Below, in pieces: positions 1 through 64,000 of a stretch of 64,000 nt of DNA; position 1 is the stretch's first letter; the number at the start of each line of letters is the position of its first letter. This DNA comes from Prevotella sp. GTDB taxonomy: Bacteria > Bacteroidota > Bacteroidia > Bacteroidales > Bacteroidaceae. Position numbers and translations under genes: made by a program. The stretch is taken from NCBI GenBank assembly GCA_017651265.1, contig JAGCDO010000039.1:46305-110304 (forward strand). Direction: 5' to 3'. The notes below the pieces were generated by a model. That model made no database searches, was not told the origin of the DNA, and saw only the letters and a list, made by a program, of their open reading frames with translations.

Positions 1-553
1 CATCAATGACATATAGGGGCTCATTACCACCGTTGATAGAGTTACCACCACGGATACGGATATTGATGGATGCACCAGGCTGTCCTGATGATGAGGTGGC
101 ATCCAAACCGGCCACAGCACCTCCAAGGATATTGTCGAACGATGTAGAGGCCTGCAGCAGTTCTTCATTCTTTACTGTTGTTACAGAACCCGTAAGAGCC
201 TTACGTTTCTGCACGCCGTAGCCTACTACCACAACCTCATCAATTCTGTTTGAGTTATCAATCAATGCGATCTCAACCGGCTCCTCGAAATCATAGACAT
301 CCACATCGAGGGGACGATAGCCTACATATTCCACACGGAGGGTCAGCGGAGCCTCTACCTTGGTCTGAAGAGAGAAGTTACCGTCGATATCGGTTACTAC
401 GCCCTGACCCTTTTCACTCTTGACGATGACAGATGCACCAATGAGCGATTCGCCAGTGCGAACATCAGAGATATGACCTGTGATCAGGTTCTGCGAGAAA
501 GCCAACAGAGGGCTGATTGCAACGAAAGTTGCAATAAACAATCTTTTTACCAT
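1..553 (-). CDS. SusC/RagA-type TonB-dependent outer-membrane receptor, N-terminal part (cut by window edge)
   Basis: The reading frame runs on the minus strand from ATG at 553 off the left edge; 184 residues are visible. Residues 1-20 are a signal peptide ending in AFS. Residues 22-103 form the carboxypeptidase-regulatory-like domain typical of SusC proteins. DEVVVVGYG at 105-113 is the SusC TonB-box-like segment, and the plug domain begins after it (KRKALTGSV). Known family role: TonB/ExbBD-energised uptake across the outer membrane, usually with a SusD partner. It lies 37 bp downstream of a periplasmic binding-protein gene on the same strand and is probably co-transcribed with it. The substrate cannot be read from this part. 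The shared operator upstream suggests a sulfur-related solute (inference). Confidence 0.92.
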   Translation of the reverse strand, partial: MVKRLFIATFVAISPLLAFSQNLITGHISDVRTGESLIGASVIVKSEKGQGVVTDIDGNFSLQTKVEAPLTLRVEYVGYRPLDVDVYDFEEPVEIALIDNSNRIDEVVVVGYGVQKRKALTGSVTTVKNEELLQASTSFDNILGGAVAGLDATSSSGQPGASINIRIRGGNSINGGNEPLYVID

Positions 554-590
554 AAAACTATTACCTTTTTATTGTTTACACAATTACCTT

Positions 591-1523
591 CTAATTCTGT
601 GCGGTAAGTGAGTTCTTAATCTTATCAATCTCAATCTGTGCTACCTTGTTGTCCAGATTCAGCAGTCCGTATTCATGGTTATACTTCGTACCATTGGTAA
701 GCACCCACTGCAGGAACTGGTTCAGGGCCTCGTCACCCTCGTTGTAGCTCACTCCAATCTTCTCGATAGCCACTTCCGACACCCTGTCGTTTTCCAGGAT
801 GGCAATCAGTTCATCCAGTGTGGCCTTATCAGAGAAGTTCTCTTCGAGGTTCTTCTTTACGTCGATACCGATGATGGACAGATCGCTCTTTACATGTCGG
901 CTCTGCAAGTCGAAGATATTGGGAAGGGCGTTGAACGATACACCGAGCGGATCCTTTGCCAAGGCAGTGTTCAGGAAGAGGTCATCTCCAGAGATGCGCT
1001 TGCCGCGGAAGTTACTGCTCTCCTCACCGAAGTTATGAGCGAAAGATGAGGCTACTGATGTAGCGTTGCTACCACTGTAAATAACGAGTTGTTCAAACTG
1101 CTTGATTTTCTTTACGTCCTCGTCGAATTCGTCATCGAGGAAGAAAAGTTGCTTTAGCTTCTTCGAGTTCAGGTGCTTGCCTTCCAGCACTTTGGCAGCC
1201 TCACTACCGCTGGCTGTGATAGGCAGCACGGCGAACTCTCCAAAATAAACAATATGGCTAAAGTCTTTTGCATTACTCTCTTGATTGTCAAAAACGATAT
1301 TCAGGTCGATGCTACCCTGATTCTGATTACCTTTGGCGATCTGGAACTCTACGCCAGGTTGTGTTTTTGCATATTCTGTGATCCACTTCTCTACCAGCGG
1401 GCGGGCAAAACGTGGAGCTTTCACGTAGCGCACACTGCTCGTGTTGGTAGAATTACCCTCAGCCCAAATATGACTGATATTGATACTCAATAATACTGCT
1501 ATTGCCAATGCGATTCTTTTCAT
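591..1523 (-). CDS. Periplasmic substrate-binding protein, PstS/type-2 PBP-like
   Basis: 310 residues with a signal peptide (1-21, ending WA). The body resembles the PstS-like type 2 periplasmic binding fold seen in many Bacteroidota: an early RYVKAPRF strand, a YSGSNATS loop near the middle that resembles an anion-binding S/T-rich loop, and a C-terminal helical region. It is first in a two-gene unit with the SusC-type receptor. No ABC permease or ATPase is nearby, so it may deliver its ligand to the receptor or act as a sensor rather than in a classical Pst system. Its promoter (-7 box 1668-1676, minus) carries the same palindrome at the same spacing as the sulfur operons, so the ligand may be a sulfur oxyanion or organosulfur compound instead of phosphate (inference). 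Confidence 0.75.
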   Translation of the reverse strand: MKRIALAIAVLLSINISHIWAEGNSTNTSSVRYVKAPRFARPLVEKWITEYAKTQPGVEFQIAKGNQNQGSIDLNIVFDNQESNAKDFSHIVYFGEFAVLPITASGSEAAKVLEGKHLNSKKLKQLFFLDDEFDEDVKKIKQFEQLVIYSGSNATSVASSFAHNFGEESSNFRGKRISGDDLFLNTALAKDPLGVSFNALPNIFDLQSRHVKSDLSIIGIDVKKNLEENFSDKATLDELIAILENDRVSEVAIEKIGVSYNEGDEALNQFLQWVLTNGTKYNHEYGLLNLDNKVAQIEIDKIKNSLTAQN

Positions 1524-1667
1524 GACCTTTATTTTTTATTCTGTTTATACCTATTATATATACGCTCTCTCTCCTTGTCATTGCCATCATACAACAGCAA
1601 CAACATCCTTGCATTTGCATTCGATTCATTGTCTTCATAACTCAATCATATTGTTTAAAATCACGAT

Positions 1668-1740
1668 GCAAAGGTACGGCGATTCCGGCATACCCACAAT
1701 CCCGATGATGTGGCATTTCATATACCGCATATATGGTAGG
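1668..1740 (-). promoter_or_regulatory. Promoter plus palindromic operator of the binding-protein/SusC unit
   Basis: Minus-strand -7 box TACCTTTGC (complement of 1668-1676) with an ATTG -33 element 20 nt further upstream. A palindrome TATACC-N8-GGTAGG (1721-1740; strictly TACC/GGTA) is centred at 1730.5, exactly 54.5 bp upstream of the first T of the -7 box. Two other promoters in this window have the same element at the same distance (see 3399-3524). The predicted leader is about 140 nt. Confidence 0.75.
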
Positions 1741-1756
1741 TGTCCTTCATAAACAC

Positions 1757-1820
1757 AAAAAAAGCGATGCGTCGCGCATAGAAACTTTAACCGACAACAG
1801 TTTCAAACGGACGCATCGCG
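1757..1820 (-). terminator. Terminator of the sulfur-carrier operon
   Basis: GCGATGCGTC (1764-1773) and GACGCATCGC (1810-1819) form a perfect 10-bp stem with a 36-nt loop. On the minus strand it is followed at once by seven T residues (complement of 1757-1763). It lies just past the stop of the JAMM protease gene. The long loop is unusual; otherwise this is a standard Rho-independent layout. Confidence 0.65.
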
Positions 1821-1831
1821 GAATGATAATT

Positions 1832-1857
1832 TTCAATTGTCAATTATCAATTATTAT
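1832..1857. repeat. AATTGTCAATTATC-type dispersed repeat (R1)
   Basis: A short AT-rich unit alternating AATTGTCAATT and ATCAATTAT directly after the JAMM gene stop. The same unit recurs at 3089-3154, 12640-12672 and 29221-29259. Confidence 0.7.
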
Positions 1858-2255
1858 AAGTGTACTTCCTTATCTACCACCTCTCCATTCAGAATCTTGA
1901 AGGAGTTCAGTTTCGGTTCTCCGTCAAGTAGTGAGAGGATGGCGTAGCGGATGGTAGGGTCGTTAGCCAGGCGCAGGTCTTCTTGTGAAGGCCGTGATGG
2001 TGAGGCTGGATGACTGTGCCAGTTGGCGAGGATCTTCAGACCCTTGCTCCGTGCGTATCGCAATGCAGCGAACTGGTCCTTTGGCGCAAAAGAGAAATGT
2101 TCCGAAGAGTGGTCGATATTCTCCATCCAGTAGTTCTCCGTTACGATGTCGCCCTCTTCCGTGCTGGTGCCCAGTAGGTAGCCGCATGATTCATTCGGCG
2201 CATCCTTCTTTGCCTGGTCTATCAGTTCTTCTATAATATGCTGTGGTATAATCAT
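1854..2255 (-). CDS. JAMM/MPN+ (M67) metalloprotease, HcyD-like sulfur-carrier processing protease
   Basis: 133 residues, a complete single MPN domain. All zinc and catalytic residues are visible: Glu22 (NESCG), then H80-S-H82-P, Ser90 and Asp93, matching the JAMM pattern HxH-x7-S-x2-D. Bacterial stand-alone JAMM proteases of this size (QbsD, Mec, HcyD) cut residues off the C-terminus of a ubiquitin-like sulfur carrier to expose Gly-Gly. It is the last gene of a three-gene minus-strand operon behind a ThiF-like enzyme and a carrier whose Gly motif is followed by extra residues, which is the expected substrate. Assignment to homocysteine synthesis rests on the neighbouring MetY-like genes (inference). 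Confidence 0.88.
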   Translation of the reverse strand: MIIPQHIIEELIDQAKKDAPNESCGYLLGTSTEEGDIVTENYWMENIDHSSEHFSFAPKDQFAALRYARSKGLKILANWHSHPASPSRPSQEDLRLANDPTIRYAILSLLDGEPKLNSFKILNGEVVDKEVHL

Positions 2256-2281
2256 CTTTAATTCTTCAATTCTTCAACTTT

Positions 2282-3088
2282 TCAATGTTTCAAGTCACAA
2301 GCCGCCTGTTCGTAATCTATCAGGTGGTCGATGGTGGGGTTCGAACCGCAGATAGCGCACGAGTCGCGATGCTTCACCGGTACCGTACGGAACTGCATGG
2401 TCTTGGCATCGAATGTCAGCAGACGGTTGGTCAGCAGCTCACCCACACCGGTAAAATACTTCAGAGTCTCGGCAGCCTGAATCGTACCTAACATTCCTGC
2501 GATGGCTCCCAGCACACCAGCCTGACTACAGGTTGGCACCGCTCCTACGGGAGGCGGCTCCTTAAACATGCAACGGTAGCAGGCAGTACCGGGAAGATGT
2601 GTAAAGGTCTGTCCGTTGAAGCGCAGGATTCCTCCATGCGAGAACGCCTTTCCTGCCATCACGCAAGCATCGTTGATGAGGAACTTCACGGGGAAGTTGT
2701 CGGTACCGTCCACCACGAAGTCGTATTCCTTGATGATATCCAGCGCATTCGATGAGTCGAGGAACTCATAGTAGGTATCTACCTTCACATCGGGGTTGAT
2801 GGCCTTGATCTTCTCTTCGGCACTCTTCACTTTCGGAATGCCGACATCCTTTGTGAAATGGATCACCTGTCGCTGCAGGTTACTCAGATCCACCACATCT
2901 GCATCTACAATACCGATGCGCCCGATGCCTGCTGCTGCTAAGTAGAGACTCACGGGAGCTCCCAAGCCGCCAGCACCCACCACGAGCACACGCGCGTTCA
3001 TTATCTTCTCTTGTCCTTCAACACCCACATCCTGTAACAGGATATGTCGTGAGTACCGTTGTATCTGTTCTTCAGTAAAATCAATCAT
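2282..3088 (-). CDS. ThiF/MoeB/HesA-family sulfur-carrier adenylyltransferase, HcyF-like
   Basis: 268 residues from ATG at 3088; an in-frame TTG nine bases upstream lies in the repeat and was not chosen. The Rossmann ATP-binding motif GAGGLG is at 38-43, followed by the family NLQRQ segment and VDGTDNF. Two CxxC pairs (CYRC near 170, CAIC near 245) are the expected zinc site. E1-like enzymes of this type adenylate the C-terminal glycine of ThiS/MoaD-like carriers so that sulfur can be transferred to give a thiocarboxylate. It sits between the carrier and JAMM genes. MoeB for molybdopterin is the main alternative, but no moa/moe genes are here and the cluster content favours a dedicated sulfur-carrier role. 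Confidence 0.88.
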   Translation of the reverse strand: MIDFTEEQIQRYSRHILLQDVGVEGQEKIMNARVLVVGAGGLGAPVSLYLAAAGIGRIGIVDADVVDLSNLQRQVIHFTKDVGIPKVKSAEEKIKAINPDVKVDTYYEFLDSSNALDIIKEYDFVVDGTDNFPVKFLINDACVMAGKAFSHGGILRFNGQTFTHLPGTACYRCMFKEPPPVGAVPTCSQAGVLGAIAGMLGTIQAAETLKYFTGVGELLTNRLLTFDAKTMQFRTVPVKHRDSCAICGSNPTIDHLIDYEQAACDLKH

Positions 3089-3154
3089 AATTGTCAATTA
3101 TCAATTATCAATCATCAATTGTCAATTATCAATCATCAATTGTCAATTATCAAT
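3089..3154. repeat. R1 repeat cluster between carrier and ThiF genes
   Basis: Three to four units of AATTGTCAATTATCAAT with single-base variants fill the space between the two genes. The repeat supplies the last codons and stop of the carrier gene (VIDN-stop) and the bases in front of the ThiF start. Confidence 0.85.
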
Positions 3155-3364
3155 TACACTACCTCCTCCCATGAAGTAAAGGAAGTCCACCTTGTCGCCA
3201 TCTTTCAGCTGGATCGTCTCCCAGTCTTCGCGCTCAGCAAACTCCTCGTTAACCTGTACGCTGACCATGTCAGGCTGCTGTACGTCACTTTGTTTGATCA
3301 GTTCACTCACGTTGAGCGGCAGGCTCACTTCCTGCGCATCTCCGTTTACATAAATCTTTGCCAT
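3143..3364 (-). CDS. ThiS/MoaD-like ubiquitin-fold sulfur carrier with C-terminal tail, HcyS-like
   Basis: 73 residues, a normal size for a beta-grasp sulfur carrier. It ends in DFLYFMGGG (Gly66-68) followed by SVIDN. Active carriers end in Gly-Gly, so the tail must be removed; the JAMM protease two genes downstream can do this. The last four residues are encoded by the start of the R1 repeat cluster, so the tail may have arisen by repeat invasion of the stop codon. First gene of the minus-strand operon, with a promoter at 3399-3407. Predicted role: carries thiocarboxylate sulfur to a MetY-type enzyme, as known for HcyS of Wolinella (family knowledge plus inference). Confidence 0.85.
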   Translation of the reverse strand: MAKIYVNGDAQEVSLPLNVSELIKQSDVQQPDMVSVQVNEEFAEREDWETIQLKDGDKVDFLYFMGGGSVIDN

Positions 3365-3398
3365 AACTCTGTCGGTTTAATAATGAATAAATTACGGT

Positions 3399-3524
3399 GC
3401 AAAGGTACGACCATTCCGTCAGCGCTGCAATCCCATACCGATGGTAAATGGCATACCATATCATGGGTATGTAAAATGCCACAAATGGGCGATTGCCCAC
3501 ATCATGGAAACCCCATATCTTTGC
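3399..3524. promoter_or_regulatory. Divergent promoter pair with a central shared palindromic operator
   Basis: Minus -7 box TACCTTTGC (complement of 3399-3407) for the carrier operon and plus -7 box TATCTTTGC (3516-3524) for the encapsulin operon. The perfect half-sites CATACC-N8-GGTATG lie at 3452-3471, centre 3461.5, exactly 54.5 bp from the first T of both -7 boxes. Both promoters have an ATTG -33 element with a 20-nt spacer. The operator centre is about 65 bp upstream of the predicted starts, a common position for activators. Confidence 0.8.
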
Positions 3525-3548
3525 ACCCAGATATTTAAACCGACAATT

Positions 3549-4028
3549 ATGGCAGAAAACAAGAAACTGAGCATCATCGCCTTCAGTGGCGATTTTGACA
3601 AGCTCACGGCTGTATTTACATTAGGTACAGGCGCTGCAGCAGTAGGGTACGAAGTAAACATCTTCTTCACTTTCTGGGGACTGGACGCTATCAAGCGCAA
3701 GCAGGGACGTTCGTTCACCGGTGGTAATTGGCTCACGAAGATTTTCGGTTTCATGATGGGTGGTCTGAAGGTGACACCAACCAGTCGCTTCAACTTCCTG
3801 GGTGCAGGACCGAAGATTTTCCGCTATCTCATGCGTAAGAATAATGTGGCTACGTTGGAGGAACTCGTAGAGGCCGCAAAGGCATTAGGTATTAACCTGT
3901 ATGCCTGTGAGATGGCAATGCACGTGTTAGGTCTGAAAAAGGAAGACTTTATTCCTGAGGTGAAGGATGTTCTCGGCGTAGCAACGTTCCTACAGTTAAG
4001 TGAGGGTGGACAAACCTTATTTATTTAA
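3549..4028 (+). CDS. DsrE/DsrF/DrsH-like sulfurtransferase-relay protein (DsrE2-type)
   Basis: 159 residues from ATG at 3549. An in-frame ATG at 3441 would place the start upstream of the promoter and inside the operator, so it was rejected. The protein shows a DsrE2-like Rossmann-type fold with a hydrophobic TAVFTLGTGAAAVG segment and one conserved cysteine, Cys120, in LYACEMAMHVLG. DsrE-family proteins accept and pass on persulfide sulfur, often with TusA. First gene of the plus operon and 27 bp before the TusA-like gene. Probably relays sulfur between the desulfurase and the carrier (inference). Confidence 0.82.
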   Translation: MAENKKLSIIAFSGDFDKLTAVFTLGTGAAAVGYEVNIFFTFWGLDAIKRKQGRSFTGGNWLTKIFGFMMGGLKVTPTSRFNFLGAGPKIFRYLMRKNNVATLEELVEAAKALGINLYACEMAMHVLGLKKEDFIPEVKDVLGVATFLQLSEGGQTLFI

Positions 4029-4055
4029 TTATAAACTCAACATTCATCATTTTTT

Positions 4056-4280
4056 ATGGCAACAAAAGTATTGGACATCACGAAAGAGCATTGTCCAATG
4101 ACCTTCGTGAAGACAAAGATTGAGCTCTCGAAACTCAGCGAGGGCGATATTCTGGAAGTGCTGCTCGCAGAAGGCGAGCCTCTCGACAACGTGCCCCGTA
4201 ACGCCAAAGAGCAGGGTTACAACGTACTGAGTGTGGAACACGTTGAAGGCACCACACACAAAGTGACTATAAAGAAATAA
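4056..4280 (+). CDS. TusA/SirA/YedF-family sulfur-relay protein
   Basis: 74 residues with the TusA signature: Cys13-Pro14 in EHCPMTFVKTK, followed by the two-layer alpha/beta fold pattern (GDILEVLLAEGEPLDNVPRNAKEQGY). TusA proteins bind sulfur as a persulfide on this cysteine and hand it to acceptors. In E. coli the partner is the desulfurase IscS; here a desulfurase is encoded two genes downstream. The second residue of the usual CPxP motif is kept but the last proline is Thr, a common variant. About 100 bp of non-coding sequence follows before the shell gene. Confidence 0.87.
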   Translation: MATKVLDITKEHCPMTFVKTKIELSKLSEGDILEVLLAEGEPLDNVPRNAKEQGYNVLSVEHVEGTTHKVTIKK

Positions 4281-4377
4281 TAATGTATAACCTTGGAGCA
4301 GAGAAGTATTGTCCTTTAACTTCTTTGTGAGCAAAGCGAGCAGTAACTTCATCTAACTCCTTTTAACTTCTTTAAAA

Positions 4378-5817
4378 ATGGCAGATTCTAATTTACAGCG
4401 CAGTGTGACCACTGCTACCGCCAGGAAATTGGCGACCACTACCAAGACCGCCCCGCAGATGGGCAGTATCACCCCACGTTTACTCCTGAAGCTGTTGCCC
4501 TGGGTGCAGGTGTCAGGCGGCACCTTCCGTGTGAACCGCACCAAGGTGGAACTTCGTAAGAACGACCGTCTGCCCATCCAGTATGTGGATGGTGTACCCA
4601 CATTTACGGCCAAGGCCCTGAAAGCTATCCCCCTGTTCTCCGAGTTCGACGATGAGATCGTCAACCGTCTGGTGAACTCTTTCGAGGCGAAGGAGGTCGA
4701 TGTGGATAAACTCTTCGTGGAGGAGGGCAAGGACAAGCAGCGCTTCTTCATCGTTGCTTCTGGTCAGGCAGAGGTGATCAGCAAAGGTTCTCATGGCGAG
4801 GAACTACGGATAGCGCTCTTAGGCGACGGTGAGTATTTCGGTGAGGCCGATGTGCTCGACGAGCAGGAATCTACCGTGTCGGTACGTGCCGTCACCCCCA
4901 CTGTGTTCCTCGGACTGAAGCTAAAGGAGTTACTCAAGATCATCAAGGAGGTGCCCGACTTCCGTGATTCCTTCAACAAAGCTGTTGATAAGCAGCTGCG
5001 TCTGAAGGCTTCGGTGAACGACAACGGTGAGAAGCACATCGACCTGGTGAGCGGTCATGAGGAGGATAATATCATTCCCGAGACCTATATCGACTACGAG
5101 GAGAATCCGAGGGAGTACAGTCTGAACACCCTGCAGACGGTGGTACGTGTACACACCCGTGTTTCTGATCTCTATAACAATCCTTACAGTCAGTTGGAAG
5201 AGCAGCTGCGCCTCTCTATCGAGAGCATCAAGGAGCGTCAGGAGTGGGAGCTCATCAACAACAAGAAGTTCGGTCTGCTGGCAGCAGTGAATCCTGCCTA
5301 TCGTATCTCAGCACGTTACGGCTCACCCACACCCGATGATCTCGACGAACTGTTGAGTCTGGTATGGAAGGAACCTGCCTTCTTCATCGCCCATCCGCGT
5401 GCCATTGCTGCCTTTGAACGTGAGTGCACATGGCGTGGTGTACCCCCTGTTACGACCGATCTCTACGGTACGAAAGTCATTTTGTGGCGCGGCGTACCCC
5501 TGATTCCTTCTGATAAGGTAGAGGTTGAAGGTCAGTATCTCACAGGTCGTGGGGTAGGAACCACCAAGATCATCCTTGTGCGTACCGGCGAGCAGAACCA
5601 GGGAGTCATCGGTCTGCACCAGAGCGGCATCCCGGGTGAGATAGCACCATCACTCAGTGCCCGTCTGATGGGACTCGACAAGTTCGGTGTGGCAGCCTAT
5701 CTGCTCACGAAGTACTTCTCGTTGGCAGCCCTTACCGACGACGCTATCGCCGTACTGGAGAACGTTGAGGTAGGATACTATCACGACTATCAGCATCGTA
5801 ACGCTGTAGAGAAATAA
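4378..5817 (+). CDS. Family 2 encapsulin nanocompartment shell protein with cyclic-nucleotide-binding domain (2B type)
   Basis: 479 residues. The N-terminal arm (1-60; ATARKLATTTKTAPQ, ITPRLLLKLLPWV) and the C-terminal HK97-like shell domain (about 237-479; EYSLNTLQTVV, HTRVSDLYNNPYSQ, LDELLSLVWKEPAFF, LTDDAIAVLENV) match the SrpI/MmpI family. A Crp-type cNMP-binding domain is inserted at about 85-205, with the phosphate-binding cassette at 151-171 (GEYFGEADVL, then Arg170-Ala171). Presence of this domain defines family 2B, whereas desulfurase cargo is best known from 2A shells that lack it. The cargo gene follows after 56 bp that include a GC-rich hairpin. Predicted to form an icosahedral shell that encloses the desulfurase; the domain may sense a nucleotide at the shell surface (inference). 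Confidence 0.92.
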   Translation: MADSNLQRSVTTATARKLATTTKTAPQMGSITPRLLLKLLPWVQVSGGTFRVNRTKVELRKNDRLPIQYVDGVPTFTAKALKAIPLFSEFDDEIVNRLVNSFEAKEVDVDKLFVEEGKDKQRFFIVASGQAEVISKGSHGEELRIALLGDGEYFGEADVLDEQESTVSVRAVTPTVFLGLKLKELLKIIKEVPDFRDSFNKAVDKQLRLKASVNDNGEKHIDLVSGHEEDNIIPETYIDYEENPREYSLNTLQTVVRVHTRVSDLYNNPYSQLEEQLRLSIESIKERQEWELINNKKFGLLAAVNPAYRISARYGSPTPDDLDELLSLVWKEPAFFIAHPRAIAAFERECTWRGVPPVTTDLYGTKVILWRGVPLIPSDKVEVEGQYLTGRGVGTTKIILVRTGEQNQGVIGLHQSGIPGEIAPSLSARLMGLDKFGVAAYLLTKYFSLAALTDDAIAVLENVEVGYYHDYQHRNAVEK

Positions 5818-5834
5818 AAAAAGACTCCCCCCAA

Positions 5835-5855
5835 CCCCTCCCTGTGAGGGAGGGG
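5835..5855 (+). promoter_or_regulatory. Intercistronic hairpin between shell and cargo genes
   Basis: CCCCTCCCT-GTG-AGGGAGGGG is a 9-bp GC-rich stem with a 3-nt loop in the 56-bp gap. It has no T-tract. It could lower cargo expression relative to shell or protect the upstream mRNA end. It is also a repeat type common in related genomes, so the function is an inference. Confidence 0.55.
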
Positions 5856-5873
5856 AGTAAATATACGTAGTTT

Positions 5874-7481
5874 ATGATAGACATACAACAAACATTTATA
5901 CCCGACCCGGGATTAGGCTATACCCAGGCACCATCCTTCGACGGTGGTGCACTGGAGCAGCTGAGGGACCTGGCCAAGAAATATTGTCCAGAGGAATACC
6001 AGAGGGAGCGACAGGTCATCCTGCCTGACGACGAACTGCATCTGGAGGAATTGGAGGCAGGCTTCAAGGCACTGCTCAGCGGAGGGTCGCCCTTCCCTGA
6101 TCTACCTTATATTGGAGATGGGCTGCCACAATACGATGCTGCGGCACCTCATCCTGAGTCGGAAACACCTCACACGCCATCGGGTAATGTAGGAGACGGC
6201 TTCGGCATCGGCATCCCTGAAACGCAGAAGCTGCAGAAAATGCATTACGAGGAGGTGGATACCTTGAACTCGGAGCAGATCAAGAAAGACTTCCCCGTGC
6301 TCAACCAGAAGGTGAACGGTCACGACCTCGTGTGGCTCGACAACGGTGCTACGACACAGAAGCCTGTGCAGGTTATCGACAAGATTTCGGATTACTACAA
6401 AACGTATAATTCGAACATCCACCGCGGTGCCCACACGCTGGCTGCCCGCGCCACCGATGCCTACGAAGAGGCTCGCGAAAAGGTACAGCGTTTCATCAAT
6501 GCTGCTACCAGTGAGGAGATTATCTTCGTTCGTGGTACCACCGAGGGCATTAACCTCGTGGCGCAGACCTACGGTCGTCAGTTCCTTACACCTGGCGATG
6601 AGGTCATCGTCTCCGAGTTGGATCACCACGCCAACATCGTGCCCTGGCAACAGGTGTGTCACGAGAAAGGTTGTACCTTGAAGGCCATCCCCACCGATAA
6701 GAATGGCGATCTGGTCTTGTCTGAGTTTGAGCGTCTTATCACGCCCCGAACACGTTTTGTCAGCGTAGGACATGTGAACAATACCTTCGGTACCATCAAC
6801 GATGTGAAGCGTATCATCGATATCGCCCACTCGCACCATATCCCCGTACTGATTGATGGAGCACAGTCTATTGCCCATACACCTGTTGACGTACAGCAGC
6901 TCGGTGCCGACTTCTTCGTCTTTAGCGGACACAAGATCTACGGTCCTAACGGCATCGGGGTTGTTTACGGTCGTAAGGATATTCTCGACAAGATGCAGCC
7001 CTGGCAGGGTGGGGGTAATATGATCAAGGATGTAACCATCGAACGTACGGAATACAATGTGCCGCCGGCTCGTTTCGAGGCTGGTACGCCCAATGTGGCC
7101 GATGCCATCGGTCTGGGTGCCGCTTTGGATTATGTGAGTCATCTCGGTATCCGGAATATCGAGCACCATGAGCACCAGCTAACGGAGTATGCCCGAGAGC
7201 AGCTTGCCCAGATCAAGGGTCTTACGCTCATTGGTAATCCCACGAACCGCGTGTCGGTGGTGAGCTTCGTCCTCGATGGTATTCCCGTGCCTGAGACAGG
7301 AACACTGCTCGACAAGGAGGGTATCGCCGTGCGTGCCGGTCATCACTGTGCCCAGCCTGCCCTTCGTGCCCTCGGCTACGAGATGAGCGTCCGTCCTACC
7401 TTCGCTCTGTACAATACCCGAGAGGATGTGGATCGACTGGTGATAGCAATCAGGAAGATCATAGGTGATAATAAACGATGA
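5874..7481 (+). CDS. SufS-like cysteine desulfurase with N-terminal encapsulin-cargo extension
   Basis: 535 residues, about 130 longer than SufS. Residues 136-535 are a complete group II desulfurase: PLP lysine Lys354 in SGHKIYGPNG, catalytic Cys492 in RAGHHCAQP. Residues 1-130 are a Pro/Gly/Asp-rich, probably disordered extension like the targeting region of family 2 encapsulin desulfurase cargo. The reaction is cysteine to alanine plus enzyme persulfide, which TusA/DsrE-type proteins can accept. It follows the shell gene and overlaps or abuts the MetY-like gene. No sufBCD genes are nearby, so general Fe-S cluster assembly is unlikely to be its only role. Encapsulation is inferred from the extension and the gene order. 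Confidence 0.9.
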   Translation: MIDIQQTFIPDPGLGYTQAPSFDGGALEQLRDLAKKYCPEEYQRERQVILPDDELHLEELEAGFKALLSGGSPFPDLPYIGDGLPQYDAAAPHPESETPHTPSGNVGDGFGIGIPETQKLQKMHYEEVDTLNSEQIKKDFPVLNQKVNGHDLVWLDNGATTQKPVQVIDKISDYYKTYNSNIHRGAHTLAARATDAYEEAREKVQRFINAATSEEIIFVRGTTEGINLVAQTYGRQFLTPGDEVIVSELDHHANIVPWQQVCHEKGCTLKAIPTDKNGDLVLSEFERLITPRTRFVSVGHVNNTFGTINDVKRIIDIAHSHHIPVLIDGAQSIAHTPVDVQQLGADFFVFSGHKIYGPNGIGVVYGRKDILDKMQPWQGGGNMIKDVTIERTEYNVPPARFEAGTPNVADAIGLGAALDYVSHLGIRNIEHHEHQLTEYAREQLAQIKGLTLIGNPTNRVSVVSFVLDGIPVPETGTLLDKEGIAVRAGHHCAQPALRALGYEMSVRPTFALYNTREDVDRLVIAIRKIIGDNKR

Positions 7482-7491
7482 ATGTCCATTC

Positions 7492-8724
7492 ATGAAATAC
7501 GAAACAAAAGTATTAAACACAAAATACCAGAAGCCTGACGCCTATGGGGCACTGTCGATGCCTGTCTATTATACGGCAGCATTCGAGTTCCCCTCGGCCA
7601 AGGCAATGAGTGATGCCTTCTGTGGACGCACCATGGCGCCGTCGTATGCCCGCATCGCGAACCCCACGACAACCTATCTGGAAGACCGTGTGCGACAGAT
7701 TACTGGGGCTGCGAGTGTGACAGCGCTGAACACGGGCATGGCGGCTATTGCCTATGCCTTGACGGCTGTGAGTGGGGCAGGACTGAACATCGTGGCCTCG
7801 AAGCACCTTTTTGGTAATAGTGTTTCTCTGATTCGCGACACGTTGGGCAGCTTTGGCGTTGAACCGCGGTTTGCCGACTTCACAAAGCCGGAGGAGGTGG
7901 AGGCACAGATTGATGACAAGACCGCCGCGCTATTTTTCGAGATCATCACCAATCCGCAGTTGTTCGTGGCTGATATTCGTAAGCTGTCGGATATTGCCCA
8001 TCAGGCAGGTGTGCCGTTGATCGCTGATACGACCATCGTACCGTTCCCTGCTTTTCATGCCAGCGATTTCGGCGTGGATATTGAGGTGGTGTCGAGCACG
8101 AAGTACATCTCAGGTGGTGGTACAGGCTTAGGCGGTTTGCTCATCGATTATGGTAGGTTCGACTGGTCGCAGCATCCGTCACCTGCCTTGCTGGCTCGTA
8201 CCAAGAAGGTGGGGAAGAAACTGGCGTTTACCGCCCGAGTGAAAACAGAACTCATTACCAACCTTGGTAGCTTGATGACACCACAGGTGGCATATATGGA
8301 GACGCTCGGACTTGACACGCTCGATATCCGTTTCCGTCGTCAGGCAGAAACGACGCTGTGGCTGGCTCGACAGTGTCAGGAAATCCCTGAGATCAAACGG
8401 GTGAACTACACCGGACTGGAGGATAATCCTTTCTATGATCTGTCGAAGGAGCAATTCGGTCTGTTACCAGGGGCTGTGTTCACCATCGACCTCGCTTCGA
8501 AGGATGATGCCTTCACGTTCATCGATAAACTGAAGATTATCCGTCGCGCCACGAATCTCTTCGATCGTAAGTCACTGGCCATTCATCCCGCTTCGACCAT
8601 CTTCGGTCTTTTCACTGCTGAACAATGCGCCGAGATGTCTGTACCAGATACCACGGTACGTCTGAGCATCGGTCTGGAGGATGGCGAAGATTTGCTGGAG
8701 GATATCAAGCAGGCATTAGTATAA
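7492..8724 (+). CDS. Cys/Met-metabolism PLP enzyme, divergent MetY-like sulfhydrylase
   Basis: 410 residues from ATG at 7492. An in-frame GTG at 7465 would overlap the desulfurase by 17 bp and is less likely. Gamma-family PLP fold: LNTGMAAIAYAL near the PLP phosphate site, ADTTIVPFP, PLP lysine in SSTKYISGG, C-terminal LAIHPASTIFG and TVRLSIGLEDGEDL. These are MetY/O-acetylhomoserine sulfhydrylase signatures, but the sequence differs clearly from the canonical MetY at 10418-11707. As last gene of the encapsulin operon, it is the best candidate for using carrier thiocarboxylate or persulfide sulfur to make homocysteine (inference). Confidence 0.82.
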   Translation: MKYETKVLNTKYQKPDAYGALSMPVYYTAAFEFPSAKAMSDAFCGRTMAPSYARIANPTTTYLEDRVRQITGAASVTALNTGMAAIAYALTAVSGAGLNIVASKHLFGNSVSLIRDTLGSFGVEPRFADFTKPEEVEAQIDDKTAALFFEIITNPQLFVADIRKLSDIAHQAGVPLIADTTIVPFPAFHASDFGVDIEVVSSTKYISGGGTGLGGLLIDYGRFDWSQHPSPALLARTKKVGKKLAFTARVKTELITNLGSLMTPQVAYMETLGLDTLDIRFRRQAETTLWLARQCQEIPEIKRVNYTGLEDNPFYDLSKEQFGLLPGAVFTIDLASKDDAFTFIDKLKIIRRATNLFDRKSLAIHPASTIFGLFTAEQCAEMSVPDTTVRLSIGLEDGEDLLEDIKQALV

Positions 8725-8730
8725 GGTTGT

Positions 8731-8832
8731 GAAACCTATGGTTTTGGAACGCAAAACCTATGGTTTTAGACGGTAATACCTATGGTTTTGGAAGCTAAAA
8801 CCTATGCTTTTACAATGAGCATAGTTTTACAA
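8731..8832. repeat. Array of 22-bp-period palindromes (ACCTATGGTTTT type)
   Basis: Near-palindromes AAACCTATGGTTTT start (ACC) at 8734, 8756, 8778 and 8800, an exact 22-bp period, with a degenerate fifth unit near 8816-8830. Each has a ~15-bp palindromic core and a 7-bp variable spacer. It lies between the operon end and the promoter at 8872, so it could act as terminator or as a binding array. A second array with the same period but another sequence is at 63487-63602. Confidence 0.8.
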
Positions 8833-8871
8833 TTTTCCTGCTATAGGTATTGCTGTTTTCTAAATTATTCG

Positions 8872-8880
8872 TACCTTTGC
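8872..8880 (+). promoter_or_regulatory. -7 promoter box upstream of SDR gene
   Basis: TACCTTTGC matches the Bacteroidota TAnnTTTGC box. The start codon at 8939 gives a leader of about 52 nt. Confidence 0.6.
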
Positions 8881-8938
8881 AGCGTGATTTAGTCACGTGG
8901 AAGAGTCGGAAATACGTATTTGTTTATTTTTTATAACA

Positions 8939-9649
8939 ATGAAAGAAAAGATTGTTTTAGTAACTGGTGCCAACAAAGGTATCGGTTTTGGAATTGCCAA
9001 ATACCTCGGAAAGAGTGGTTGGCAGGTAATTATCGGTGCACGCGACGGACAGCGAGCCGAGAAAGCTATAGGTGAGCTGAAGTCAGCTGGTGTTGACGTG
9101 TTGGGTTGGGTGAATATCGAGTTGCGCGACCTTGACAATATCGAGAAGGCCGCCAAGGAAATCAATGAGAAATACCCAAAGCTGTCACTGTTGGTGAACA
9201 ATGCGGGTATTCCCGGTGATATGAGTGTGGACAGTCTGCACACAGAGATCAGCGATATCAAGGAGACGCTCAACGTGAACTTCATTGGTACCTTTGCCCT
9301 TACCAAGGTGCTGATGCCGTTGCTTACCAAGAACGAAGGTCGCATTGTCAATGTGACGGTTCCCTCAGAGATCAGTCCTTACTGGCATCCGTTGGCTTAT
9401 GTTGCCAGTAAGGCAGCGCAGAATGCGATGGTGGGTGTGATGGCTATCGAGTTCCAGCAGAGCAACACCCCGCTGGAGATCTTCACCGTACATCCCGGAC
9501 CCACAACCACCGATTTGAACGGTAATATGGCACTGCCCGGTTTCCACGATATAGAAACCGTAGGACAGAAGATGGCCGAGCTCATCAACGATGGTCAGAA
9601 CCACCAGGGCGAGTTCATTGAACTCTATCCGATTGTAAAAGAGGATTAG
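8939..9649 (+). CDS. Short-chain dehydrogenase/reductase (carbonyl-reductase-like)
   Basis: 236 residues from ATG at 8939, chosen over an upstream in-frame ATG at 8897 because the Rossmann strand starts right after it. The NAD(P) motif GANKGIGFG is at the N-terminus, NNAGIPG in the middle, and the active-site YVASK (Tyr-x3-Lys) is present. The sequence resembles classical SDRs annotated as carbonyl reductases. It has its own promoter, and its end overlaps the convergent response-regulator gene by 4 bp. Substrate unknown; nothing ties it to the sulfur operon beyond position. Confidence 0.8.
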   Translation: MKEKIVLVTGANKGIGFGIAKYLGKSGWQVIIGARDGQRAEKAIGELKSAGVDVLGWVNIELRDLDNIEKAAKEINEKYPKLSLLVNNAGIPGDMSVDSLHTEISDIKETLNVNFIGTFALTKVLMPLLTKNEGRIVNVTVPSEISPYWHPLAYVASKAAQNAMVGVMAIEFQQSNTPLEIFTVHPGPTTTDLNGNMALPGFHDIETVGQKMAELINDGQNHQGEFIELYPIVKED

Positions 9650-10287
9650 ATATAAAACTCTGAAGGATCGATCAACCCCGCACGAAGTGCATACTTTACC
9701 GCTTCGTGCGCTGTGTTTATACCCAGTTTGCGGAAGATGTTCTTTCGATGGGTGGTAATGGTGTGGATACTTGAGAAACGCTCAGCAGCAATCTCTTTGG
9801 TAGTCTTACCCTGCGCAATCGCCTTCACGATCTCCGTCTCGGTCTGCGTGAGCAGGTCGGGCTTTTCCTCTTCTTGTTGCTGGGTAATGATAGCCTCGAG
9901 GGCACGCTGACTGAGGTAGCGGGTGTGGTTCCCCACTGCTTGAAGCGCTTCGCGGATCTCACTCATAGGACCGTCTTTGAAGGCAACGCTGAACTGATGG
10001 GACGAGTAAACCACACGACGGATGAATTGGGGAGTCAGTTCATCACTGATGAGAAGCCAGTCAGACAGGTTAAACCGCTCGGCAATAATCAGAAGCTGAT
10101 CCTCGTCAGCGAAGTCGAACAACGTATAGTCGAGTAGTACCGCAGCACTCTCATGCTCCCTGAGCAGGTCAACAAGTCCTGACCTGTCAAAAGCACGATA
10201 GATCACGTTCTCTTCATCTTTCCGAAGAAGACTCTCCAGTGCGAATCGCGTCAGTTCCTGGTTGTCGGCGATGATATACTTTCTCAT
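9646..10287 (-). CDS. LuxR-family DNA-binding response regulator
   Basis: 213 residues from ATG at 10287; an in-frame start at 10341 lies upstream of the promoter-like box and was not used. The receiver domain (1-120) has Asp8 and the probable phosphoacceptor Asp53 in AVLLDYTLF. The C-terminal LuxR helix-turn-helix is clear (LTQTETEIVKAIAQGKTTKEI and KNIFRKLGINTAHEAVKYAL). No histidine kinase lies beside it, so it is an orphan regulator. A box close to TAnnTTTGC (TACCTTCGC, complement of 10304-10312) gives a very short leader. Targets unknown. Confidence 0.85.
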   Translation of the reverse strand: MRKYIIADNQELTRFALESLLRKDEENVIYRAFDRSGLVDLLREHESAAVLLDYTLFDFADEDQLLIIAERFNLSDWLLISDELTPQFIRRVVYSSHQFSVAFKDGPMSEIREALQAVGNHTRYLSQRALEAIITQQQEEEKPDLLTQTETEIVKAIAQGKTTKEIAAERFSSIHTITTHRKNIFRKLGINTAHEAVKYALRAGLIDPSEFYI

Positions 10288-10376
10288 ATGGGACGTTTTG
10301 GGTGCGAAGGTACGAAAATTCAGGTAATCTGCCAAATCCAATGCGAACTTTGACAGATTACCCTTGTTATTCTTAA

Positions 10377-10430
10377 TTTTTCAACTTCAATTCTTAAATT
10401 CTTGAATTCTTCAATTCTTAAATCTTCTCC
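10377..10430. repeat. TTCAATTCTTAAATTCTT-type dispersed repeat (R6)
   Basis: Low-complexity units of TTCAATTCTT with variants between the response regulator and metY. A shorter copy lies at 2256-2286 and another at 44885-44910. Confidence 0.6.
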
Positions 10431-11707
10431 AGCGCCTGTGCCAGGTCGTCGATGATATCATCAATGTGCTCTGTACCGATACTCAGACGGATGGTTGACG
10501 GTGTGATATGCTGCTCGGCCAGTTCCTCGGGAGAGAGCTGTGAGTGAGTGGTGGTGTAGGGGTGGATCACCAGACTCTTCACGTCGGCCACGTTAGCCAG
10601 CAGTGAGAAGATCTGCAGTGCATCGATGAACTTCCATGCCTCTTCTTGACCGCCCTTGATCTCGAAGGTGAAGATGCTACCGGCACCGTTGGGGAAGTAT
10701 TTCTTGTAAAGCTGATGGTCGCGATGACTCTCCAGAGCGGGGTGGTTCACCTTAGCCACCTTGGGGTGTTTGGCAAGGAAATCCACAACCTTCAGTGCGT
10801 TCTCCACATGACGCTCCACACGCAGGCTCAGTGTCTCGACACCCTGCAAGAGGATGAAGGCGTTGAAAGGAGAGATGGCAGCACCGGTATCACGCAGGAT
10901 GACGGCACGGATACGGGTAACGTAAGCGGCAGCACCTACTGCGTCGGCAAACACGATACCATGGTACGATGGATCGGGCTTTGCCAAGGTGGGGAACTTA
11001 TCGGGATTAGCCTTCCAGTCGAACTTACCACCGTCAACGATGACACCACCCAGTGAGGAGCCATGACCGCCCAGGAACTTTGTGGCAGAGTGAACCACGA
11101 TGTCTGCTCCATGCTCCAACGGTCTAATTAAATAAGGTGTACCGAACGTGTTGTCCACGATAAACGGAATACCGTGCTTGTGAGCCACTGCTGCTACGCC
11201 TTCGAGGTCGAGCACGTCAGAGTTCGGATTACCGAAAGTCTCTGCATACACCACCTTCGTGTTAGGTTTGATGGCAGCCTCGAGTGCTTCGAGGTCGTTG
11301 ACATTGATGATGGTATTGCTGATACCCTGCGTACTCAGCGTATGGGTAATCAGGTTGTAGGAACCGCCATAGAGGTTGTCGGCTGCAACGATATGATCAC
11401 CAGCCTGTACAATGTTCTGCAGGGCATAGGTGATGGCAGCTGCACCAGAGGCAACAGCCAGACCGGCCACGCCACCCTCAAGGGCAGCCACGCGATCCTC
11501 GAACACTCCCTGGGTAGAGTTGGTCAGACGACCGTAGATATTACCTGCATCACGAAGTCCGAAACGGTCGGCTGCATGCTGGGAGTTATGGAATACATAA
11601 CTGGTGGTTTGGTAAATGGGCACCGCACGGGCATCGGTAGCGGGGTCAGCCTGCTCTTGGCCTACATGGAGTTGCAGTGTCTCAAAACGATAATTCTTCT
11701 TACTCAT
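10418..11707 (-). CDS. metY: O-acetylhomoserine sulfhydrylase MetY
   Basis: 429 residues, the usual MetY length. Strong family motifs: ETLQLHVGQEQADPATDARAVPIYQTTS at the start (quoted in parts: LHVGQEQADP, PIYQTTSYVF), ASGAAAITYAL, VDNTFGTPYLIRP, PLP lysine in HSATKFLGGHG, and TTHSQLSPEEL near the end. It makes homocysteine from O-acetylhomoserine and sulfide, or from carrier-bound sulfur in thiocarboxylate systems. It lies 1.7 kb from the MetY-like paralogue with its own promoter (complement of 11757-11765) that lacks the CATACC palindrome. The cell therefore has two related enzymes, perhaps for free sulfide and for protein-bound sulfur. Confidence 0.95.
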   Translation of the reverse strand: MSKKNYRFETLQLHVGQEQADPATDARAVPIYQTTSYVFHNSQHAADRFGLRDAGNIYGRLTNSTQGVFEDRVAALEGGVAGLAVASGAAAITYALQNIVQAGDHIVAADNLYGGSYNLITHTLSTQGISNTIINVNDLEALEAAIKPNTKVVYAETFGNPNSDVLDLEGVAAVAHKHGIPFIVDNTFGTPYLIRPLEHGADIVVHSATKFLGGHGSSLGGVIVDGGKFDWKANPDKFPTLAKPDPSYHGIVFADAVGAAAYVTRIRAVILRDTGAAISPFNAFILLQGVETLSLRVERHVENALKVVDFLAKHPKVAKVNHPALESHRDHQLYKKYFPNGAGSIFTFEIKGGQEEAWKFIDALQIFSLLANVADVKSLVIHPYTTTHSQLSPEELAEQHITPSTIRLSIGTEHIDDIIDDLAQALEKI

Positions 11708-11756
11708 AATCTTATCCTTTCTTTTATTTATTGTTTGTTGTTTAATGTTTCACGGT

Positions 11757-11765
11757 GCAAAGGTA
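11757..11765 (-). promoter_or_regulatory. metY promoter -7 box
   Basis: Complement reads TACCTTTGC, about 50 bp upstream of the metY start. An imperfect inverted repeat TCCAA-N14-TTGGA lies upstream at about 11783-11806. A hairpin TATCTTTGGC-TTC-GCCGAAGATA is at 11919-11941 between metY and queC. No SAM riboswitch was recognised. Confidence 0.6.
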
Positions 11766-11991
11766 CGGACTTTGGGAATATCATCCAAATTTTTATCAAT
11801 TATTGGAAAATATCTCTAATTCTTCGTTCTAAAAAGAATGATCTTCTTAATAACCCTTTCTTACACTCCATGTAAAAGAAAAATATTCTTTATCCTTCGC
11901 CATGTCGGTTTTTATTACTATCTTTGGCTTCGCCGAAGATACTTTCGTTCGGAAAAAATCAAAATAGATTTGGTATTTCTCTCACTTATTC

Positions 11992-12000
11992 GTATCTTTG
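11992..12000 (+). promoter_or_regulatory. queC promoter box giving a leaderless transcript
   Basis: TATCTTTGC ends only a few bases before the ATG at 12006, so the predicted transcription start falls at or next to the start codon. Confidence 0.6.
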
Positions 12001-12005
12001 CACAC

Positions 12006-12644
12006 ATGAAAGATTCCGTTTTGATTCTAAGCGGTGGTATGGATAGTACCACCTTATTATATGATATGCGTGAGCGTATTGCCCTTGCCGTGTCTTTCAA
12101 CTACGGTAGTAACCACAACGCGAAGGAGATTCCCTTTGCCCGTTGGCACTGTGAGCAGTTAGGCATCCGTCATATCGTGATCGAACTGGGCTTCATGCAT
12201 CAGTATTTCAAGAGTTCCCTGCTGGAAGGAGCCGATGCCATACCCGAAGGACAATATGCTGACGATAATATCACCTCTACGGTCGTTCCTTTCCGTAACG
12301 GTATCATGCTCTCGATAGCGGCAGGCATTGCCGAGAGTAATGGATTGAAGTATGTGATGATGGCTAACCACGGGGGTGACCATACCGTATATCCCGACTG
12401 TCGTCCGGCATTCGTCGAAGCCATGAGTGCGGCCACCAAGGCAGGCACATTCCCCGGTATAGAAGTGTTGGCACCTTATACGAATATCAGTAAGATTGAT
12501 ATAGCAAAGAAAGGAAAGGCGCTGGGAATCGACTACTCCAAGACGTGGAGTTGCTATAAGGGTGGTGATGAGCCTTGTGGGAAGTGTGCCACCTGTATTG
12601 AACGCGAAGAAGCGTTGCGAGAGGCAGGGATTATAGTAAATTGA
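12006..12644 (+). CDS. queC: 7-cyano-7-deazaguanine synthase QueC
   Basis: 212 residues from ATG at 12006; an upstream in-frame ATG at 11838 precedes the promoter and is rejected. PP-loop ATPase motif SGGMDS at residues 9-14. The C-terminal zinc cysteines are CYKGGDEPCGKCATC. QueC converts 7-carboxy-7-deazaguanine to preQ0 with ammonia and ATP, in queuosine biosynthesis. No other queuosine gene is adjacent; the gene stands alone with its own promoter, and an R1 repeat follows its stop codon. Confidence 0.95.
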   Translation: MKDSVLILSGGMDSTTLLYDMRERIALAVSFNYGSNHNAKEIPFARWHCEQLGIRHIVIELGFMHQYFKSSLLEGADAIPEGQYADDNITSTVVPFRNGIMLSIAAGIAESNGLKYVMMANHGGDHTVYPDCRPAFVEAMSAATKAGTFPGIEVLAPYTNISKIDIAKKGKALGIDYSKTWSCYKGGDEPCGKCATCIEREEALREAGIIVN

Positions 12645-12672
12645 TAATTTACAATTGATAATTGATAATTAT
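12640..12672. repeat. R1 repeat after queC
   Basis: TTGATAATTTACAATTGATAATTGATAA-type units begin at the queC stop codon itself and end before the GH3 gene. Confidence 0.7.
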
Positions 12673-12700
12673 TAGATAACATAATAAAAACAATTGACTT

Positions 12701-15319
12701 ATGAAAAGGTATTTATTTTCGTTGATCATGATATGCGTGGTAAGCATACATGTATCCGCACAGTCATATCCTTATCAGAACCCCAACCTGAGTGCCAGGG
12801 AAAGGGCTAAAGATCTGTGCTCGCGTCTGACCCTTGAGGAGAAGGCCCAGCTGATGCTCGATGAGAGTCCGGCCATTCCTCGTATGGGTATTAAAAAGTT
12901 CTTCTGGTGGAGCGAGGCCTTGCATGGCGCCGCCAACATGGATCATGTAACCGTGTTCCCGGAACCGATTGCCATGGCGGCATCGTTCAACCCCTCCTTA
13001 TTATATAATGTGTTCGACATTGCCTCTACGGAGTTCCGTGCCCAATACAACGAACGCATGTATCGCGGATCAGGTATAGACGAGAAGTTCCATAGTCTGA
13101 GCGTTTGGACGCCCAATGTGAACATCTTCCGCGATCCGCGTTGGGGTAGAGGACAGGAAACTTACGGTGAAGACCCGTACCTGACCTCCGTGATGGGTGT
13201 ACAGGTGGTGAAGGGCTTGCAAGGTCCTGAGGATGCGAAGTACCGTAAGCTGTGGGCTTGTGCCAAGCACTATGCTGTACATAGCGGTCCTGAATATACG
13301 CGTCATACAGTGAACATCAACGATGTCTCTGCACGCGATTTCTGGGAGACCTATATGCCCGCCTTCAAGACGTTGGTGCAGGATGCAAAGGTGCGCGAGG
13401 TGATGTGTGCCTATCAGCGACTCGATGATGATCCCTGCTGTGGCAGCAACCGTCTGCTTCAGCAGATTCTTCGCGACGAGTGGGGCTTCCAGTATCTGGT
13501 GGTCAGCGACTGTGGTGCCGTCAGCGACTTCCACATGAACCATAAGAGTTCCTCTGATGCCGTTCACGGTTCATCAAAGGCCGTCATAGCAGGTACAGAT
13601 GTGGAGTGCGGCTTCGACTATGCGTATAAGAGTATCCCGGAGGCAGTGCAAAGGGGATTGCTTTCTGAGGCTGAGGTTGACAAGCACGTGATTCGTCTGC
13701 TTGAAGGTCGTTTCGACTTAGGAGAGATGGATGACCCATCGCTTGTGGAGTGGTCGAAGATTCCTTATTCAAAGATGTCGTGCAAGGAACATGCCCAGAC
13801 TGCCCTCGACATGGCCCGCCAGACCATCGTGCTCCTGCAGAACAAGAACGATATCCTCCCTTTGAAGAAGAATGCAGAGAAGATTGCCGTGATCGGTCCT
13901 AATGCCGACAATGCCCCGATGATGTGGGGTAACTACAATGGTATGCCGAACCATACCATTACCATTCTCGACGGAATCAAGAGCAAACTTAATATAAAAA
14001 GTTCAAAGTTAAATGTTCAAAGTTCAAAGTTATTCTATCATCCAGGGTGTGACCTGACATATGACAAGGTGTTCGACTGTTTGATGGGTTCCCAGTGCTC
14101 CTTCCAAGGGAAGAAGGGTGTGAAGGGTACTTTCTGGAACAACCGTAATATGGAAGGCAAACCAGTTACCACCCAGTATTACACCACACCGCTGGCTGTA
14201 ACCACGGCAGGAATGCATAACTTCGCACCTGGCGTACAGTTAGAGGATTTCTCTGCCAAGTACGAAACCATCTTCACCCCGAAGGAGAGTGGCGAGTATG
14301 TGGTGAACGTGGAAGGCTGCGGTCATTTCGAGCTCTATATCGACGGAGAGCAGAAATTCATGCATCATATCTGGCGCACCACGCCTAACCGTGTGACTAT
14401 CCAGGCCGTCAAGGGAAAGAGCTATAACGTTGAAGTACGCTTCTCGCATGTCCATACCTATAATGCCAACCTGAAGATCAACATCGCCAAGGAACAGTCT
14501 ATCGACTACCAGCAGGTGATTGCTCAGCTGAAGGGTATCAACAAGGTGATCTTCGTGGGAGGTATCTCTGCAGCCCTCGAGGGTGAGGAGATGCCCGTGG
14601 ATATCGAAGGCTTCAAGGGTGGTGACCGCACGAACATCGAACTGCCGTCGGTGCAGCGCGATTTCCTCAAGGCACTCAAGGAGGCAGGTAAGCAGGTAAT
14701 CTTCGTGAACTGCTCCGGCTCTTGCATCGCTTTGGAGCCCGAGAGTGAGAACTGCGAGGCCATCGTACAAGTCTGGTATGCCGGTCAGGAGGGTGGTACA
14801 GCCATTGCTGACGTGCTCTTCGGTGACTATAACCCAGGCGGTAAGCTGCCTGTTACCTTCTATAAGAGCAGTAAGCAGTTGCCCGACTACGAGGACTACT
14901 CCATGAAGGGCCGTACCTACCGTTATTTCAACGATCCGCTCTTTGCCTTCGGCTATGGTTTGAGCTATACCACTTTCGCTATCGACAATCCCCAGTTGAC
15001 TGTCGATAATGCGGGTAACGGTAAGCTTTCTGTGGATGTGGCTAATACAGGTAAGCGCGATGGTACCGAAGTGGTACAGCTGTATATCCGTGATCTCTCT
15101 GATGCCGACGGACCGAGTAAGTCGCTCCGTGGCTTCCAGCGGGTGAACGTGAAGGCAGGACAAAAAGCTACTGCCACCATAGCACTTACCCCGAAGAGCT
15201 TTGAATTCTGGGATGCCGAGAGCAATACCATGCGCACCAAACCTGGTCGTTATGAGATTCTCTACGGAAGTAGTTCGCAGGACAAGGACCTGAATCGTCA
15301 GATCATCACTATCCAATAG
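12701..15319 (+). CDS. Secreted GH3 beta-glycosidase, probable beta-xylosidase, with PA14 insert
   Basis: 872 residues. Signal peptide 1-20 (VSA|QS). GH3 N-terminal barrel with nucleophile Asp270 in YLVVSDCGAVSDF, GRGQETYGEDPYL and the KHY motif (CAKHYAVHSGPE). A PA14-like domain at about 474-600 is inserted in the C-terminal GH3 domain, which resumes with VQVWYAGQEGG and NPGGKLPVTFY, then a fibronectin-III-like end. Architecture and length match Bacteroidales xylan 1,4-beta-xylosidases. It forms a pair with the GH43 gene 18 bp downstream. Residues 428-444 (KSKLNIKSSKLNVQSSKL) come from a tandem repeat in the DNA and look like an in-frame insertion. Confidence 0.9.
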   Translation: MKRYLFSLIMICVVSIHVSAQSYPYQNPNLSARERAKDLCSRLTLEEKAQLMLDESPAIPRMGIKKFFWWSEALHGAANMDHVTVFPEPIAMAASFNPSLLYNVFDIASTEFRAQYNERMYRGSGIDEKFHSLSVWTPNVNIFRDPRWGRGQETYGEDPYLTSVMGVQVVKGLQGPEDAKYRKLWACAKHYAVHSGPEYTRHTVNINDVSARDFWETYMPAFKTLVQDAKVREVMCAYQRLDDDPCCGSNRLLQQILRDEWGFQYLVVSDCGAVSDFHMNHKSSSDAVHGSSKAVIAGTDVECGFDYAYKSIPEAVQRGLLSEAEVDKHVIRLLEGRFDLGEMDDPSLVEWSKIPYSKMSCKEHAQTALDMARQTIVLLQNKNDILPLKKNAEKIAVIGPNADNAPMMWGNYNGMPNHTITILDGIKSKLNIKSSKLNVQSSKLFYHPGCDLTYDKVFDCLMGSQCSFQGKKGVKGTFWNNRNMEGKPVTTQYYTTPLAVTTAGMHNFAPGVQLEDFSAKYETIFTPKESGEYVVNVEGCGHFELYIDGEQKFMHHIWRTTPNRVTIQAVKGKSYNVEVRFSHVHTYNANLKINIAKEQSIDYQQVIAQLKGINKVIFVGGISAALEGEEMPVDIEGFKGGDRTNIELPSVQRDFLKALKEAGKQVIFVNCSGSCIALEPESENCEAIVQVWYAGQEGGTAIADVLFGDYNPGGKLPVTFYKSSKQLPDYEDYSMKGRTYRYFNDPLFAFGYGLSYTTFAIDNPQLTVDNAGNGKLSVDVANTGKRDGTEVVQLYIRDLSDADGPSKSLRGFQRVNVKAGQKATATIALTPKSFEFWDAESNTMRTKPGRYEILYGSSSQDKDLNRQIITIQ
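13988..14034. repeat. TTCAAAGTTAAATG-type repeat inside the GH3 gene
   Basis: Tandem AAGTTCAAAGTT units inside the open frame just before the PA14 domain. The frame stays open, adding about 17 residues rich in Ser, Lys and Leu. Confidence 0.75.
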
Positions 15320-15337
15320 ACAATTAAATCAAACTAT

Positions 15338-16993
15338 ATGAAAAGAAGTATTATTTTTACCCTGTTTCTGGTCTTGGCACTCGCAGCTGAAGCCCAGCCA
15401 CGTCGTAATGCGCAGCCTCGTATCCTGCTGCCAGCAGAGTTAGACAGCACGAGAATCCAGAACCCGATGCTGTGGGCTGATGTGCCCGATCCTGATATCA
15501 TCCGTGTGGATGATACGTTCTATCTTGTCTCTACCACGATGCACCTGATGCCTGGAGCACCGGTGATGGCATCCAAAGACCTCAGAAACTGGGAGACTGT
15601 TGGTTATATCTTTGATAAGCTGACCGACTCACCCAAGTATGATCTGCTGGAAGGAACGGTCTATGGTCGTGGTCAGTGGGCTACCTCGCTGAAGTACCAT
15701 AACGGCCGCTTCTATGCACTGTTGGCACCTAACGAACAGGGTGCCATGGGCGATACCTATATCTTCTCTGCCGAGAAGGCTGCAGGACCGTGGAACCTCG
15801 TATCCAGGATGCGCCATTTCCACGACTGTTCCCTGTTCTTTGATGATGACGGTAGGGTATATGTGATCTATGGCACGGGTGAGATGATGGAGCTGAAACC
15901 CGATCTCTCTGATGTCATTGAAGGAACCTACCAGCATATCTTCCAGCGTGAGGGCGATGAGAACGGACTCCTGGAGGGTTCGCGTATGATCAAGCATAAC
16001 GGTAAGTACTACCTACTGATGATCTCCCAGGCAAACGGTCCTGGAAGGCATCGTCGTGAAGTATGCTACCGTGCAGACGATATTCACGGTCCATACGAGA
16101 AGAACGTGATCCTGGAGAGTGAGTTCAGTACCTTTGGCTATGTGGGACAAGGTACGATTGTGGATACGAAGGATGGCGACTGGTACGGCATCATTTTCCA
16201 GGACCGTGGTGGTGTAGGACGAGTGCTTACGCTCTCTCCCTGTCGTTGGATTGATGGCTGGCCGCTGATTGGTGATGAGAACGGAAAGGTGCCTCTGACC
16301 TTGCGCCCACTGAAGAGTGGCGAACCCGAAACAGCCATCGTGAAGAGTGATGATTTCTCTGATCCCAAACTCGGTCTGCACTGGCAATGGAACCATAATC
16401 CCATTGACAAGGCATGGTCGTTGACTGAGCGACCTGGATTCCTGCGTTTGAAGACCAACCGTGTGGTGGAGAACCTCTATCTGGCTCCGAACACGCTGAC
16501 ACAGCGCATGGAGGGTCCGGCATGCAGTGCCTGTGTCTTGATAGACTATTCGCACATGAAGGATGGCGATAAAGCCGGCTTTGCGGTATTCAACAGCGAT
16601 ACGGGTTCTCTCACCTTGAAGAAAAATGGAAAGAAGGTATATCTGGAGATGGAAGAGCTGTCGGCACAGCTGTCCGACCGTGAGAAGGCGATCACCAAGT
16701 ACGACGAGAAGATGATCTCGGGTGTTGCGCTTTCATCTAAATCATCCAAGGTGTGGTTGCGCATTGATGGTGACTTCAGTCCTGTTCAGCGTGGCGGTAA
16801 GGATGCGGCCAATTTCTACTATAGCCTCGACGGTGAGAATTGGACACAGATCGGTACCAAGGATTACAAGATGCGCTTCGACTGGCGCCGTTTCTTCATG
16901 GGATCAAAGTACAGCATCTTCTGTTATGCTACCAAGAAACAGGGTGGCTACATCGATGTGGATCGGTTTGATTATACTAGAGGTGAGAAGTGA
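15338..16993 (+). CDS. Secreted GH43-family beta-xylosidase/alpha-arabinofuranosidase
   Basis: 551 residues. Signal peptide 1-19 (AEA|QP). The five-bladed propeller starts with DVPDPDIIRVDDTFYLVSTT, which carries the GH43 catalytic Asp and the family Asp-Pro-Asp motif; EGSRMIKHNGKYYLL contains the likely acid Glu. The C-terminal 200 residues form a beta-sandwich with GFAVFNSD and SLDGENWTQIG. It should act on xylo- or arabino-oligosaccharides in the periplasm or outside the cell together with the GH3 enzyme. No SusC/SusD pair is adjacent, so this is not a full PUL. Its last codons (GEK-stop) fall in the R3 repeat element. Confidence 0.9.
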   Translation: MKRSIIFTLFLVLALAAEAQPRRNAQPRILLPAELDSTRIQNPMLWADVPDPDIIRVDDTFYLVSTTMHLMPGAPVMASKDLRNWETVGYIFDKLTDSPKYDLLEGTVYGRGQWATSLKYHNGRFYALLAPNEQGAMGDTYIFSAEKAAGPWNLVSRMRHFHDCSLFFDDDGRVYVIYGTGEMMELKPDLSDVIEGTYQHIFQREGDENGLLEGSRMIKHNGKYYLLMISQANGPGRHRREVCYRADDIHGPYEKNVILESEFSTFGYVGQGTIVDTKDGDWYGIIFQDRGGVGRVLTLSPCRWIDGWPLIGDENGKVPLTLRPLKSGEPETAIVKSDDFSDPKLGLHWQWNHNPIDKAWSLTERPGFLRLKTNRVVENLYLAPNTLTQRMEGPACSACVLIDYSHMKDGDKAGFAVFNSDTGSLTLKKNGKKVYLEMEELSAQLSDREKAITKYDEKMISGVALSSKSSKVWLRIDGDFSPVQRGGKDAANFYYSLDGENWTQIGTKDYKMRFDWRRFFMGSKYSIFCYATKKQGGYIDVDRFDYTRGEK

Positions 16994-17071
16994 GAGGTGA
17001 GAGGTGAGAGAATAGTATATGAGATTGTGGCATTATGATGGTAATCTCTGACCTCTCACCTCTCACCTCTA
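16981..17071. repeat. R3 hairpin element, copy 1 (AGAGGTGAGA arms)
   Basis: A ~91-bp element with purine arms AGAGGTGAGAAGTGAGAGG and pyrimidine arms CTCTCACCTCTCACCTCT around a core that contains GAATAGTATATGAGAT and TGGTAATCTCTGA. It begins over the GH43 stop codon. A second copy with a matching core is at 19154-19262. Confidence 0.8.
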
Positions 17072-17080
17072 ATAATCCAT

Positions 17081-19156
17081 ATGAATAAATATAGAGAATT
17101 CAACAAGCGCGAAGCCCTGAAGTTTACGCAGTTCAGTAACAAGGGCTATGCACTCTTCTCTTGTCTGGGGAAGGTGGTACTTGTTGGTGTCCTCAGCGTC
17201 CCTACGCTCACTTATGCGAAGGCCGACGGTGTGAGTACGGATACCGACAAGGTGGACTCCACCACCTGGAAGACCAATAGGGAGGTAGTGCTCGATGGGG
17301 TCGAAGTAACCGGCTCGCGTGCTCCGCTTACCTTAGGGCAAGCGGCGAGAATGGTAGTTGTACTGGACCGTGATCAGATTGCGCAGGCGCCAGTACAGAG
17401 TGTTAACGATTTGCTGAAATACGCCGTCGGCGTGGATGTCAGACAGCGGGCCCCATTGGGTGCGCAGACCGACATCAGTATCCGGGGAGGCACCTCAGAG
17501 CAAATCACCATCCTGCTCAACGGCATCAATATCTGTGATCCCCAGACGGGACATAATGCCTTTGATCTTCCTGTTGACATCAGTGACATTGAGCGTATCG
17601 AAGTGCTGGAAGGACCGGCAGGGCGCGTCTTTGGCACTTCCTCTCTGCTGGGAGCTATCAATGTGGTGACGAAGATGCCCAAGCAGACCAGTGCCGATGT
17701 GCATGCTGAAGGGGGTTCCTTCGGCTATCTCTCATCGGGTGCACGAGGGAACTGGCTGTACGGCAAATGGAACAACCAAGTGAGCGGCAGCTATGCCCGT
17801 AGTGATGGCTACAGTCGTTCAATGGATGGTGGTCTGAATGCTGGTTTCGAAGGCAGTAAGCTGTTCTACCAAGGACAGTATGAAGACGATGCCTTGCGGG
17901 TCAGCTGGCATGCGGGAGTCCGCATGAAAGGGTGGGGCAGCAGTACGTCGTATGCCACTCCGAAATGGAAGGCAGATAACCAGTTTGAGCATACCGATAA
18001 GATCTACACGGCCATTCAGGCAGAGACGAAGCAGGGCACCTTCCATTTCCATCCTTCCATCTATTGGAACCAGAGTCGTGATCGCTATGAAGGCTACCAC
18101 GGTCAACCGGAAATAATGAAGTATAATTATAATAGGAGTAATGTCTGCGGCGTGAACCTGAACAGCTATTTCGACTGGGTTGGCGGGCGCACTGCCTTTG
18201 GGGCTGAGTTCCGCAATGAAGACTTGGTGAGCGGAAACCTCGGGGAACCCTTGCATACACCCGTTCATATCCATGGAACCGACCGTGACTATACCCTCGG
18301 ACTGAACCGTACGAACATGAGTTTCCACTTGGAGCATAACATCCTGTTGCGGCAGTTCACGCTCTCTGCGGGCTTCATCGCCGTGAAGAACACGTGGAAC
18401 GAGATGCCGTTCAAGGTATATCCGGGTATGGATATGAGCTACCGTCTGGGGAATCATTGGAAGGTATATGCCTCTTATAACTCGTCGTTGCGCATGCCGT
18501 CGTTCACGGAACTGTACTATAGCGTGGGCGGTCATAAGGCCGACAAATACCTGAAACCAGAGGAACTGCATGCCGTGGAAGGTGGTGTGAAATACCTCTC
18601 GCGTGTGGTTACCGCCAGTGCCAGCGTGTTCCACCATCATAGCAGGAACATGATCGACTGGATTCTTGATACCTCCGTGACCGATCCGGTATGGGAAAGT
18701 GTGAACCATACGAAGGTGAACACCATGGGATTCGAGACATCCTTAGCTGTTGATTTACAGCAGCTATGGACTAATCAGCAGTTCCTGAAATCATGGCGGG
18801 TGGCCTATACCTACCTGAATGAGGATAAGAAGGCAGGAGAGCATATCCAGTCGCAGTATTCCTTGGAGTACCTTCGTCACAAGCTGACAGCCTCCTTGCA
18901 ACTGCATCTGATCTCGTATCTGGATATGGGCATCAACTACCGCTTCCAGGACCGTGTGGGCAGCTATACCAATCTGGAAGGAGAAACCAAGAACTACTCC
19001 CCCTATGGTATTACCGATGTGCGTCTATCCTGGAACCATCCGCGCTACACGGTGTATGTAGAGGGTAACAATCTCTTCGACAAGAAATATGTGGATTACG
19101 GATTGGTGCCACAGCCGGGACTTTGGATTAATTCTGGCATAAAATGCTATTTTTAG
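17081..19156 (+). CDS. TonB-dependent receptor, BtuB-like
   Basis: 691 residues, without the SusC regulatory domain. A long N-terminal segment (1-47) ends in a signal-like TLTYA. The plug (about 85-200) contains VNDLLKYAVGVDVRQR, SIRGGTSEQITILLNG and IERIEVLEGPAGRVFG. The 22-strand barrel ends in a terminal Phe (KCYF), the usual assembly signal. Size and plug resemble BtuB/cobalamin-type receptors of Bacteroidota, but no cobalamin riboswitch or btu genes were seen, so the ligand stays open. The gene is bracketed by two copies of the R3 element, and its stop codon is at the edge of the second. Confidence 0.85.
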   Translation: MNKYREFNKREALKFTQFSNKGYALFSCLGKVVLVGVLSVPTLTYAKADGVSTDTDKVDSTTWKTNREVVLDGVEVTGSRAPLTLGQAARMVVVLDRDQIAQAPVQSVNDLLKYAVGVDVRQRAPLGAQTDISIRGGTSEQITILLNGINICDPQTGHNAFDLPVDISDIERIEVLEGPAGRVFGTSSLLGAINVVTKMPKQTSADVHAEGGSFGYLSSGARGNWLYGKWNNQVSGSYARSDGYSRSMDGGLNAGFEGSKLFYQGQYEDDALRVSWHAGVRMKGWGSSTSYATPKWKADNQFEHTDKIYTAIQAETKQGTFHFHPSIYWNQSRDRYEGYHGQPEIMKYNYNRSNVCGVNLNSYFDWVGGRTAFGAEFRNEDLVSGNLGEPLHTPVHIHGTDRDYTLGLNRTNMSFHLEHNILLRQFTLSAGFIAVKNTWNEMPFKVYPGMDMSYRLGNHWKVYASYNSSLRMPSFTELYYSVGGHKADKYLKPEELHAVEGGVKYLSRVVTASASVFHHHSRNMIDWILDTSVTDPVWESVNHTKVNTMGFETSLAVDLQQLWTNQQFLKSWRVAYTYLNEDKKAGEHIQSQYSLEYLRHKLTASLQLHLISYLDMGINYRFQDRVGSYTNLEGETKNYSPYGITDVRLSWNHPRYTVYVEGNNLFDKKYVDYGLVPQPGLWINSGIKCYF

Positions 19157-19262
19157 AGGTGAGAAGTGAGAGGTTAGAGGTGAGAGAATAGTATTTGAGA
19201 TGATGGCAATATGAACTATATGGTAATCTCTCACCTCTCACTTCTCACCCCTCACCTCTTAT
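19154..19262. repeat. R3 hairpin element, copy 2
   Basis: A ~109-bp copy of the element at 16981-17071 in the same orientation, again starting with AGAGGTGAGAAGTGAGAGG at a stop codon and ending in CTCACCTCT. Its core keeps GAATAGTATTTGAGAT and TGGTAATCTCT. It separates the receptor from the convergent radA gene. Confidence 0.8.
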
Positions 19263-19265
19263 TAT

Positions 19266-20690
19266 CTACCCAAACAACTCCCTGAGTGCCTCTTCCACTT
19301 TCCGAACTGGATGCAGTTCAATCTTGAACTTCTTCGTGTTCAGTCCGGAAAGGTTATTTTTGGGGATGATCATGTGCTGGAAGCCCAGTTTCTCGGCTTC
19401 AGCGATGCGCTGTTCGATGCGGTTGACCGGTCGTACCTCCCCGCTCAGGCCTACCTCACCTGCCATACACCATCCGCTTTCAATGGGAGTATCAACATTA
19501 CTCGATAATACAGCAGCAATAACACTCAGGTCCATGGCGAGGTCGGTTACCCTTAAACCGCCGGCAATATTGATAAACACATCTTTCTGCATCAGTTTGA
19601 AACCTACCCGTTTCTCCAACACTGCCAACAGCATGTTCAGTCGGCGCTGGTCGAACCCGGTAGCCGAACGCTGGGGCGTACCATAGGCGGCAGAGGAAAC
19701 CAAGGCCTGAGTTTCCACAAGGAACGGACGGATACCTTCAATGGCTGAAGAGATGGCAATACCACTCAGTCCGTCATGATCCTGTGTCAGCAACAGCTCC
19801 GATGGGTTGCTCACCTGACGGAGTCCGCTTTCCTGCATCTCGTAGATGCCTAATTCCGATGTACTGCCAAAGCGGTTCTTGATGCTCCGCAGGATGCGGT
19901 ACATATAATGCTGGTCACCTTCGAACTGGATAACTGTATCCACGATATGCTCTAAGATCTTCGGTCCTGCCAGTGTTCCCTCCTTGGTGATATGACCGAT
20001 CAGGATGACGGGTACGCCACTCGACTTGGCAAAGCGGAGCAGGGCAGAGGCACATTCGCGTACCTGAGAGATACTTCCCGGTGAGCTCTCCACATCCTCG
20101 GTGGAGATGGTCTGAATGGAGTCAATCACCACCAGTTCGGGCTGCACTTCCTTGATATGGTCAAAGATAGCTTCGAGAGAGTTCTCACACAAAATAAGGA
20201 AGTTCTCAAGAGAAGAATGTAATTGTCCATTATCCATTGTCAATTGTCCATTGCTTAAAATGCGCTCTGCGCGCATTTTAAGCTGGTGTGCACTCTCCTC
20301 ACCGCTTACATACAACACCTTTTTCTCGGGCATACGGAGGGCAGTCTGCAACGAAAGAGTACTCTTTCCAATACCTGGCTCACCACCCAAAAGGACGATA
20401 CTGCCAGGAACCAATCCGCCACCTAACACGCGGTTCAGCTCCTCGTCGTGCATATCAACTCTTGGTTCATCTTTTGCTGATATCTCTCTGAGTCGCAACA
20501 CCTTGGCTGTATTGCCACCTCTGCTGGAAATAGACCCACCACCAAAGCTCCCTCTTCCTTTGGAGGGGGATGAAGGGACGCTGATTTCCTTGAAGGTGTT
20601 CCATTGTCCGCAGGCCGGACACTTACCGATCCACTTCGCTGATTCCTGTCCGCAGTTCTCGCAGACGTATGCTATCTTGTCTTTTGCCAT
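19266..20690 (-). CDS. radA: DNA repair protein RadA (Sms)
   Basis: 474 residues from ATG at 20690, nine bases inside the longest frame. The zinc finger CENCG...CPACG is at 10-28; the Walker A motif GGEPGIGKST is at 102-111; the RadA-specific KNRFG is present; the C-terminal Lon-like domain follows. RadA is a RecA-like ATPase that drives branch migration in recombinational repair. Residues about 146-158 (SNGQLTMDNGQLH) are encoded by an R1-type repeat at 20219-20254 and are absent from ordinary RadA proteins as far as I can recall. Promoter box TATTTTTGC (complement of 20708-20716). Confidence 0.95.
   Translation of the reverse strand: MAKDKIAYVCENCGQESAKWIGKCPACGQWNTFKEISVPSSPSKGRGSFGGGSISSRGGNTAKVLRLREISAKDEPRVDMHDEELNRVLGGGLVPGSIVLLGGEPGIGKSTLSLQTALRMPEKKVLYVSGEESAHQLKMRAERILSNGQLTMDNGQLHSSLENFLILCENSLEAIFDHIKEVQPELVVIDSIQTISTEDVESSPGSISQVRECASALLRFAKSSGVPVILIGHITKEGTLAGPKILEHIVDTVIQFEGDQHYMYRILRSIKNRFGSTSELGIYEMQESGLRQVSNPSELLLTQDHDGLSGIAISSAIEGIRPFLVETQALVSSAAYGTPQRSATGFDQRRLNMLLAVLEKRVGFKLMQKDVFINIAGGLRVTDLAMDLSVIAAVLSSNVDTPIESGWCMAGEVGLSGEVRPVNRIEQRIAEAEKLGFQHMIIPKNNLSGLNTKKFKIELHPVRKVEEALRELFG
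20219..20254. repeat. R1-type repeat inside radA
   Basis: AATTGTCCATTATCCATTG units within the radA frame. They are translated in frame as SNGQLTMDNGQL. Confidence 0.75.
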
Positions 20691-20800
20691 ATCTCTCAAT
20701 TATTTCTGCAAAAATACAAAAAAAACTGAAATACGCTCCACGAATCATACTTATTTTACGAATTCTTTTGTCAGTACTTTCGTAATACAAAATAAATGAT

Positions 20801-20809
20801 TACTTTTGC
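20801..20809 (+). promoter_or_regulatory. Promoter -7 box of the lipoprotein/TPR unit
   Basis: TACTTTTGC 22 bp before the ATG at 20831. Confidence 0.6.
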
Positions 20810-20830
20810 ATCGCCCTTAAAGGTTATGCA

Positions 20831-21742
20831 ATGAGGAGATATTTTGTATTCATGATATTGAGTCTGTTTCTTTTCTCATGCGGGAAATCGTATGAGGAAC
20901 AGAAACGTTTGTCACGGGCTGAGAAGGCACGACTGGCGAAAGAAGATTCGCTGGCATTGAAGGTGGGTACGTTACCTACACTCGACTGTCTGCCGCTCTT
21001 CGTGGCCTACGATCATCATTTCTTCGAGAAGTATGGTGAAGACGTGCGCGTCAAGCCCTATCAGTCGCAGATTGACTGTGACGATGCCTTACTGAAAGGG
21101 AAGATCGAAGGGAATGTCACCGATGTAGTGCGGGCCCAGCGTATGCGTCATAGAGGCACGGCCCTACGGTATGTATCTTCCACCAATGCCTATTGGCAGC
21201 TGTTCGGTAACCGTTTGTCACGTATCCACGAGCTGAAGCAACTACAGGATAAGATGGTGGGCATGGCCCGCTATTCTGTGACCGATATGCTGACCTCCAT
21301 GGCCGTTGACAGTGCCAAGCTCAAGTCGGAATATGTGTTCCGTATCCAGATCAACGATCCTGTCATCCGTCTGCGAATGCTGGTCAACAACGAACTCGAT
21401 GCAATGTTCTTCACGGAGCCGCAGGCAACAGCGGCACGTATTCAGAAACACCCCATACTGATGGATTCGCGGAAAAAGGACCTCCGTATGGGAGTCATCG
21501 TGTTCAAGGAGAAAGCCATTGCCGACAAGCGTCGCCAGAAACAACTCACCGCTTTTATCAAAGCTTATAATGAGGCCTGCGATAGCATCAATCAGCGCGG
21601 TATGGCCTTCTATGGCGACATTATTAAGAAATACACCAAGGCAGATGACCGTACCGTGAAGGCTCTGCCGGTATTGAAGTTCGAACATGCCAAGGCACCT
21701 CGTCAGAAGGATCTTGACCGTGCCGACCAATGGTTGAAATAG
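20831..21742 (+). CDS. Lipoprotein with type-2 periplasmic-binding-like domain
   Basis: 303 residues. Lipoprotein signal 1-17 with lipobox FLFSC (Cys17). The mature part looks like an SsuA/THI5/NMT1-type binding protein: LKVGTLPTLDCLPLFVAYDHHFFEKYGEDVRV in parts (GTLPTLDCLP, ALLKGKIEGNVTDVV), then RLRMLVNNELDAMFFTEPQA. These proteins usually bind small organic ligands, but there is no ABC permease or ATPase here. One base separates it from the TPR gene, so the two form an operon. Ligand unknown; a regulatory or outer-surface role is possible. Confidence 0.75.
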   Translation: MRRYFVFMILSLFLFSCGKSYEEQKRLSRAEKARLAKEDSLALKVGTLPTLDCLPLFVAYDHHFFEKYGEDVRVKPYQSQIDCDDALLKGKIEGNVTDVVRAQRMRHRGTALRYVSSTNAYWQLFGNRLSRIHELKQLQDKMVGMARYSVTDMLTSMAVDSAKLKSEYVFRIQINDPVIRLRMLVNNELDAMFFTEPQATAARIQKHPILMDSRKKDLRMGVIVFKEKAIADKRRQKQLTAFIKAYNEACDSINQRGMAFYGDIIKKYTKADDRTVKALPVLKFEHAKAPRQKDLDRADQWLK

Positions 21743-21743
21743 T

Positions 21744-23915
21744 ATGAGTACAGTAACGAAAGATCAATTGTCTGAGATACCCCAGCTGATAGCCAGTCGC
21801 CAGTTGCGGAAAGCCATTGCTGTGCTGCGTACTTACGTAACTGACCATCCTTTTGATGGTGCCATGGATGTTATCAACGGAATAGAAAATGACTACCGGT
21901 TGATGCTCGACTATGCCCGACAGGGCTATAGCGATCCTTCGCGAGAGCAGCTGTATGTGCATCTGCAGAAACGTCTGTACCGCCTGTGTCAGGCCATGAG
22001 GATTCGAGAAGCCAAGGACAGACTGTTGTTCTTCTCGGATGCTGATGCTGCGATTAGTTCCGGTTCCCTTCCTGATGTGCGGACCAAAGAGCGGTTAGAG
22101 GACTATGTCTCGGGGTTGGCGATGCTGTCGTTGGAGCCTGAGGAGGAACGGAAGACAAAGGCTGCCGCCTTGTATCGTGGACACCATGCATTACTGAATG
22201 AGTTGTTCAGTCGACTGATTGTCTCCTTCCCATGGAGTGAGGGTGATCAGAAGTTCTACGAGGACCTGCTTCTTTCGCCTACCATTGATAGGATGGATGT
22301 GATGGTATTGGTGAGCGCCTTGATGCTCTCCACCATCCAGACCTTCGATGTCCAGAAGTTTGCTACTTTGTTACATGTTTATCTGCGCACCAATGATGAG
22401 TATGTTCGTCAGCGGGCGCTGGTGGGCTGGACCTTTGCGTTGGGCAGTGATGAGCAGGTAACCGATGAGCCTACCATGATGGTCAGGGATGCCTGTCAGG
22501 ACCCGAAGGTGGTACAGGATGTGCTGGATCTGCAGAAACAGTTGGTTTATTGCATCAATACCCGTCAGGACAACGAGAAGATCCAGCAGGATATCATCCC
22601 TACCTTGATGAAGAACCAGAATTTCTCCATCTCCCGAGATGGTATCATCACCGAGAAGGAAGACCATTCACTGGAAGATATCCTCAACCCCAATGCCGAA
22701 GAAGAGCGGATGGAGGAGATGGAAGAGAGCATCCAGAAGATGGTGGAGATGCAGAAGGCCGGATCAGATATCTATTTCGGTGGTTTCTCGCACATGAAAC
22801 GGTTCCCGTTCTTCCATAAAGCAGTGAACTGGTTCTGTCCGTTCTATGTGGAGCATCCTGCCTTGTCGGGATTATCCGACAAGCTCGGCACCACAGGGTT
22901 CATGTCCAATCTGGTGCAGCACGGTCCTTTCTGCGACAGCGATAAGTATTCTTTCGTGTTGGCCTTGTCGAGCATCGTTGACCGCCTGCCCAATGATATC
23001 AAGGAGATGATGGGCAGTGCTGAGGCTTTAGGTCCTATGATGGACGAGGAGCAGATGAAGGATGCTACGTATATCCGCAGGATGTACCTGCAGGACCAGT
23101 ATCGTTTCTATTGCTTGTATGACAGGGGTAGGGGACTGCAGAATCCTTTTGCCAACGATAGGATCGTGTTTGTTTCGCATCCTGCTTTCCAGCAGACTGA
23201 TGTGGCGAAACACTATCCCGATCTCTGTGTGTTCTTTGCCAAGCACCGTTGTGCAGAGGCCTTCAGACAGTTACAAGAGGCAAGTAAGCCTTATCTGGAC
23301 TTATCGCACCGTCTGTTCTATGCCTTATGGTCGTTGGATAGCGGACAGGTGCCACAGGCAATCACCCTCCTCGAGGAGGTGCTGCGTGAACAGCCCGATC
23401 ATGAGCAGGCAAAACGCTATCTGGCCCGTGCCTATTATCAGCAGGATGACTTCCAGCGAGCTTGTGCTGTTTACGAAGAACTGTATCAATCATATCCAGA
23501 GAAATCGTCTTATGCCCTGAACTATGGTATCACCCTTTCCAAGAACGGTCGTTTCGATGATGCCGTGCGCGTTCTCTTCCAATTGGATTTCGAGCATCCG
23601 TCACAGCATGTCACCCGTGGATTGGCATGGGCGCTGATGGGACAGAAAAAGCTGGACCAGGCAGAACGGGAGTATGAGAAACTGCTGGCAGCAGAACCTG
23701 CTCCCATTGATTATCTGAATGCAGGGTATTGTCAGTGGCTGAAAGGAAATATCCGTAAGGCTGCAGAGGCGTTCCGCACCTTCTTGAGGTTGCAACAGGA
23801 GGCAGGTAATCAGGCTGACCTTCATGAAGAGATGATGAAGGATCAGGCCTTGTTGCGTGCTTATTCCATTTCGGAAATCGACATGGGAATCATGTGCGAC
23901 GTGGTAGCGGAGTAG
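21744..23915 (+). CDS. Large TPR-repeat protein of unknown function
   Basis: 723 residues with no signal peptide. The C-terminal third (about 500-690) has several TPR-like helical pairs, for example GQVPQAITLLEEVLREQPDHEQAKRYLA (in parts: QAITLLEEVL, EQAKRYLARAYY), DFQRACAVYEEL, RFDDAVRVLFQL and KLDQAEREYEKLLAAEP. The N-terminal two thirds are helical without a recognised domain. The close link (1 bp) with the lipoprotein is seen in the sequence. A cytoplasmic scaffolding role is typical of TPR proteins but not shown here. Confidence 0.8.
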   Translation: MSTVTKDQLSEIPQLIASRQLRKAIAVLRTYVTDHPFDGAMDVINGIENDYRLMLDYARQGYSDPSREQLYVHLQKRLYRLCQAMRIREAKDRLLFFSDADAAISSGSLPDVRTKERLEDYVSGLAMLSLEPEEERKTKAAALYRGHHALLNELFSRLIVSFPWSEGDQKFYEDLLLSPTIDRMDVMVLVSALMLSTIQTFDVQKFATLLHVYLRTNDEYVRQRALVGWTFALGSDEQVTDEPTMMVRDACQDPKVVQDVLDLQKQLVYCINTRQDNEKIQQDIIPTLMKNQNFSISRDGIITEKEDHSLEDILNPNAEEERMEEMEESIQKMVEMQKAGSDIYFGGFSHMKRFPFFHKAVNWFCPFYVEHPALSGLSDKLGTTGFMSNLVQHGPFCDSDKYSFVLALSSIVDRLPNDIKEMMGSAEALGPMMDEEQMKDATYIRRMYLQDQYRFYCLYDRGRGLQNPFANDRIVFVSHPAFQQTDVAKHYPDLCVFFAKHRCAEAFRQLQEASKPYLDLSHRLFYALWSLDSGQVPQAITLLEEVLREQPDHEQAKRYLARAYYQQDDFQRACAVYEELYQSYPEKSSYALNYGITLSKNGRFDDAVRVLFQLDFEHPSQHVTRGLAWALMGQKKLDQAEREYEKLLAAEPAPIDYLNAGYCQWLKGNIRKAAEAFRTFLRLQQEAGNQADLHEEMMKDQALLRAYSISEIDMGIMCDVVAE

Positions 23916-23916
23916 G

Positions 23917-23951
23917 CAAGAAGCAAGAGGCAAGAAGCAAGAAGCAAGAAT
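23917..23951. repeat. AAGAAGCAAG-type dispersed repeat (R7)
   Basis: Four copies of GCAAGAAGCAAGA with variants begin right after the TPR gene stop codon and run into the end of the convergent gene. Confidence 0.7.
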
Positions 23952-25216
23952 TAGAGGAACGGGGCCAAGAGATGAGCAAACCAGCCCACGAACTTGTTCC
24001 ATGGCGAACGCCATTCATTCCATTTCTCTTTGGTTAGCTTGAACGAGTCTTTCTTGTCACGTTCAAACATATCGCTCAGTTCCTGGGTAGTACAAGGATC
24101 GATAATCACGGCATTCTCCTCATAATCCCACCGCAGACTCCTGGCGTTGAGGTTGGCGCTGCCCACCGTACAGAACTGACCGTCAACCATAATGATCTTC
24201 GTATGGTGGAAGCCCGGTTCATAGATCCATACGTCCACCCCTTTCTTCATCAGCTTATGCACATTATAGAACACACAGTCGGGTGTGAGTCCGATATCAC
24301 TGTTCTTGGAAACCATGATCTCGGTCTTCACCCCTCGTTTCACTGCCTTCTTCAAGGCTTTCTTCAGCTTGTGGTTCAGTGTGAGGTAGGGATTCACCAG
24401 TTTGATGCTGTCTTGAGCATCGTTGATGGCATTGACGTAGAACTTACGGATAATAGACCTGGTGATATGGGGTTCACGGTTGATGATACCAACCATCTTC
24501 TTTCCTGACGTGTCGCAGGTGTCGTTTTTCAGACCGCTGAAGCAGGTGCCATCCGGTCGTCTGAAATACTGTTCCCCTTGTATATCCTCATGTGCCACCT
24601 TCTTCCACATTTTCAGGAAGATGCGTTGCAGGGTGTTTACCTCCTCGCCCTCGATACGACAGTGCATGTCGCGCCATGAGCCAACCGCCTCCGTACCCTT
24701 GATATAATAGTCAGCCACGTTCATGCCACCAGTATAGGCAATCTGTCCGTCGATGACCACAATCTTACGGTGGTCGCGGTTGAAGATATCGTCCAGCCAC
24801 GGGAACTTCACCGGGTTGAACTCATAGATCTGGATACCACGCTCACGAATATGCTTGATATGGTCTTTCTTTAGGGGTTGGTTGTTACTGGTGTTACCGA
24901 AGCCGTCGAAGAGGGCGCGCACCTCAACTCCTTCCTTTACACGTTCAGCAAGAAGGTCGAAGAGAAGACTGGCGATGGAGTCATTCCTGAAATTGAAGTA
25001 CTCCATATGCACACTGCTCTTCGCCTGTCGGATGGCCTCGAACATATCGTCGAACTTCTCCTGTCCGCTCATCAGTAAGGCCACGGAGTTATCGTTCGAG
25101 AAAGTCACTCCTTCCTCTCTCAGCTGACTCACAATGAGCGAGTCAGCCCGTTGCGCCTCCATCTTGCACAGACAGAAGATTCCACATAGCAGTAGGATGC
25201 TCCTTCGTTTCATCAT
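23951..25216 (-). CDS. Phospholipase D/cardiolipin-synthase-like protein, exported
   Basis: 421 residues with an N-terminal signal sequence (RRSILLLCGIFCLCKMEAQ). Two HKD catalytic motifs are complete: HRKIVVIDGQIAYTGG near 160 and HTKIIMVDGQFCTVGS near 340. This architecture is that of ClsA/ClsB-like phosphatidyltransferases. The signal peptide, in place of the two transmembrane helices of ClsA, suggests a periplasmic enzyme. Reaction likely cardiolipin synthesis or phosphatidyl transfer; a nuclease role is less likely. Its promoter box is TACTTTTGC (complement of 25286-25294), with an R5 repeat between promoter and start. Confidence 0.88.
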   Translation of the reverse strand: MMKRRSILLLCGIFCLCKMEAQRADSLIVSQLREEGVTFSNDNSVALLMSGQEKFDDMFEAIRQAKSSVHMEYFNFRNDSIASLLFDLLAERVKEGVEVRALFDGFGNTSNNQPLKKDHIKHIRERGIQIYEFNPVKFPWLDDIFNRDHRKIVVIDGQIAYTGGMNVADYYIKGTEAVGSWRDMHCRIEGEEVNTLQRIFLKMWKKVAHEDIQGEQYFRRPDGTCFSGLKNDTCDTSGKKMVGIINREPHITRSIIRKFYVNAINDAQDSIKLVNPYLTLNHKLKKALKKAVKRGVKTEIMVSKNSDIGLTPDCVFYNVHKLMKKGVDVWIYEPGFHHTKIIMVDGQFCTVGSANLNARSLRWDYEENAVIIDPCTTQELSDMFERDKKDSFKLTKEKWNEWRSPWNKFVGWFAHLLAPFL

Positions 25217-25239
25217 TTATTATTTCTTTCGGTGGCACG

Positions 25240-25276
25240 GTGGTCCTTCCTCCTTCCTCCTTCGTCCTTCCTCCAT
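25240..25276. repeat. CCTTCCTCCTTCCTCC-type dispersed repeat (R5)
   Basis: A pyrimidine repeat of TCCTTCCTCC units between the PLD gene and its promoter. The same type is in frame inside fcl at 30718-30755. Confidence 0.7.
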
Positions 25277-25400
25277 TTTTGCTTTGCAAAAGTACTGCTT
25301 TTTTCCCAAAGAGTCAAGAACACTGCTCGTTTTTCTGTGCAAAAAGGGAATAATATTCATAAAAACGTATAAACAACTTGGTTGAATGGAGGACTTTTTG

Positions 25401-25409
25401 TACTTTTGC
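25401..25409 (+). promoter_or_regulatory. kdsA promoter box giving a leaderless or near-leaderless transcript
   Basis: TACTTTTGC ends 3 bases before the kdsA ATG at 25413. Confidence 0.6.
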
Positions 25410-25412
25410 AAC

Positions 25413-26165
25413 ATGGAAAAGGTGTTTATTGCAGGACCGTGTGTCATCGAATCGGCCGAGTTGCTCGATACGGTAGCACAGGAATTTGTGAGAATCCGTC
25501 AGACCTTGGGGGTGGAGATCATCTTCAAGGCATCGTTCGATAAGGCTAACCGCACCAGTATCCGCTCGTTCAGGGGACCTGGACTGGAGAAAGGACTCGA
25601 GATGCTGAGTGAGGTGAAAAGTAAGTATGGACTGCCCATCCTTACGGATATCCATGAGAGTTGGCAGGCAGCGCCTGTAGGTCAGGTGTGTGACGTGCTC
25701 CAGATACCTGCTTTCCTCTGTCGGCAGACCGATCTTCTCGTAGCTGCCGCCAAGACGGGTAAGGTGGTGAACATCAAGAAAGCCCAGTTCCTGAGCGGTC
25801 AGGATATGCGCTATCCCGTAGAGAAAGCCAAGGATGCCGGTGCTCAAGAGGTGTGGCTGACGGAAAGGGGTAACTGCTTTGGGTATAATAACCTGGTGGT
25901 TGACTTCCGTAATATCCCCGACATGCTGGAAATCGTGCCTACGGTGATTATGGATTGTACCCATGCAGTACAACGACCAGGTGGTTCCAACGGGAAGACA
26001 GGCGGTGACCGTCGTTTTGTTCCCAGCATGGCATTGGCAGCTAAGGCCTTTGGTGCCACAGGCTACTTCTTTGAGGTACATCCTGACCCAGACAAAGGTT
26101 TAAGCGATGCCGCCAATATGTTGGAACTCAGTAAATTGGAATCGCTCATCAAGCAACTTCTTTAA
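25413..26165 (+). CDS. kdsA: 3-deoxy-8-phosphooctulonate (KDO-8-P) synthase KdsA
   Basis: 250 residues from ATG at 25413, chosen over 25386 because the promoter box lies between them. Family motifs: AGPCVIES at the N-terminus, FKASFDKANRTS, LPILTDIHE, KKAQFLSG, LTERGNCFGYNNLVVDFR, and RRFVPSMALAAKAFGATGYFFEVHPDPDKG in parts. It condenses PEP and arabinose-5-phosphate to KDO-8-phosphate, an early step in lipid A core synthesis in the cytoplasm. kdsD follows 19 bp after, as expected for a KDO operon. Confidence 0.96.
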   Translation: MEKVFIAGPCVIESAELLDTVAQEFVRIRQTLGVEIIFKASFDKANRTSIRSFRGPGLEKGLEMLSEVKSKYGLPILTDIHESWQAAPVGQVCDVLQIPAFLCRQTDLLVAAAKTGKVVNIKKAQFLSGQDMRYPVEKAKDAGAQEVWLTERGNCFGYNNLVVDFRNIPDMLEIVPTVIMDCTHAVQRPGGSNGKTGGDRRFVPSMALAAKAFGATGYFFEVHPDPDKGLSDAANMLELSKLESLIKQLL

Positions 26166-26184
26166 CCCTTTCAATCATGTATTA

Positions 26185-27132
26185 ATGGACGTACGTAATA
26201 TAGCTATTCAATGCTTCAAGGATGAGGCTGAGGCCGTGCTTGGTATGATTCCGCAGCTGGATGATGACTTCGACAAGGCTGTGGAACTGATGCTTCACTG
26301 CAAGGGAAAGATCGTGGTGACGGGTGTAGGCAAGAGCGGTCATGTGGGTGCGAAGATTGCTGCTACCCTGTCGAGCACGGGTACACCCTCGTTCTTTGTC
26401 AACCCCCTCGATGTGTTCCATGGCGACCTCGGTGTGATGGGACATGAGGATGTGGTGCTGGCCATCAGTAATAGCGGTCAGACCGATGAACTGTTGCGGT
26501 TCATTCCGATGGTACTGCACATGGAGATTCCATTGATTGCCATTACGGGTAATCCTGACTCATTACTGGCCAAATACTCCACTGCCCAACTCATCACGAA
26601 GGTGGAGAAAGAAGCCTGTCCGCTGAACCTCGCACCAACAAGTAGCACGACTGCCCAGTTGGTAATGGGTGATGCGCTGGCTATTGCCTTGATGCAGTGT
26701 CGTGACTTCAAACCGCAGGACTTTGCCTTGTTCCATCCTGGTGGTGAACTGGGTAAACGACTCCTTACCACGGCACAGGATGTGATGCGTTCTGAGGATA
26801 TGCCCATCATCCCGAAAGAGATGCACTTGGGTGAGGCCATCATTCAGGTAAGCAAGGGAAAACTCGGTTTGGGTGTATCCTTGGAGGATAACAAGGTCAT
26901 CGGTCTGATCACCGACGGTGATATCCGTCGTGCCATGGAGAACTGGCAGGCCGAGTTCTTTAACAAGACCGTGGCTGATATCATGACGCACGATCCGAAG
27001 TGCGTTCTGCCCGACACGAAAATCTCAGACATCCAGAAAATTATGCACCGGTATAAGATCCATAGCGTCCTCGTGATTGATAAGGAACGTCATCTGTTAG
27101 GTGTCGTGGATCATTATTCGTGTATGATATAA
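26185..27132 (+). CDS. kdsD: Arabinose-5-phosphate isomerase KdsD (KpsF/GutQ family)
   Basis: 315 residues from ATG at 26185; an upstream in-frame ATG overlaps kdsA and is rejected. An SIS domain occupies about 1-190 (VVTGVGKSGHVGAKIAATLSSTGTPSFFV in parts: GVGKSGHVG, SSTGTPSFFV; LAISNSGQTDEL). Two CBS domains follow (about 205-315; DVMRSEDMPII, VADIMTHDPKCV). The enzyme makes arabinose-5-phosphate from ribulose-5-phosphate for KdsA directly upstream. Confidence 0.95.
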   Translation: MDVRNIAIQCFKDEAEAVLGMIPQLDDDFDKAVELMLHCKGKIVVTGVGKSGHVGAKIAATLSSTGTPSFFVNPLDVFHGDLGVMGHEDVVLAISNSGQTDELLRFIPMVLHMEIPLIAITGNPDSLLAKYSTAQLITKVEKEACPLNLAPTSSTTAQLVMGDALAIALMQCRDFKPQDFALFHPGGELGKRLLTTAQDVMRSEDMPIIPKEMHLGEAIIQVSKGKLGLGVSLEDNKVIGLITDGDIRRAMENWQAEFFNKTVADIMTHDPKCVLPDTKISDIQKIMHRYKIHSVLVIDKERHLLGVVDHYSCMI

Positions 27133-27166
27133 TCTCACTCCACACTCCACACTCCACATTCCACAA
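27131..27166. repeat. ACTCCACACTCCACA-type dispersed repeat
   Basis: CACTCCACACTCCACACTCC units start at the kdsD stop codon. Confidence 0.65.
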
Positions 27167-27195
27167 AAGTTGAACGAAGTGAAACTTTATAGATA

Positions 27196-28233
27196 ATGAA
27201 AATACTAGTAACAGGAGCCGCAGGCTTCATTGGTTCAAAGATAGCCTTTCTGCTGGCACAGCGAGGAGATGAGGTAGTAGGCATAGACAATATCAACGAC
27301 TACTATGATGTGCGACTGAAATACGGTCGTCTGCATGAACTCGGTATTGCCATGGGCATGGATTCCGTGGAATGGCACAAGGAATATGTCAGCAGTACGT
27401 TCCCGCAGTTAAGGTTCTTCCGTATGGGCATTGAGGACAAGGAGTCGTTGGATGCGCTCTTTGCCAAGGAACAGTTCGATAAAGTCATCAACCTGGCTGC
27501 TCAGGCGGGTGTGCGTTATTCCATCACGAATCCCTATGCCTACCTTACCAGTAACCTGACAGGCTTCCTGAACATCATCGAGTGCTGTCGCCATTATCCT
27601 GTCAAGCACCTCCTTTTCGCCTCCTCCAGTTCGGTCTATGGTCTGAACACAAAGGCCCCGTTCTCTGAGGATGATAAGGTGGACAATCCCGTCAGTCTGT
27701 ATGCCGCCAGTAAGAAAGCTAACGAGCTGATGGCCCATAGCTATAGTAAGCTGTATGGTATTCCTTCCACCGGACTCCGTTACTTCACGGTCTATGGACC
27801 ATGGGGGCGTCCCGACATGGCTCCGATGCTTTTTGCCAGTGCCATCAGTCAGGGTAAGCCGATACAGGTATTTAACAATGGCGATATGATTCGCGACTTC
27901 ACCTATATCGATGATATTGCCTTCGGTTCCATCCAATGTCTGGACAAACCGCCAGTGGCAGAAGACTGTCCGAACAACGTACCCTTCCGTGTCTATAACA
28001 TCGGCTGCTCGCATCCCGTAAAACTAATGGATTTCATCCGTGAGATAGAGCAGGCAGTAGGGAAGGAGGCCGAGAAGATCATGAAGCCCATGCAGCCCGG
28101 CGATGTGTATATGACCAATGCCGACACCACCAAGTTGGAAACCGAAATCGGTTACAAGCCCAAGGTCACCCTCCATGAAGGAATCACCAACTTCATCGCC
28201 TGGTATCAGTCGGATAAGAACCCGATTAAATAA
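27196..28233 (+). CDS. UDP-glucuronate 4-epimerase-type NAD-dependent epimerase
   Basis: 345 residues of extended SDR type. GAAGFIGSKIAF is the NAD motif at 7-18; FASSSSVYG and the catalytic YAASKKANE (Tyr-x3-Lys) follow. LRYFTVYGPWGRPDMA and NNGDMIRDFTYIDDI are typical of UDP-glucuronate epimerases (CapI/LpsL/GAE type). It makes UDP-galacturonate, a common building block of capsules and exopolysaccharides. It leads the nucleotide-sugar group that precedes the exopolysaccharide locus. Plain UDP-glucose 4-epimerase is less likely from the motif pattern. Confidence 0.88.
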   Translation: MKILVTGAAGFIGSKIAFLLAQRGDEVVGIDNINDYYDVRLKYGRLHELGIAMGMDSVEWHKEYVSSTFPQLRFFRMGIEDKESLDALFAKEQFDKVINLAAQAGVRYSITNPYAYLTSNLTGFLNIIECCRHYPVKHLLFASSSSVYGLNTKAPFSEDDKVDNPVSLYAASKKANELMAHSYSKLYGIPSTGLRYFTVYGPWGRPDMAPMLFASAISQGKPIQVFNNGDMIRDFTYIDDIAFGSIQCLDKPPVAEDCPNNVPFRVYNIGCSHPVKLMDFIREIEQAVGKEAEKIMKPMQPGDVYMTNADTTKLETEIGYKPKVTLHEGITNFIAWYQSDKNPIK

Positions 28234-28312
28234 TCGAGGAAGGACGAAGGAGAAATGCTCAGAGATACTGCATCTTAGTACTATTCTCTTGCTTCTTGCT
28301 TCTCACCTCTAT
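28234..28312. repeat. Low-complexity purine/pyrimidine spacer
   Basis: GAGGAAGGACGAAGGAG at the left and CTTGCTTCTTGCTTCTCACCTCT at the right (read in parts) resemble arms of the R3/R5/R7 repeats. Confidence 0.5.
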
Positions 28313-28336
28313 AAGCGAAGCGATTCTATATAAAAT

Positions 28337-29452
28337 ATGAAAAAAATAGCATTAATCACCGGTATCACCGGTCAGGACGGCTCCTATTTGGCTGAATTCC
28401 TGATCGAGAAAGGCTACGAGGTGCACGGACTCCTCCGCCGCAGTTCGTCATTCAACACAGGACGCATTGAGCATCTGTATTTGGATGAGTGGGTGCGTGA
28501 CATGAAGAAGGCCCGTCTGGTGAATCTTCATTGGTCTGACATGACCGACTCGTCATCACTGATCCGCATCATCGGTAAGGTGCGCCCCACCGAGATATAC
28601 AACCTCGCGGCCCAGAGTCATGTGAAGGTGAGCTTCGATGTGCCTGAATACACGGCGGAAACGGATGCTGTAGGTGTACTCCGACTCTTGGAAGCTGTGC
28701 GTATCTGTGGCATGGAAAAGGAGTGCCGAATCTATCAGGCCTCCACATCCGAGTTGTATGGTAAGGTTCAGGAAGTGCCGCAGAAGGAGACGACACCTTT
28801 CTATCCCCGCAGTCCGTATGGCGTAGCCAAGCTCTATGGCTTCTGGATCATGAAGAACTACCGCGAGAGCTATGGTATGTACTGCTGCAATGGCATCCTG
28901 TTCAACCATGAGAGTGAGCGCAGGGGTGAGACGTTCGTTACCCGCAAGATCACACTGGCCGCAGCACGTATCGCCCAGGGCTATCAGGACAAGTTGTATC
29001 TAGGAAACCTGAATGCGTTGCGCGACTGGGGTTATGCCAAGGACTATATCGAGTGTATGTGGCTGATCCTGCAGCAGCAGGAGCCCGACGACTATGTCAT
29101 TGCCACGGGTGAGTATCATTCCGTTCGTGAGTTCGCCACCTTAGCCTTCCACCATGTAGGTATAGAACTCGAGTGGAAAGGCGAAGGACTCAACGAAGTT
29201 GGTGTCATCAAGAGTATCGACAGTCAATTATCAATTATCAATTATCAATTGTCAATTGGAGACATCCTCGTAGAGGTGGATCCGAAATATTTCCGTCCCG
29301 CAGAAGTGGAACAGCTACTGGGTGATCCCACCAAGGCCAAGGAACAACTTGGCTGGAACCCCCGCAAAACCCCCTTCGAACAGCTCGTCAAGATCATGGT
29401 CGATCACGACATGCGCTTCGTCCGCAAGCTGTATCTGAAGTCACAAGTTTAA
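28337..29452 (+). CDS. gmd: GDP-mannose 4,6-dehydratase
   Basis: 371 residues. The NADP motif [14 protein letters not shown] is at 9-22, then [25 protein letters not shown], the active-site [11 protein letters not shown] and [13 protein letters not shown], and [17 protein letters not shown]; these are diagnostic of Gmd. It converts GDP-mannose to GDP-4-keto-6-deoxymannose, the substrate of the Fcl enzyme at 30065-31261. Residues about 295-308 ([13 protein letters not shown]) are encoded by an R1 repeat inserted before [14 protein letters not shown]. The flanking conserved segments stay in frame. Confidence 0.95.
29221..29259. repeat. R1 repeat inside gmd
   Basis: Three TCAATTATCAATTATCAATTG units inside the gmd frame near the C-terminal substrate-binding region. 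They are translated as [12 protein letters not shown]. Confidence 0.85.
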
Positions 29453-29463
29453 TTATTTCAGCG

Positions 29464-30055
29464 GAATAAACGGAAAATAAACGGAAAAACGGAAAAGAGA
29501 TAATGGCATTGTTATATCCTGTTGAGTCATATGCTATTCGAGGTGCCATCTTCGAGGTACATAAACAAAAAGGAACAGGTTTCCTTGAAAAAGTATACCA
29601 AGAATGTTTGGAACGTGAATTCATTCAGCGCGGTATCCCTTACGAAAGAGAAAAACGTATCAAGATAGATTACAAAGGAGTTGAATTGCAACAAGAATAC
29701 ATTGCCGATTTTGTATGCTATGATAAGATTATCGTGGAGTGCAAGGCCGTGAAGGAACTGATAGATGTATATCGTGCCCAAGTTATCAATTATCTTCGTG
29801 CCACTAATTTGCGTTTAGGTTTCTTGGTTAACTTCCCCGAGTATTTCATTACGCCAGAACGTATCGTTAATTTCAATTGGGATCCCGATAGATTATAATC
29901 AGAAGAGTATAAACAAGTATTAATTCCGTTCTTCCGTTTATTTCTGTTTCTTACGTTATGGCAAGTAAATCGTTTGTTAATAATGAAAGTTGAATAATAT
30001 AAAAAGTGTGTTTCCGTTATTCCGTTATATTTCCGTTTCTTCCGTTATAAAAAAA
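29464..30055. repeat. Inverted ACGGAA-rich arms around GxxExxY gene 1
   Basis: The left arm (29464-29500) has AATAAACGGAAAATAAACGG and AAAACGGAAAAG. The right arm (about 29924-29955) carries the reverse complement type, TTCCGTTCTTCCGTTTATTT. A further right-arm-like block (TTCCGTTATTCCGTTAT) lies at about 30009-30047. The arms are imperfect inverted repeats that bracket the 131-residue frame. Confidence 0.7.
29503..29898 (+). CDS. GxxExxY-family protein, copy 1 (PD-(D/E)XK-like)
   Basis: 131 residues, normal for the family. The name-giving motif appears as GTGFLEKVYQE (G-x2-E-x2-Y reading of the helix), followed by a PD-(D/E)XK-like core: ADFVCYDKIIVECKA (Asp, then Glu-x-Lys) and AQVINYLRAT. 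Family function is unproven; the fold is nuclease-like. It sits between gmd and fcl, which normally adjoin, and is bracketed by inverted ACGGAA arms, so it looks like an inserted cassette. A second copy is at 42501-42872. Confidence 0.88.
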   Translation: MALLYPVESYAIRGAIFEVHKQKGTGFLEKVYQECLEREFIQRGIPYEREKRIKIDYKGVELQQEYIADFVCYDKIIVECKAVKELIDVYRAQVINYLRATNLRLGFLVNFPEYFITPERIVNFNWDPDRL

Positions 30056-30064
30056 GAATAGTAT

Positions 30065-31261
30065 ATGTTAGGAAAAGAAAATAAGATATATGTGGCGGGC
30101 CATAAAGGCCTTGTAGGCTCCGCCATTTGGAACAACCTGTTGTCACGCGGCTATACCAACCTGGTGGGCCGTAGTCACAAGGAGTTGGACCTCACCGATC
30201 AAGTGGCGGTGAGGCGGTTCTTTGATGAGGAGCAGCCCGACGCAGTGGTGTTGGCTGCCGCCTTTGTGGGCGGTATCATGGCCAACTCACTCTACCGCGC
30301 TGACTTCATCATGATGAACATGAAGATCCAGTGCAATGTCATCAGTGAGGCCTACGCCCATGGCGTCAAGAAACTCCTGTTCCTGGGCAGCACCTGCATC
30401 TATCCCAAGCTTGCGCCGCAGCCCATGAAGGAAGATGCGCTGCTTACCTCACCCTTGGAATACACCAACGAGGAATACGCCATTGCCAAGATCGCCGGAC
30501 TGAAGATGTGCGAGAGCTATAACCTGCAGTATGGTACCAACTATATTGCCGTGATGCCCACCAATTTATATGGTCCCAACGATAACTTCCATCTGGAGAA
30601 TTCCCATGTGTTGCCTGCCATGATGCGTAAGATCTATTTGGCCAAATTAATCCACGAAAACGACTGGGAATCTATCATCAAAGATCTTAACAAACGGCCA
30701 GTAGAGTTGCTTAAAGCTAATCTCCTTCCACCTTCCTCCTTCCTCCTTCCTCGATTTGACCAAAATATCCTTGATGTTTTGGGAAAATATGGGATTTTTG
30801 ACAATAGGGTTGTTTTGTGGGGGGCTGGTTCGCCTCTCCGTGAATTCCTCTGGAGCGAAGACATGGCGGATGCCTGCGTTCATTTGTTGTTGAATGTGAA
30901 TTTTTCTGACATTATTGGCATTGAAAAGTACTCGTCAGTGTTCTACGGAACCAGCACGAAAGGAATCGTCGATCGTAACGCCAGTGAGGGTAGGGGAGGC
31001 GCCATTCCATCCTTGGGCGAGATCCGCAACTGTCATATCAATGTGGGTACAGGTAAGGAAATCTCCATCCGTGCGTTAGCAGAGCTCGTTGCCCGTACTG
31101 TTGGTTTCGATGGAACCATTGAATTTGACGCCTCTAAACCCGATGGCACACCCCGTAAACTCACCGATGTTTCCAAGCTCCATTCCTTAGGTTGGCATCA
31201 TCAGGTCGAGATCGAAGAAGGTGTCCAGCGCCTATTCGATTGGTACCGTTCCACCCTATAA
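30065..31261 (+). CDS. fcl: GDP-L-fucose synthase
   Basis: 398 residues. The SDR motif [11 protein letters not shown] is near the start. [17 protein letters not shown] and the catalytic [13 protein letters not shown] (Tyr-x3-Lys) are diagnostic, as are [11 protein letters not shown] and [13 protein letters not shown]. It epimerises and reduces GDP-4-keto-6-deoxymannose to GDP-L-fucose. Two extra segments make it longer than the usual ~320-residue enzyme. Residues about 218-231 ([13 protein letters not shown]) are encoded by an R5 pyrimidine repeat; the loop after [10 protein letters not shown] is a longer variant also seen in Bacteroidales Fcl proteins, as far as I recall. Confidence 0.94.
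30718..30755. repeat. R5 repeat inside fcl
   Basis: CTCCTTCCACCTTCCTCC-type units in the fcl frame. They encode a Leu/Pro/Ser-rich loop. Confidence 0.75.
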
Positions 31262-31286
31262 AGGGATTTTGTGGATTGTTGATGAG

Positions 31287-31384
31287 AAAGTATGTTTTCT
31301 TGGAAGAAACTGGAGAGCTTGCTTTCAAAGTTCTTCCAGGAAAACATACCTTTATTTCATGAAATAAAGCAGTTCAAAGAACTG
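31287..31384. repeat. Triple hairpin array downstream of fcl
   Basis: Three adjacent inverted repeats. The first pairs 31287-31308 (GTATGTTTTCTTGGAAGAA) with 31331-31353, about 20 bp with one mismatch and one bulge. The second is a perfect 20-bp palindrome at 31350-31369 (CTTTATTTC/GAAATAAAG). The third is CAGTTC-AAA-GAACTG at 31370-31384. No convincing coding frame covers it. Confidence 0.75.
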
Positions 31385-31453
31385 TTCGTCATCAAGCCAT
31401 TATGTCCTTATGTTATTATGTCTAAAAATCCAACTTTCACTTTTATTATGATT

Positions 31454-31477
31454 TGGGCGCTTTTTTTGCCCGTTTTT
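31454..31477 (+). terminator. Weak terminator before the EPS promoter
   Basis: GGGC...GCCCG with a T-rich loop, followed by TTTTTATTTG. The stem is only 4-5 bp, so confidence is low. It would end the nucleotide-sugar transcript. Confidence 0.4.
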
Positions 31478-31493
31478 ATTTGTATATCTCAAT

Positions 31494-31511
31494 CTTTTGT
31501 GTTACTTTTGC
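31494..31511 (+). promoter_or_regulatory. Probable main promoter of the exopolysaccharide operon
   Basis: -7 box TACTTTTGC at 31503-31511; a TTTG at 31495-31499 is too close to be the -33 element. The start codon of wza at 31926 is about 410 nt downstream, an unusually long leader. Confidence 0.55.
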
Positions 31512-31514
31512 ACA

Positions 31515-31925
31515 GATTTTAGGACGTAGCAGAAGAGACGTAAACCGATGATATATCAAATCATATTGATTACCAACATGATAGAAGGAAAAGCATGTCA
31601 TGAGACGATGCTTAGACATAAAGTCTAAGACGTCTCTACGGATGCCTTTCCTTTGTTGTTTTTTGCTACAACCTGAAACTTTCATAGACAGGTTCTCCTG
31701 TCAAGAGTCGGATGACAGTCTGCGGGCTTCAAGCCCCGAAGCGGATGCGTTGTTTGGGATTCTAAGTGTAACGGCATGTAGTACATGACGATACAAACTT
31801 TTTCACTCTTCTGTTCTACCCCTTTCCCTCCCGCATCCATGTCTTGACTCACAAACTGAATACAGATCATCCGTGTTATCCGTGTTATCCGTGTTCAAGA
31901 AAAACAGAAACTAGTTTTTGATCAT
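31515..31925 (+). promoter_or_regulatory. Long structured 5' leader of the exopolysaccharide operon (attenuator candidate)
   Basis: No gene was found in this stretch. AGAGACGT (31534-31541) pairs with ACGTCTCT (31630-31637). AAGGAAAAGCAT (31585-31596) pairs with ATGCCTTTCCTT (31642-31653, one mismatch). The two pairings cross, so they exclude each other or form a pseudoknot. The second is followed by a T-rich tract (31654-31664) like a terminator. A perfect hairpin CTTAGAC-ATAAA-GTCTAAG is at 31611-31629. Further hairpins are GACAGG-TTCT-CCTGTC (31687-31702) and GGGCTT/AAGCCC (31724-31736). A half R4 repeat is at 31863-31905. Confidence 0.55.
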
Positions 31926-34382
31926 ATGAAGAAATTATTGTTATTCGCTTGTCTTATCTGCCTGTTTTCAGTGGAACTGAACGCACAGGCAGTGATGTCC
32001 GACACCCAAGTAGCACAGTTCATGCAGCGCGAGGCCCGTTCAGGCACCTCCCGTTCACAGATTGTCATCAAGCTGATGCAACGTGGTGTGAACATGGATC
32101 AGATCCAGCGTGTCCGTAACCAGTTAGAGGAGCAGCTCCAGAAAAGGGATGCTGGTACAAGATCCAATGTCCGCTCCATCGATTTCGATGCGGACAATGT
32201 CAGCGCGAGTGGTGACTATCAGGAGGTGGTTGATGCCAAGGTGGGTACGGCTACTGAGATAGAAGATAGTCCCACGGAAATGGAAGACCGTGTGGAAGAC
32301 GATGTAAAAACGTCCAGCGTGGCGAATGAAGAGACGTTTGGAAAACGCATCTTCGGTCATGACATCTTCAACCGCCGTCTGCTCTCCTTCGAGCCGAACA
32401 TGAACATTGCCACCCCTTCACGCTATGTCTTAGGTCCTGGCGATGTGGTGGTTGTGGATATCTATGGGGCTTCTCAGAAGACCATGCACCTGACCATCTC
32501 TCCAGAAGGTGACATCACGGTTCCAGGTTACGGTCCGATACAGGTCAGCGGTTTGAGCGTGGAATCAGCCAACGCAAGGATCCGCTCCACATTAGGCTCC
32601 CGATATAGCAGTTCCAATATTAAAATGTCAGTAGGTAAAACCCGTACCATCATGGTAAACGTGATGGGTGCGGTAAGTGCCCCTGGAACTTATCATCTGT
32701 CATCCTTTGCCACCGTATTTCATGCCTTGTATAGAGCGGGTGGCGTTACCAATCAAGGTACGCTTCGAAACATCAAGGTGATTCGTCAGGGACGTGTTAT
32801 CACAGTGGTGGATGTCTATGAGTTTATCCTGAATGGCCGACTGGCAGGCAACGTCATGTTGCAAGATGATGACGTTATCCAAGTCGGCATGTATGACTGC
32901 ATCGTGGGTATCACGGGTAACGTCAAGCGCCCGATGTTCTACGAAATGCGTAAGAACGAAACCGTATCAACCTTGCTGAAATATGCTGGCGGCTTCACGG
33001 GCGATGCCTATACCAAGTCGGTTAGGGTACAGCGTTCTACAGGTGAACGCCATTCTGTGCATAATGTCGAAGAGTTTGACATGTCGGTATTCAAGTTGGA
33101 AGACGGCGATAACGTTACTGTTGATGGTATCCTCGACCGTTACGAAAACGTGGTGGAAATCAAGGGTGCAGTATTCCGCCCAGGACAGTTCCATCTCGGA
33201 GAGGATGTGTTCAGTGTTCGTAGCTTGGTGGAGCATGCCGAAGGCCTCACGGAAGATGCTTTCCCCGAACATGCCATTATCCATCGCTTGAAGCCAGACA
33301 GAACCATGGAAGTGATTTCCGTGGATGTGGCCGGCATTATGTCTGAAGCCATCCCTGATGTTCCTTTGAAAAACGAGGATGTGCTGTTCATTCCTACCAA
33401 TACAGAAAATATCAAAGAGCGCACGCTGACGATTACGGGTATGGTAATGTCGCCGGGAACCTACGAGTATGCGGATAATATTACCATCGAGGACCTGATT
33501 GTCATGGCAGGTGGTCTTCGCGACCAGGCTTCGTTGGCCCGTGTGGATGTGTCCAGACGAATCCTCGATCCATTGGCTACGGAAAAGACCAACCAGATAG
33601 CTGAATCATTCTCCTTCGATATCAAGGACGGATTGGTGATCAATCACGACCGTCAGTTCTATCTCCAACCCTACGATGTGGTACATGTCCGCAGGAGCCC
33701 TGCCTTCCATGCAGCACGTACCATTACAGTAACCGGTGAGGTAAACTATGAAGGTGATTTTACGTTGGAAAACAAGTCATTGCGCCTGAGCGATGCCATC
33801 AAGATGGCAGGTGGTGCAACCGATGCTGCTTATCTGCGTGGAGCCCGTCTGATGCGTAGGATGAACGATGAGGAACGTGTTCGTATGCGTGCCACCCGAG
33901 AGGCTATTCGTAATCTGCTTACCGAAAGATATGACTCTTTGGCATGGAACCGTATGGATTTGGATAATTCTTATCCTGTAGGTATTGAATTGGACGAGGC
34001 CGTTAATAATCCTGGTTCCGATAAGGATGTCCTTTTGCGTGAGGGTGACCGTATCTATGTACCTGAATACAACGGTTCTGTCAAGGTGTCTGGTGATGTG
34101 ATGTTCCCCAATACCGTCTTTTTCGAGAAAGGCCAGAATGCTAAGTTCTATGTTAAGCAGGCAGGTGGTTTTGGCAATAGAGCCAAGAAGTCCAAAATGT
34201 TCATCGTTTATCAGAACGGAACGGTGGGTATTGCCAAGAAAGGCGCTATGCCTGAGCCTGGTTGTGAAATTGTGGTACCAAGCAAGAGGCATAGAGAACC
34301 ATTCGATTTCCGAACGCTGACGGGTATTACCACACCGCTCACCACCATTGCAATGTTAATTGTGGCCCTCTCAAAATTGTAG
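31926..34382 (+). CDS. Wza-like polysaccharide export protein with multiple SLBB domains
   Basis: 818 residues, about twice the size of E. coli Wza and typical of Bacteroidota. Signal peptide 1-20 (LNA|QA). A helical segment (25-75) and an acidic linker precede the Poly_export domain (about 165-245; YVLGPGDVVVVDIYG). At least five SLBB-type beta-grasp repeats follow, each with the pattern V-x-GxVxxPGxY (MGAVSAPGTYHL, KGAVFRPGQFHL, TGMVMSPGTYEY, TGEVNYEGDFTL, SGDVMFPNTVFF). A short hydrophobic helix ends the protein. It forms the outer-membrane/periplasmic exit channel for the polymer. First gene of the operon after the long leader; wzz follows. Confidence 0.93.
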   Translation: MKKLLLFACLICLFSVELNAQAVMSDTQVAQFMQREARSGTSRSQIVIKLMQRGVNMDQIQRVRNQLEEQLQKRDAGTRSNVRSIDFDADNVSASGDYQEVVDAKVGTATEIEDSPTEMEDRVEDDVKTSSVANEETFGKRIFGHDIFNRRLLSFEPNMNIATPSRYVLGPGDVVVVDIYGASQKTMHLTISPEGDITVPGYGPIQVSGLSVESANARIRSTLGSRYSSSNIKMSVGKTRTIMVNVMGAVSAPGTYHLSSFATVFHALYRAGGVTNQGTLRNIKVIRQGRVITVVDVYEFILNGRLAGNVMLQDDDVIQVGMYDCIVGITGNVKRPMFYEMRKNETVSTLLKYAGGFTGDAYTKSVRVQRSTGERHSVHNVEEFDMSVFKLEDGDNVTVDGILDRYENVVEIKGAVFRPGQFHLGEDVFSVRSLVEHAEGLTEDAFPEHAIIHRLKPDRTMEVISVDVAGIMSEAIPDVPLKNEDVLFIPTNTENIKERTLTITGMVMSPGTYEYADNITIEDLIVMAGGLRDQASLARVDVSRRILDPLATEKTNQIAESFSFDIKDGLVINHDRQFYLQPYDVVHVRRSPAFHAARTITVTGEVNYEGDFTLENKSLRLSDAIKMAGGATDAAYLRGARLMRRMNDEERVRMRATREAIRNLLTERYDSLAWNRMDLDNSYPVGIELDEAVNNPGSDKDVLLREGDRIYVPEYNGSVKVSGDVMFPNTVFFEKGQNAKFYVKQAGGFGNRAKKSKMFIVYQNGTVGIAKKGAMPEPGCEIVVPSKRHREPFDFRTLTGITTPLTTIAMLIVALSKL

Positions 34383-34494
34383 TTTTTCAACTTTTGGAGC
34401 AGCGAGAGCCAACGTGCTCGCATGCTTGGCCGAGTCGTGACAAAAGTCAACGTAGTTAATTCTTCCATTTCTGAATTTATCAATCCTCTAAATT

Positions 34495-35589
34495 ATGTCT
34501 TCAGAAGAAAATAAAACCTTAACAACAAGTCAGGAGAAAACTGTTCTCGATTTCGGTAAACTGAAGCAGGACATGCATAAACACAAGAAACATTATTTCT
34601 TAGTGCTTGGTATTACCTTTGTGTTGGGTGTCGTATATTTACTGAGTCTTCATAATGTTTACAAGTGCGAGGTTATGCTTGCACCGGAACTCACTCGCTC
34701 AGGAAGCTCAAATTCACTCATCTCATTAGCAAACAGTTTCGGTATGCGTATAGGTTCGGGGACATCTAGTGGAGAAGCCCTGTTCCCAACACTCTATCCT
34801 GATATGGTCAACTCCGTCGATTTCAAGACGAAACTGTTCCCGATTCAAGTGCATAAAAAGGACTCCACTCGTGTGATGACTTACTACGACTATCTGCTCA
34901 ATGAGCAGAAATATCCTTGGTGGAGTGAAGCCATAGGTGGTACCATACGATTCTTAATAAGCCTAATTGCGTCTCCGGATTCTACTGTAGACAATACACG
35001 GTTAGATCCCTTCCAGCTTACTAAGGAGCAGAAGTCCATTGCAGATTTAGTGGAAAAGAAAGTATCCTGTGATGTGGATGCAAAAACATTGGTTATTACC
35101 ATTAGTGTTACCGATCAGGATCCATTAATTTGTGCCACAGTGGCCGATTCTGTCAAAACACACTTACAACAGGCTATTACCAATTACCGTACACAGAAGG
35201 CTCGCGTGGATTTGGAATACAATCAGAAGCTTTACAGAGAAACAAAGGCAAAGTATGAAAAGGCCCGTCAGGCATACGCAGCATTTGCTGATGCTAACCA
35301 AGATGTGATATTGGAGAGCGTACGCAGTAGGCGTGCAGACTTGGAGAACGAGATGCAAATCCAGTACAATGCATATACTCAGGTGGCTGCCCAGTTAACA
35401 GCAGCAAGTGCAAGAGTACAAGAGGAGACCCCAGCCTTTACTACTATTCAGCGAGCCACGGTACCTGTGAAGAAGGCTGGTCCCGCCCGTGCCAAGAAAC
35501 TCCTCACCTTCCTCTTCCTCGCCTTCCTCGGCACCACTGTCTGGGCCTTCCACAAAGAGGGAGACCTCAAACCCCTCCTCGGCTTGTAA
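34495..35589 (+). CDS. Wzz-like chain-length determinant protein
   Basis: 364 residues with the Wzz layout: N-terminal cytoplasmic segment, transmembrane helix at about 37-56 (FLVLGITFVLGVVYLLSL), a large periplasmic coiled-coil domain (about 60-325, with KARQAYAAFADANQD and LENEMQIQYNAYTQVAAQL in parts), a Pro-rich QRATVPVKKAGPARAKK segment, and a second transmembrane helix near the end. No kinase domain is attached. It controls polymer chain length in Wzx/Wzy systems and fits the polymerase and flippase genes downstream. A repeat block follows its stop codon. Confidence 0.9.
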   Translation: MSSEENKTLTTSQEKTVLDFGKLKQDMHKHKKHYFLVLGITFVLGVVYLLSLHNVYKCEVMLAPELTRSGSSNSLISLANSFGMRIGSGTSSGEALFPTLYPDMVNSVDFKTKLFPIQVHKKDSTRVMTYYDYLLNEQKYPWWSEAIGGTIRFLISLIASPDSTVDNTRLDPFQLTKEQKSIADLVEKKVSCDVDAKTLVITISVTDQDPLICATVADSVKTHLQQAITNYRTQKARVDLEYNQKLYRETKAKYEKARQAYAAFADANQDVILESVRSRRADLENEMQIQYNAYTQVAAQLTAASARVQEETPAFTTIQRATVPVKKAGPARAKKLLTFLFLAFLGTTVWAFHKEGDLKPLLGL

Positions 35590-35590
35590 A

Positions 35591-35709
35591 TCCGACCACG
35601 GATCTAACAGATCTAACGGATTACGAGGAGGTCGAAAATTTCGACCACCATCACAATTAACACACACTATCAGTGATAAATCTTTCCGTGTTTTCTGTGT
35701 GACAAATAT
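35591..35709. repeat. R4 repeat block (ACCACGGATCTAACAG type)
   Basis: Starts just after the wzz stop with CCGACCACGGATCTAACAG. It contains a perfect hairpin GGTCGAAA-A-TTTCGACC (35630-35646) and ends in TTTCCGTGTTTTCTGTGTGAC before the next start. Confidence 0.8.
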
Positions 35710-36060
35710 ATGAAGGATTTGACAAAGAACAATATCGACTTGATGCAGTTGAGCATTAAGGAAGTAGAGGACAGAATTGCTGTGATACGCAATTATGAGG
35801 TGATTGCCGATGCTGATGTAGCGTTTCTTTATGGCGTAGAGACCAGAGAGGTTAATCAGGCGGTAAAAAATAACCCTGAAAAGTTTCCTGCCCACTATGT
35901 TTTTGAACTGACTCCCAATGAGTTGCGCGATTTGAAATCAAAAATTTTGATTTCTAAAGTATCAAATAATAGTCGTCGTGGGGCTACCAAAGCATTTACT
36001 GAACGAGGTCTTTATATGCTTGCTACCATTTTTTCTGTGCTTTCCGTGCTTTCCGTGTGA
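35710..36060 (+). pseudogene. ORF6N-domain DNA-binding protein, truncated by a repeat
   Basis: The 116-residue frame begins with a good ORF6N domain: IAVIRNYEVIADADVAFLYGVETREVNQAVKNNPEKFP in parts (VIADADVAFLYGVETREVNQ), DLKSKILISK, GATKAFTERGLYMLATI. Homology stops at about residue 107. The last nine residues (FSVLSVLSV) are translated from the repeat TTTCTGTGCTTTCCGTGCTT. Normal family members have a further C-terminal region of 50-100 residues or more. I read it as a gene cut by repeat insertion or deletion between repeats. ORF6N proteins are phage/mobile-element associated DNA-binding proteins. Confidence 0.75.
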
Positions 36061-36250
36061 CATCAATCAATCTGTTCATGAGTGTGAAATAACTCTTTCT
36101 GCGATTTCCGCCATTTCTGCGGGACATAATTAATCTGTGCCATCTGGGCGATCTGTGAGACATATTAATCCGTTCAATCCGTGTTCAGTAACAACCACAT
36201 AATCAGCTGTTTTAACATCAACCACAGATTTGTCGGATCTAACGGATTAC
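36031..36250. repeat. R4 repeat block with left copy of a 54-bp direct repeat
   Basis: Contains TTTCCGTGCTTTCCGTGTGA, then a 54-bp segment at 36086-36139 that recurs without a visible mismatch at 37305-37358. After it come AATCCGTTCAATCCGTGTTC and a 60-bp segment (36189-36250) that recurs at 44458-44518 with few changes. No gene in this block. Confidence 0.85.
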
Positions 36251-36284
36251 GAAATAATTTTACTCATTATTTGGTCGTTTCAAA

Positions 36285-36325
36285 GTAAACAATTATATTT
36301 GCAATAGTTATTAGTAAACAATTAT
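36285..36325 (+). promoter_or_regulatory. Promoter with 12-bp direct-repeat operator of the DUF3791/DUF3990 module
   Basis: GTAAACAATTAT occurs at 36285-36296 and 36314-36325, 29 bp apart. The copies straddle a -7 box TATATTTGC (36294-36302); TTTG at 36270-36273 with a 20-nt spacer fits the -33 element. The second copy covers the start codon at 36324. The layout suits autorepression. Confidence 0.65.
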
Positions 36326-36545
36326 GCCTGATATTGTATTAAAAAAGATCGGATTTGTCGCGATGATAGTGGCTCTGTTTGCCAAGAAACATCGTCATAG
36401 CGAACCTGTTGCTTTTCAATACTTAAGTCGTTATGGCGGTGACAAGTTGCTACTGGATCATTATGGCTATTTACATACGCAGGATTATGATCAGGTAGTA
36501 GATGATTTAGGTGAGTTTTGCCGTCGTCAAGGAGGTACGTTATGA
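36324..36545 (+). CDS. DUF3791-family small protein, putative antitoxin 1
   Basis: 73 residues, matching DUF3791 size and pattern (LKKIGFVAMIVALFAKKH, AFQYLSRYGGDKLLLDHY, LHTQDYDQVVDDLGEFCRR). It overlaps the DUF3990 gene by 4 bp (ATGA), a coupling typical of toxin-antitoxin pairs. DUF3791 genes usually accompany DUF3990 or similar ADP-ribosyltransferase-like genes. The antitoxin role is an inference from this arrangement and the operator-like repeats at the promoter. Confidence 0.8.
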   Translation: MPDIVLKKIGFVAMIVALFAKKHRHSEPVAFQYLSRYGGDKLLLDHYGYLHTQDYDQVVDDLGEFCRRQGGTL

Positions 36546-37021
36546 TGAATCTGTATCATGGCAGTTATATTGAGATTGATCACATTGATCTGTCAAAATC
36601 GCGACCGTTTAAAGACTTCGGTAGAGCTTTCTATCTTTCTGCTGACGAGCAGCAGGCATGGGAACGCGCCTATGCAGCCATTGCTTTGTGGGGAGGAGAA
36701 CCTTATGTCACAAGGTTTGCATTCGACGAGCGCTTGATGGCTTCAGATGAAATAAAAGTTTTGGTTTTTGAAGGATATACCGAGGAGTGGGCTGATTTCA
36801 TTTTTGCCAATCGCGAACGACGAAAACCTGCCTTCCATCATGACTTTGATATAGTTTATGGCCCTATCGCCAACGATAATGTTGGGGAGCAAGTAGCCTT
36901 GTTCAAAGGTGGGTATATTAGCAAGGAGCGTTTTCTGGAGAAATTGAAGCACATGCGTGGTATCACATTTCAGTATGCGTTTTGTACAGAGTTGGCCATC
37001 AGTAAATTGATAAAATTATGA
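36542..37021 (+). CDS. DUF3990-family protein, putative ADP-ribosyltransferase-like toxin
   Basis: 159 residues from ATG at 36542. The N-terminal NLYHGSYIEIDHIDL and DFGRAFYLSADEQQA are the DUF3990 signatures; the His-Gly and the Phe-Tyr-Leu-Ser strand match the H-Y/S pattern of the ADP-ribosyltransferase fold. FDIVYGPIANDNV and FQYAFCTELAISKL close the domain. Family members are thought to modify a target with ADP-ribose; neither activity nor target can be shown here. Flanked on both sides by small genes of antitoxin type. Confidence 0.8.
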   Translation: MMNLYHGSYIEIDHIDLSKSRPFKDFGRAFYLSADEQQAWERAYAAIALWGGEPYVTRFAFDERLMASDEIKVLVFEGYTEEWADFIFANRERRKPAFHHDFDIVYGPIANDNVGEQVALFKGGYISKERFLEKLKHMRGITFQYAFCTELAISKLIKL

Positions 37022-37269
37022 CCGATCAGAAAAGGATAGAGTTTTTGAAGCTTAAACTCACTGAAGAGTTGGTTGCGATACTAGTTGAGGAGACTGGTTG
37101 TCCTGTAGAAGAAGCATTTTCTCAGTTGTATCGTTCACAAACATACGCAAAACTGTCAGATCGCAATACAAAACTCTATTATCAAAGTGCAGGATATATC
37201 TACTCACTACTTGAAGAAGAATTGGAAAAGAAACGTAAAAACAAAGAATCGAATTATCAATCCGTTTAA
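37018..37269 (+). CDS. Small helical protein next to DUF3990, DUF3791-like, putative antitoxin 2
   Basis: 83 residues, overlapping the DUF3990 gene by 4 bp (ATGA). Predicted helical: RIEFLKLKLTEELVAILVEETGCPVEEAFSQLY in parts (KLTEELVAILVEETG, VEEAFSQLYRSQTYAKLSD). It resembles the second small component often found after DUF3990 genes. The last four residues (YQSV) are encoded where an R4 repeat begins, so the native C-terminus may have been shorter or longer. Function inferred from position only. Confidence 0.7.
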   Translation: MTDQKRIEFLKLKLTEELVAILVEETGCPVEEAFSQLYRSQTYAKLSDRNTKLYYQSAGYIYSLLEEELEKKRKNKESNYQSV

Positions 37270-37385
37270 TCCGTTTAATCCGTGTTCTACAAAACACATA
37301 ATCAGAAATAACTCTTTCTGCGATTTCCGCCATTTCTGCGGGACATAATTAATCTGTGAGATCAGTGCAATCTGTGAGACATAAT
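37253..37385. repeat. R4 repeat block with right copy of the 54-bp direct repeat
   Basis: TCCGTTTAATCCGTTTAATC, then GTGTTC, then the 54-bp segment (37305-37358) found also at 36086-36139, then AATCTGTGAGACATAATT. Ends 5 bp before the next start codon. Confidence 0.85.
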
Positions 37386-37389
37386 TCCC

Positions 37390-37851
37390 ATGATTTACGA
37401 CAACCTTAACAACATAGCGTTCTACAAAGGCCTTTCCCCTGACATATACGAAGGCCTGAAGTTCCTTCAGCAGGTAAACCCCGATATAGCAGTCGGCACA
37501 TACCAGCTTACTCCCAATGTCAAGGCCATCGTTTCAGAATACACCACCAAGGAAGTGAACGAGAATGGCTATGAAGCCCATCGACAGAATATAGATATTC
37601 AGTACCTCTTGAAAGGCAATGAAAAGATTGCCTGCCTCCCCGTGGAAGAACTCTCCGAAACCAAACCCTACAGCGAAGAGACCGATGCGGCATTCTACAA
37701 CGCAGCATCCGACTTTAGTCCTTCGACCTTTTACCTTCGTTCAGGCTATTTTGCCATCTTTTTCCCACAAGACGGACACATGCCCCAATTGTGTGTTAAT
37801 GAGCTAGAAAAGGTGAAGAAAGTGGTTGTTAAAGTGAGATCTTATTACTAA
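37390..37851 (+). CDS. YhcH/YjgK/YiaL-family protein (DUF386)
   Basis: 153 residues, the full family length. Signatures: YEAHRQNIDIQYLLKGNEKI with the conserved His-x2-x-Asp-x-Gln metal site, and YFAIFFPQDGHMPQL with the second His. These cupin-like proteins bind a metal and are thought to act as mutarotases or anomerases on sugar acids such as sialic acid. The position in an exopolysaccharide locus fits a sugar-related role, but it may also be part of the repeat-flanked accessory block. Confidence 0.85.
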   Translation: MIYDNLNNIAFYKGLSPDIYEGLKFLQQVNPDIAVGTYQLTPNVKAIVSEYTTKEVNENGYEAHRQNIDIQYLLKGNEKIACLPVEELSETKPYSEETDAAFYNAASDFSPSTFYLRSGYFAIFFPQDGHMPQLCVNELEKVKKVVVKVRSYY

Positions 37852-37878
37852 AGTTAATAGTAAAAGCAGCAAGAATAA

Positions 37879-39171
37879 ATGAAAGCAGAAGGGCAGTTTT
37901 TGGTTTCTAATAAAGCTGATGCTACAGGTTTATCTTTAAGGATAAGTACAATAGAGAAATGGTTACCGACATTAGCCACATTGTGGTTTTTTGTCAGTTT
38001 GGATTCTATTGTGGTGTGGAATCCGTTCTCATCTGTTATTCATCTATTTGCTGCATTTAGCATTATATGGGGCACGATGGTCGTAAAACCTTTGGATCTG
38101 TCTCGAAAAAGACGATTTTTGTCTTTATTCATTCTCATCTATAGTCTTTTTTACATCGTGACTCAAAGTGAGAATCTCGGTTTCTTTGTTAAAAGGTTGT
38201 GCGTGTGGTTTCCTTTTGTCTTTATTTTGTTCTGGGAAAAAGACTTGTTGTCAAAAACTTACGAATGTCTTCGTAAGTTTATTCTTTTTTTTGCCATAGG
38301 TGCAGCGATTGTTTCCATGTTATCTTTTGCCGGGTTAATAGGAAGAATTCCACACTTTACTCTCCCTCCTCAGGAGGCTCTACATGAGAGACTGGGATAT
38401 GTTTATTACGTGTATGGGCTTTTTGTAACTATTCAGGATCCGCTACAGGTAACTGCTTTTCGAGCATGTGGAATGATGAAGGAACCTGGGCATTTCGCTG
38501 TAATTTTAGGATTTGTCTATATGATAGACAGATATCAGGAGCGAAGAATTAACTGGTGGATTATAATATGTGGGGTGTTGACATTTTCAGCAAATTTTAT
38601 CTTATTCGTGCTTTTTACAGAATTACGTCTTGCTTTTCAATTGAGAAAGGTAATAAAGTCTACCAAATGGGTTCCAGTTATATTTTTAGGTGCTTACCTT
38701 GTTTATGTGTCATTGCCTGTTAGTTATCAAGATCAAATTTATAATCTTGCGTACGGTAGGAATCTTGAGAAAATTATTGAAGCAACATCAGAATCATCTT
38801 CATTTGACGATGCGTTAGATGAACGAGCCAACAATTTACCTCTTATGGTTTATAATCGAATGAGTTTTTCAGAAAGGATTCTTGGCATTGGCCGTTTTGA
38901 TACTGCATATTGCCTTTCGGATTATCGTGGAATGATAATGACTATCGGATGGGTCGGATTGTTACTTTCCGTTTTCATAACAATAATTATCATACGTGGT
39001 GTTCGAAAGGATTTGGCTCTGTCGCTGTTTATGGCATATTCCTTAGTGTTGATGCATAGGTCATGGATGTTATTTTGGCCATACGTTTATTTCTTGTCTT
39101 CCCTGACAATATCTATCATTCCTTCTCGACAACAATTAAATATCGAACCACTTCAATCTTATGGAGGATAA
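37879..39171 (+). CDS. O-antigen/exopolysaccharide polymerase (Wzy-like)
   Basis: 430 residues with about 10-12 hydrophobic helices and one large periplasmic loop around FRACGMMKEPGHFAVILGF, a pattern (R...EPGHF/A) found in Wzy-like polymerases of Bacteroidota. A second conserved region is MSFSERILGIGRF. It overlaps the flippase gene by 11 bp. It should join repeat units on the periplasmic side. Polymerases diverge strongly, so the call rests on topology, motif and gene context. Confidence 0.82.
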   Translation: MKAEGQFLVSNKADATGLSLRISTIEKWLPTLATLWFFVSLDSIVVWNPFSSVIHLFAAFSIIWGTMVVKPLDLSRKRRFLSLFILIYSLFYIVTQSENLGFFVKRLCVWFPFVFILFWEKDLLSKTYECLRKFILFFAIGAAIVSMLSFAGLIGRIPHFTLPPQEALHERLGYVYYVYGLFVTIQDPLQVTAFRACGMMKEPGHFAVILGFVYMIDRYQERRINWWIIICGVLTFSANFILFVLFTELRLAFQLRKVIKSTKWVPVIFLGAYLVYVSLPVSYQDQIYNLAYGRNLEKIIEATSESSSFDDALDERANNLPLMVYNRMSFSERILGIGRFDTAYCLSDYRGMIMTIGWVGLLLSVFITIIIIRGVRKDLALSLFMAYSLVLMHRSWMLFWPYVYFLSSLTISIIPSRQQLNIEPLQSYGG

Positions 39172-40621
39172 GAATCTTAAATCAAAAACAATTAGTTCGA
39201 TGCTTTGGAGTGCCTTGGGGAGGTTTGGAACCATAGGCATAACCTTCATCGCTAACATCGTGTTAGCCCATTTGCTTACCCCTAAGGATTTCGGGTGTAT
39301 TGGAATGCTTCAGATTTTCATATCGGTTTCAGAGGTCTTTGTTCTAGGAGGTTTTGGTGCAGCACTTATTCAGAAACGTAATCCCACTCACATAGATTAT
39401 ACAACGGTGTTCTATTGGAACCTTTTCGTTGCAATTCTCATGTATGTTTTACTTTATTATTCTGCTCCATATATCGCAAGATTTTATGAAATGCCTTTGC
39501 TTTGTGATGTTTTGAGGGTGCAGAGTATTGTAGTATTAATTAGTGCTTTTTCTTTTGTTCAAACAACACAACTTCAAAAGCAACTTCGTTTTAGGGAAAT
39601 ATCTATTCGAGGTGTGACTGCGGCGTTGGCAGGTGTCTTAGTTTCAATTGTCATGGCTTTTATGGGATTTGGTGTATGGAGCCTTGTTACATTACATATA
39701 GTTGTATCAATCACCAGTGTGTTACTTTTGTGGCGCATGAGTGAATGGAGACCAACCCTTGAGTTTAGTTGGCAGTCTTTTAAGTCGTTGTTCCCCTTTG
39801 GAAGTCTTATGGCTGCCTCCTCGTTAGTTGAAACCTTATATACAAACATTCAAGGATTGATAATTGGCAAATGGTACACCCCTCAGGATATGGGTTATTA
39901 TGCTCAGGCGCGGAAACTTGAACAGGTTCCAACCAGTGCATTGTCTGCGATTGTTGGACAGGTGGTATTCCCTGTGTTCTCGATGCTGAATGACAAAAAG
40001 GAGAAGTTGAAGGATAGTTTGAGAAAGAGTATCAAGTCCATTTCATTCTTGTGTTTCCCGATATGTGCACTTTTGATTGTGATAGGTAGGCCTCTTATAC
40101 GCTTGTTATACGGTTCTCAGTGGGATGATTCGGTGTTGTACTTTCAAATTCTCTGTCTTTCTGGGATGGCATACATTATCAATTGTATGAATCTTAATGT
40201 TATTAAATCGCTAGGAAGAGGGAAGGTGTATTTCATTATGCAAACAACCAAAAGATTAATTGGTATTTGTTTGATTATCATTGGAATGACTTTCGGTGTA
40301 GTAGGCATTGTCTGTTCTATCACCGTGACATTCTATGTTGACTTTATTATTAATAGTTTTGTCGTAAATAAATTGTTAGGATACGGGATCGTTAATCAGG
40401 TTTCAGATGTGAAAGGGATTTTTGCAGTGGCTTTTGGCATTGGATTGTTATTATACATTTTGGGAATCTATATACCCTTACATCAATATGTCGTAATGAT
40501 TATTCAAATAGTTGTATATGTCTTTTCTTATTTATGGATTTCAAAACTATTTAAAATAGAAGGTTATTTTTTATATAGAGATATTATTAATCGATACATT
40601 AATAAAAAGTTATGGAATTAA
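39161..40621 (+). CDS. Oligosaccharide flippase, Wzx/WzxC-like (MATE-MOP family)
   Basis: 486 residues, 12-14 predicted transmembrane helices. The N-terminal WSALGRFGTIGITFIANIVLAHLLTPKDFG (in parts: ANIVLAHLLTPKDFG) and GGFGAALIQKRNPTHIDYTTVFYWN (in parts) are characteristic of WzxC-like polysaccharide transporters. AQARKLEQVPTSALSAIVGQVVFPVFS in the middle also fits. It moves the lipid-linked unit across the inner membrane. It overlaps the polymerase upstream and the acyl carrier protein downstream by about 10 bp each, so all are translated from one message. Confidence 0.92.
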   Translation: MEDKNLKSKTISSMLWSALGRFGTIGITFIANIVLAHLLTPKDFGCIGMLQIFISVSEVFVLGGFGAALIQKRNPTHIDYTTVFYWNLFVAILMYVLLYYSAPYIARFYEMPLLCDVLRVQSIVVLISAFSFVQTTQLQKQLRFREISIRGVTAALAGVLVSIVMAFMGFGVWSLVTLHIVVSITSVLLLWRMSEWRPTLEFSWQSFKSLFPFGSLMAASSLVETLYTNIQGLIIGKWYTPQDMGYYAQARKLEQVPTSALSAIVGQVVFPVFSMLNDKKEKLKDSLRKSIKSISFLCFPICALLIVIGRPLIRLLYGSQWDDSVLYFQILCLSGMAYIINCMNLNVIKSLGRGKVYFIMQTTKRLIGICLIIIGMTFGVVGIVCSITVTFYVDFIINSFVVNKLLGYGIVNQVSDVKGIFAVAFGIGLLLYILGIYIPLHQYVVMIIQIVVYVFSYLWISKLFKIEGYFLYRDIINRYINKKLWN

Positions 40622-40842
40622 AAGATTTTGTCGAGAAGTTTGCAGAGCAGTTCGATGATACTGATGCAAGTGAGATTAAGGCAGAAACCGTGTTTAAAGA
40701 ACTAGAAGAGTGGAGTTCGCTCATTGCTCTTGGTGTGATTGGTATGGTTGATGAGGAGTATGACATTACCTTAAAGGGTGAAGATATCAGAAACTCTATT
40801 ACTGTAGAAGACTTGTTCAATGCAGTAAAAGCTAAGGCTTAA
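40612..40842 (+). CDS. Acyl carrier protein 1
   Basis: 76 residues, helical, acidic. The phosphopantetheine serine is in EEWSSLIALGVIG (Ser35 or Ser36), a slightly altered form of the usual DSL motif. It is separate from the housekeeping acpP and is flanked by a flippase and a FabG-like reductase, so it probably carries an acyl or hydroxyacyl intermediate made for this polymer. It shares a 1-bp junction with the reductase gene (ends 40842, next starts 40842). Confidence 0.88.
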   Translation: MELKDFVEKFAEQFDDTDASEIKAETVFKELEEWSSLIALGVIGMVDEEYDITLKGEDIRNSITVEDLFNAVKAKA

Positions 40843-41600
40843 TGGGAGTTTATAATCAATTCTCTCTTCAAGGTAAGACAATCCTAATTACTGGTGGAGC
40901 TGGCGGCATTGGAAGCGCCACAGCTCAGACTTGTATAGACCTTGGAGCCAGGGTTATTTTAACGGATATCCGTGAGGATGCCCTTAAGGCCACCCTGGCT
41001 TCATTGCCAGAGTCTCAGTCCGGAGAGCCCAATCTCTGCTTTACGGCAGACCTGACAGATGCGGATCAGCTTGCTGCATTGGTGGATTTTTGTCCCGCGT
41101 TAGACGGATTGGTCTGCAATGCCGGTGTAATGAAGTTGACACCGACACAGTTTATCACAGAAGAGGAACTGACACGCATCCAGAAGATTAATTTGAATGC
41201 GCCCATCCTGCTAACACGTTCTCTGTTAAAGAAGAAAAAGATCAAGAAGGGAGGTTCCATAGTCTTCACGGCTTCAGCAGCTGGCGTGTATCGTGTTTCT
41301 ATAGGAAATGGTATCTATGCCTCAACCAAATGTGGCATTGATGCTTTTATGCGGACGGTGGCCTTAGAGGTCGGTCCTAAGGGAATACGCTGTAACAGCG
41401 TGAACCCTGGTATGGTGGAAACTGCGTTGATAGGTTCCTTTACTGAAGAAGAGAAGGAGCGCGAAAAGAAGAACTACCCATTAAGACGTTTTGCCCAACC
41501 GGAAGACATCGCCAATGGTATTGTTTATCTGTTGTCTGATGCATCATCGTTCGTCACTGGTACAGCATTGAAGATTGATGGCGGAATGACGCTTGGGTAG
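40842..41600 (+). CDS. FabG-like short-chain reductase 1
   Basis: 252 residues. NAD(P) motif TGGAGGIGSAT at 15-25, CNAGVM, catalytic Ser in FTASAAGVY, YASTKCGIDAF (Tyr-x3-Lys), and a FabG-like C-terminal end VTGTALKIDGGMTLG. Family role: 3-oxoacyl-ACP reduction or related keto/hydroxy conversion. Directly after an acyl carrier protein gene and before a second SDR, so one or both may reduce a carrier-bound intermediate (inference). Confidence 0.88.
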   Translation: MGVYNQFSLQGKTILITGGAGGIGSATAQTCIDLGARVILTDIREDALKATLASLPESQSGEPNLCFTADLTDADQLAALVDFCPALDGLVCNAGVMKLTPTQFITEEELTRIQKINLNAPILLTRSLLKKKKIKKGGSIVFTASAAGVYRVSIGNGIYASTKCGIDAFMRTVALEVGPKGIRCNSVNPGMVETALIGSFTEEEKEREKKNYPLRRFAQPEDIANGIVYLLSDASSFVTGTALKIDGGMTLG

Positions 41601-41630
41601 TTCATGGTTTGTAATTCATAGTTCATAGTT

Positions 41631-42389
41631 ATGGAGAGACTGTTAGAGAATAAGGTGTGCATTATTACAGGTGCTGCACAAGGTATTGGTAAGGGAATAG
41701 CTGAGCGTTTTGCTGCCGATGGTGCTATTGTCTATGCCTGTGATCTTCGTGAAGGTAGCATGGATGAGTGGGCAAAAGATTGTGCCGAGCGCAACGATAC
41801 CCGAATCATCCCCATGTACTTTGATGTCTCCGACGCCGTAGCAGTGAAGAATGCCTTGATGGGTATCTTTAAGGCAGAGAAACGTATTGATGCATTGGTA
41901 AACAATGCCGGAGTGGTGTTCAATAAAAAGATTGGCATGATTGTGCGTCAGGAAACGGAGTTGATGTTCCGCATCAATGTGATTGCCGTTATCGAACTGG
42001 TTCAGCTTTGTTCTCGCTTGATGGCCCGCACGGGTGGCGGCTCGATTGTGAATATTGCTTCTGTAACTGCCGTACTGGGTTCCCCTGGGCAGTCTGCTTA
42101 TTCTGCCACGAAGGGTGCCATCATCTCATTTACCAAATCGGCTGCCAAGGAGTTGGCACCCCAAGGTATCCGCGTGAATGCCGTGGCTCCAGGTATCGTC
42201 AAGACAGAACGTTTTGCAGAGCTGTATGAGAGTGACGGTGCTAAAATCGATCAGCGTATCTCACGGATCGGTCTTGGACGGCTCGGAACTCCAGAAGATA
42301 TAGCTAATGCCTGTGCTTTCCTTGCTTCTGATAGAGCTAGTTATATCTCAGGGGAAATCCTTGGGGTAAATGGCTGCGCATCAATTTAA
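41631..42389 (+). CDS. FabG-like short-chain reductase 2
   Basis: 252 residues. NAD(P) motif TGAAQGIGKGIA at 13-24, VNNAGVV, YSATKGAIISF (Tyr-x3-Lys), IRVNAVAPGIVKTERF and C-terminal ISGEILGVNGCASI. It is a typical FabG-like SDR but not closely alike to the reductase upstream, so the two are not a recent duplication. Likely partner of the ACP/KAS module. Followed by an R4 repeat element and a GxxExxY cassette. Confidence 0.88.
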   Translation: MERLLENKVCIITGAAQGIGKGIAERFAADGAIVYACDLREGSMDEWAKDCAERNDTRIIPMYFDVSDAVAVKNALMGIFKAEKRIDALVNNAGVVFNKKIGMIVRQETELMFRINVIAVIELVQLCSRLMARTGGGSIVNIASVTAVLGSPGQSAYSATKGAIISFTKSAAKELAPQGIRVNAVAPGIVKTERFAELYESDGAKIDQRISRIGLGRLGTPEDIANACAFLASDRASYISGEILGVNGCASI

Positions 42390-42410
42390 ACCACAGTAAT
42401 TGTTATTAAA

Positions 42411-42490
42411 AGACCACGGATCTAACAGATTAAACGGATATTATTAAGTCAGTATAATTCGTGTCATCCGTGCAATCCGTGTTCGTAATA
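42411..42490. repeat. R4 repeat element left of GxxExxY gene 2
   Basis: GACCACGGATCTAACAGATT ... ATCCGTGCAATCCGTGTTC. The arms are imperfect inverted repeats (CACGGAT / ATCCGTG). Confidence 0.8.
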
Positions 42491-42500
42491 TACAATAATA

Positions 42501-42872
42501 ATGTTGCTCTATGGTAATGAGAGTTATGCAATAAATGGTGCCGCTTTCCATGTGTATAACTCACTTGGATCAGGTTTCCTTGAAGCTGTATATCAAGAAG
42601 CCTTGGAGATAGAGTTTCAGAAACGCGACATTCCTTACGAAAGAGAAAAAGAACTGCGTATCATTTACGATGGTGTGGAACTTAAGCAAACCTATAAGGC
42701 TGATTTCGTATGTTATGGTAAGATTATAGTGGAACTAAAAGCTGTATCGACATTGGATGATTCCCATCGTTCACAGGTGCATAACTACTTACATGCGACA
42801 CAGTATAGGCTGGGATTACTGTATAACTTTGGATACCCTGAAGGGATAGAAAAAGAAAGAATAATTATATAA
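42501..42872 (+). CDS. GxxExxY-family protein, copy 2
   Basis: 123 residues. GSGFLEAVYQEALEIEFQKR carries the family motif; ADFVCYGKIIVELKAV has the Asp...Glu-x-Lys nuclease-like core; SQVHNYLHATQYRLGLL follows. Clearly homologous to the copy at 29503-29898 but diverged, so not a recent duplicate. It interrupts the fatty-acid-like gene set and is bracketed by two R4 elements. Function unknown; see the finding on cassettes. Confidence 0.88.
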   Translation: MLLYGNESYAINGAAFHVYNSLGSGFLEAVYQEALEIEFQKRDIPYEREKELRIIYDGVELKQTYKADFVCYGKIIVELKAVSTLDDSHRSQVHNYLHATQYRLGLLYNFGYPEGIEKERIII

Positions 42873-42956
42873 GACCACGGATCTTCCAGATGTAACAGAT
42901 ACTATTGAATCGGCATAATCCGTGAAATTTGAGTAATCTGTGGTCGTCATAAAGAT
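42873..42956. repeat. R4 repeat element right of GxxExxY gene 2
   Basis: GACCACGGATCTTCCAGATG ... AATCTGTGGTCGTC. The ends GACCACGGAT and ATCTGTGGTC are an inverted pair. Confidence 0.8.
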
Positions 42957-42977
42957 AAATGTGGTAAGTATTTAAAG

Positions 42978-44381
42978 ATGATACTGAAATTAGATAAGTG
43001 GGCGAGTGATGCGGTAGCTGCAATTGATTCGCAAGGGCAGCAGTTGACGTATGGTGAACTAAGGGATTTTGCGGAGCAAGCAAGACAGTTGATGCCGAAA
43101 CGTTCATTGTTCTTCCTGTTGGTGGAGAACAATGTGGGGGGTATTGTTTGGACCATCAGTAATATATGTGCTGGTAACGTACCGCTGATACTGAATGCCC
43201 ATTTGGACGAAGGGCTATATAAGAGTTTGTATGAACTCTATCAGCCTCCTTTCGTCTGTGTGCCTGAAAAGATGGCTGAAAAGTTCGACTATCTAACAGC
43301 TGGTACATTCTATGGCTATACCTTGATGAAGACAGGCAATGAGGCTTGCCCGATGAACGAAGAACTGTCTCATCTATTACCGACATCAGGAAGTACAGGA
43401 AGTCCAAAGCTGGTACGCCATAAGTATGATAATATTGAGGCAGCTGCTTTGAATATCTCCACGTTCTTTGAACTAACAGAGAAAGATCGTCCTTTGATGG
43501 TACTCCCGCTATACTACACGATGGGCCTCTCGATGGTGTTCAGTCATTTCTATGTGGGTGCTACTGTTCTCATCACAAACCTCAGTATGACAGACCGTAA
43601 CTTCTGGAAGTTTATGAAGGAAGAACGGGCAACCAGTTTCACTGGTGTTCCGTATAGCTTTGAGATTTTGAATCTGATGCGTTTCTTCCGGATGGATCTG
43701 CCCGATCTGACCTTGTTGACACAGGGTGGGGGACGTATGCCGAAGGAACTGAATTTGAAGTTTGCTGAGTTCTGCCGAGATAATGGTAAGCAATGGATAG
43801 CTACTTATGGTCAGTCGGAGTGTACTGCTCGTATGGCCTGGTTGCCTCCGAAGTGGGCAATAGACAAAGTGGGTAGTATAGGTATTGCTGTACCCAATGC
43901 TGAACTCTCTTTGATTGATATGGATGGTAATCCAATTACCACTCCCAATACTGAGGGTGAAATGTGCTATCGTGGTAAGAACGTGACTATGGGTTATGCC
44001 CGTCAGCGTGAAGATCTTCTCTTAGGTGATGAGCGTCATGGCTTTATCCGTACTGGTGATTTGGCTTATTTCGATGAAGACGGTTGCTATTATATCACCG
44101 GTCGAATGGGCCGTTTCCTGAAACTCTTTGGTATGCGTGTCGGCTTGGATGAGTGCGAACGTATCGTTAAGGGGAAATACCCCAATCTGGAATGTGCTTG
44201 TGTCGGAACAGACGAAAAGATGATAGTCTATCTAACAGATGAGAGCTTTAAAACTCAAGTTAAAGAGGAACTTGTCAATCGTCTAAAACTCGTAGCTTCT
44301 TCTTTCGAGGTACGAATCATTGATGAGATACCGAAGAACGAAGCCGGCAAAATACTTTACGCAAAATTAAGTACCCAATAG
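42978..44381 (+). CDS. AMP-binding acyl-activating enzyme (acyl-CoA/acyl-ACP ligase)
   Basis: 467 residues, ANL superfamily. P-loop-like LLPTSGSTGSPKLVRHKYDN (A3 motif), ATYGQSECTARM (A5), FIRTGDLAYFDEDGCYYITGR (A7/A8, in parts) and the catalytic lysine near the end in KNEAGKILYAKL (A10). It activates a carboxylic acid as an adenylate and transfers it to a thiol; with two ACPs in the cluster, direct loading of an ACP is plausible (inference). Separated from the reductases by the GxxExxY cassette, and from the next ACP by 260 bp of repeats. Confidence 0.88.
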   Translation: MILKLDKWASDAVAAIDSQGQQLTYGELRDFAEQARQLMPKRSLFFLLVENNVGGIVWTISNICAGNVPLILNAHLDEGLYKSLYELYQPPFVCVPEKMAEKFDYLTAGTFYGYTLMKTGNEACPMNEELSHLLPTSGSTGSPKLVRHKYDNIEAAALNISTFFELTEKDRPLMVLPLYYTMGLSMVFSHFYVGATVLITNLSMTDRNFWKFMKEERATSFTGVPYSFEILNLMRFFRMDLPDLTLLTQGGGRMPKELNLKFAEFCRDNGKQWIATYGQSECTARMAWLPPKWAIDKVGSIGIAVPNAELSLIDMDGNPITTPNTEGEMCYRGKNVTMGYARQREDLLLGDERHGFIRTGDLAYFDEDGCYYITGRMGRFLKLFGMRVGLDECERIVKGKYPNLECACVGTDEKMIVYLTDESFKTQVKEELVNRLKLVASSFEVRIIDEIPKNEAGKILYAKLSTQ

Positions 44382-44640
44382 ACCACGGATCTAACAGATC
44401 TTGCGGATAATCATAAATCTGTATAATCCGAGAAATCCGTTTAATCCGTGTTCAGTAATAACCACATAGTCAGTTGTTTTAACATCAACCACAGATTACT
44501 CGGATCTAACGGATATTATCAAATCATCATAATCCGTGCAATCCGTTTAATCCGTGTTCAGTATAAACACAATTATCAGAGGTAAGTATTTCTGTGCTTT
44601 CTGTGTGACATAAGTAAAAAACAAATAAATCAGTGTGAAA
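44382..44640. repeat. Double R4 repeat block
   Basis: Two successive units: GACCACGGATCTAACAGATC...ATCCGTGTTC and CCACAGATTACTCGGATCTAACGG...ATCCGTGTTC. They are joined by a 60-bp segment (44458-44518) nearly identical to 36189-36250. A tail with TTTCTGTGCTTTCTGTGTGAC follows. No gene. Confidence 0.85.
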
Positions 44641-44644
44641 TAAT

Positions 44645-44884
44645 ATGGAGAATTTAGAGAAGTATAACAACGCGTTTGTTGAAGTGTTTGGAGCGAAAGT
44701 AGAAGAATTAAACGATGACTATTCGAAGGATAATGTGGGTGAGTGGGATTCTGTTCATCAGTTGACGTTGATTTCCATCTTCGAGGAAGCCTTCGATATC
44801 ATGTTCGATCCCGAGGATATCATGGAGATGACCTCCTATGCTAAAGGAAAGGAACTCCTTCAGAAATACGAGGTAGAACTTTAA
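44645..44884 (+). CDS. Acyl carrier protein 2
   Basis: 79 residues with the carrier serine in NVGEWDSVHQLTLI (Asp-Ser-Val) and a helical acidic pattern, FEEAFDIMFDPEDIMEM. Distinct from ACP 1. It precedes the ketosynthase gene by 35 bp of an R6-type repeat and is its likely partner. Confidence 0.88.
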   Translation: MENLEKYNNAFVEVFGAKVEELNDDYSKDNVGEWDSVHQLTLISIFEEAFDIMFDPEDIMEMTSYAKGKELLQKYEVEL

Positions 44885-44919
44885 TCCTTCAATTTTTCAA
44901 CTTTTCAATTTTTACTAGC

Positions 44920-45978
44920 GTGGCAAAGTGGGAAATTAAAAACGTAAACATAGCCGGTGTAGCGATGGCGGTGCCTGAGCATACCGTGAAGACAGCAGAG
45001 ATAGATTTATTTACACCTGAGGAAGCCGAGGTCTTTGACAAGACCGTAGGTATCAAGTCACGACATATCGCCCCGGATACGATTTGTGCCTCGGATATGT
45101 GTCAGGCAGCAGGTGAGAAACTGTTAGAAGAGCTGGGTTGGGAGAAAGAGAGTATCGATGCACTAATCTTTGAATCTGTGACTGGTGATTATCGCACCCC
45201 TCCAACTTCATGTCTGTTACAAGATCGCATGGGCCTGAGTGAAGACTGCTTCTGCATAGATATACCCATGGGATGCTGTGGTTGTATGTATGCCATTACA
45301 GTAGCAGGTAATCTGTTGACCACGGGGCAGATCAAACGTGCACTTCTCTTAGTTGGAGATACGGCCCTTCGCATGGGCTCCATGAAAGACAAGAGCCGTG
45401 TGCCCCTGTTTGGTGATGGCGGAACTGCACTTGCGTTGGAATATGACGAAACAGCCAATGATATCATTATCGATTTCCACACTTTAGGAAAAGGTGGTGA
45501 TGCGTTGATGACACCTCATGGTGGTTTCCGTCATCCTGTAACACCAGAGTCCTTCGAGTACGAAGACTTTGGCAATGGTATTGTCCGTGCCCCAATTCAT
45601 ACAATGATCAACGGTATGAATGTCTTCTCTTTTGCCATAAGCCGACCTCCAAAGTCTGTGGAGAAGTTTTTGACAGATTACGACCTCGATCGCAATACCG
45701 ACATTGACTATTTCCTAATTCATCAGGCGAATAAGATGATTGTCGATAGGGTAGTGAAAAAGTTGAAACTTCCCTTGGAGAAGGTTCCTTATAACTTAGA
45801 GGAGTTCGGTAATCTTGGTGGTGCCAGCATTCCATCATTGATGGTAACACGTATCGCAGATAAGTTGCGCAAGGAACCTACAACTATCCTTGGCTCATCA
45901 TTCGGTCTTGGCCTCAGCTGGGGCACCATGTTATTAAAAACGAAGCCGATGGTGATACCACAGATGGTGGTATTATAG
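44920..45978 (+). CDS. Ketoacyl-ACP synthase III-like (FabH-type) enzyme
   Basis: 352 residues, start GTG at 44920. The thiolase-fold triad is visible: active-site Cys in IPMGCCGCMYAIT, His in FLIHQANKMIVDRV, and Asn in FGNLGGASIPSL. The last two are FabH-like. It condenses an acyl-CoA or acyl-ACP with malonyl-ACP, or transfers an acyl group. With ACPs, reductases and ligase, it forms a small dedicated acyl-building set inside a polysaccharide locus. Confidence 0.9.
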   Translation: MAKWEIKNVNIAGVAMAVPEHTVKTAEIDLFTPEEAEVFDKTVGIKSRHIAPDTICASDMCQAAGEKLLEELGWEKESIDALIFESVTGDYRTPPTSCLLQDRMGLSEDCFCIDIPMGCCGCMYAITVAGNLLTTGQIKRALLLVGDTALRMGSMKDKSRVPLFGDGGTALALEYDETANDIIIDFHTLGKGGDALMTPHGGFRHPVTPESFEYEDFGNGIVRAPIHTMINGMNVFSFAISRPPKSVEKFLTDYDLDRNTDIDYFLIHQANKMIVDRVVKKLKLPLEKVPYNLEEFGNLGGASIPSLMVTRIADKLRKEPTTILGSSFGLGLSWGTMLLKTKPMVIPQMVVL

Positions 45979-46093
45979 TGATTAGTGAACCAAGCACATG
46001 TCAACTCGACCACGAATTTGACAGATCAAATTCTACAGTCATGTATGTGGAGAAGATAGTTTCGATAAATTAAGTTGGTTAATCATATTAGAA

Positions 46094-46828
46094 ATGGAAG
46101 ATATTCAATTTATGCTTAAACCTGAATGGGTGACGTGGCAAGACATTAAAGAATGTATGATAAAAGCACATGAGCCTTTAAGAAAGAAAGGTGTAGTGAT
46201 GCAGAACCAAACTATGAGCGTTGATGAGTTTGAGAAGGCATATCAAAATGCAATGTGTTTTGTGGCTTTGAAAGACAAGGAGGTGGTGGGCATGTGCTCA
46301 TGTAAGATTGCCAAAGTAAACATGTGGTGGCATAAAGGGGAGGTAATCTATACATTCGGTGATGCCATCATACCAGAGTTCCGAGGAACTGACGTTTACT
46401 TGGGTTTACAAAAAATACGTTTGGACTATATTAAACAGTCAGGGGTTAGAATACTCTTTTTCAATACCGAAGAGAATAACAAATTGGTTCAGAAGTTGAA
46501 TATGAAAAAGGGTGCAAAATGTGTTAAGTTTTATGCGTCACCTAAAACTTGGTATTACTCTGTGGTCATGGCAAGGTGGTTAGATGGGTGTCCATATAGT
46601 GATAGGTATTGTAATTTCCGATTCTACATATCAAAATTCTTAGTTAAGACTTTATGGAAGCCTGGTAGGGTGATTAGATTCTTACCTCTGAGAAATGCTG
46701 ATTTTCAGAAGATATATGACCATTACCAATTGTGTTCAGATATGATTAGTGTGGAAGACTACTGTAAGAAAATGGATGTCAATTATTACCGTTTTATTAA
46801 GTGGAGAAAACGACATAGCAAGAGTTAG
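46094..46828 (+). CDS. GNAT-like acetyltransferase
   Basis: 244 residues. The GNAT core is at about 40-150: VALKDKEVVGMCSCKI (strand pair), then TFGDAIIPEFRGTDVYLGLQKIRLDYI with the acetyl-CoA pyrophosphate loop, and FFNTEENNKLVQKLNMKKG at the end of the fold. The C-terminal 90 residues are Arg/Lys/Tyr-rich and unrecognised. Probably acylates an amino-sugar or the head group made by its neighbours (inference). Codon use is AT-rich from here to about 60 kb. Confidence 0.65.
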   Translation: MEDIQFMLKPEWVTWQDIKECMIKAHEPLRKKGVVMQNQTMSVDEFEKAYQNAMCFVALKDKEVVGMCSCKIAKVNMWWHKGEVIYTFGDAIIPEFRGTDVYLGLQKIRLDYIKQSGVRILFFNTEENNKLVQKLNMKKGAKCVKFYASPKTWYYSVVMARWLDGCPYSDRYCNFRFYISKFLVKTLWKPGRVIRFLPLRNADFQKIYDHYQLCSDMISVEDYCKKMDVNYYRFIKWRKRHSKS

Positions 46829-46857
46829 AGAATCAATCAAATAAACATACAAGAGTA

Positions 46858-47454
46858 ATGAAGTTTCTTTTCGATTTAGACGGAACGGTCACTTCTCAAG
46901 AAACCCTTCCTGTTATCGCCAACCATTTCGGCATTAGCAAGGAGATGGAGGAACTGACAAAGCAGACTGTACAAGGCAATATTCCGTTCGTAGAGAGTTT
47001 TATCCGACGAGTGAATATCTTAGGAACCCTCCCTGTTTCTGAGGTTGATGATCTTTTGGGTAAGGTGCCCCTATACCCATTGGTTCATCAATTTATACAA
47101 GATCATCCAGAAAACTGTGCTGTAGTAACAGGAAACTTGGATTGCTGGTGCAGTCAACTTAATGCAAAAGTAGGTTGTCAGGCATTCTGCTCCCATGCCA
47201 TAGTGGAAAGCAACAAAGTAGTGAAGTTGGACAAAATTCTGCGTAAAGAATCAGTAGTGGATCATTTCAGGTCATTGGGTGAAACCGTGGTTTTTATCGG
47301 TGATGGTAACAATGATTTGGAGGCTATGCGACATGCGAATTTCTCCATTGCCGTAGGTCTCACTCATAATCCGGCCAAGAGTTTATTATCTATTGTTGAT
47401 TATATTTTTTATAATGAGAAAGCATTATGTCGTCAACTAAGTCAGTTGTTATAA
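46858..47454 (+). CDS. HAD-superfamily phosphatase, SerB-like
   Basis: 198 residues. HAD motif I FDLDGTVTSQET (Asp5 and Asp7), motif II in CAVVTGNLDCW, motif IV GDGNNDLEAM. The cap position fits type IB, like phosphoserine phosphatase. It overlaps the nucleotidyltransferase gene by 28 bp. It likely hydrolyses a phosphorylated precursor in head-group synthesis; substrate unknown. Confidence 0.85.
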   Translation: MKFLFDLDGTVTSQETLPVIANHFGISKEMEELTKQTVQGNIPFVESFIRRVNILGTLPVSEVDDLLGKVPLYPLVHQFIQDHPENCAVVTGNLDCWCSQLNAKVGCQAFCSHAIVESNKVVKLDKILRKESVVDHFRSLGETVVFIGDGNNDLEAMRHANFSIAVGLTHNPAKSLLSIVDYIFYNEKALCRQLSQLL

Positions 47455-48059
47455 GTTGTGCGGGAATCGGTTCCCGTTTAGGCTTGGGTTTAACAAAAGC
47501 CTTGGTACAGATAAATGGTCGTTCCTTGATTTCATGGCAGTTGGAACTGTTCAAGGATGTGGAGGATCTTAGAATTGTCGTAGGTTTTCAAGCCAATGAC
47601 ATTATTGAGGAAGTCAGAAAATATCGTGATGATGTGACATTTGTGTTCAATCATCGCTATTTCGAGACGAAGACAGGTGCCAGTTTCTTCTTGGGAGCAC
47701 GTCATGCCAATGAATATATATTGGAGTGGGATGGAGACCTGTTGGTTCACCCTGATGATGTTAAGATGATATTGGCTACAGAAGATGAGTTCATTTGCTA
47801 TTCTGATAAGACTTCTGATGATGCCGTTTTTGTTAAGGTGGATGAACAAGGCAACGTATTGGAGTTCTCACGTGAATACGGCGACTATGAGTGGACTGGT
47901 CCAGCCTGCATGTGTAAAAAGCATCTTGCATATTGCTCTCAAAATGTGTTTAATATGTTTGAGTCTTATTTGCCAATGAAGGGTATTAAAGTACGGGCAT
48001 ATGATATCGACACATATGACGACTATCAGCGAGTGTCCAGGATTGTGAAAGACTGGTAG
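47427..48059 (+). CDS. Nucleotidyltransferase of LicC-like (CTP:phosphocholine-type) family
   Basis: 210 residues. N-terminal GIGSRLGLGLTKALVQINGR is the sugar-nucleotidyltransferase loop, and EWDGDLLVHPDD holds the metal-binding DxD. Size and motif order fit LicC, the CTP:phosphocholine cytidylyltransferase, and related NTP transferases. Two LicD-type genes follow at 49083 and 52286. Predicted role: activates an amino-alcohol phosphate or similar head group for LicD-mediated transfer (inference). Confidence 0.8.
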   Translation: MSSTKSVVISCAGIGSRLGLGLTKALVQINGRSLISWQLELFKDVEDLRIVVGFQANDIIEEVRKYRDDVTFVFNHRYFETKTGASFFLGARHANEYILEWDGDLLVHPDDVKMILATEDEFICYSDKTSDDAVFVKVDEQGNVLEFSREYGDYEWTGPACMCKKHLAYCSQNVFNMFESYLPMKGIKVRAYDIDTYDDYQRVSRIVKDW

Positions 48060-48091
48060 TATTTCTTTTGTATATATATTTCTTATAGAAT

Positions 48092-48517
48092 ATGTTTATA
48101 AGAGCATATCTTTGGCGAAAGTTGACGAGCGCATATTCGAATTATTTGCGGCTTATATATAAAATGGACATCGGAAGAGATTGCAGGATTTCTTGGAAAG
48201 CGCATCTTGATAAGTCTGTTAATCCCAAAGGTATTCACATTGGCGATGGAACTCGTGTTCTTAACGGTGCCATGATTCTGACACATGATGCATGCCGTGG
48301 CCTGAAAATAGATACATATATAGGAAAGAATTGTGTTATCGGCGTACGTTCAATTATTCTTCCAGGCATTAGAATTGGTGATTCGGCAGTAGTGGGTGCA
48401 GGAAGTGTGGTTACCAAAAATGTTTCACCTAATACTATTGTGGCAGGTAACCCTGCAACATTAATTTCCGAAGGTGTAGTTTGCAAAAAAGGAAGGATTT
48501 TAACGAAGATAGAGTGA
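48092..48517 (+). CDS. Hexapeptide-repeat acyltransferase 1
   Basis: 141 residues with left-handed beta-helix repeats: IHIGDGTRVLNGAMILTHD, IGKNCVIGVRSIILPGIRIGDSAVVGAGSVV in parts, and VAGNPATLI at the end. His in THDACRG is the likely catalytic residue. The family (LacA/WcaF/VatD-like) transfers acetyl groups from acetyl-CoA to sugars. Together with the next gene it suggests two O-acetylation steps. Confidence 0.85.
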   Translation: MFIRAYLWRKLTSAYSNYLRLIYKMDIGRDCRISWKAHLDKSVNPKGIHIGDGTRVLNGAMILTHDACRGLKIDTYIGKNCVIGVRSIILPGIRIGDSAVVGAGSVVTKNVSPNTIVAGNPATLISEGVVCKKGRILTKIE

Positions 48518-48553
48518 AGTTGTTTAGTTAAATATTTATTAAAGCAAATAATA

Positions 48554-49051
48554 ATGGAAACAGAAAAGATTGTTAGGCCAAAGAAAACGGTCAGACAGAA
48601 AATTAAGATTTATTTATTCCGAGGTGTTAGTAGATTAACTGTATTCTATTTGCGTCACATTCGTGGTGTTGAAGTTGGAAAATGCTGCAGAATACAAAGA
48701 AAAGCAAAGATAGATGGAGTCAATCCTCACGGAGTACACATTGGGGATTATGTCGGAATAGCACAAAATTCAGTCATATTAGCACATGATCATTATCGCG
48801 ATTATAGTCATCAATACGTTCATACAAGAATAGGACATCATGTGAATATAGGATGGGGTGCCTTTATAGGTCCTGGCGTAACCATTGGTAATCATGTAAT
48901 TGTTGGTGCTAACGCAGTCGTTACAAAAGACGTTCCATCCAATGTTATAGTAGCAGGCAATCCAGCTAAAATTATTAAAGTAAATATAGAACTGAATGAT
49001 ATGGGCGGACTTTTACGCAGAGGAGAACGTCCAACACAGATAAAATGTTGA
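48554..49051 (+). CDS. Hexapeptide-repeat acyltransferase 2
   Basis: 165 residues. An N-terminal basic helix precedes hexapeptide repeats: [24 protein letters not shown] with the catalytic His, then [31 protein letters not shown] in parts, and [11 protein letters not shown]. WcaF/Maa-like O-acetyltransferase. Related to but diverged from the acyltransferase just upstream. Confidence 0.87.
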
Positions 49052-49082
49052 CTTCACTGTTGAAATGTTTTAGTATTTATTT

Positions 49083-49865
49083 ATGGATTTGGATAATAGA
49101 TATGGACTTCTTGAAAGACAAACAGAATTGTTGACTCTCTTGAAGAAGTTTCATAAACATTGTTGCGATAACGGCATAGTATATAGTTTGGACTGGGGGT
49201 CGTTGCTGGGAGCGGTTAGACATAAAGGTTTTATACCATGGGATGGTGATATCGATGTCATGGTAGATAGAACGAATCTTGAAGAGTTAATTAGTTCCAT
49301 AGCAAAGGATAAAGAACTGGTTATTGATAATTCAAGTCCTCGGACGATTTGGATTAGGAGAGTATATGAAGCAGAAAACAAAGGTATAACAGACTGGAAC
49401 ACATACGAAATACCTTCTATAGATGTTTTTGTTATTGACAATGCTCCCGACGGACGATTAGCAAGAAAGGTAAGATTATTAGAGGTGTTGTTGTTACAAG
49501 GAATGACAAAAGTACATATACGTCTGCGGAAAGGAAACATGTTGATGAAATTGTGTACAGTTCTGACATTTTTCCTAGGAAAACTGTTCTCGCGTGAAAC
49601 AAAGTTACGATGGTATGATGCTGTAGCACAGATGTCAAATAGTAAGACAACTCGGCAGAAGACATGCTATTTTGAGGAAATAAAATGCCTTGGGAAGTAT
49701 TATCCAGCTAACTTGTTAAGTTCGGTTATTATCGTCCCATTTGAAGGAATAGATGTTTGTGTTGTTGAGGATTATCATCAATGCTTGTGTGTACAGTTTG
49801 GCGATAATTATATGACCCCTCCGCCTGAATCAGAAAGAGTTGCCAATCATATAAAAAAAGAATAA
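49083..49865 (+). CDS. LicD-family phosphotransferase 1
   Basis: 260 residues. [20 protein letters not shown] (positions about 38-57) is the LicD signature with the metal-binding DxD, and [14 protein letters not shown] is the typical C-terminal element. LicD proteins move phosphocholine or related phospho-groups from CDP donors onto glycans. Donor enzymes are encoded nearby (47427 and 50953). Confidence 0.9.
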
Positions 49866-49872
49866 TAGGGAT

Positions 49873-50946
49873 ATGCTTAATTTTACAGTCGGTCCTGTTA
49901 TGTCGAGTGAAGCCGTAAGGGCAATCGGGGCTGAGCAGGTACCATATTTCAGAACGCCGGAGTTTTCAGAACTGATGTTCGAGAATGAAAGGTTGGTAAA
50001 AAAGTTTGCCAAGGCAGAAGAAAATGCCCGTGTGGTGTTTATCACAGGGTCGGGTACTGCATCCATGGAAGCTTCAGTAATGAATGTCTTTTCAGATAAA
50101 GACAAGGTTTTGGTTATCAACGGCGGTAGCTTCGGTCATCGATTCTGCGAGATTTGCGAAATCCATGACATCCCATTTACAGAGATTCGTCCTGACTTCG
50201 GGCGAGGCGTAACAGCAGAGATGCTGGCTCCTTATGAGGGACAGGGCTATACAGGCTTCTTGGTGAATCTGGATGAGACATCAACAGGTGTTCTGTACGA
50301 CATCCAGTTAATTAGTGATTTTTGTAAGCGTAATGGAATCTTCCTTGTGGTTGATTCTATCAGTTCTTTCCTATGTGATCCGTTCAATATGAGAGAATTG
50401 GATGTACAAGTGATGATTACAGGTTCTCAGAAGGCTTTGGCATGTCCTCCTGGCATATCCTTGATCGTCTTGTCTGAAAAGGCTGTAAAGCGGGTTAACG
50501 CTAATCACGTGAAGTCTTTGTACTTTGATTTGAAAGCCGCGTTGAAGAATGGTGAAAGAGGGCAGACTCCTTTCACTTGTGCCGTCGGTATTCTCAGGCA
50601 GATCAATATGCGTCTTAAGGAAATAGAAGCGGCAGGTGGTGTTGAGAGTGAGAATAAGAAGATAGGCGACTTGGCACAGGATTTCCGGAATAAGATTAAA
50701 GGCCTGCCTTTTGAAATTGTCTCTAATTCTCTGCCCAATGCCGTAACTCCCTTGCATCCAACAACAGCTTCCGCTTACGACATCTTCACAGTTTTGAAGG
50801 ATGAGTATGGTATATGGATTTGTCCCAACGGTGGTGATCTGAAGGATAAGGTATTCCGCGTCGGACATATTGGTGCATTGACAAAAGAGAATAATACAAC
50901 CTTAGTCAATGCTTTCAAAGATCTTCAGAAGAGAGGAATCATTTAA
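49873..50946 (+). CDS. Class V PLP aminotransferase, PhnW/serine-pyruvate-transaminase-like
   Basis: 357 residues. It starts with [19 protein letters not shown], a PhnW/SPT-type N-terminus. [53 protein letters not shown] (in parts: [12 protein letters not shown] lysine in [11 protein letters not shown]) and FRVGHIG follow. PhnW interconverts 2-aminoethylphosphonate and phosphonoacetaldehyde; others act on Ala/Ser/glyoxylate. No PEP mutase gene was found, so a phosphonate role is not supported. It probably makes the amine of a head group activated by the fused cytidylyltransferase 6 bp downstream. Confidence 0.85.
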
Positions 50947-50952
50947 ACATAT

Positions 50953-52281
50953 ATGAAGAAGGTCATCACATACGGCACCTACGACTTGCTCCATTACGGA
51001 CATATACGCCTACTGGAACGTGCCAAGGCTTTAGGAGACTACCTGATAGTGGGCGTAACAGCCGAGGGTTTTGATATGGCCAGAGGCAAAATCAATGTTC
51101 AGCAGTCTTTGATGGAGCGCATGGAAGCTGTTAAGGCTACTGGTATAGCAGACGAGGTGATTGTAGAGGAATACGAGGGTCAGAAGATTGACGACATTAT
51201 CAGATACGATGTGGATGTCTTTGCCATCGGTTCCGACTGGAAAGGAAAGTTCGACTATCTTAACGAATTCTGTCAGGTTGTATATTTAGAAAGGACAGCT
51301 GGCGTTTCCAGTACAGAACTGAGGTCTCATGATAATTCCATCAAGATAGGAATCGTTGGTGACGAGCATGAGTTTAATCTCATTGAGAAGTTCGAGAGAG
51401 AAAGCCATTTTGTGAATGGTGCTACCATAGAAGGTATTTGTGTACCTAAAACAGCTAGCCTTACTGAGAATCTTATGAATTTGCCTATCGTCACATCAGA
51501 TTATTCGGTATTGATTGACAAGGTAGATGCCGTGTATATCATCTCAAAACTGGAGAATCATTATGAACAGATCAGGTTCGCTTTAGAGAAGGGGAAACAT
51601 GTTCTTTGTGAATCACCTTTGACTAAGACACTGGCAGAATGGGATGAGTTATCGAATTTGGCCAAAAGTAAGGGATTAGTTTTAATGGATGCTATTAGAA
51701 CAGCCTTCTCCATGGCATATTACCGTATGCTTTTATTGATTAAGAGTGGTCGCATTGGAGATGTGGTTTCCGTTGATGCATCATGTAGCAGTTTGCGTGA
51801 AGTAAATACGGATGCTGTCGGTAGTCTGTGTTCATGGGGACCCAATGCTATGCTCCCCGTCTTCCAAATATTGGGGACAGATTATGTAAGTAAACAGATA
51901 CAGTCGTTGATTGTAGATAAGGAGAAGTTATACGATTCCTTCACGAAGATTTCATTTATTTATCCTCATGCCGTAGCTTCTATAAAAGTAGGTAAGGGTG
52001 TGAAGACTGAAGGAGAATTGGTCGTTTCTGGTACTACTGGATATATCTATGTGCCTGCCCCTTGGTGGAAGATGGACTATTTTGAAATTCGACGAGAAGA
52101 TCCCACTCTGAACAAACGGTACTTCTATCAGTTGGATGGGGAAGGTATACGTTATGAGATAGTGTCTTTCCTTAAGGCCATACGGAAGGGGAATGTAATG
52201 AACTATATTAGCAAGCCTATATCTCAGGCAATTGTGTCAGAATTTGAAAATTTTTACAATAACAAAGTTGTTAAATTATAG
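50953..52281 (+). CDS. Fused cytidylyltransferase (TagD-like) and Gfo/Idh/MocA-type dehydrogenase
   Basis: 442 residues. Residues 1-130 are a glycerol-3-phosphate-cytidylyltransferase-like domain: GTYDLLHYGHIRLLERAK (HxGH), SLMERMEAV, and GVSSTELR at its end. Residues about 132-440 are a Gfo/Idh/MocA-like domain: KIGIVGDEHEFNLI, VYIISKLENHYEQIRFALEKGKHVLCESPLTK in parts (HVLCESPLTKT carries the usual E-K-P-like lysine region, with Ser in place of Lys), and PAPWWKMDYFEI. Fusion of these two activities is unusual. It may both oxidise or reduce and CTP-activate a polyol-phosphate precursor. The following LicD start overlaps no coding sequence and is 4 bp downstream. Confidence 0.88.
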   Translation: MKKVITYGTYDLLHYGHIRLLERAKALGDYLIVGVTAEGFDMARGKINVQQSLMERMEAVKATGIADEVIVEEYEGQKIDDIIRYDVDVFAIGSDWKGKFDYLNEFCQVVYLERTAGVSSTELRSHDNSIKIGIVGDEHEFNLIEKFERESHFVNGATIEGICVPKTASLTENLMNLPIVTSDYSVLIDKVDAVYIISKLENHYEQIRFALEKGKHVLCESPLTKTLAEWDELSNLAKSKGLVLMDAIRTAFSMAYYRMLLLIKSGRIGDVVSVDASCSSLREVNTDAVGSLCSWGPNAMLPVFQILGTDYVSKQIQSLIVDKEKLYDSFTKISFIYPHAVASIKVGKGVKTEGELVVSGTTGYIYVPAPWWKMDYFEIRREDPTLNKRYFYQLDGEGIRYEIVSFLKAIRKGNVMNYISKPISQAIVSEFENFYNNKVVKL

Positions 52282-52285
52282 AGAG

Positions 52286-53107
52286 ATGAAAGAAATGTCT
52301 TTAAGGGAACTGCAGTTGTTCTCGCTGGAAATCATGAAGGATGTGCATCAATTCTGTATAGACAACCATATAGTTTATTCATTATTGGATGGCTCTTTAA
52401 TAGGGGCGATTAGGCATAAAGGCTTCATCCCTTGGGATGATGATATCGATATCGTCCTAAGAAGACCTGACTATGAACGCTTCTGTCAGACATATAAGTC
52501 AGACAAATACAAACTAAAATGCAGAGAGAATAATCCTGATTGTATGGTTCCATTTGCACGCGTTTATGATGATCAAAGAACTGTTATCAAAACAACTGCA
52601 CCTTGGTGTAATGATGAGGTCGGAGTCTGGATCGATGTAGTACCAGCAGATTGTGTGATAGAAGATCTAAACGACTTTGAAAAGTATTATAACAAAAGTA
52701 GAGTGTTGTGGATACGGTCTGGGACATCCCGTACTGCTCGCTGTCCTTTCTTGTGGGATAAACCATTGATATATAACCTGAAGTTATTAATAAAAAAAAT
52801 ATACTTTCTTAATGGGAACAGAACAGACTATTATGTAAAGAAGGTAATAAATCGAGCAAAGGCAATAAAGTGGGGTGATACTAAGTTTTGGGGGCAGTTA
52901 ACCACTATGGGAGATAATATTAAAGGGCATCATCGAATAGATATTTTTAAATCTTGTGAACTGAAGCCTTTTGAGGACACAGAATTCTGTGTTATGAATG
53001 GTTATGATGAATATCTGCGTGATAACTATCGTGACTACATGCAATTACCACCGCCTGAGAAGCGCAAACAACATTATTCTTTGAGGACAAAGTTCTATTG
53101 GAAATAA
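52286..53107 (+). CDS. LicD-family phosphotransferase 2
   Basis: 273 residues from ATG at 52286, chosen over an upstream in-frame ATG at 52232 that overlaps the fused gene by 50 bp. [20 protein letters not shown] is the LicD signature with the acidic metal site, and YMQLPPPEKRKQHY is the C-terminal element. It is related to the LicD at 49083 but clearly diverged, so the two may attach different groups or act at different sites. Confidence 0.9.
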   Translation: MKEMSLRELQLFSLEIMKDVHQFCIDNHIVYSLLDGSLIGAIRHKGFIPWDDDIDIVLRRPDYERFCQTYKSDKYKLKCRENNPDCMVPFARVYDDQRTVIKTTAPWCNDEVGVWIDVVPADCVIEDLNDFEKYYNKSRVLWIRSGTSRTARCPFLWDKPLIYNLKLLIKKIYFLNGNRTDYYVKKVINRAKAIKWGDTKFWGQLTTMGDNIKGHHRIDIFKSCELKPFEDTEFCVMNGYDEYLRDNYRDYMQLPPPEKRKQHYSLRTKFYWK

Positions 53108-53199
53108 TAACTTTTGTAAAGCAACACATGGGAACTACGGTTTCCCAACCGAAAAAAGGAATTACCTATTTGTATTCTATAAGTATGAATAATAGTTGA

Positions 53200-53994
53200 A
53201 TGAATAAGATACTTCTATTCCTGTTAGTTTCGGTTTTTGTGTCTTTGAGATGTGTGTCTCAGAGCAAGGGGGATTACAGTTTTGTTGTTTCTACTTGGAA
53301 CATAGGACATTTTGCTAATGGGAAGAAGAACCACTCGCTGATAAACAGCAGCCAATACCAATCGAAACTTAAAGGACTTCATGATATACTGACAGATTCG
53401 ATAGGGGCAGATATTATGTGTCTGAATGAGTACAGTCATGTGCTTGGAACTGATCAGAACAAGAAGAAAAGACTATCAAAAAAGGTACTTTTGAATAAAT
53501 TCAAGATAAAGAAAGAAGGAAGACTAGCGGGATTCAGTTGTAATTCTATCTTCAGCAACTTAAAAGTAAAAAATGTAAAGGAGTGTCCTTTTAATAGCAG
53601 CAAATCTTATCTTGCTGAGACACCAAGAGCCGCCAATTATTATTATCTATGTGGTGATCTGTATGTAAACGGTGTAGTCGTTAAACTGGTTTGTGCCCAT
53701 ACAACAAGTAGCGCAATAAGGATATGTAGGGCTCAAATTAATGAACTGATAAAGAAATTTGAAGGGTATGACCGGGTAATTATGTGTGGTGACTGGAACA
53801 CGACAAACTACTCTCAGTTCAAGATCGCAGGGTATTCTATGGCAAATGATGGTTCAATCATCACATATCCGAAGAAATCTTATGCCTTGGATAACATTGT
53901 CGTGAAAGGCTTGGAAATTAGTGATGTAAGAGTGGTAAAAACAGATCTCAGCGATCACTATCCTTTAGTATGCAGGGTATCATTTAAAAAATGA
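53200..53994 (+). CDS. Secreted endonuclease/exonuclease/phosphatase-family protein
   Basis: 264 residues with signal peptide 1-20 (CVS|QS). EEP fold motifs: STWNIGHF, IMCLNEYSHV (metal Glu), VCAHTT, MCGDWNTTNYSQF (catalytic Asp and Asn), and SDHYPLVCRV (catalytic Asp-His). Such proteins hydrolyse phosphodiester or phosphomonoester bonds, in DNA or in lipids and sugars. Its place in a locus with phosphodiester-linked substituents suggests turnover of the polymer or its lipid carrier (inference). Confidence 0.85.
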   Translation: MNKILLFLLVSVFVSLRCVSQSKGDYSFVVSTWNIGHFANGKKNHSLINSSQYQSKLKGLHDILTDSIGADIMCLNEYSHVLGTDQNKKKRLSKKVLLNKFKIKKEGRLAGFSCNSIFSNLKVKNVKECPFNSSKSYLAETPRAANYYYLCGDLYVNGVVVKLVCAHTTSSAIRICRAQINELIKKFEGYDRVIMCGDWNTTNYSQFKIAGYSMANDGSIITYPKKSYALDNIVVKGLEISDVRVVKTDLSDHYPLVCRVSFKK

Positions 53995-54009
53995 CCTGCC
54001 TATATTTTT

Positions 54010-54153
54010 ATGGTATCAGTTATCATTCCTGTCTATGGGGTGGCAGTATTTATAGAGCGTTTCCTGTGGTCTGTAATCAATCAGACATACGGAATCATTA
54101 AGAAAGTTGAACCAGTATTCAAAACAGAGAACAACCTATGTATAAGTCTTTAA
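54010..54153 (+). pseudogene. Remnant of a GT2-family glycosyltransferase
   Basis: A 47-codon frame beginning MVSVIIPVYGVAVFIERFLW and SVINQTYG, the classic N-terminus of GT2 glycosyltransferases. The expected continuation (EIIVVDDGS-like) is missing; after QTYG the frame reads unrelated sequence and stops at 54151, overlapping the start of the next gene at 54138. It looks like the 5' scar of a deletion that removed the rest of the gene. Confidence 0.75.
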
Positions 54154-54782
54154 TTAAGCGAACTCTGGACTTTTGCTTCTCTTTAGTCACACTAATCTGT
54201 ATCAGTCCTATCTTGTTGGTGGTGACAATCTGGTTGGAGATAGCCAACAAGGGAGCAGGGGCATTTTTCCTACAGGAAAGGCCAGGGAAAAATGCCAAGA
54301 TCTTTAAGGTTATAAAATTTAAGACGATGACAGACGAGCGGGATGCAGATGGAAAATTGCTTCCTGATGCTCAACGACTGACAAAAGTTGGTAGGTTTGT
54401 TCGTTCATTGTCACTTGATGAATTACCACAATTGTTCAATGTTTTGAAGGGGGATATGGCTTTGATAGGTCCACGTCCACTATTGGTCTCCTTCCTTCCT
54501 CTTTATACGAAAGAGCAAGCTCGTCGTCATGAAGTAAGACCAGGGATTACAGGTTGGGCACAAGTGCATGGTAGGAACCTTCTGAAACTTAGTAAGAAGT
54601 TTGAATATGATGTGTGGTATGTTGATCATTGCTCGTTCATAGTAGATTTGAAGATAATATACTTGACAATAGTCAACATCATCCGAAGAAAGGATGTAGG
54701 AGAGGGTGGAGCAAATATGCCTGAGGTTGATGATTTGAACTTTCACATACGTCTTCACCCGGAAGAACAGGTAAATCCATAG
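54138..54782 (+). CDS. Initiating sugar-phosphate transferase (polyisoprenyl-phosphate, PglC/WcaJ-like)
   Basis: 214 residues. One N-terminal membrane helix (FCFSLVTLICISPILLVVTI) precedes the catalytic domain: QERPGKNAKIFKVIKFKTM, RSLSLDELPQLFNVLKGDM and GPRPLLVSFLPLYTKEQ, all signatures of small monotopic phosphoglycosyl transferases. It transfers a sugar-1-phosphate from a UDP-sugar to undecaprenyl phosphate, which starts repeat-unit assembly. The acetyltransferase that follows 12 bp later often pairs with it. Confidence 0.93.
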   Translation: MYKSLIKRTLDFCFSLVTLICISPILLVVTIWLEIANKGAGAFFLQERPGKNAKIFKVIKFKTMTDERDADGKLLPDAQRLTKVGRFVRSLSLDELPQLFNVLKGDMALIGPRPLLVSFLPLYTKEQARRHEVRPGITGWAQVHGRNLLKLSKKFEYDVWYVDHCSFIVDLKIIYLTIVNIIRRKDVGEGGANMPEVDDLNFHIRLHPEEQVNP

Positions 54783-54794
54783 AAGAGATTATAG

Positions 54795-55469
54795 ATGAAA
54801 ACTAAGGTTATTATTATTGGTGGTAGAGGTACTGCCGTCGTGATTGCAGAGCAGTTGATAGATGCTATAGAGCGATATCATTACGATGCAGAACTTATCG
54901 GATTTGCATTTGATGATCCCGATATGACAGAGGTGATAGACATGCCCATATTATGTCATTCGTATGAGGTGTTGGATAAATATGGCAAATATGATGACGT
55001 GAAATTTATATATCAGTTATATCGGCCTGATTTAATAAAAGTGAGGAGCGAACTTCGCGATAGCTTTAATATCCCATTGGAAAAGTATATGAATTTCATT
55101 CATCCTACTGCCTATGTTGCGCATAGCGCGAAGTTGGGGTTCGGTAATGTGCTGTTAGCAAATACTGTAATAAACAGCCATGCAGTCATTGGTAACTTCA
55201 ATACGTTTAATTCGGGAGATTTAGTAGGCCATGATACCGTTATCGGAGATAGCAATTATAGTGCTGCTCAAGTTTGTATAGGAAGTGGCCTTCATATAGG
55301 TAATATGAACTTTCTCGGTTTGAACTGTAGTTTGAGGAATGAACTCACTATTGGTAATGAGTGCATTGTTGGTATGGCATCAAATGTTACTCGTAGTCTT
55401 CATGACAAATCCATTGTGTATGGCAATCCTGCAAGAGAAAAGGAACAACTAAATAATATAATAAGATAG
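54795..55469 (+). CDS. NeuD/PglD-like sugar acetyltransferase
   Basis: 224 residues. An N-terminal Rossmann-like domain (KVIIIGGRGTAVVIAEQL) is followed by hexapeptide repeats (VAHSAKLGFGNVLLANTVI, FNSGDLVGHDTVIGD, IGNMNFLGLNCSL) and a C-terminal YGNPAREKEQ. The catalytic His is likely in GDLVGHDT. This architecture is that of PglD/NeuD N-acetyltransferases. It may acetylate an amino sugar for the first residue of the repeat unit. It is 2 bp before the MaoC-like gene. Confidence 0.85.
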   Translation: MKTKVIIIGGRGTAVVIAEQLIDAIERYHYDAELIGFAFDDPDMTEVIDMPILCHSYEVLDKYGKYDDVKFIYQLYRPDLIKVRSELRDSFNIPLEKYMNFIHPTAYVAHSAKLGFGNVLLANTVINSHAVIGNFNTFNSGDLVGHDTVIGDSNYSAAQVCIGSGLHIGNMNFLGLNCSLRNELTIGNECIVGMASNVTRSLHDKSIVYGNPAREKEQLNNIIR

Positions 55470-55471
55470 TT

Positions 55472-55936
55472 ATGAATCAATCAGTGTTAGGCCTCTACTA
55501 TGAGGATTTTGAGGTAGGTGAGGAGATAAAACACTCGCTATCCAAAACGATTTTTGAGAGTGATAACAATTTTTTCAGTCTGATGACGATGAATCATCAT
55601 CCTGTTCATACAAACTTAGACTATGCCAGTCACAACCAGCATGGGAAGATTCTCGTGGTTGGAACTTTGGTGTTTTCATTGGCCGTTGGTATTACTGTAC
55701 CCGATGTGAGCGGAAAGGCCATTGCCAATCTCGATTATGAGGGTATTAAACACTTGAACCCTGTTTTTATTGGTGATACTATCTATGTAAGAACAAAAGT
55801 ACTTGACAAGAGAGAGTCAAAGAGTAAGAATGATCGTGGAATCATTTATGTTGAATCAATTACATATAATCAAAATGGTGTGGATGTCTTATCATTCCGT
55901 CGTCATGTTTTAGTAAAAAAAAGAAATAATGGATAA
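55472..55936 (+). CDS. MaoC-like (hot-dog fold) hydratase/dehydratase
   Basis: 154 residues. A hot-dog domain with the hydratase motif in MNHHPVHTNLDYASHN (Asp/His type, variant) and VVGTLVFSLAVGI. Family members hydrate enoyl-CoA or mesaconyl-CoA-like thioesters. It overlaps the CitE-like lyase gene by 8 bp; MaoC and CitE-like genes together are known from mesaconyl/beta-methylmalyl-CoA chemistry. Here they sit in a polysaccharide locus, so they may make an unusual hydroxy-dicarboxylic acyl donor (inference). Confidence 0.85.
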   Translation: MNQSVLGLYYEDFEVGEEIKHSLSKTIFESDNNFFSLMTMNHHPVHTNLDYASHNQHGKILVVGTLVFSLAVGITVPDVSGKAIANLDYEGIKHLNPVFIGDTIYVRTKVLDKRESKSKNDRGIIYVESITYNQNGVDVLSFRRHVLVKKRNNG

Positions 55937-56819
55937 CCAAAAATATTTGATGCGTAGCTTGATGTTCGTTCCTGCGCACAATCAGAAACTACTTGACAGT
56001 TCCTTGCGTCGTGATGCAGATGTCCTCCTGCTGGACATAGAAGATTCTGTACCAGTCGTTGACAAACAGACTGCTCGAGATAATATTAAAGAGTTCGTAA
56101 CAAGGCCTGAGGCTCAGGGTAAACTTATTTACCCTCGTGTAAATGAACGTGAGAGTGGTGAATTATTAAAAGATCTTTATCAGTTAACCATCCCCGGTAT
56201 TTCTGGCTTTATGTATCCGAAATCTACTAAGGAGGAGGATGTATATTTTGTCGGCAAACTATTGGAGACAATTGAATATGAGAAGGGGATTCCCGTCGGT
56301 ACCTTTAAATTGATACCGTTGATAGAGACGGCTGGTGCTATTGTCAACATTAAAGAAATCTGTACTGCATGTACTCGTGTTATCGCAGTGGCCTTTGGTT
56401 GTGAGGACTATGTTACAGATCTAGGTGGAAAACATGATGAGCAGGGTATGAGCATCTTCTATGCCCGTAATGCCATCGTAAATGCGGCACGCGCTGCAGA
56501 GATATTGCCAATTGATACCGTACATATTAAGGTTCACGACCTGGTGGATCTGGAGAAGAACCTGATATTATCAAAGAACTTGGGCTTTGAGGGAATGTTA
56601 GTATTGAATCCCAAGGAGTTACCTTTGGTTAACCAATACTTTTCGCCGTCCGAAGAAGAGATTGCCTGGGCTGAAGAAATGGTTCAGTTAACGGAAGAGG
56701 CAAAGGCAGAAGGAAAAGGTGTTGCCGTGAAGGACAACAAGTTCATTGGTCCTCCAATGCTGAAAATGGCTGAAAAAATCATGTACAAGAATGAGATTAT
56801 CCTCTCAAGAAAAAGTTAA
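55929..56819 (+). CDS. HpcH/HpaI-CitE-family CoA-ester lyase
   Basis: 296 residues. Motifs RSLMFVPAHNQKLLDSSLRR and VLLLDIEDSVPVVDKQTAR contain the metal-binding Glu/Asp and match CitE-like lyases. FKLIPLIETAGAIVNI supplies the second acidic metal ligand, and the C-terminal GFEGMLVLNPKELPLVN fits. Reaction: cleavage or formation of a beta-hydroxyacyl-CoA such as malyl- or citramalyl-CoA. It resembles PEP-mutase relatives only in fold. It is translationally coupled with MaoC. Confidence 0.88.
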   Translation: MDNQKYLMRSLMFVPAHNQKLLDSSLRRDADVLLLDIEDSVPVVDKQTARDNIKEFVTRPEAQGKLIYPRVNERESGELLKDLYQLTIPGISGFMYPKSTKEEDVYFVGKLLETIEYEKGIPVGTFKLIPLIETAGAIVNIKEICTACTRVIAVAFGCEDYVTDLGGKHDEQGMSIFYARNAIVNAARAAEILPIDTVHIKVHDLVDLEKNLILSKNLGFEGMLVLNPKELPLVNQYFSPSEEEIAWAEEMVQLTEEAKAEGKGVAVKDNKFIGPPMLKMAEKIMYKNEIILSRKS

Positions 56820-56821
56820 AA

Positions 56822-57859
56822 ATGAGAGAATTCGGATCTGATTTTCATCAAGTAACGGATTACCAGATAAGGAATGCGTATTTAAAGGATTTATATCCTG
56901 ATGCGCACCTACTGGCTGACGGCCGTCATGGCATAGAGTCACTTATCAAACAATACAGATGGAGGCGTCTGTGGATGCCAGAGTATTTTTGCTATAATAT
57001 CATACAGTATATACAGCATAAGACAGGTGTAGAAGTCTCTTTCTATTGCGATTACCCCGGAAATGATGACAACAAGGCGATTTCCGATATTAGTTTTATG
57101 GAAGGAGACGTTCTCTTACGTATGAACTATTTCGGTCTGCGGTCTTTTAGATCAGAAAAGCATATTCCTGTTCCTGTTATTGAGGATCACTCACATGACT
57201 TAGTTGGTGATTGGGCAAGTAATAGTGATGCTGACTGGTGTATTGCTTCTCTAAGAAAAATCATACCCATTCCTGAGGGAGGTATTGTATGGTCGCCTAA
57301 AGGATACAAATTGGATTGCTATCCAGAACTGTCTTCCTCAAATATGGCATTAGCCCAGAAAAGATGGCAGGCCATGGAGGAAAAAGAAAAGTATTTAGTA
57401 GGATTGGCAGATAACAAGGAATCATTTAGAGAATTATATTTGGAAACAGAAAATGCTCTTGATGATTTGGAAATATCCTCCATAGATGAAAGGTCGAGAG
57501 ACTTTTTATATCATTTTAATCTTGATGCTTGGTATAAGGCAAAAAAAAGGAATTGGAAGGTGTTAAACGAACTTTCATCAATAAATGGTATAACAGTTCT
57601 TCTGCCAGAGGATGAGGAATTTACCCCATTCTCTTGTGTCGTTTTGTTTAAGGATCATTCGGAAAGAGAACGTATAAGAAAGAAACTAATAAAAGCATCA
57701 ATCTATCCTGCAGTTTTATGGAACGTTCCCGAAAATGTTGATCATGAAGTAAGTAGTATCAGCAAGAGGATATTGTCAATTCATTGTGATGGTAGGTATA
57801 ACGAAAGCGAAATGCAGTATTTGTTGAATACAATAAATATTATTATTCAAAATGATTAG
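56822..57859 (+). CDS. DegT/DnrJ/EryC1-like PLP-fold protein, divergent
   Basis: 345 residues. The fold pattern resembles DegT-type aminotransferases: GRHGIESLIKQYRWRRLWMP near the N-terminus, VIEDHSHDLVGDW (Asp/His near the PLP pyridine), ASLRKIIPIPEGG with the candidate PLP lysine. It is shorter and more diverged than sugar aminotransferases. It may form an amino group on a sugar or acyl acceptor; loss of activity cannot be excluded. It starts 2 bp after the CitE-like gene and overlaps the FemAB-like gene by 8 bp. Confidence 0.65.
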   Translation: MREFGSDFHQVTDYQIRNAYLKDLYPDAHLLADGRHGIESLIKQYRWRRLWMPEYFCYNIIQYIQHKTGVEVSFYCDYPGNDDNKAISDISFMEGDVLLRMNYFGLRSFRSEKHIPVPVIEDHSHDLVGDWASNSDADWCIASLRKIIPIPEGGIVWSPKGYKLDCYPELSSSNMALAQKRWQAMEEKEKYLVGLADNKESFRELYLETENALDDLEISSIDERSRDFLYHFNLDAWYKAKKRNWKVLNELSSINGITVLLPEDEEFTPFSCVVLFKDHSERERIRKKLIKASIYPAVLWNVPENVDHEVSSISKRILSIHCDGRYNESEMQYLLNTINIIIQND

Positions 57860-58913
57860 ATTGTTAGACATATCACAAAGGGATGAGTGGGACTCCATCG
57901 TTCGCTCATTCTCTAATTATGATGTATATTATCTGAGTGGATATGTTAAGCCCTTTATGATTCATGGAGATGGGGAACCATATCTTTTATTCGTAGAAGG
58001 TCAGACATGGAAGGCCATCTACGTCTTTATGAAAAGAAAGACATTTGTCGATGGTGTATATGATGCTATAACACCATATGGATATGGTGGTGTGTTGTTT
58101 GATGGTACATATTCAAATGAGGATCTCCAGAACTTCTGGGATTCTTTCAATGAAACAATGAAGAATGAGGGCATTATTGATAATTTTGTTCGCTACCATC
58201 CAGTACTTAGAAATGCTTCTACTGCAAGAAATTTTACATCTGTCATTGACTTGGGGAAAACGATCGCCATTGACCTTAGTTCACCTGATGATATTTGGAA
58301 CAACATGACCTCTAAAAAAAGAGGAAAAATAAGGAAGGCCGAAAAGAATGGCATTGAGGTTCATCATGGTCAAGGTCTTGATCTATTTCATGAGTTTCTT
58401 CCTATCTATAATGCAACGATGGAAAAAGATGATGCAGAAACCTATTATTTCTTTGACATGCCCTTCTACGAAGCGATTCATGAGGGATTAAAGGACAATT
58501 ATGAGATGTTTTATGCAACTCTGGACGGAAAGACCATCATGATTGCTATTATGCTTTATTGCAATGGTCAGATGCACTATCATCTTTCTGGCTCCCTGAT
58601 GGAATATAGGAATTTGGAGCCCAACAACCTTCTTCTTTATAAAGCAGCACTGTGGGGATATGAACATGGTCTAAAGACACTTCATTTAGGAGGAGGTGTT
58701 GGCTCAGCCGATGATCCCTTATATACATTTAAGGCCGGTTTTAACAGAAACTCTGATTATCAATTTTCTATAGGGAAGCAAATTATTGATGCAGATATGT
58801 ATAATGAATTGGTAAGAATGAAAAAGGAAGAAGATCCACTTTTTGATGATTCGTCTCCATTCTTCCCATTATACCGTTCGGATAAGAGAATAACGAAGAA
58901 TGGGTCAGAATAG
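57852..58913 (+). CDS. FemAB/GNAT-like acyl- or aminoacyl-transferase
   Basis: 353 residues. FVRYHPVLRN, MTSKKRGKIRKAEKNGIEV and the later MLYCNGQMHYHLSGSLMEYRNLEPNNLLLYKAALWGYEHGLKTLHLGGG (in parts) match FemAB-like proteins with a double GNAT fold, such as those that attach amino acids or acyl groups to cell-wall or exopolysaccharide acceptors. Follows the DegT-like gene, whose product may supply an amine acceptor. Confidence 0.8.
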   Translation: MIRLLDISQRDEWDSIVRSFSNYDVYYLSGYVKPFMIHGDGEPYLLFVEGQTWKAIYVFMKRKTFVDGVYDAITPYGYGGVLFDGTYSNEDLQNFWDSFNETMKNEGIIDNFVRYHPVLRNASTARNFTSVIDLGKTIAIDLSSPDDIWNNMTSKKRGKIRKAEKNGIEVHHGQGLDLFHEFLPIYNATMEKDDAETYYFFDMPFYEAIHEGLKDNYEMFYATLDGKTIMIAIMLYCNGQMHYHLSGSLMEYRNLEPNNLLLYKAALWGYEHGLKTLHLGGGVGSADDPLYTFKAGFNRNSDYQFSIGKQIIDADMYNELVRMKKEEDPLFDDSSPFFPLYRSDKRITKNGSE

Positions 58914-58914
58914 T

Positions 58915-60012
58915 ATGATAGAGAAGAGCATCCAAACAATTATTGAGATTTGCAATAAGGCTTTGTTTCAGCACGAGTCAGGCTGGAAGAATGTCGGCCT
59001 CCCTGATGTTGGCGAGATTGAGCTTTTGTTGAAAATCGCAGGTTGCCAAGGAGTTCTTTCTTCGTTCATGCATGGTTTGTTGGAACGTGATTACCAAGAT
59101 GAAGAACTGAGAGATATTATCATTACTTGGTACGGGATCGCAGAGAAGTCTCAAAGGGGGTATAAAAAAAGAGTGATGCTCATGGAAAACTTGGCCAAGG
59201 TTTTCAAGAAGGCAGGATTGGATGTGATGTTCATTAAGGGAGCTACCTTGGCCAAATACTATCCTGTACCTGAATGGCGAATGTTCAGTGATATCGATTT
59301 CTACCTCTATGGTGACTATGATGAAGGTATCTTGGTTCTGAAAGATATAGATGTTGATTTTGACGAAGGCTTCCATCATCATTCTACAGGAAGTTTATTT
59401 GACATTCTGCTTGAAAACCACTACGACTTTGTTGATAGGGTGAATCATAAGTGTAATATTCTGATTGATGATGAATTGAAAAAACTGGCTGTGGAGGAGG
59501 GGAAGAATTGTCCCTTTACTTTTGGGGACACGACAATTGACAATGCCTATTGCATGACACCCACAATGAATGCCATTTTCTTGATTAGGCACATGTCAAC
59601 TCATTTTGCTTCTGAGACAATTCCTTTGAGAATGCTATACGACTGGGCTTTGTTCCTAAAGAAAGACAGTGGAAATGTTGATTGGAATCGGGTGCTCCAT
59701 ATATATGAGCAATCGGGTATGGATTATTTCGCAGGAATGATACAGGGAATCCTTGTAGAAAAGTTCCATATTAACATCGCTGAATGCCCCATCAAACCCA
59801 TTATGGATGCTACAACTGAACGTATATGGAATAGCATCATTGATTCTTCATCAAAAACTAAGGGGGGTAGATCATTGCTAGGTATAGTGAAAGAGGCTAC
59901 AACCTTCTTCAGAAATCGATGGAAGTACAAAGTTGCCTTCCCTCCAGAATCATTCTGGCGGTTGTGTCTGAGCTTTATTTGGGTTCATCTTAAGAGTCGA
60001 CTAAAGATATAA
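58915..60012 (+). CDS. PF14907-type nucleotidyltransferase-fold protein 1
   Basis: 365 residues from ATG at 58915, two bases after the FemAB stop; an alternative ATG at 58900 would overlap it. The core KKAGLDVMFIKGATLAKYYPVP and EWRMFSDIDFYLYGDYDEG holds the DxD-like acidic pair of the nucleotidyltransferase fold (SDIDFYL). LIRHMSTHFASE and LRMLYDWALFLKK follow. Such proteins are frequent in Bacteroidota polysaccharide loci but lack an assigned activity. Confidence 0.82.
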   Translation: MIEKSIQTIIEICNKALFQHESGWKNVGLPDVGEIELLLKIAGCQGVLSSFMHGLLERDYQDEELRDIIITWYGIAEKSQRGYKKRVMLMENLAKVFKKAGLDVMFIKGATLAKYYPVPEWRMFSDIDFYLYGDYDEGILVLKDIDVDFDEGFHHHSTGSLFDILLENHYDFVDRVNHKCNILIDDELKKLAVEEGKNCPFTFGDTTIDNAYCMTPTMNAIFLIRHMSTHFASETIPLRMLYDWALFLKKDSGNVDWNRVLHIYEQSGMDYFAGMIQGILVEKFHINIAECPIKPIMDATTERIWNSIIDSSSKTKGGRSLLGIVKEATTFFRNRWKYKVAFPPESFWRLCLSFIWVHLKSRLKI

Positions 60013-60025
60013 CCATTAGGATACC

Positions 60026-60043
60026 GTAAGCATTCTATCTTTG
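60026..60043 (+). promoter_or_regulatory. Possible internal promoter and left copy of GTAAGCATTC repeat
   Basis: GTAAGCATTC at 60026-60035 is repeated at 61157-61166, just after the next gene. TATCTTTG at 60036-60043 matches the -7 box and overlaps the TTG start. Confidence 0.45.
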
Positions 60044-61153
60044 GATAATACTGATCGCTTTTTAGGTGTAGCTCAGACCGAAGCCGTGGAATGGCTTCGG
60101 TTTGTTTTGAATATAGAAAGAACTATTCCTTCGATTAATAATTGGAGAAATGTTTTTGTTTTCTGTGACAAGCAGAAGATAGGAGGGGTATGTGAGCCGA
60201 CGAGGTTTGCTGTTCATGTGGATGATAAGGTTCTGCTTGGCTGGATGGCTCTTGTAAGACAATTGGAAATAAGTAATTCGTTACTGAACGAACGGGTTTG
60301 TCAATTGTTCCTGAAGCTACAGGAGGATGGATTTAGGTGTTGTTTGTTGAAGGGGCAAGGGAATGCGGAGATGTATCCTAATCCTAATCTGAGATTTCCA
60401 GGGGATATAGATGTGTGGATAGATGCTGACGAAAGATCTATTTATGAGTATGTTATAAAATTATTCCCTAATGCTAAAGAGAGTTTCAAGCACATTAAAT
60501 TTCCTGTGTTCAACGATGTCCACGTAGATGTGCATCAAACTCCGTTGAAGTTGCGCAACGCCGTCTGTCATAGTAGGTTACAACAATGGATTGAGGATAA
60601 TAAAGAGGAACAGTTTAGTCATATGGTGAAATTGACGGGTACTGAAACAGAAGTGGCGGTACCTACGGCAAGGTTCAATGCTGTTTATCATTTGGGGCAT
60701 ATCATGACTCACATTTTTGATAAAGGCATAGGGTTGCGGCAGCTGATAGATTATTACTATGTGCTGAAAAACTTAGAGGGTATATCTGAGGAAGAGAAAG
60801 AGCAAATACGAAAGGCTTGGAAAAGGTTTGGTATGGGCCGACTTGCTTCAGCTATCATGTGGATAGAGCATGAGGTGCTTGGGCTTCCTGAACAGTATTT
60901 GTTGACAACACCAGATGAGAAGTGGGGGAGGAAGATTTTTGAAAGTACGTTGGAAGGAGGTAACTTAGGGAAGTACAGCCAACGACAGGTAAATGTTGGA
61001 AAGGGTAAGCTAAACAAACGAATAGCTACATTTAAACGGTTGATGAGACTTTTCCCTTGCTTCCCGGGTGAAACTTTTTCCCGTATGATGACAAAGACCG
61101 TGACGATGTTCAAGAGGGATATGGGCAAGATGATAAACCTAAGTGTTCGATAG
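60041..61153 (+). CDS. PF14907-type nucleotidyltransferase-fold protein 2
   Basis: 370 residues if translation begins at TTG 60041; the first ATG is at 60245. The N-terminal 68 residues resemble the family's N-terminal helices, so the long form is preferred. The core is GFRCCLLKGQGNAEMYPNPN and LRFPGDIDVWIDADERS (GDIDVW acidic pair); HLGHIMTHIFDKGIGLRQLIDYYYVL follows. Paralogue of the gene upstream, though diverged. Last gene before the operon terminator. Confidence 0.8.
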   Translation: MDNTDRFLGVAQTEAVEWLRFVLNIERTIPSINNWRNVFVFCDKQKIGGVCEPTRFAVHVDDKVLLGWMALVRQLEISNSLLNERVCQLFLKLQEDGFRCCLLKGQGNAEMYPNPNLRFPGDIDVWIDADERSIYEYVIKLFPNAKESFKHIKFPVFNDVHVDVHQTPLKLRNAVCHSRLQQWIEDNKEEQFSHMVKLTGTETEVAVPTARFNAVYHLGHIMTHIFDKGIGLRQLIDYYYVLKNLEGISEEEKEQIRKAWKRFGMGRLASAIMWIEHEVLGLPEQYLLTTPDEKWGRKIFESTLEGGNLGKYSQRQVNVGKGKLNKRIATFKRLMRLFPCFPGETFSRMMTKTVTMFKRDMGKMINLSVR

Positions 61154-61173
61154 ACTGTAAGCATTCGATAAAC

Positions 61174-61232
61174 TATAGGTAGTAATACCTATATAACAAC
61201 AGCTACAATCACATTCGATTGTAGCTGTTGTT
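61174..61232 (+). terminator. Double hairpin ending the exopolysaccharide operon
   Basis: TATAGGTA-GTAA-TACCTATA (61174-61193), then a perfect 16-bp stem AACAACAGCTACAATC (61195-61210) / GATTGTAGCTGTTGTT (61217-61232) with a 6-nt loop. The tail is only moderately T-rich. Confidence 0.7.
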
Positions 61233-61352
61233 GTATCTATAATGTAATATATGTAATACTATGTCATATAGTTTTGGTCATTATGGATTCTGTATGTGTG
61301 TCTCTTGCGTAAAATAATCCTCCCAAAGGAGTGTTTTTCTCAGTTTTATTTG

Positions 61353-61361
61353 TATCTTTGC
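61353..61361 (+). promoter_or_regulatory. Promoter -7 box of the small-protein unit
   Basis: TATCTTTGC, preceded by T-rich DNA. It leads into a ~155-nt leader before the small ORF. Confidence 0.6.
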
Positions 61362-61365
61362 AGTG

Positions 61366-61522
61366 TCATGTGCGATTTTGCTTGTCTTTTAATGCAGCAC
61401 TGAGGTAAGTGAAAATCTGACATGGCAAAATTCTGGGCCGCTCTGCTATGCCGCTGCCCAAGCAAGAGTTTTTGTTGCTCTATTACTTCTAAATACTGTT
61501 ACATTAAAGTGCTGCGGAATTT
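61366..61522 (+). ncRNA. Structured leader RNA candidate before the small ORF
   Basis: GCAGCACT near 61394 pairs with AGTGCTGC near 61508, closing a ~110-nt domain. ATTTTGC can pair with GCAAAAT, and TTGCTTG with CAAGCAA, within or across it. No riboswitch class was recognised. It may be a cis-acting element or an independent small RNA. Confidence 0.4.
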
Positions 61523-61657
61523 ATGCTTATGAAAACGGAAACTATCAACCGCAAGATTTATGTGAAACCAGCAATTGGGGTACTTATGCTTGAGGAGCCG
61601 AAACTGTTGGTGGTAGATAGCGATGAGTATTATTACCAAGGAGCGCCGGACGATTGA
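61523..61657 (+). CDS. Small hypothetical protein (44 aa), Prevotellaceae-type small ORF
   Basis: Begins MLMKTETINRKIYVKPAIGV and ends EYYYQGAPDD; 44 residues from ATG at 61523 (or 42 from 61529). The pattern of a basic N-terminus, a K-I-Y-V-K-P segment, a hydrophobic-acidic centre (VLMLEEPKLLVVDSDEYY) and a glycine-containing end resembles short proteins that I recall as frequent in Prevotella genomes. It has its own promoter, long leader and strong terminator, which supports a real gene. Function unknown. Confidence 0.6.
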   Translation: MLMKTETINRKIYVKPAIGVLMLEEPKLLVVDSDEYYYQGAPDD

Positions 61658-61662
61658 CACCT

Positions 61663-61693
61663 AAAAAACAGCAGCTACAAGCTGCTGTTTTTT
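61663..61693 (+). terminator. Strong Rho-independent terminator of the small-protein unit
   Basis: AAAAAACAGCAGCT-ACA-AGCTGCTGTTTTTT: a perfect 14-bp stem with a 3-nt loop and a T-tract. It is bidirectional in form. Confidence 0.9.
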
Positions 61694-61753
61694 GTTTATG
61701 GTAGGAACAAGTCGTCCATCGTTACTTCATTTTGTATTAGGTTGTAGTAACCT

Positions 61754-61864
61754 ATAACCAGCGGAAATGTGTATTTTTCTTCATGTTTCCGCTGAAAATA
61801 AGGTAAAAATGTGCTTATAACCAGCGGAAACATGTATTTATCTTTATGTTTCCGCTGGAAATAG
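61754..61864. repeat. Paired hairpin repeat (CCAGCGGAAA type)
   Basis: Two copies, 63 bp apart (ATAACCAGCGGAAA at 61754 and 61817). The second forms a perfect 13-bp stem CCAGCGGAAACAT / ATGTTTCCGCTGG with a 12-nt loop; the first is less perfect. An R4 element follows at 61868-61975. Confidence 0.75.
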
Positions 61865-61867
61865 AAA

Positions 61868-61975
61868 TCCGCATAATCTGCCAGATCCGCATGACTTTTA
61901 TTCGACCACGGATTGAACAGATTAAACGGATAATTATCAAATCCGCAATCCGTGTGATCCGTGGTCAGTTAAATA
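61868..61975. repeat. R4 repeat element, inverted-arm copy
   Basis: CGACCACGGATTGAACAGAT ... ATCCGTGTGATCCGTGGTCAG. The outer GACCACGGAT and ATCCGTGGTC form a perfect 10-bp inverted pair. It is the rightmost R4 copy in the window. Confidence 0.8.
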
Positions 61976-61982
61976 ATATATG

Positions 61983-63152
61983 TTAGTATAGTAGGCCGAA
62001 CATCCATAGAGGGATAATGTTCCCAAAACCAGTCTCAATATCATCTTTTACTACATACGCATTGCTGACATCTTTGACTTGCTTCTGCTTTTTCTTCTTT
62101 CCTCCAACTTCAAATGTAAATGTATCATTGACCAGGAAATCGGAAACTGGCGATGAAGTAGTTTCGTAATGAACACGAAGCTGATTGAAGAAGAATGTTT
62201 CACGAATGGTTCCAATTTCTACATTAGGATTACCTAATACATATACCAGTGAAGGGTTATCTATGTATACCTTTTCCACTTTACCGAGCCCTTGAATGCC
62301 TCCGGTACTGTCACGTAGCTGGCCTATTAGACCGGCTTTTTCAATCCATGTACATAAATCAGCTACGTTGTTGCGTGATACCTCTAACTGACCGCCAATC
62401 TGTGTGAAGTTTGGTTTAAATGGGGCGCTTTGAGCTATAATGGCCAATAAGCGTTTTAACTTTCGTGTAGTTGCTGGTGTGAGATCAGCATATTGAGGAA
62501 TATCTGTTTCCAATGTGGCGTTGACAATTTGGGTGAGATATCGTTCAAAATTCATATCTCTGAATGGATAGTAGCCACGTTGCAGATAGTCGGAGAAGTG
62601 TTGTAGAGGGAGAAAGTCCCTTGGATACACAACTTGATGGGATATAACTTGATCGAGATTATATACAGGTAATTCAATCTGATGAAACAACTGAAGGTAT
62701 TCTCGATAGGAGAGGCCCTGCATTTCAAACGTAAGGACACGACGACTAAGGTCTGCCGCACCCTTTGAAATATCAAGAATGGATGAACCCGTAAAAACGA
62801 CTTGCAATTCGGAGTGGTAATCATATATCAGTTTAAGTTCGCGTGACCATCCTTTATATTTGTGTATCTCGTCAATGAATAGGTATTTACCTCCCGTCTT
62901 AGCGAAAGAATCTGCTAATTCTACAAGTGTATGAGAAGCAAAATATAAATCCTCTGCAACTACGTATAAAGTCTGCTGGCGCGGAAGGTTCTCTTTGATA
63001 TACTGAAGCACCATAGTCGTTTTTCCAACACCCCTGGGGCCGAGAATACCTATCATGCGGGCATGCCAGTCAATCTGCTTATACATATAGCGGTGAAATG
63101 TGGACGTTATTTCACGAAGAAGTTTGTCAAAAGTTGTCTGTAATCTTTCCAT
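61983..63152 (-). CDS. AAA+ ATPase with C-terminal DUF4143-like region
   Basis: 389 residues from ATG at 63152; the longer in-frame start at 63209 lies upstream of the promoter box and is rejected. Walker A GPRGVGKTTMV at about 35-45, Walker B YLFIDEIHKYKGW, sensor region VVFTGSSILDISKG, then a winged-helix-like IGGQLEVSRNNVADLCTWIEKAG and a C-terminal part that ends NIIPLWMFGLLY. These ATPases are widespread in Bacteroidales, often with dozens of copies, and have no firm function. Promoter TATCTTTGC (complement of 63179-63187) with two palindromic sites upstream. Confidence 0.88.
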   Translation of the reverse strand: MERLQTTFDKLLREITSTFHRYMYKQIDWHARMIGILGPRGVGKTTMVLQYIKENLPRQQTLYVVAEDLYFASHTLVELADSFAKTGGKYLFIDEIHKYKGWSRELKLIYDYHSELQVVFTGSSILDISKGAADLSRRVLTFEMQGLSYREYLQLFHQIELPVYNLDQVISHQVVYPRDFLPLQHFSDYLQRGYYPFRDMNFERYLTQIVNATLETDIPQYADLTPATTRKLKRLLAIIAQSAPFKPNFTQIGGQLEVSRNNVADLCTWIEKAGLIGQLRDSTGGIQGLGKVEKVYIDNPSLVYVLGNPNVEIGTIRETFFFNQLRVHYETTSSPVSDFLVNDTFTFEVGGKKKKQKQVKDVSNAYVVKDDIETGFGNIIPLWMFGLLY

Positions 63153-63178
63153 AATGGGTAATATTATATGATTTCGGG

Positions 63179-63254
63179 GCAAAGATACACAAAAATAACG
63201 AAAACGCACTGAGTTTAGTGCAATTTTTTAATAAAAGTGCACTGAGTTGGGTGC
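63179..63254 (-). promoter_or_regulatory. Promoter with paired palindromic operators of the AAA+ ATPase gene
   Basis: -7 box TATCTTTGC on the minus strand (63179-63187). Two copies of a palindrome, GCACTGAGTTTAGTGC (63206-63221) and GCACTGAGTTGGGTGC (63239-63254), lie 33 bp apart, about three helical turns. The first covers the -33 region, which suggests repression. Confidence 0.6.
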
Positions 63255-63347
63255 GATTTTGTCCAATTAGCTTCTTTTGAAAGAATAGCGACCACGATTT
63301 TTACCTAACATTTCCCGTAAAATTCACGAAACAACGATGTGTAAAGG

Positions 63348-63376
63348 GTTTGAGCAACGGGAGATGTTGCTCAAAC
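63348..63376. repeat. Perfect 11-bp hairpin GTTTGAGCAAC/GTTGCTCAAAC
   Basis: Stem of 11 bp with loop GGGAGAT. No T-tract follows. Nearby TCCCGTAGAT repeats (63386-63410) are direct copies. The 63256-63480 stretch has no gene. Confidence 0.7.
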
Positions 63377-63486
63377 ATATCCCGTAGATTTCCCGTAGAT
63401 CTCCCGTTCATCTAACCTTTTTCTTAGATTATTAGAATATTAGAAGTTAGAAGTTTAGAGAATAGATTTCAAGACCAGGTTGTTAT

Positions 63487-63602
63487 AAACTATGGCAGTT
63501 TGCGTTGGAAACTATGGCAGTTTCTGGTAAAAAGTGCCTCAAACGCTGATAGCGGGAACGTCAAACGCTGGGAGCGTTTGCCTTGATCACTGGGAGCGTT
63601 TA
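63487..63602. repeat. Array of 22-bp-period palindromes (AAACTATGGCAGTTT and AAACGCTGGGAGCGTTT types)
   Basis: AAACTATGGCAGTTT at 63487 and 63509 (22 bp apart). AAACGCTGATAGCG at 63541, AAACGCTGGGAGCGTTT at 63563, and a half unit CTGGGAGCGTTT ending at 63602 (63585 register) are again 22 bp apart. It lies upstream of the promoter at 63699. Confidence 0.8.
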
Positions 63603-63698
63603 CGGCGTTCAGTGTTTTTTAACAGAAAGGTGGTGGTTTGTTAACAGATTTTTGCACCCTATGAGGGGTGGTTTTTTGGTCATCCCGGATTTTTTTCG

Positions 63699-63707
63699 TA
63701 CCTTTGC
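63699..63707 (+). promoter_or_regulatory. Promoter -7 box of the VapE-like gene
   Basis: TACCTTTGC with a T-rich -33 region (GTTTTTTGG near 63671). The start codon at 63786 gives a leader of ~70 nt. Confidence 0.6.
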
Positions 63708-63785
63708 AGGCGCAAAACATGAAGGGGTAACCTGGAGTGTCAGCGCTACTAACAATTATTAACAATTAATCTTTTATTACCATTT

Positions 63786-64000
63786 ATGAATGACACAATT
63801 ATGATGGGTGGAAACACCATGAGTAACACACAGGAAAACACGCTCGCAACCGAGTTGTTCCTACAAGACAATTACCTTTTCCGCCGCAATGTGCTGAGCG
63901 GGAAGGTGGAGTTTGCAGCACTGCCTGCCGAAGAGCCTGTTTACAGGACGCTCACGCAGGCGGCCCTCAACAGCATCGTGATCAGGGCCAAGCGTGAGGC
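63786..64000 (+). CDS. VapE/VirE-like protein (DUF3874-type primase-helicase family), N-terminus only
   Basis: Starts at ATG 63786 and runs off the right edge after 71 codons. MGGNTMSNTQENTLATELF, then LQDNYLFRRNVLSGKVEFAAL and YRTLTQAALNSIVIRAKREA resemble the N-terminus of Bacteroidales virulence-associated E family proteins, in which a YxFRxNxLTGxxEFR segment is followed by a helix with LNSI. These are usually found on integrated mobile elements. Too little is visible to confirm the helicase domain. Confidence 0.5.
   Translation, partial: MNDTIMMGGNTMSNTQENTLATELFLQDNYLFRRNVLSGKVEFAALPAEEPVYRTLTQAALNSIVIRAKRE

Follow-up and report, generated by a model that had tools for sequence, protein, structure and literature searches.

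An encapsulated cysteine desulfurase as a possible sulfur source for a tailed thiocarboxylate carrier in Prevotella

The locus of interest lies in a 64,000-nt window of Prevotella sp. DNA (the whole stretch analysed), where eight genes, all with intact frames, combine two known systems—the encapsulin-cysteine desulfurase pair and the tailed-carrier pathway—in a new variant. The genes are linked, have a conserved order and co-occur across genomes; the carriers bear tails, catalytic residues are invariant, and the two halves of the cluster have a common operator. We give an even chance to a reading in which these genes form one regulon for sulfur assimilation, where a cysteine desulfurase (CD) enclosed by the encapsulin would supply the sulfur of a protein-thiocarboxylate pathway. 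Every member of the set proposed by the sequence-only reading (carrier, E1, JAMM protease, DsrE-like, TusA-like, encapsulin, CD and MetY-like proteins) has Pfam/NCBIfam support at the positions below, in two divergent groups:

591..1523, minus strand: secreted PstS-like protein gene (weak PstS similarity, 15 bits)
1854..2255, minus strand: JAMM metalloprotease, HcyD-like (Prok-JAB, 87.9 bits, Pfam)
2282..3088, minus strand: E1-like (ThiF/MoeB-like) adenylyltransferase, HcyF-like (ThiF, 270 bits, Pfam)
3143..3364, minus strand: ThiS-like beta-grasp sulfur carrier, tail FMGGG-SVIDN (ThiS, 49 bits, Pfam)
3365..3548, no strand: divergent promoter/operator region, 184 bp (conserved core, inverted repeat)
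3549..4028, plus strand: DsrE2-like sulfurtransferase (DrsE_2, 138.9 bits, Pfam)
4056..4280, plus strand: TusA sulfur-relay protein (TusA, 71.8 bits)
4378..5817, plus strand: family 2B encapsulin shell protein with an inserted cNMP-like domain (NF041163, 561.5 bits)
5874..7481, plus strand: SufS-type CD with an N-terminal cargo-like extension (SufS, 557 bits)
7492..8724, plus strand: PLP enzyme, MetY-like, grouping with 3RI6 in the Wolinella-type MetY clade (283 bits)
9646..10341, minus strand: LuxR-type regulator, candidate for the operator (GerE, 52.6 bits)
10418-11707, minus strand: canonical MetY, the second in the window

We infer every transfer step and product of the proposed mechanism, including the flow of sulfur and the thiocarboxylate. 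The steps would be (i) withdrawal of sulfur from cysteine by the SufS-type CD inside the family 2B shell, (ii) collection of the persulfide sulfur at the shell by DsrE2, which would hand it to TusA, (iii) exposure of the carrier's Gly-Gly-Gly end by JAMM and adenylation of the carrier by E1, (iv) donation of sulfur by TusA (or an E1 cysteine) to give the carrier thiocarboxylate, and (v) reaction of the latter with O-acylhomoserine on the MetY-like enzyme to give homocysteine, with JAMM, as predicted, perhaps also releasing the product.

Earlier read as a family 2 encapsulin, the shell protein is best called family 2B on its sequence: it scores 561.5 bits with NF041163 (cut-off 400), and also passes the family 2A cut-off with a lower score (424 versus 380 bits). 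Pfam gives SrpI-like at 374 bits and cNMP_binding at 53.8 versus 27.5 bits, and the best PDB matches are 9bje (E 1.9e-114), deposited as a Crp/Fnr regulator and taken by us for a 2B shell, and SrpI 6x8m. The usual phosphate-binding residue of the cNMP motif is Arg. It is Ser in every shell with a recognisable motif (the motif was not located in three Bacteroidales, three Chlorobi-type and six 2A-like rows), so classical cNMP binding, and control of the shell by it, appears doubtful.

A CD gene is present in 80/80 named shell loci. Here it adjoins the shell gene and encodes a SufS-type enzyme (557 bits, cut-off 475) whose N-terminal extension of ~130 aa bears out the cargo-like extension claimed from the sequence. 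The catalytic cysteine C492 is found in 94/94 distinct orthologues, and an extension block near residues 107-121 is conserved (the residue conservation counts exclude shortened rows and rows of unexpected length). The protein falls below the family 2A cargo cut-off (NF041166; 718 versus 800 bits), its match spanning only model positions 214-623, with a shorter extension. Enclosure of the CD by the shell seems highly probable.

Family 2 encapsulins with CD cargo are described in the accessible portions of PMC8049743 and PMC8346489, the latter giving 199 family 2B operons with CD. The present locus is like them in that an HK97-type shell gene adjoins an N-terminally extended SufS-type CD, with SAT sometimes near. 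It differs from the loci in the available text of PMC8346489, where the accessory genes are SAT and rhodanese, and whose main text never mentions TusA, ThiF or thiocarboxylate (0 occurrences). As far as those same portions go, a family 2A knockout in S. elongatus had no growth defect (PMC8049743), and a dedicated rhodanese as acceptor is a hypothesis only (PMC8346489). Desulfurase encapsulins are widespread and their sulfur acceptor and benefit are unsettled; this locus names an acceptor chain and a possible product. None of the papers that the literature searches listed joins an encapsulin with TusA, DsrE or a thiocarboxylate carrier. We know of no earlier thiocarboxylate pathway with a compartmentalised sulfur source; if true, this would be the first known to us.

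DsrE2 and TusA, the proposed relay, reasonably probably feed the carrier. TusA C13 is invariant in 84/84 distinct orthologues, and DsrE2 has a single Cys, C120, in 91/91. Orthologues of DsrE2 (at least 77% identity) occur in 32/150 genomes; in 30 they accompany a shell or a fragment of one, and in the remaining two the sequence stops at a contig edge. None was found in seven genomes that have sulfite reductase only, where two weak matches (37-39%) appeared. DsrE2 is the proposed shell-side adaptor.

The carrier ends in FLYFMGGG-SVIDN, and its predicted structure matches 3CWI (TMq 0.80). FMGGG followed by a variable tail recurs in 93/93 distinct Bacteroidales carriers, with 49 different tails, and these residues beyond the Gly motif go together with a JAMM protein whose E22, H80, H82, S90 and D93 are invariant across the 91 distinct orthologues that have the expected length; its best match among PDB sequences is 2KKS. 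JAMM very likely trims the tail to bring the carrier to maturity, to judge from this pattern. Seven Cys of E1 are invariant in 87/87 distinct orthologues of expected length, and no rhodanese domain was found in it by the Pfam/NCBIfam scan. A comparable route is known: the HcyS/HcyF/HcyD/MetY pathway of Wolinella succinogenes, reportedly described by Krishnamoorthy and Begley in 2011. The accessible part of PMC5764234 presents it as a protein-thiocarboxylate pathway to homocysteine. Our cluster is like it in its tailed ThiS-like carrier, rhodanese-less E1, JAMM and 3RI6-grouping MetY (HcyS/F/D being likened by description), and unlike it in that the source here appears to be encapsulated CD plus DsrE2/TusA, in a host with no sulfite reductase match.

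Might the carrier instead act in thiamin or molybdopterin synthesis, as ThiS or MoaD would, or tag proteins? With the NCBIfam thiS model it scores 60.9 bits, above the cut-off of 37, it is the sole ThiS/MoaD-family (PF02597) match in the host genome, and a host ThiG match reaches 34.5 bits (Pfam, 23), though over only 67/247 positions and in a search that gives matches in all 14 control genomes. However, the ThiS of thiamin synthesis has no tail: ThiS beside thiGHF lacks both tail and JAMM, and nine ThiS from Chlorobi-type loci without JAMM stop at GGG (tailed 0/9). These loci (L192-L206, labelled 'Chlorobi' by us from gene content) read CysK-(SAT)-shell-CD, several with a beta-grasp carrier and E1 nearby; the shell-CD operon stands near thiSGHF, with untailed ThiS and thiGH present, and no JAMM, DsrE2 or TusA was found in them. 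Against a tag, the Pfam/NCBIfam scan of the cluster proteins found no E2-like family. We regard all these roles as highly improbable.

Co-occurrence elsewhere had been named as the test of the joined systems, and sets of encapsulin plus tailed carrier do stand together in many Bacteroidales. Among 150 same-genus genomes the shell versus JAMM counts are 24/3/13/110 (Fisher test, p 2e-15, kinship ignored), or 27/3/12/108 when the G121 shell fragment and contig-edge cases are included (p 3e-17, kinship again ignored). The link between shell and carrier set is beyond chance. A carrier lies near the shell in 64/80 named loci (545 were found, and the best 80 of them used), in five arrangements; named and unnamed collections overlap, apparently through the same MAGs, and their counts are not independent. 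The shell and the carrier set are also found in Prevotella sp. khp7 (L120, window-type) and Xylanibacter ruminicola D31d (L125), whose records are not labelled MAG and which we take for cultured strains; such strains make the question testable, and the answer may matter for the way in which Prevotella of the rumen and gut keep or recycle their sulfur.

One alternative is that the carrier set works independently of the shell and CD, which would store sulfur or serve Fe-S supply; the two modules would then share only their control by sulfur limitation, with no direct transfer. Arrangements vary, carrier sets without a shell occur in the seven sulfite-reductase-only genomes, and 16/80 shell loci have no nearby carrier, some being ended by a contig edge. 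Exceptions to the pairing include genomes with a shell and no detected carrier set (G022, G083 and G121; completeness 81-84%), loci with none within full flanks (L124, Segatella baroniae B14; L109, L151, L152), a shell and CD with neither DsrE2 nor carrier (L170), carrier sets apart from the shell (G052, G129, G134), and a second carrier set in G103, followed by 7.5 kb that contain neither DsrE2 nor shell. Against independence stand the 11/80 named loci in which JAMM lies between TusA and the shell in one same-strand run, a DsrE2 that keeps to the shell, and a TusA partner that accompanies shell and sulfite reductase alike. We judge independence unlikely; the interleaved runs and the shared operator agree with the sequence-only view that the two systems are joined here.

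Shell-less relatives suggest what the shell branch may stand in for. Sulfite reductase is found in 13/150 genomes, 13/13 of them with JAMM, and in four shell-less Prevotella-group loci (L075, L077, L079, L082) NIR_SIR and TusA share one frame beside carrier-E1-JAMM (Pfam domains shown for L079). These loci, which carry this fusion, resemble row 4e in a table of Iyer et al. 2006 (PMC1779556, accessible part), which lists ThiS/MoaD-JAB-E1-SirA-OAH sulfhydrylase sulfur-assimilation neighbourhoods. Our cluster shares with that row the carrier, JAMM, rhodanese-less E1, TusA (SirA) and MetY, and differs in its encapsulin, CD and DsrE2, which the accessible part leaves unmentioned. It differs too in the sulfate-reduction context of the row: NIR_SIR, present in the four shell-less relatives, has no match in the host genome (94% complete). 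One carrier therefore appears to be served by either of two sources, shell/CD/DsrE2/TusA or sulfite reductase-TusA. Since sulfite reductase-TusA is the neighbour of this carrier set in shell-less relatives, the shell branch seems to substitute a cysteine- or storage-based supply for reduced sulfate. That the encapsulin is a cysteine-fed sulfur depot, with the thiocarboxylate carrier as its dedicated outlet, replacing sulfite reductase in non-sulfate reducers, is a tentative extension that we place somewhat short of even.

The homocysteine end of the pathway is less firm. The MetY-like enzyme carries an SSTKYIS motif, its best PDB match is 3RI6 (E 5e-103; next 2.6e-75), and it groups with 3RI6 in the tree with 100/100 support. 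We take 3RI6 to be the Wolinella MetY, the enzyme of the carrier pathway. The Wolinella-type label is a matter of grouping, and carrier dependence is weakened by a sister lineage inside the 3RI6 clade, MetYv. At least 13 genomes that lack both JAMM and shell carry MetYv (its counts are lower bounds, at least one copy, that of G007/L039, having been found by tblastn alone), so membership of the clade is no proof of carrier use and was set aside as such.

The enzyme could thus be carrier-independent, an O-acylhomoserine sulfhydrylase or cystathionine gamma-synthase acting on free sulfide or cysteine, with the carrier passing CD-derived sulfur on to another product. A PatB-type C-S lyase adjoins MetYv in 8/8 carrier-less loci inspected, carrier-less MetYv rows intermix with shell-linked ones in the tree, a PatB homologue is found in 6/111 shell stretches (L032, L035, L100, L153, L155, L160), and the MetY-like enzyme reaches no NCBIfam cut-off among the matches listed. 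Since a canonical MetY is also present, the MetY-like enzyme need not be the one that makes homocysteine. On the other side, no PatB-like open reading frame adjoins it in the window, its nearest solved relative is the presumed Wolinella enzyme, and its window-type form (at least 79% identity) is found in 21/150 genomes; shell or JAMM accompanies it in 20, and in the remaining one, G013, it stands at a contig edge. Carrier independence seems rather unlikely to us, and we lean slightly towards use of the carrier. The product is probably homocysteine, the methionine precursor, less certainly so given carrier-less MetYv.

A shared operator between the divergent operons, claimed from the sequence, is borne out by the 184-bp spacer. 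It holds GGTATNNNAAATGCCACANNNNNGNGATTG at 3466-3495, a motif with two copies in the 64-kb window, against 0.00 expected. When up to 3 mismatches are allowed it has four sites in the genome, and the reversed pattern, as control, has 0; the sites stand by both cluster halves, two PstS-like genes and cysK. The core is kept in 32/34 distinct divergent spacers of related loci (up to 3 mismatches), and a shorter core in 34/34 (up to 2). An imperfect inverted repeat, GCATACC-N8-GGTATGT, lies at 3451-3457/3466-3472. TAnnTTTG, the Bacteroidetes -7 box, occurs at 3400-3407 (minus) and 3516-3523 (plus). An exact match at 1697-1726 on the minus strand serves the PstS-like gene 591..1523 (predicted model pLDDT 51), and operator-like cores lie 5' of PstS-like genes in 15 matches including the window.

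CysK-like genes stand behind an operator-like core in 28 matches and occur in 33/80 named loci, which raises the alternative that the carrier makes cysteine with a linked CysK, as in CysO/CysM, and JAMM frees it; JAMM is required in the Mycobacterium CysO route. However, the window locus has no cysK, the host's operator-linked copy being ~20 kb away, and making cysteine from cysteine-derived sulfur would be futile. The two CysK examined (L035 and host) are cysteine synthase A, cysK equivalogs (TIGR01139, 457 and 449 bits, cut-off 351), and fall short of the cysM model (292 and 316 bits, cut-off 394), so a CysM-type synthase was rejected. We consider the cysteine route improbable, and return to the operator of the proposed regulon: its candidate regulator is the LuxR-type protein, homologues of which lie in the DNA around 33/80 named loci and 12/16 Chlorobi-type loci.

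The sequence-only reading had proposed that an encapsulin set and a thiocarboxylate carrier set are joined in one divergent cluster with a shared operator. The genes concerned are the following.

1854-2255 (-), JAMM protease
2282-3088 (-), E1
3143-3364 (-), tailed ThiS-like carrier
3365-3548, divergent spacer
3549-4028 (+), DsrE2
4056-4280 (+), TusA
4378-5817 (+), encapsulin shell
5874-7481 (+), cysteine desulfurase (CD)
7492-8724 (+), MetY-like PLP enzyme

The shell scores above the cut-off in 27 of 150 same-genus genomes, and JAMM is present in 37; both occur in 24 genomes, the shell only in 3, JAMM only in 13 and neither in 110 (p = 2e-15 over the 150 genomes, kinship ignored). Shell fragments occur in three further genomes: G142, G083 and G121, the last at a contig end. 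Counting these fragments, along with G072 and G086 (whose contigs end inside the carrier set, and which were scored as carrier-set genomes), a carrier set lies somewhere in 27 of 30 shell genomes. It does not adjoin the shell in G052, G129 and G134, and was not found in the remaining three shell genomes (G022, G083 and G121). Across the 31 fetched stretches in which neighbourhoods were read, the order DsrE2-TusA-shell-CD is kept wherever the contig shows these genes; the carrier-E1-JAMM set is placed divergently upstream (as in the window), collinearly after the CD, or after the MetY-like gene.

Among the named loci (the best 80 of 545 with a shell alignment), the CD is found in all 80, DsrE2 in 77, the carrier in 64, and a MetY-like gene or a member of its sister lineage (MetYv) in 70. 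The DsrE2 exceptions are two stretches that begin at the shell (L099 and L149) and one locus without DsrE2 (L170). Several of the 16 loci without a carrier are cut by contig ends; those with full flanks include L109, L151, L152 and L124, the last from Segatella baroniae B14. In 11 of these best 80 of 545 loci, JAMM sits between TusA and the shell within a single same-strand run; the 11 come from Salinivirgaceae, Paludibacteraceae, Prevotellaceae and other Bacteroidota MAGs. Together with the co-occurrence, these interleaved runs bear out the joining of the two sets beyond the window; the genes, their union and their shared control are well supported.

Carrier sequences point to proteolytic maturation. 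At each of 103 Bacteroidales loci the carrier's C-terminus is FMGGG followed by 1 to 40 residues; the 93 distinct proteins among them show 49 different tails, none of them empty. Tail removal by a protease would be expected to give this pattern of an invariant glycine motif with a freely varying tail. Nine short ThiS-type frames from Chlorobi-type loci end exactly at FAGGG, in a search that could reveal a tail of at most about six residues; no JAMM was found in these loci, and one of them (L195) gave no E1 match in its fetched stretch. The carrier model has a ThiS fold, with 3CWI from Geobacter as best match, and the carrier's sequence match 2K5P likewise reads FLYFMGGG plus further residues. 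The aligned rows preserve the JAMM ligand residues as well as the relay cysteines of CD, DsrE2, TusA and E1.

The carrier set also occurs with a second candidate sulfur source. At four loci without a shell (L075, L077, L079 and L082), a frame of ~800 aa comes after carrier-E1-JAMM and combines a sulfite reductase domain with a C-terminal TusA (Pfam shows both NIR_SIR and TusA in the L079 frame), with sulfate-activation/cys genes nearby. Sulfite reductase was found in 13 of the 150 genomes, all 13 with JAMM, seven without a shell and six with one; the window's genome (3.16 Mb, 94% complete) gave no match. Five JAMM genomes have neither shell nor sulfite reductase. In four of these (G020, G033, G095 and G105) the carrier set runs to the contig end, with DsrE2 at the contig edge beside it in G095 and G105; G103 has two carrier sets, one reaching a contig end and the other without DsrE2 or shell within the next 7.5 kb. 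DsrE2 orthologues (at least 77% identity) occur in 32 genomes, 30 with a shell or fragment and two at contig edges. The seven genomes with sulfite reductase but no shell have none, yielding no more than two weak matches (37 and 39%). Most simply, TusA would act for the carrier alongside either sulfur source, with DsrE2 as an adaptor particular to the shell. Separately, DsrE-like domains 36-43% identical to the window DsrE2 lie in open frames of ~720-870 aa in 13 genomes (e.g., on contigs G060:C96 and G108:C42), 12 of them without a shell match.

The best reading of the gene set is that the CD, inside the shell, would start the sulfur chain, and that sulfur would pass from it through DsrE2 and TusA to the carrier; we consider this relay step probable.

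As acceptor, the MetY-like enzyme matches 3RI6, which we take to be the Wolinella MetY (the entry gives the enzyme name only), far better than other solved sulfhydrylases, and groups with it at 100/100 in trees. The motif SSTKYxS is found in the window's enzyme and in all 91 MetY-like and MetYv rows; the 37 other family rows have SATK, SLTK or STTK instead, mostly with GGH. Of the 21 genomes with the window-type enzyme, 20 have a shell or JAMM. Relatives 54-63% identical occur in at least 22 of the 150 genomes, at least 13 of which lack both JAMM and shell; one of the 22, from G052, groups with MetY-like in the tree. Carrier-less MetYv adjoins a homologue (67-77%) of PatB-type C-S lyase in all eight loci inspected (L219-L224, L226 and L227), likely a cystathionine route to homocysteine, and in the tree these sequences are interspersed with shell-linked MetYv. 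This cautions against reading carrier use from the MetY clade. For the window's cluster, we lean towards homocysteine as the likely product.

In sulfate-assimilation operons, among them those of Wsuc and Gmet, Iyer et al. 2006 list a carrier, JAB, rhodanese-less E1, SirA and O-acetylhomoserine sulfhydrylase (PMC1779556); the Wolinella pathway is cited in PMC5764234. Andreas and Giessen 2021 report 199 family 2B operons with CD, with SAT and rhodanese as accessories; the main text (PMC8346489) contains no mention of TusA, ThiF or thiocarboxylate. The S. elongatus CD was shown to be encapsulin cargo, and the knockout had no growth defect (PMC8049743); CD encapsulins are cited as sulfur storage in PMC12407261. 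No paper joining the encapsulin and carrier systems was found in the literature searched. We read the cluster as the known carrier pathway with what would be a new, compartmentalised sulfur source.

Chlorobi-type genomes (assigned by gene content) have CysK-(SAT)-shell-CD at L192-L206. About half of the 16 fetched loci have ThiS/E1 near shell-CD, with thiSGHF read at L194 and L206, which suggests that in these genomes the shell-linked desulfurase may supply another beta-grasp carrier.

Among profiles, family 2B fits the window shell best; its closest named relatives (among the best 80 of 545 shell-aligned loci) are Prevotella MAGs, at 96%, from which we place the host in the Prevotella group. 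The closest solved structures by sequence are SrpI-type shells and 9bje, which is labelled a Crp/Fnr regulator in its deposition and which we take for a 2B shell. In every shell in which the cNMP motif was found, Ser occupies the position where the phosphate-binding Arg usually stands, which suggests that cyclic nucleotides may not be ligands of this domain.

The shared operator proposed from the window recurs elsewhere. The divergent spacers number 42; restricting them to distinct sequences shorter than 320 bp leaves 34, of which 32 contain a 30-bp core with at most 3 mismatches. This core occurs twice in the window (expected 0.00) and, at the same threshold, four times in the whole genome (reversed control 0):

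divergent spacer of the cluster
1697-1726, before a PstS-like gene, 591-1523 (-)
second PstS-like gene, then M14 peptidase and SusC-type receptor
spacer between SDF-family symporter and cysK

A shorter core (at most 2 mismatches; 0.47 chance matches expected in the window alone) gave 164 matches in 168 stretches: 40 before DsrE2, 28 before CysK, 15 before PstS-like genes, 19 before other query genes and 62 before none, several of the last being one recurrent sequence. The sites look like a small cysteine/sulfur regulon, and a nearby LuxR-type gene, 9646-10341 (-), is a candidate regulator. A TonB-type receptor gene apparently adjoins the secreted PstS-like protein of the window, which is 24% identical to the other PstS-like protein under an operator match (L234); with their receptors, these proteins could possibly take up some sulfur compound. 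In the gap that separates the MetY-like gene from an SDR gene, AAACCTATGGTTTT repeats with 22-bp spacing (8729-8812) form a possible regulator site.
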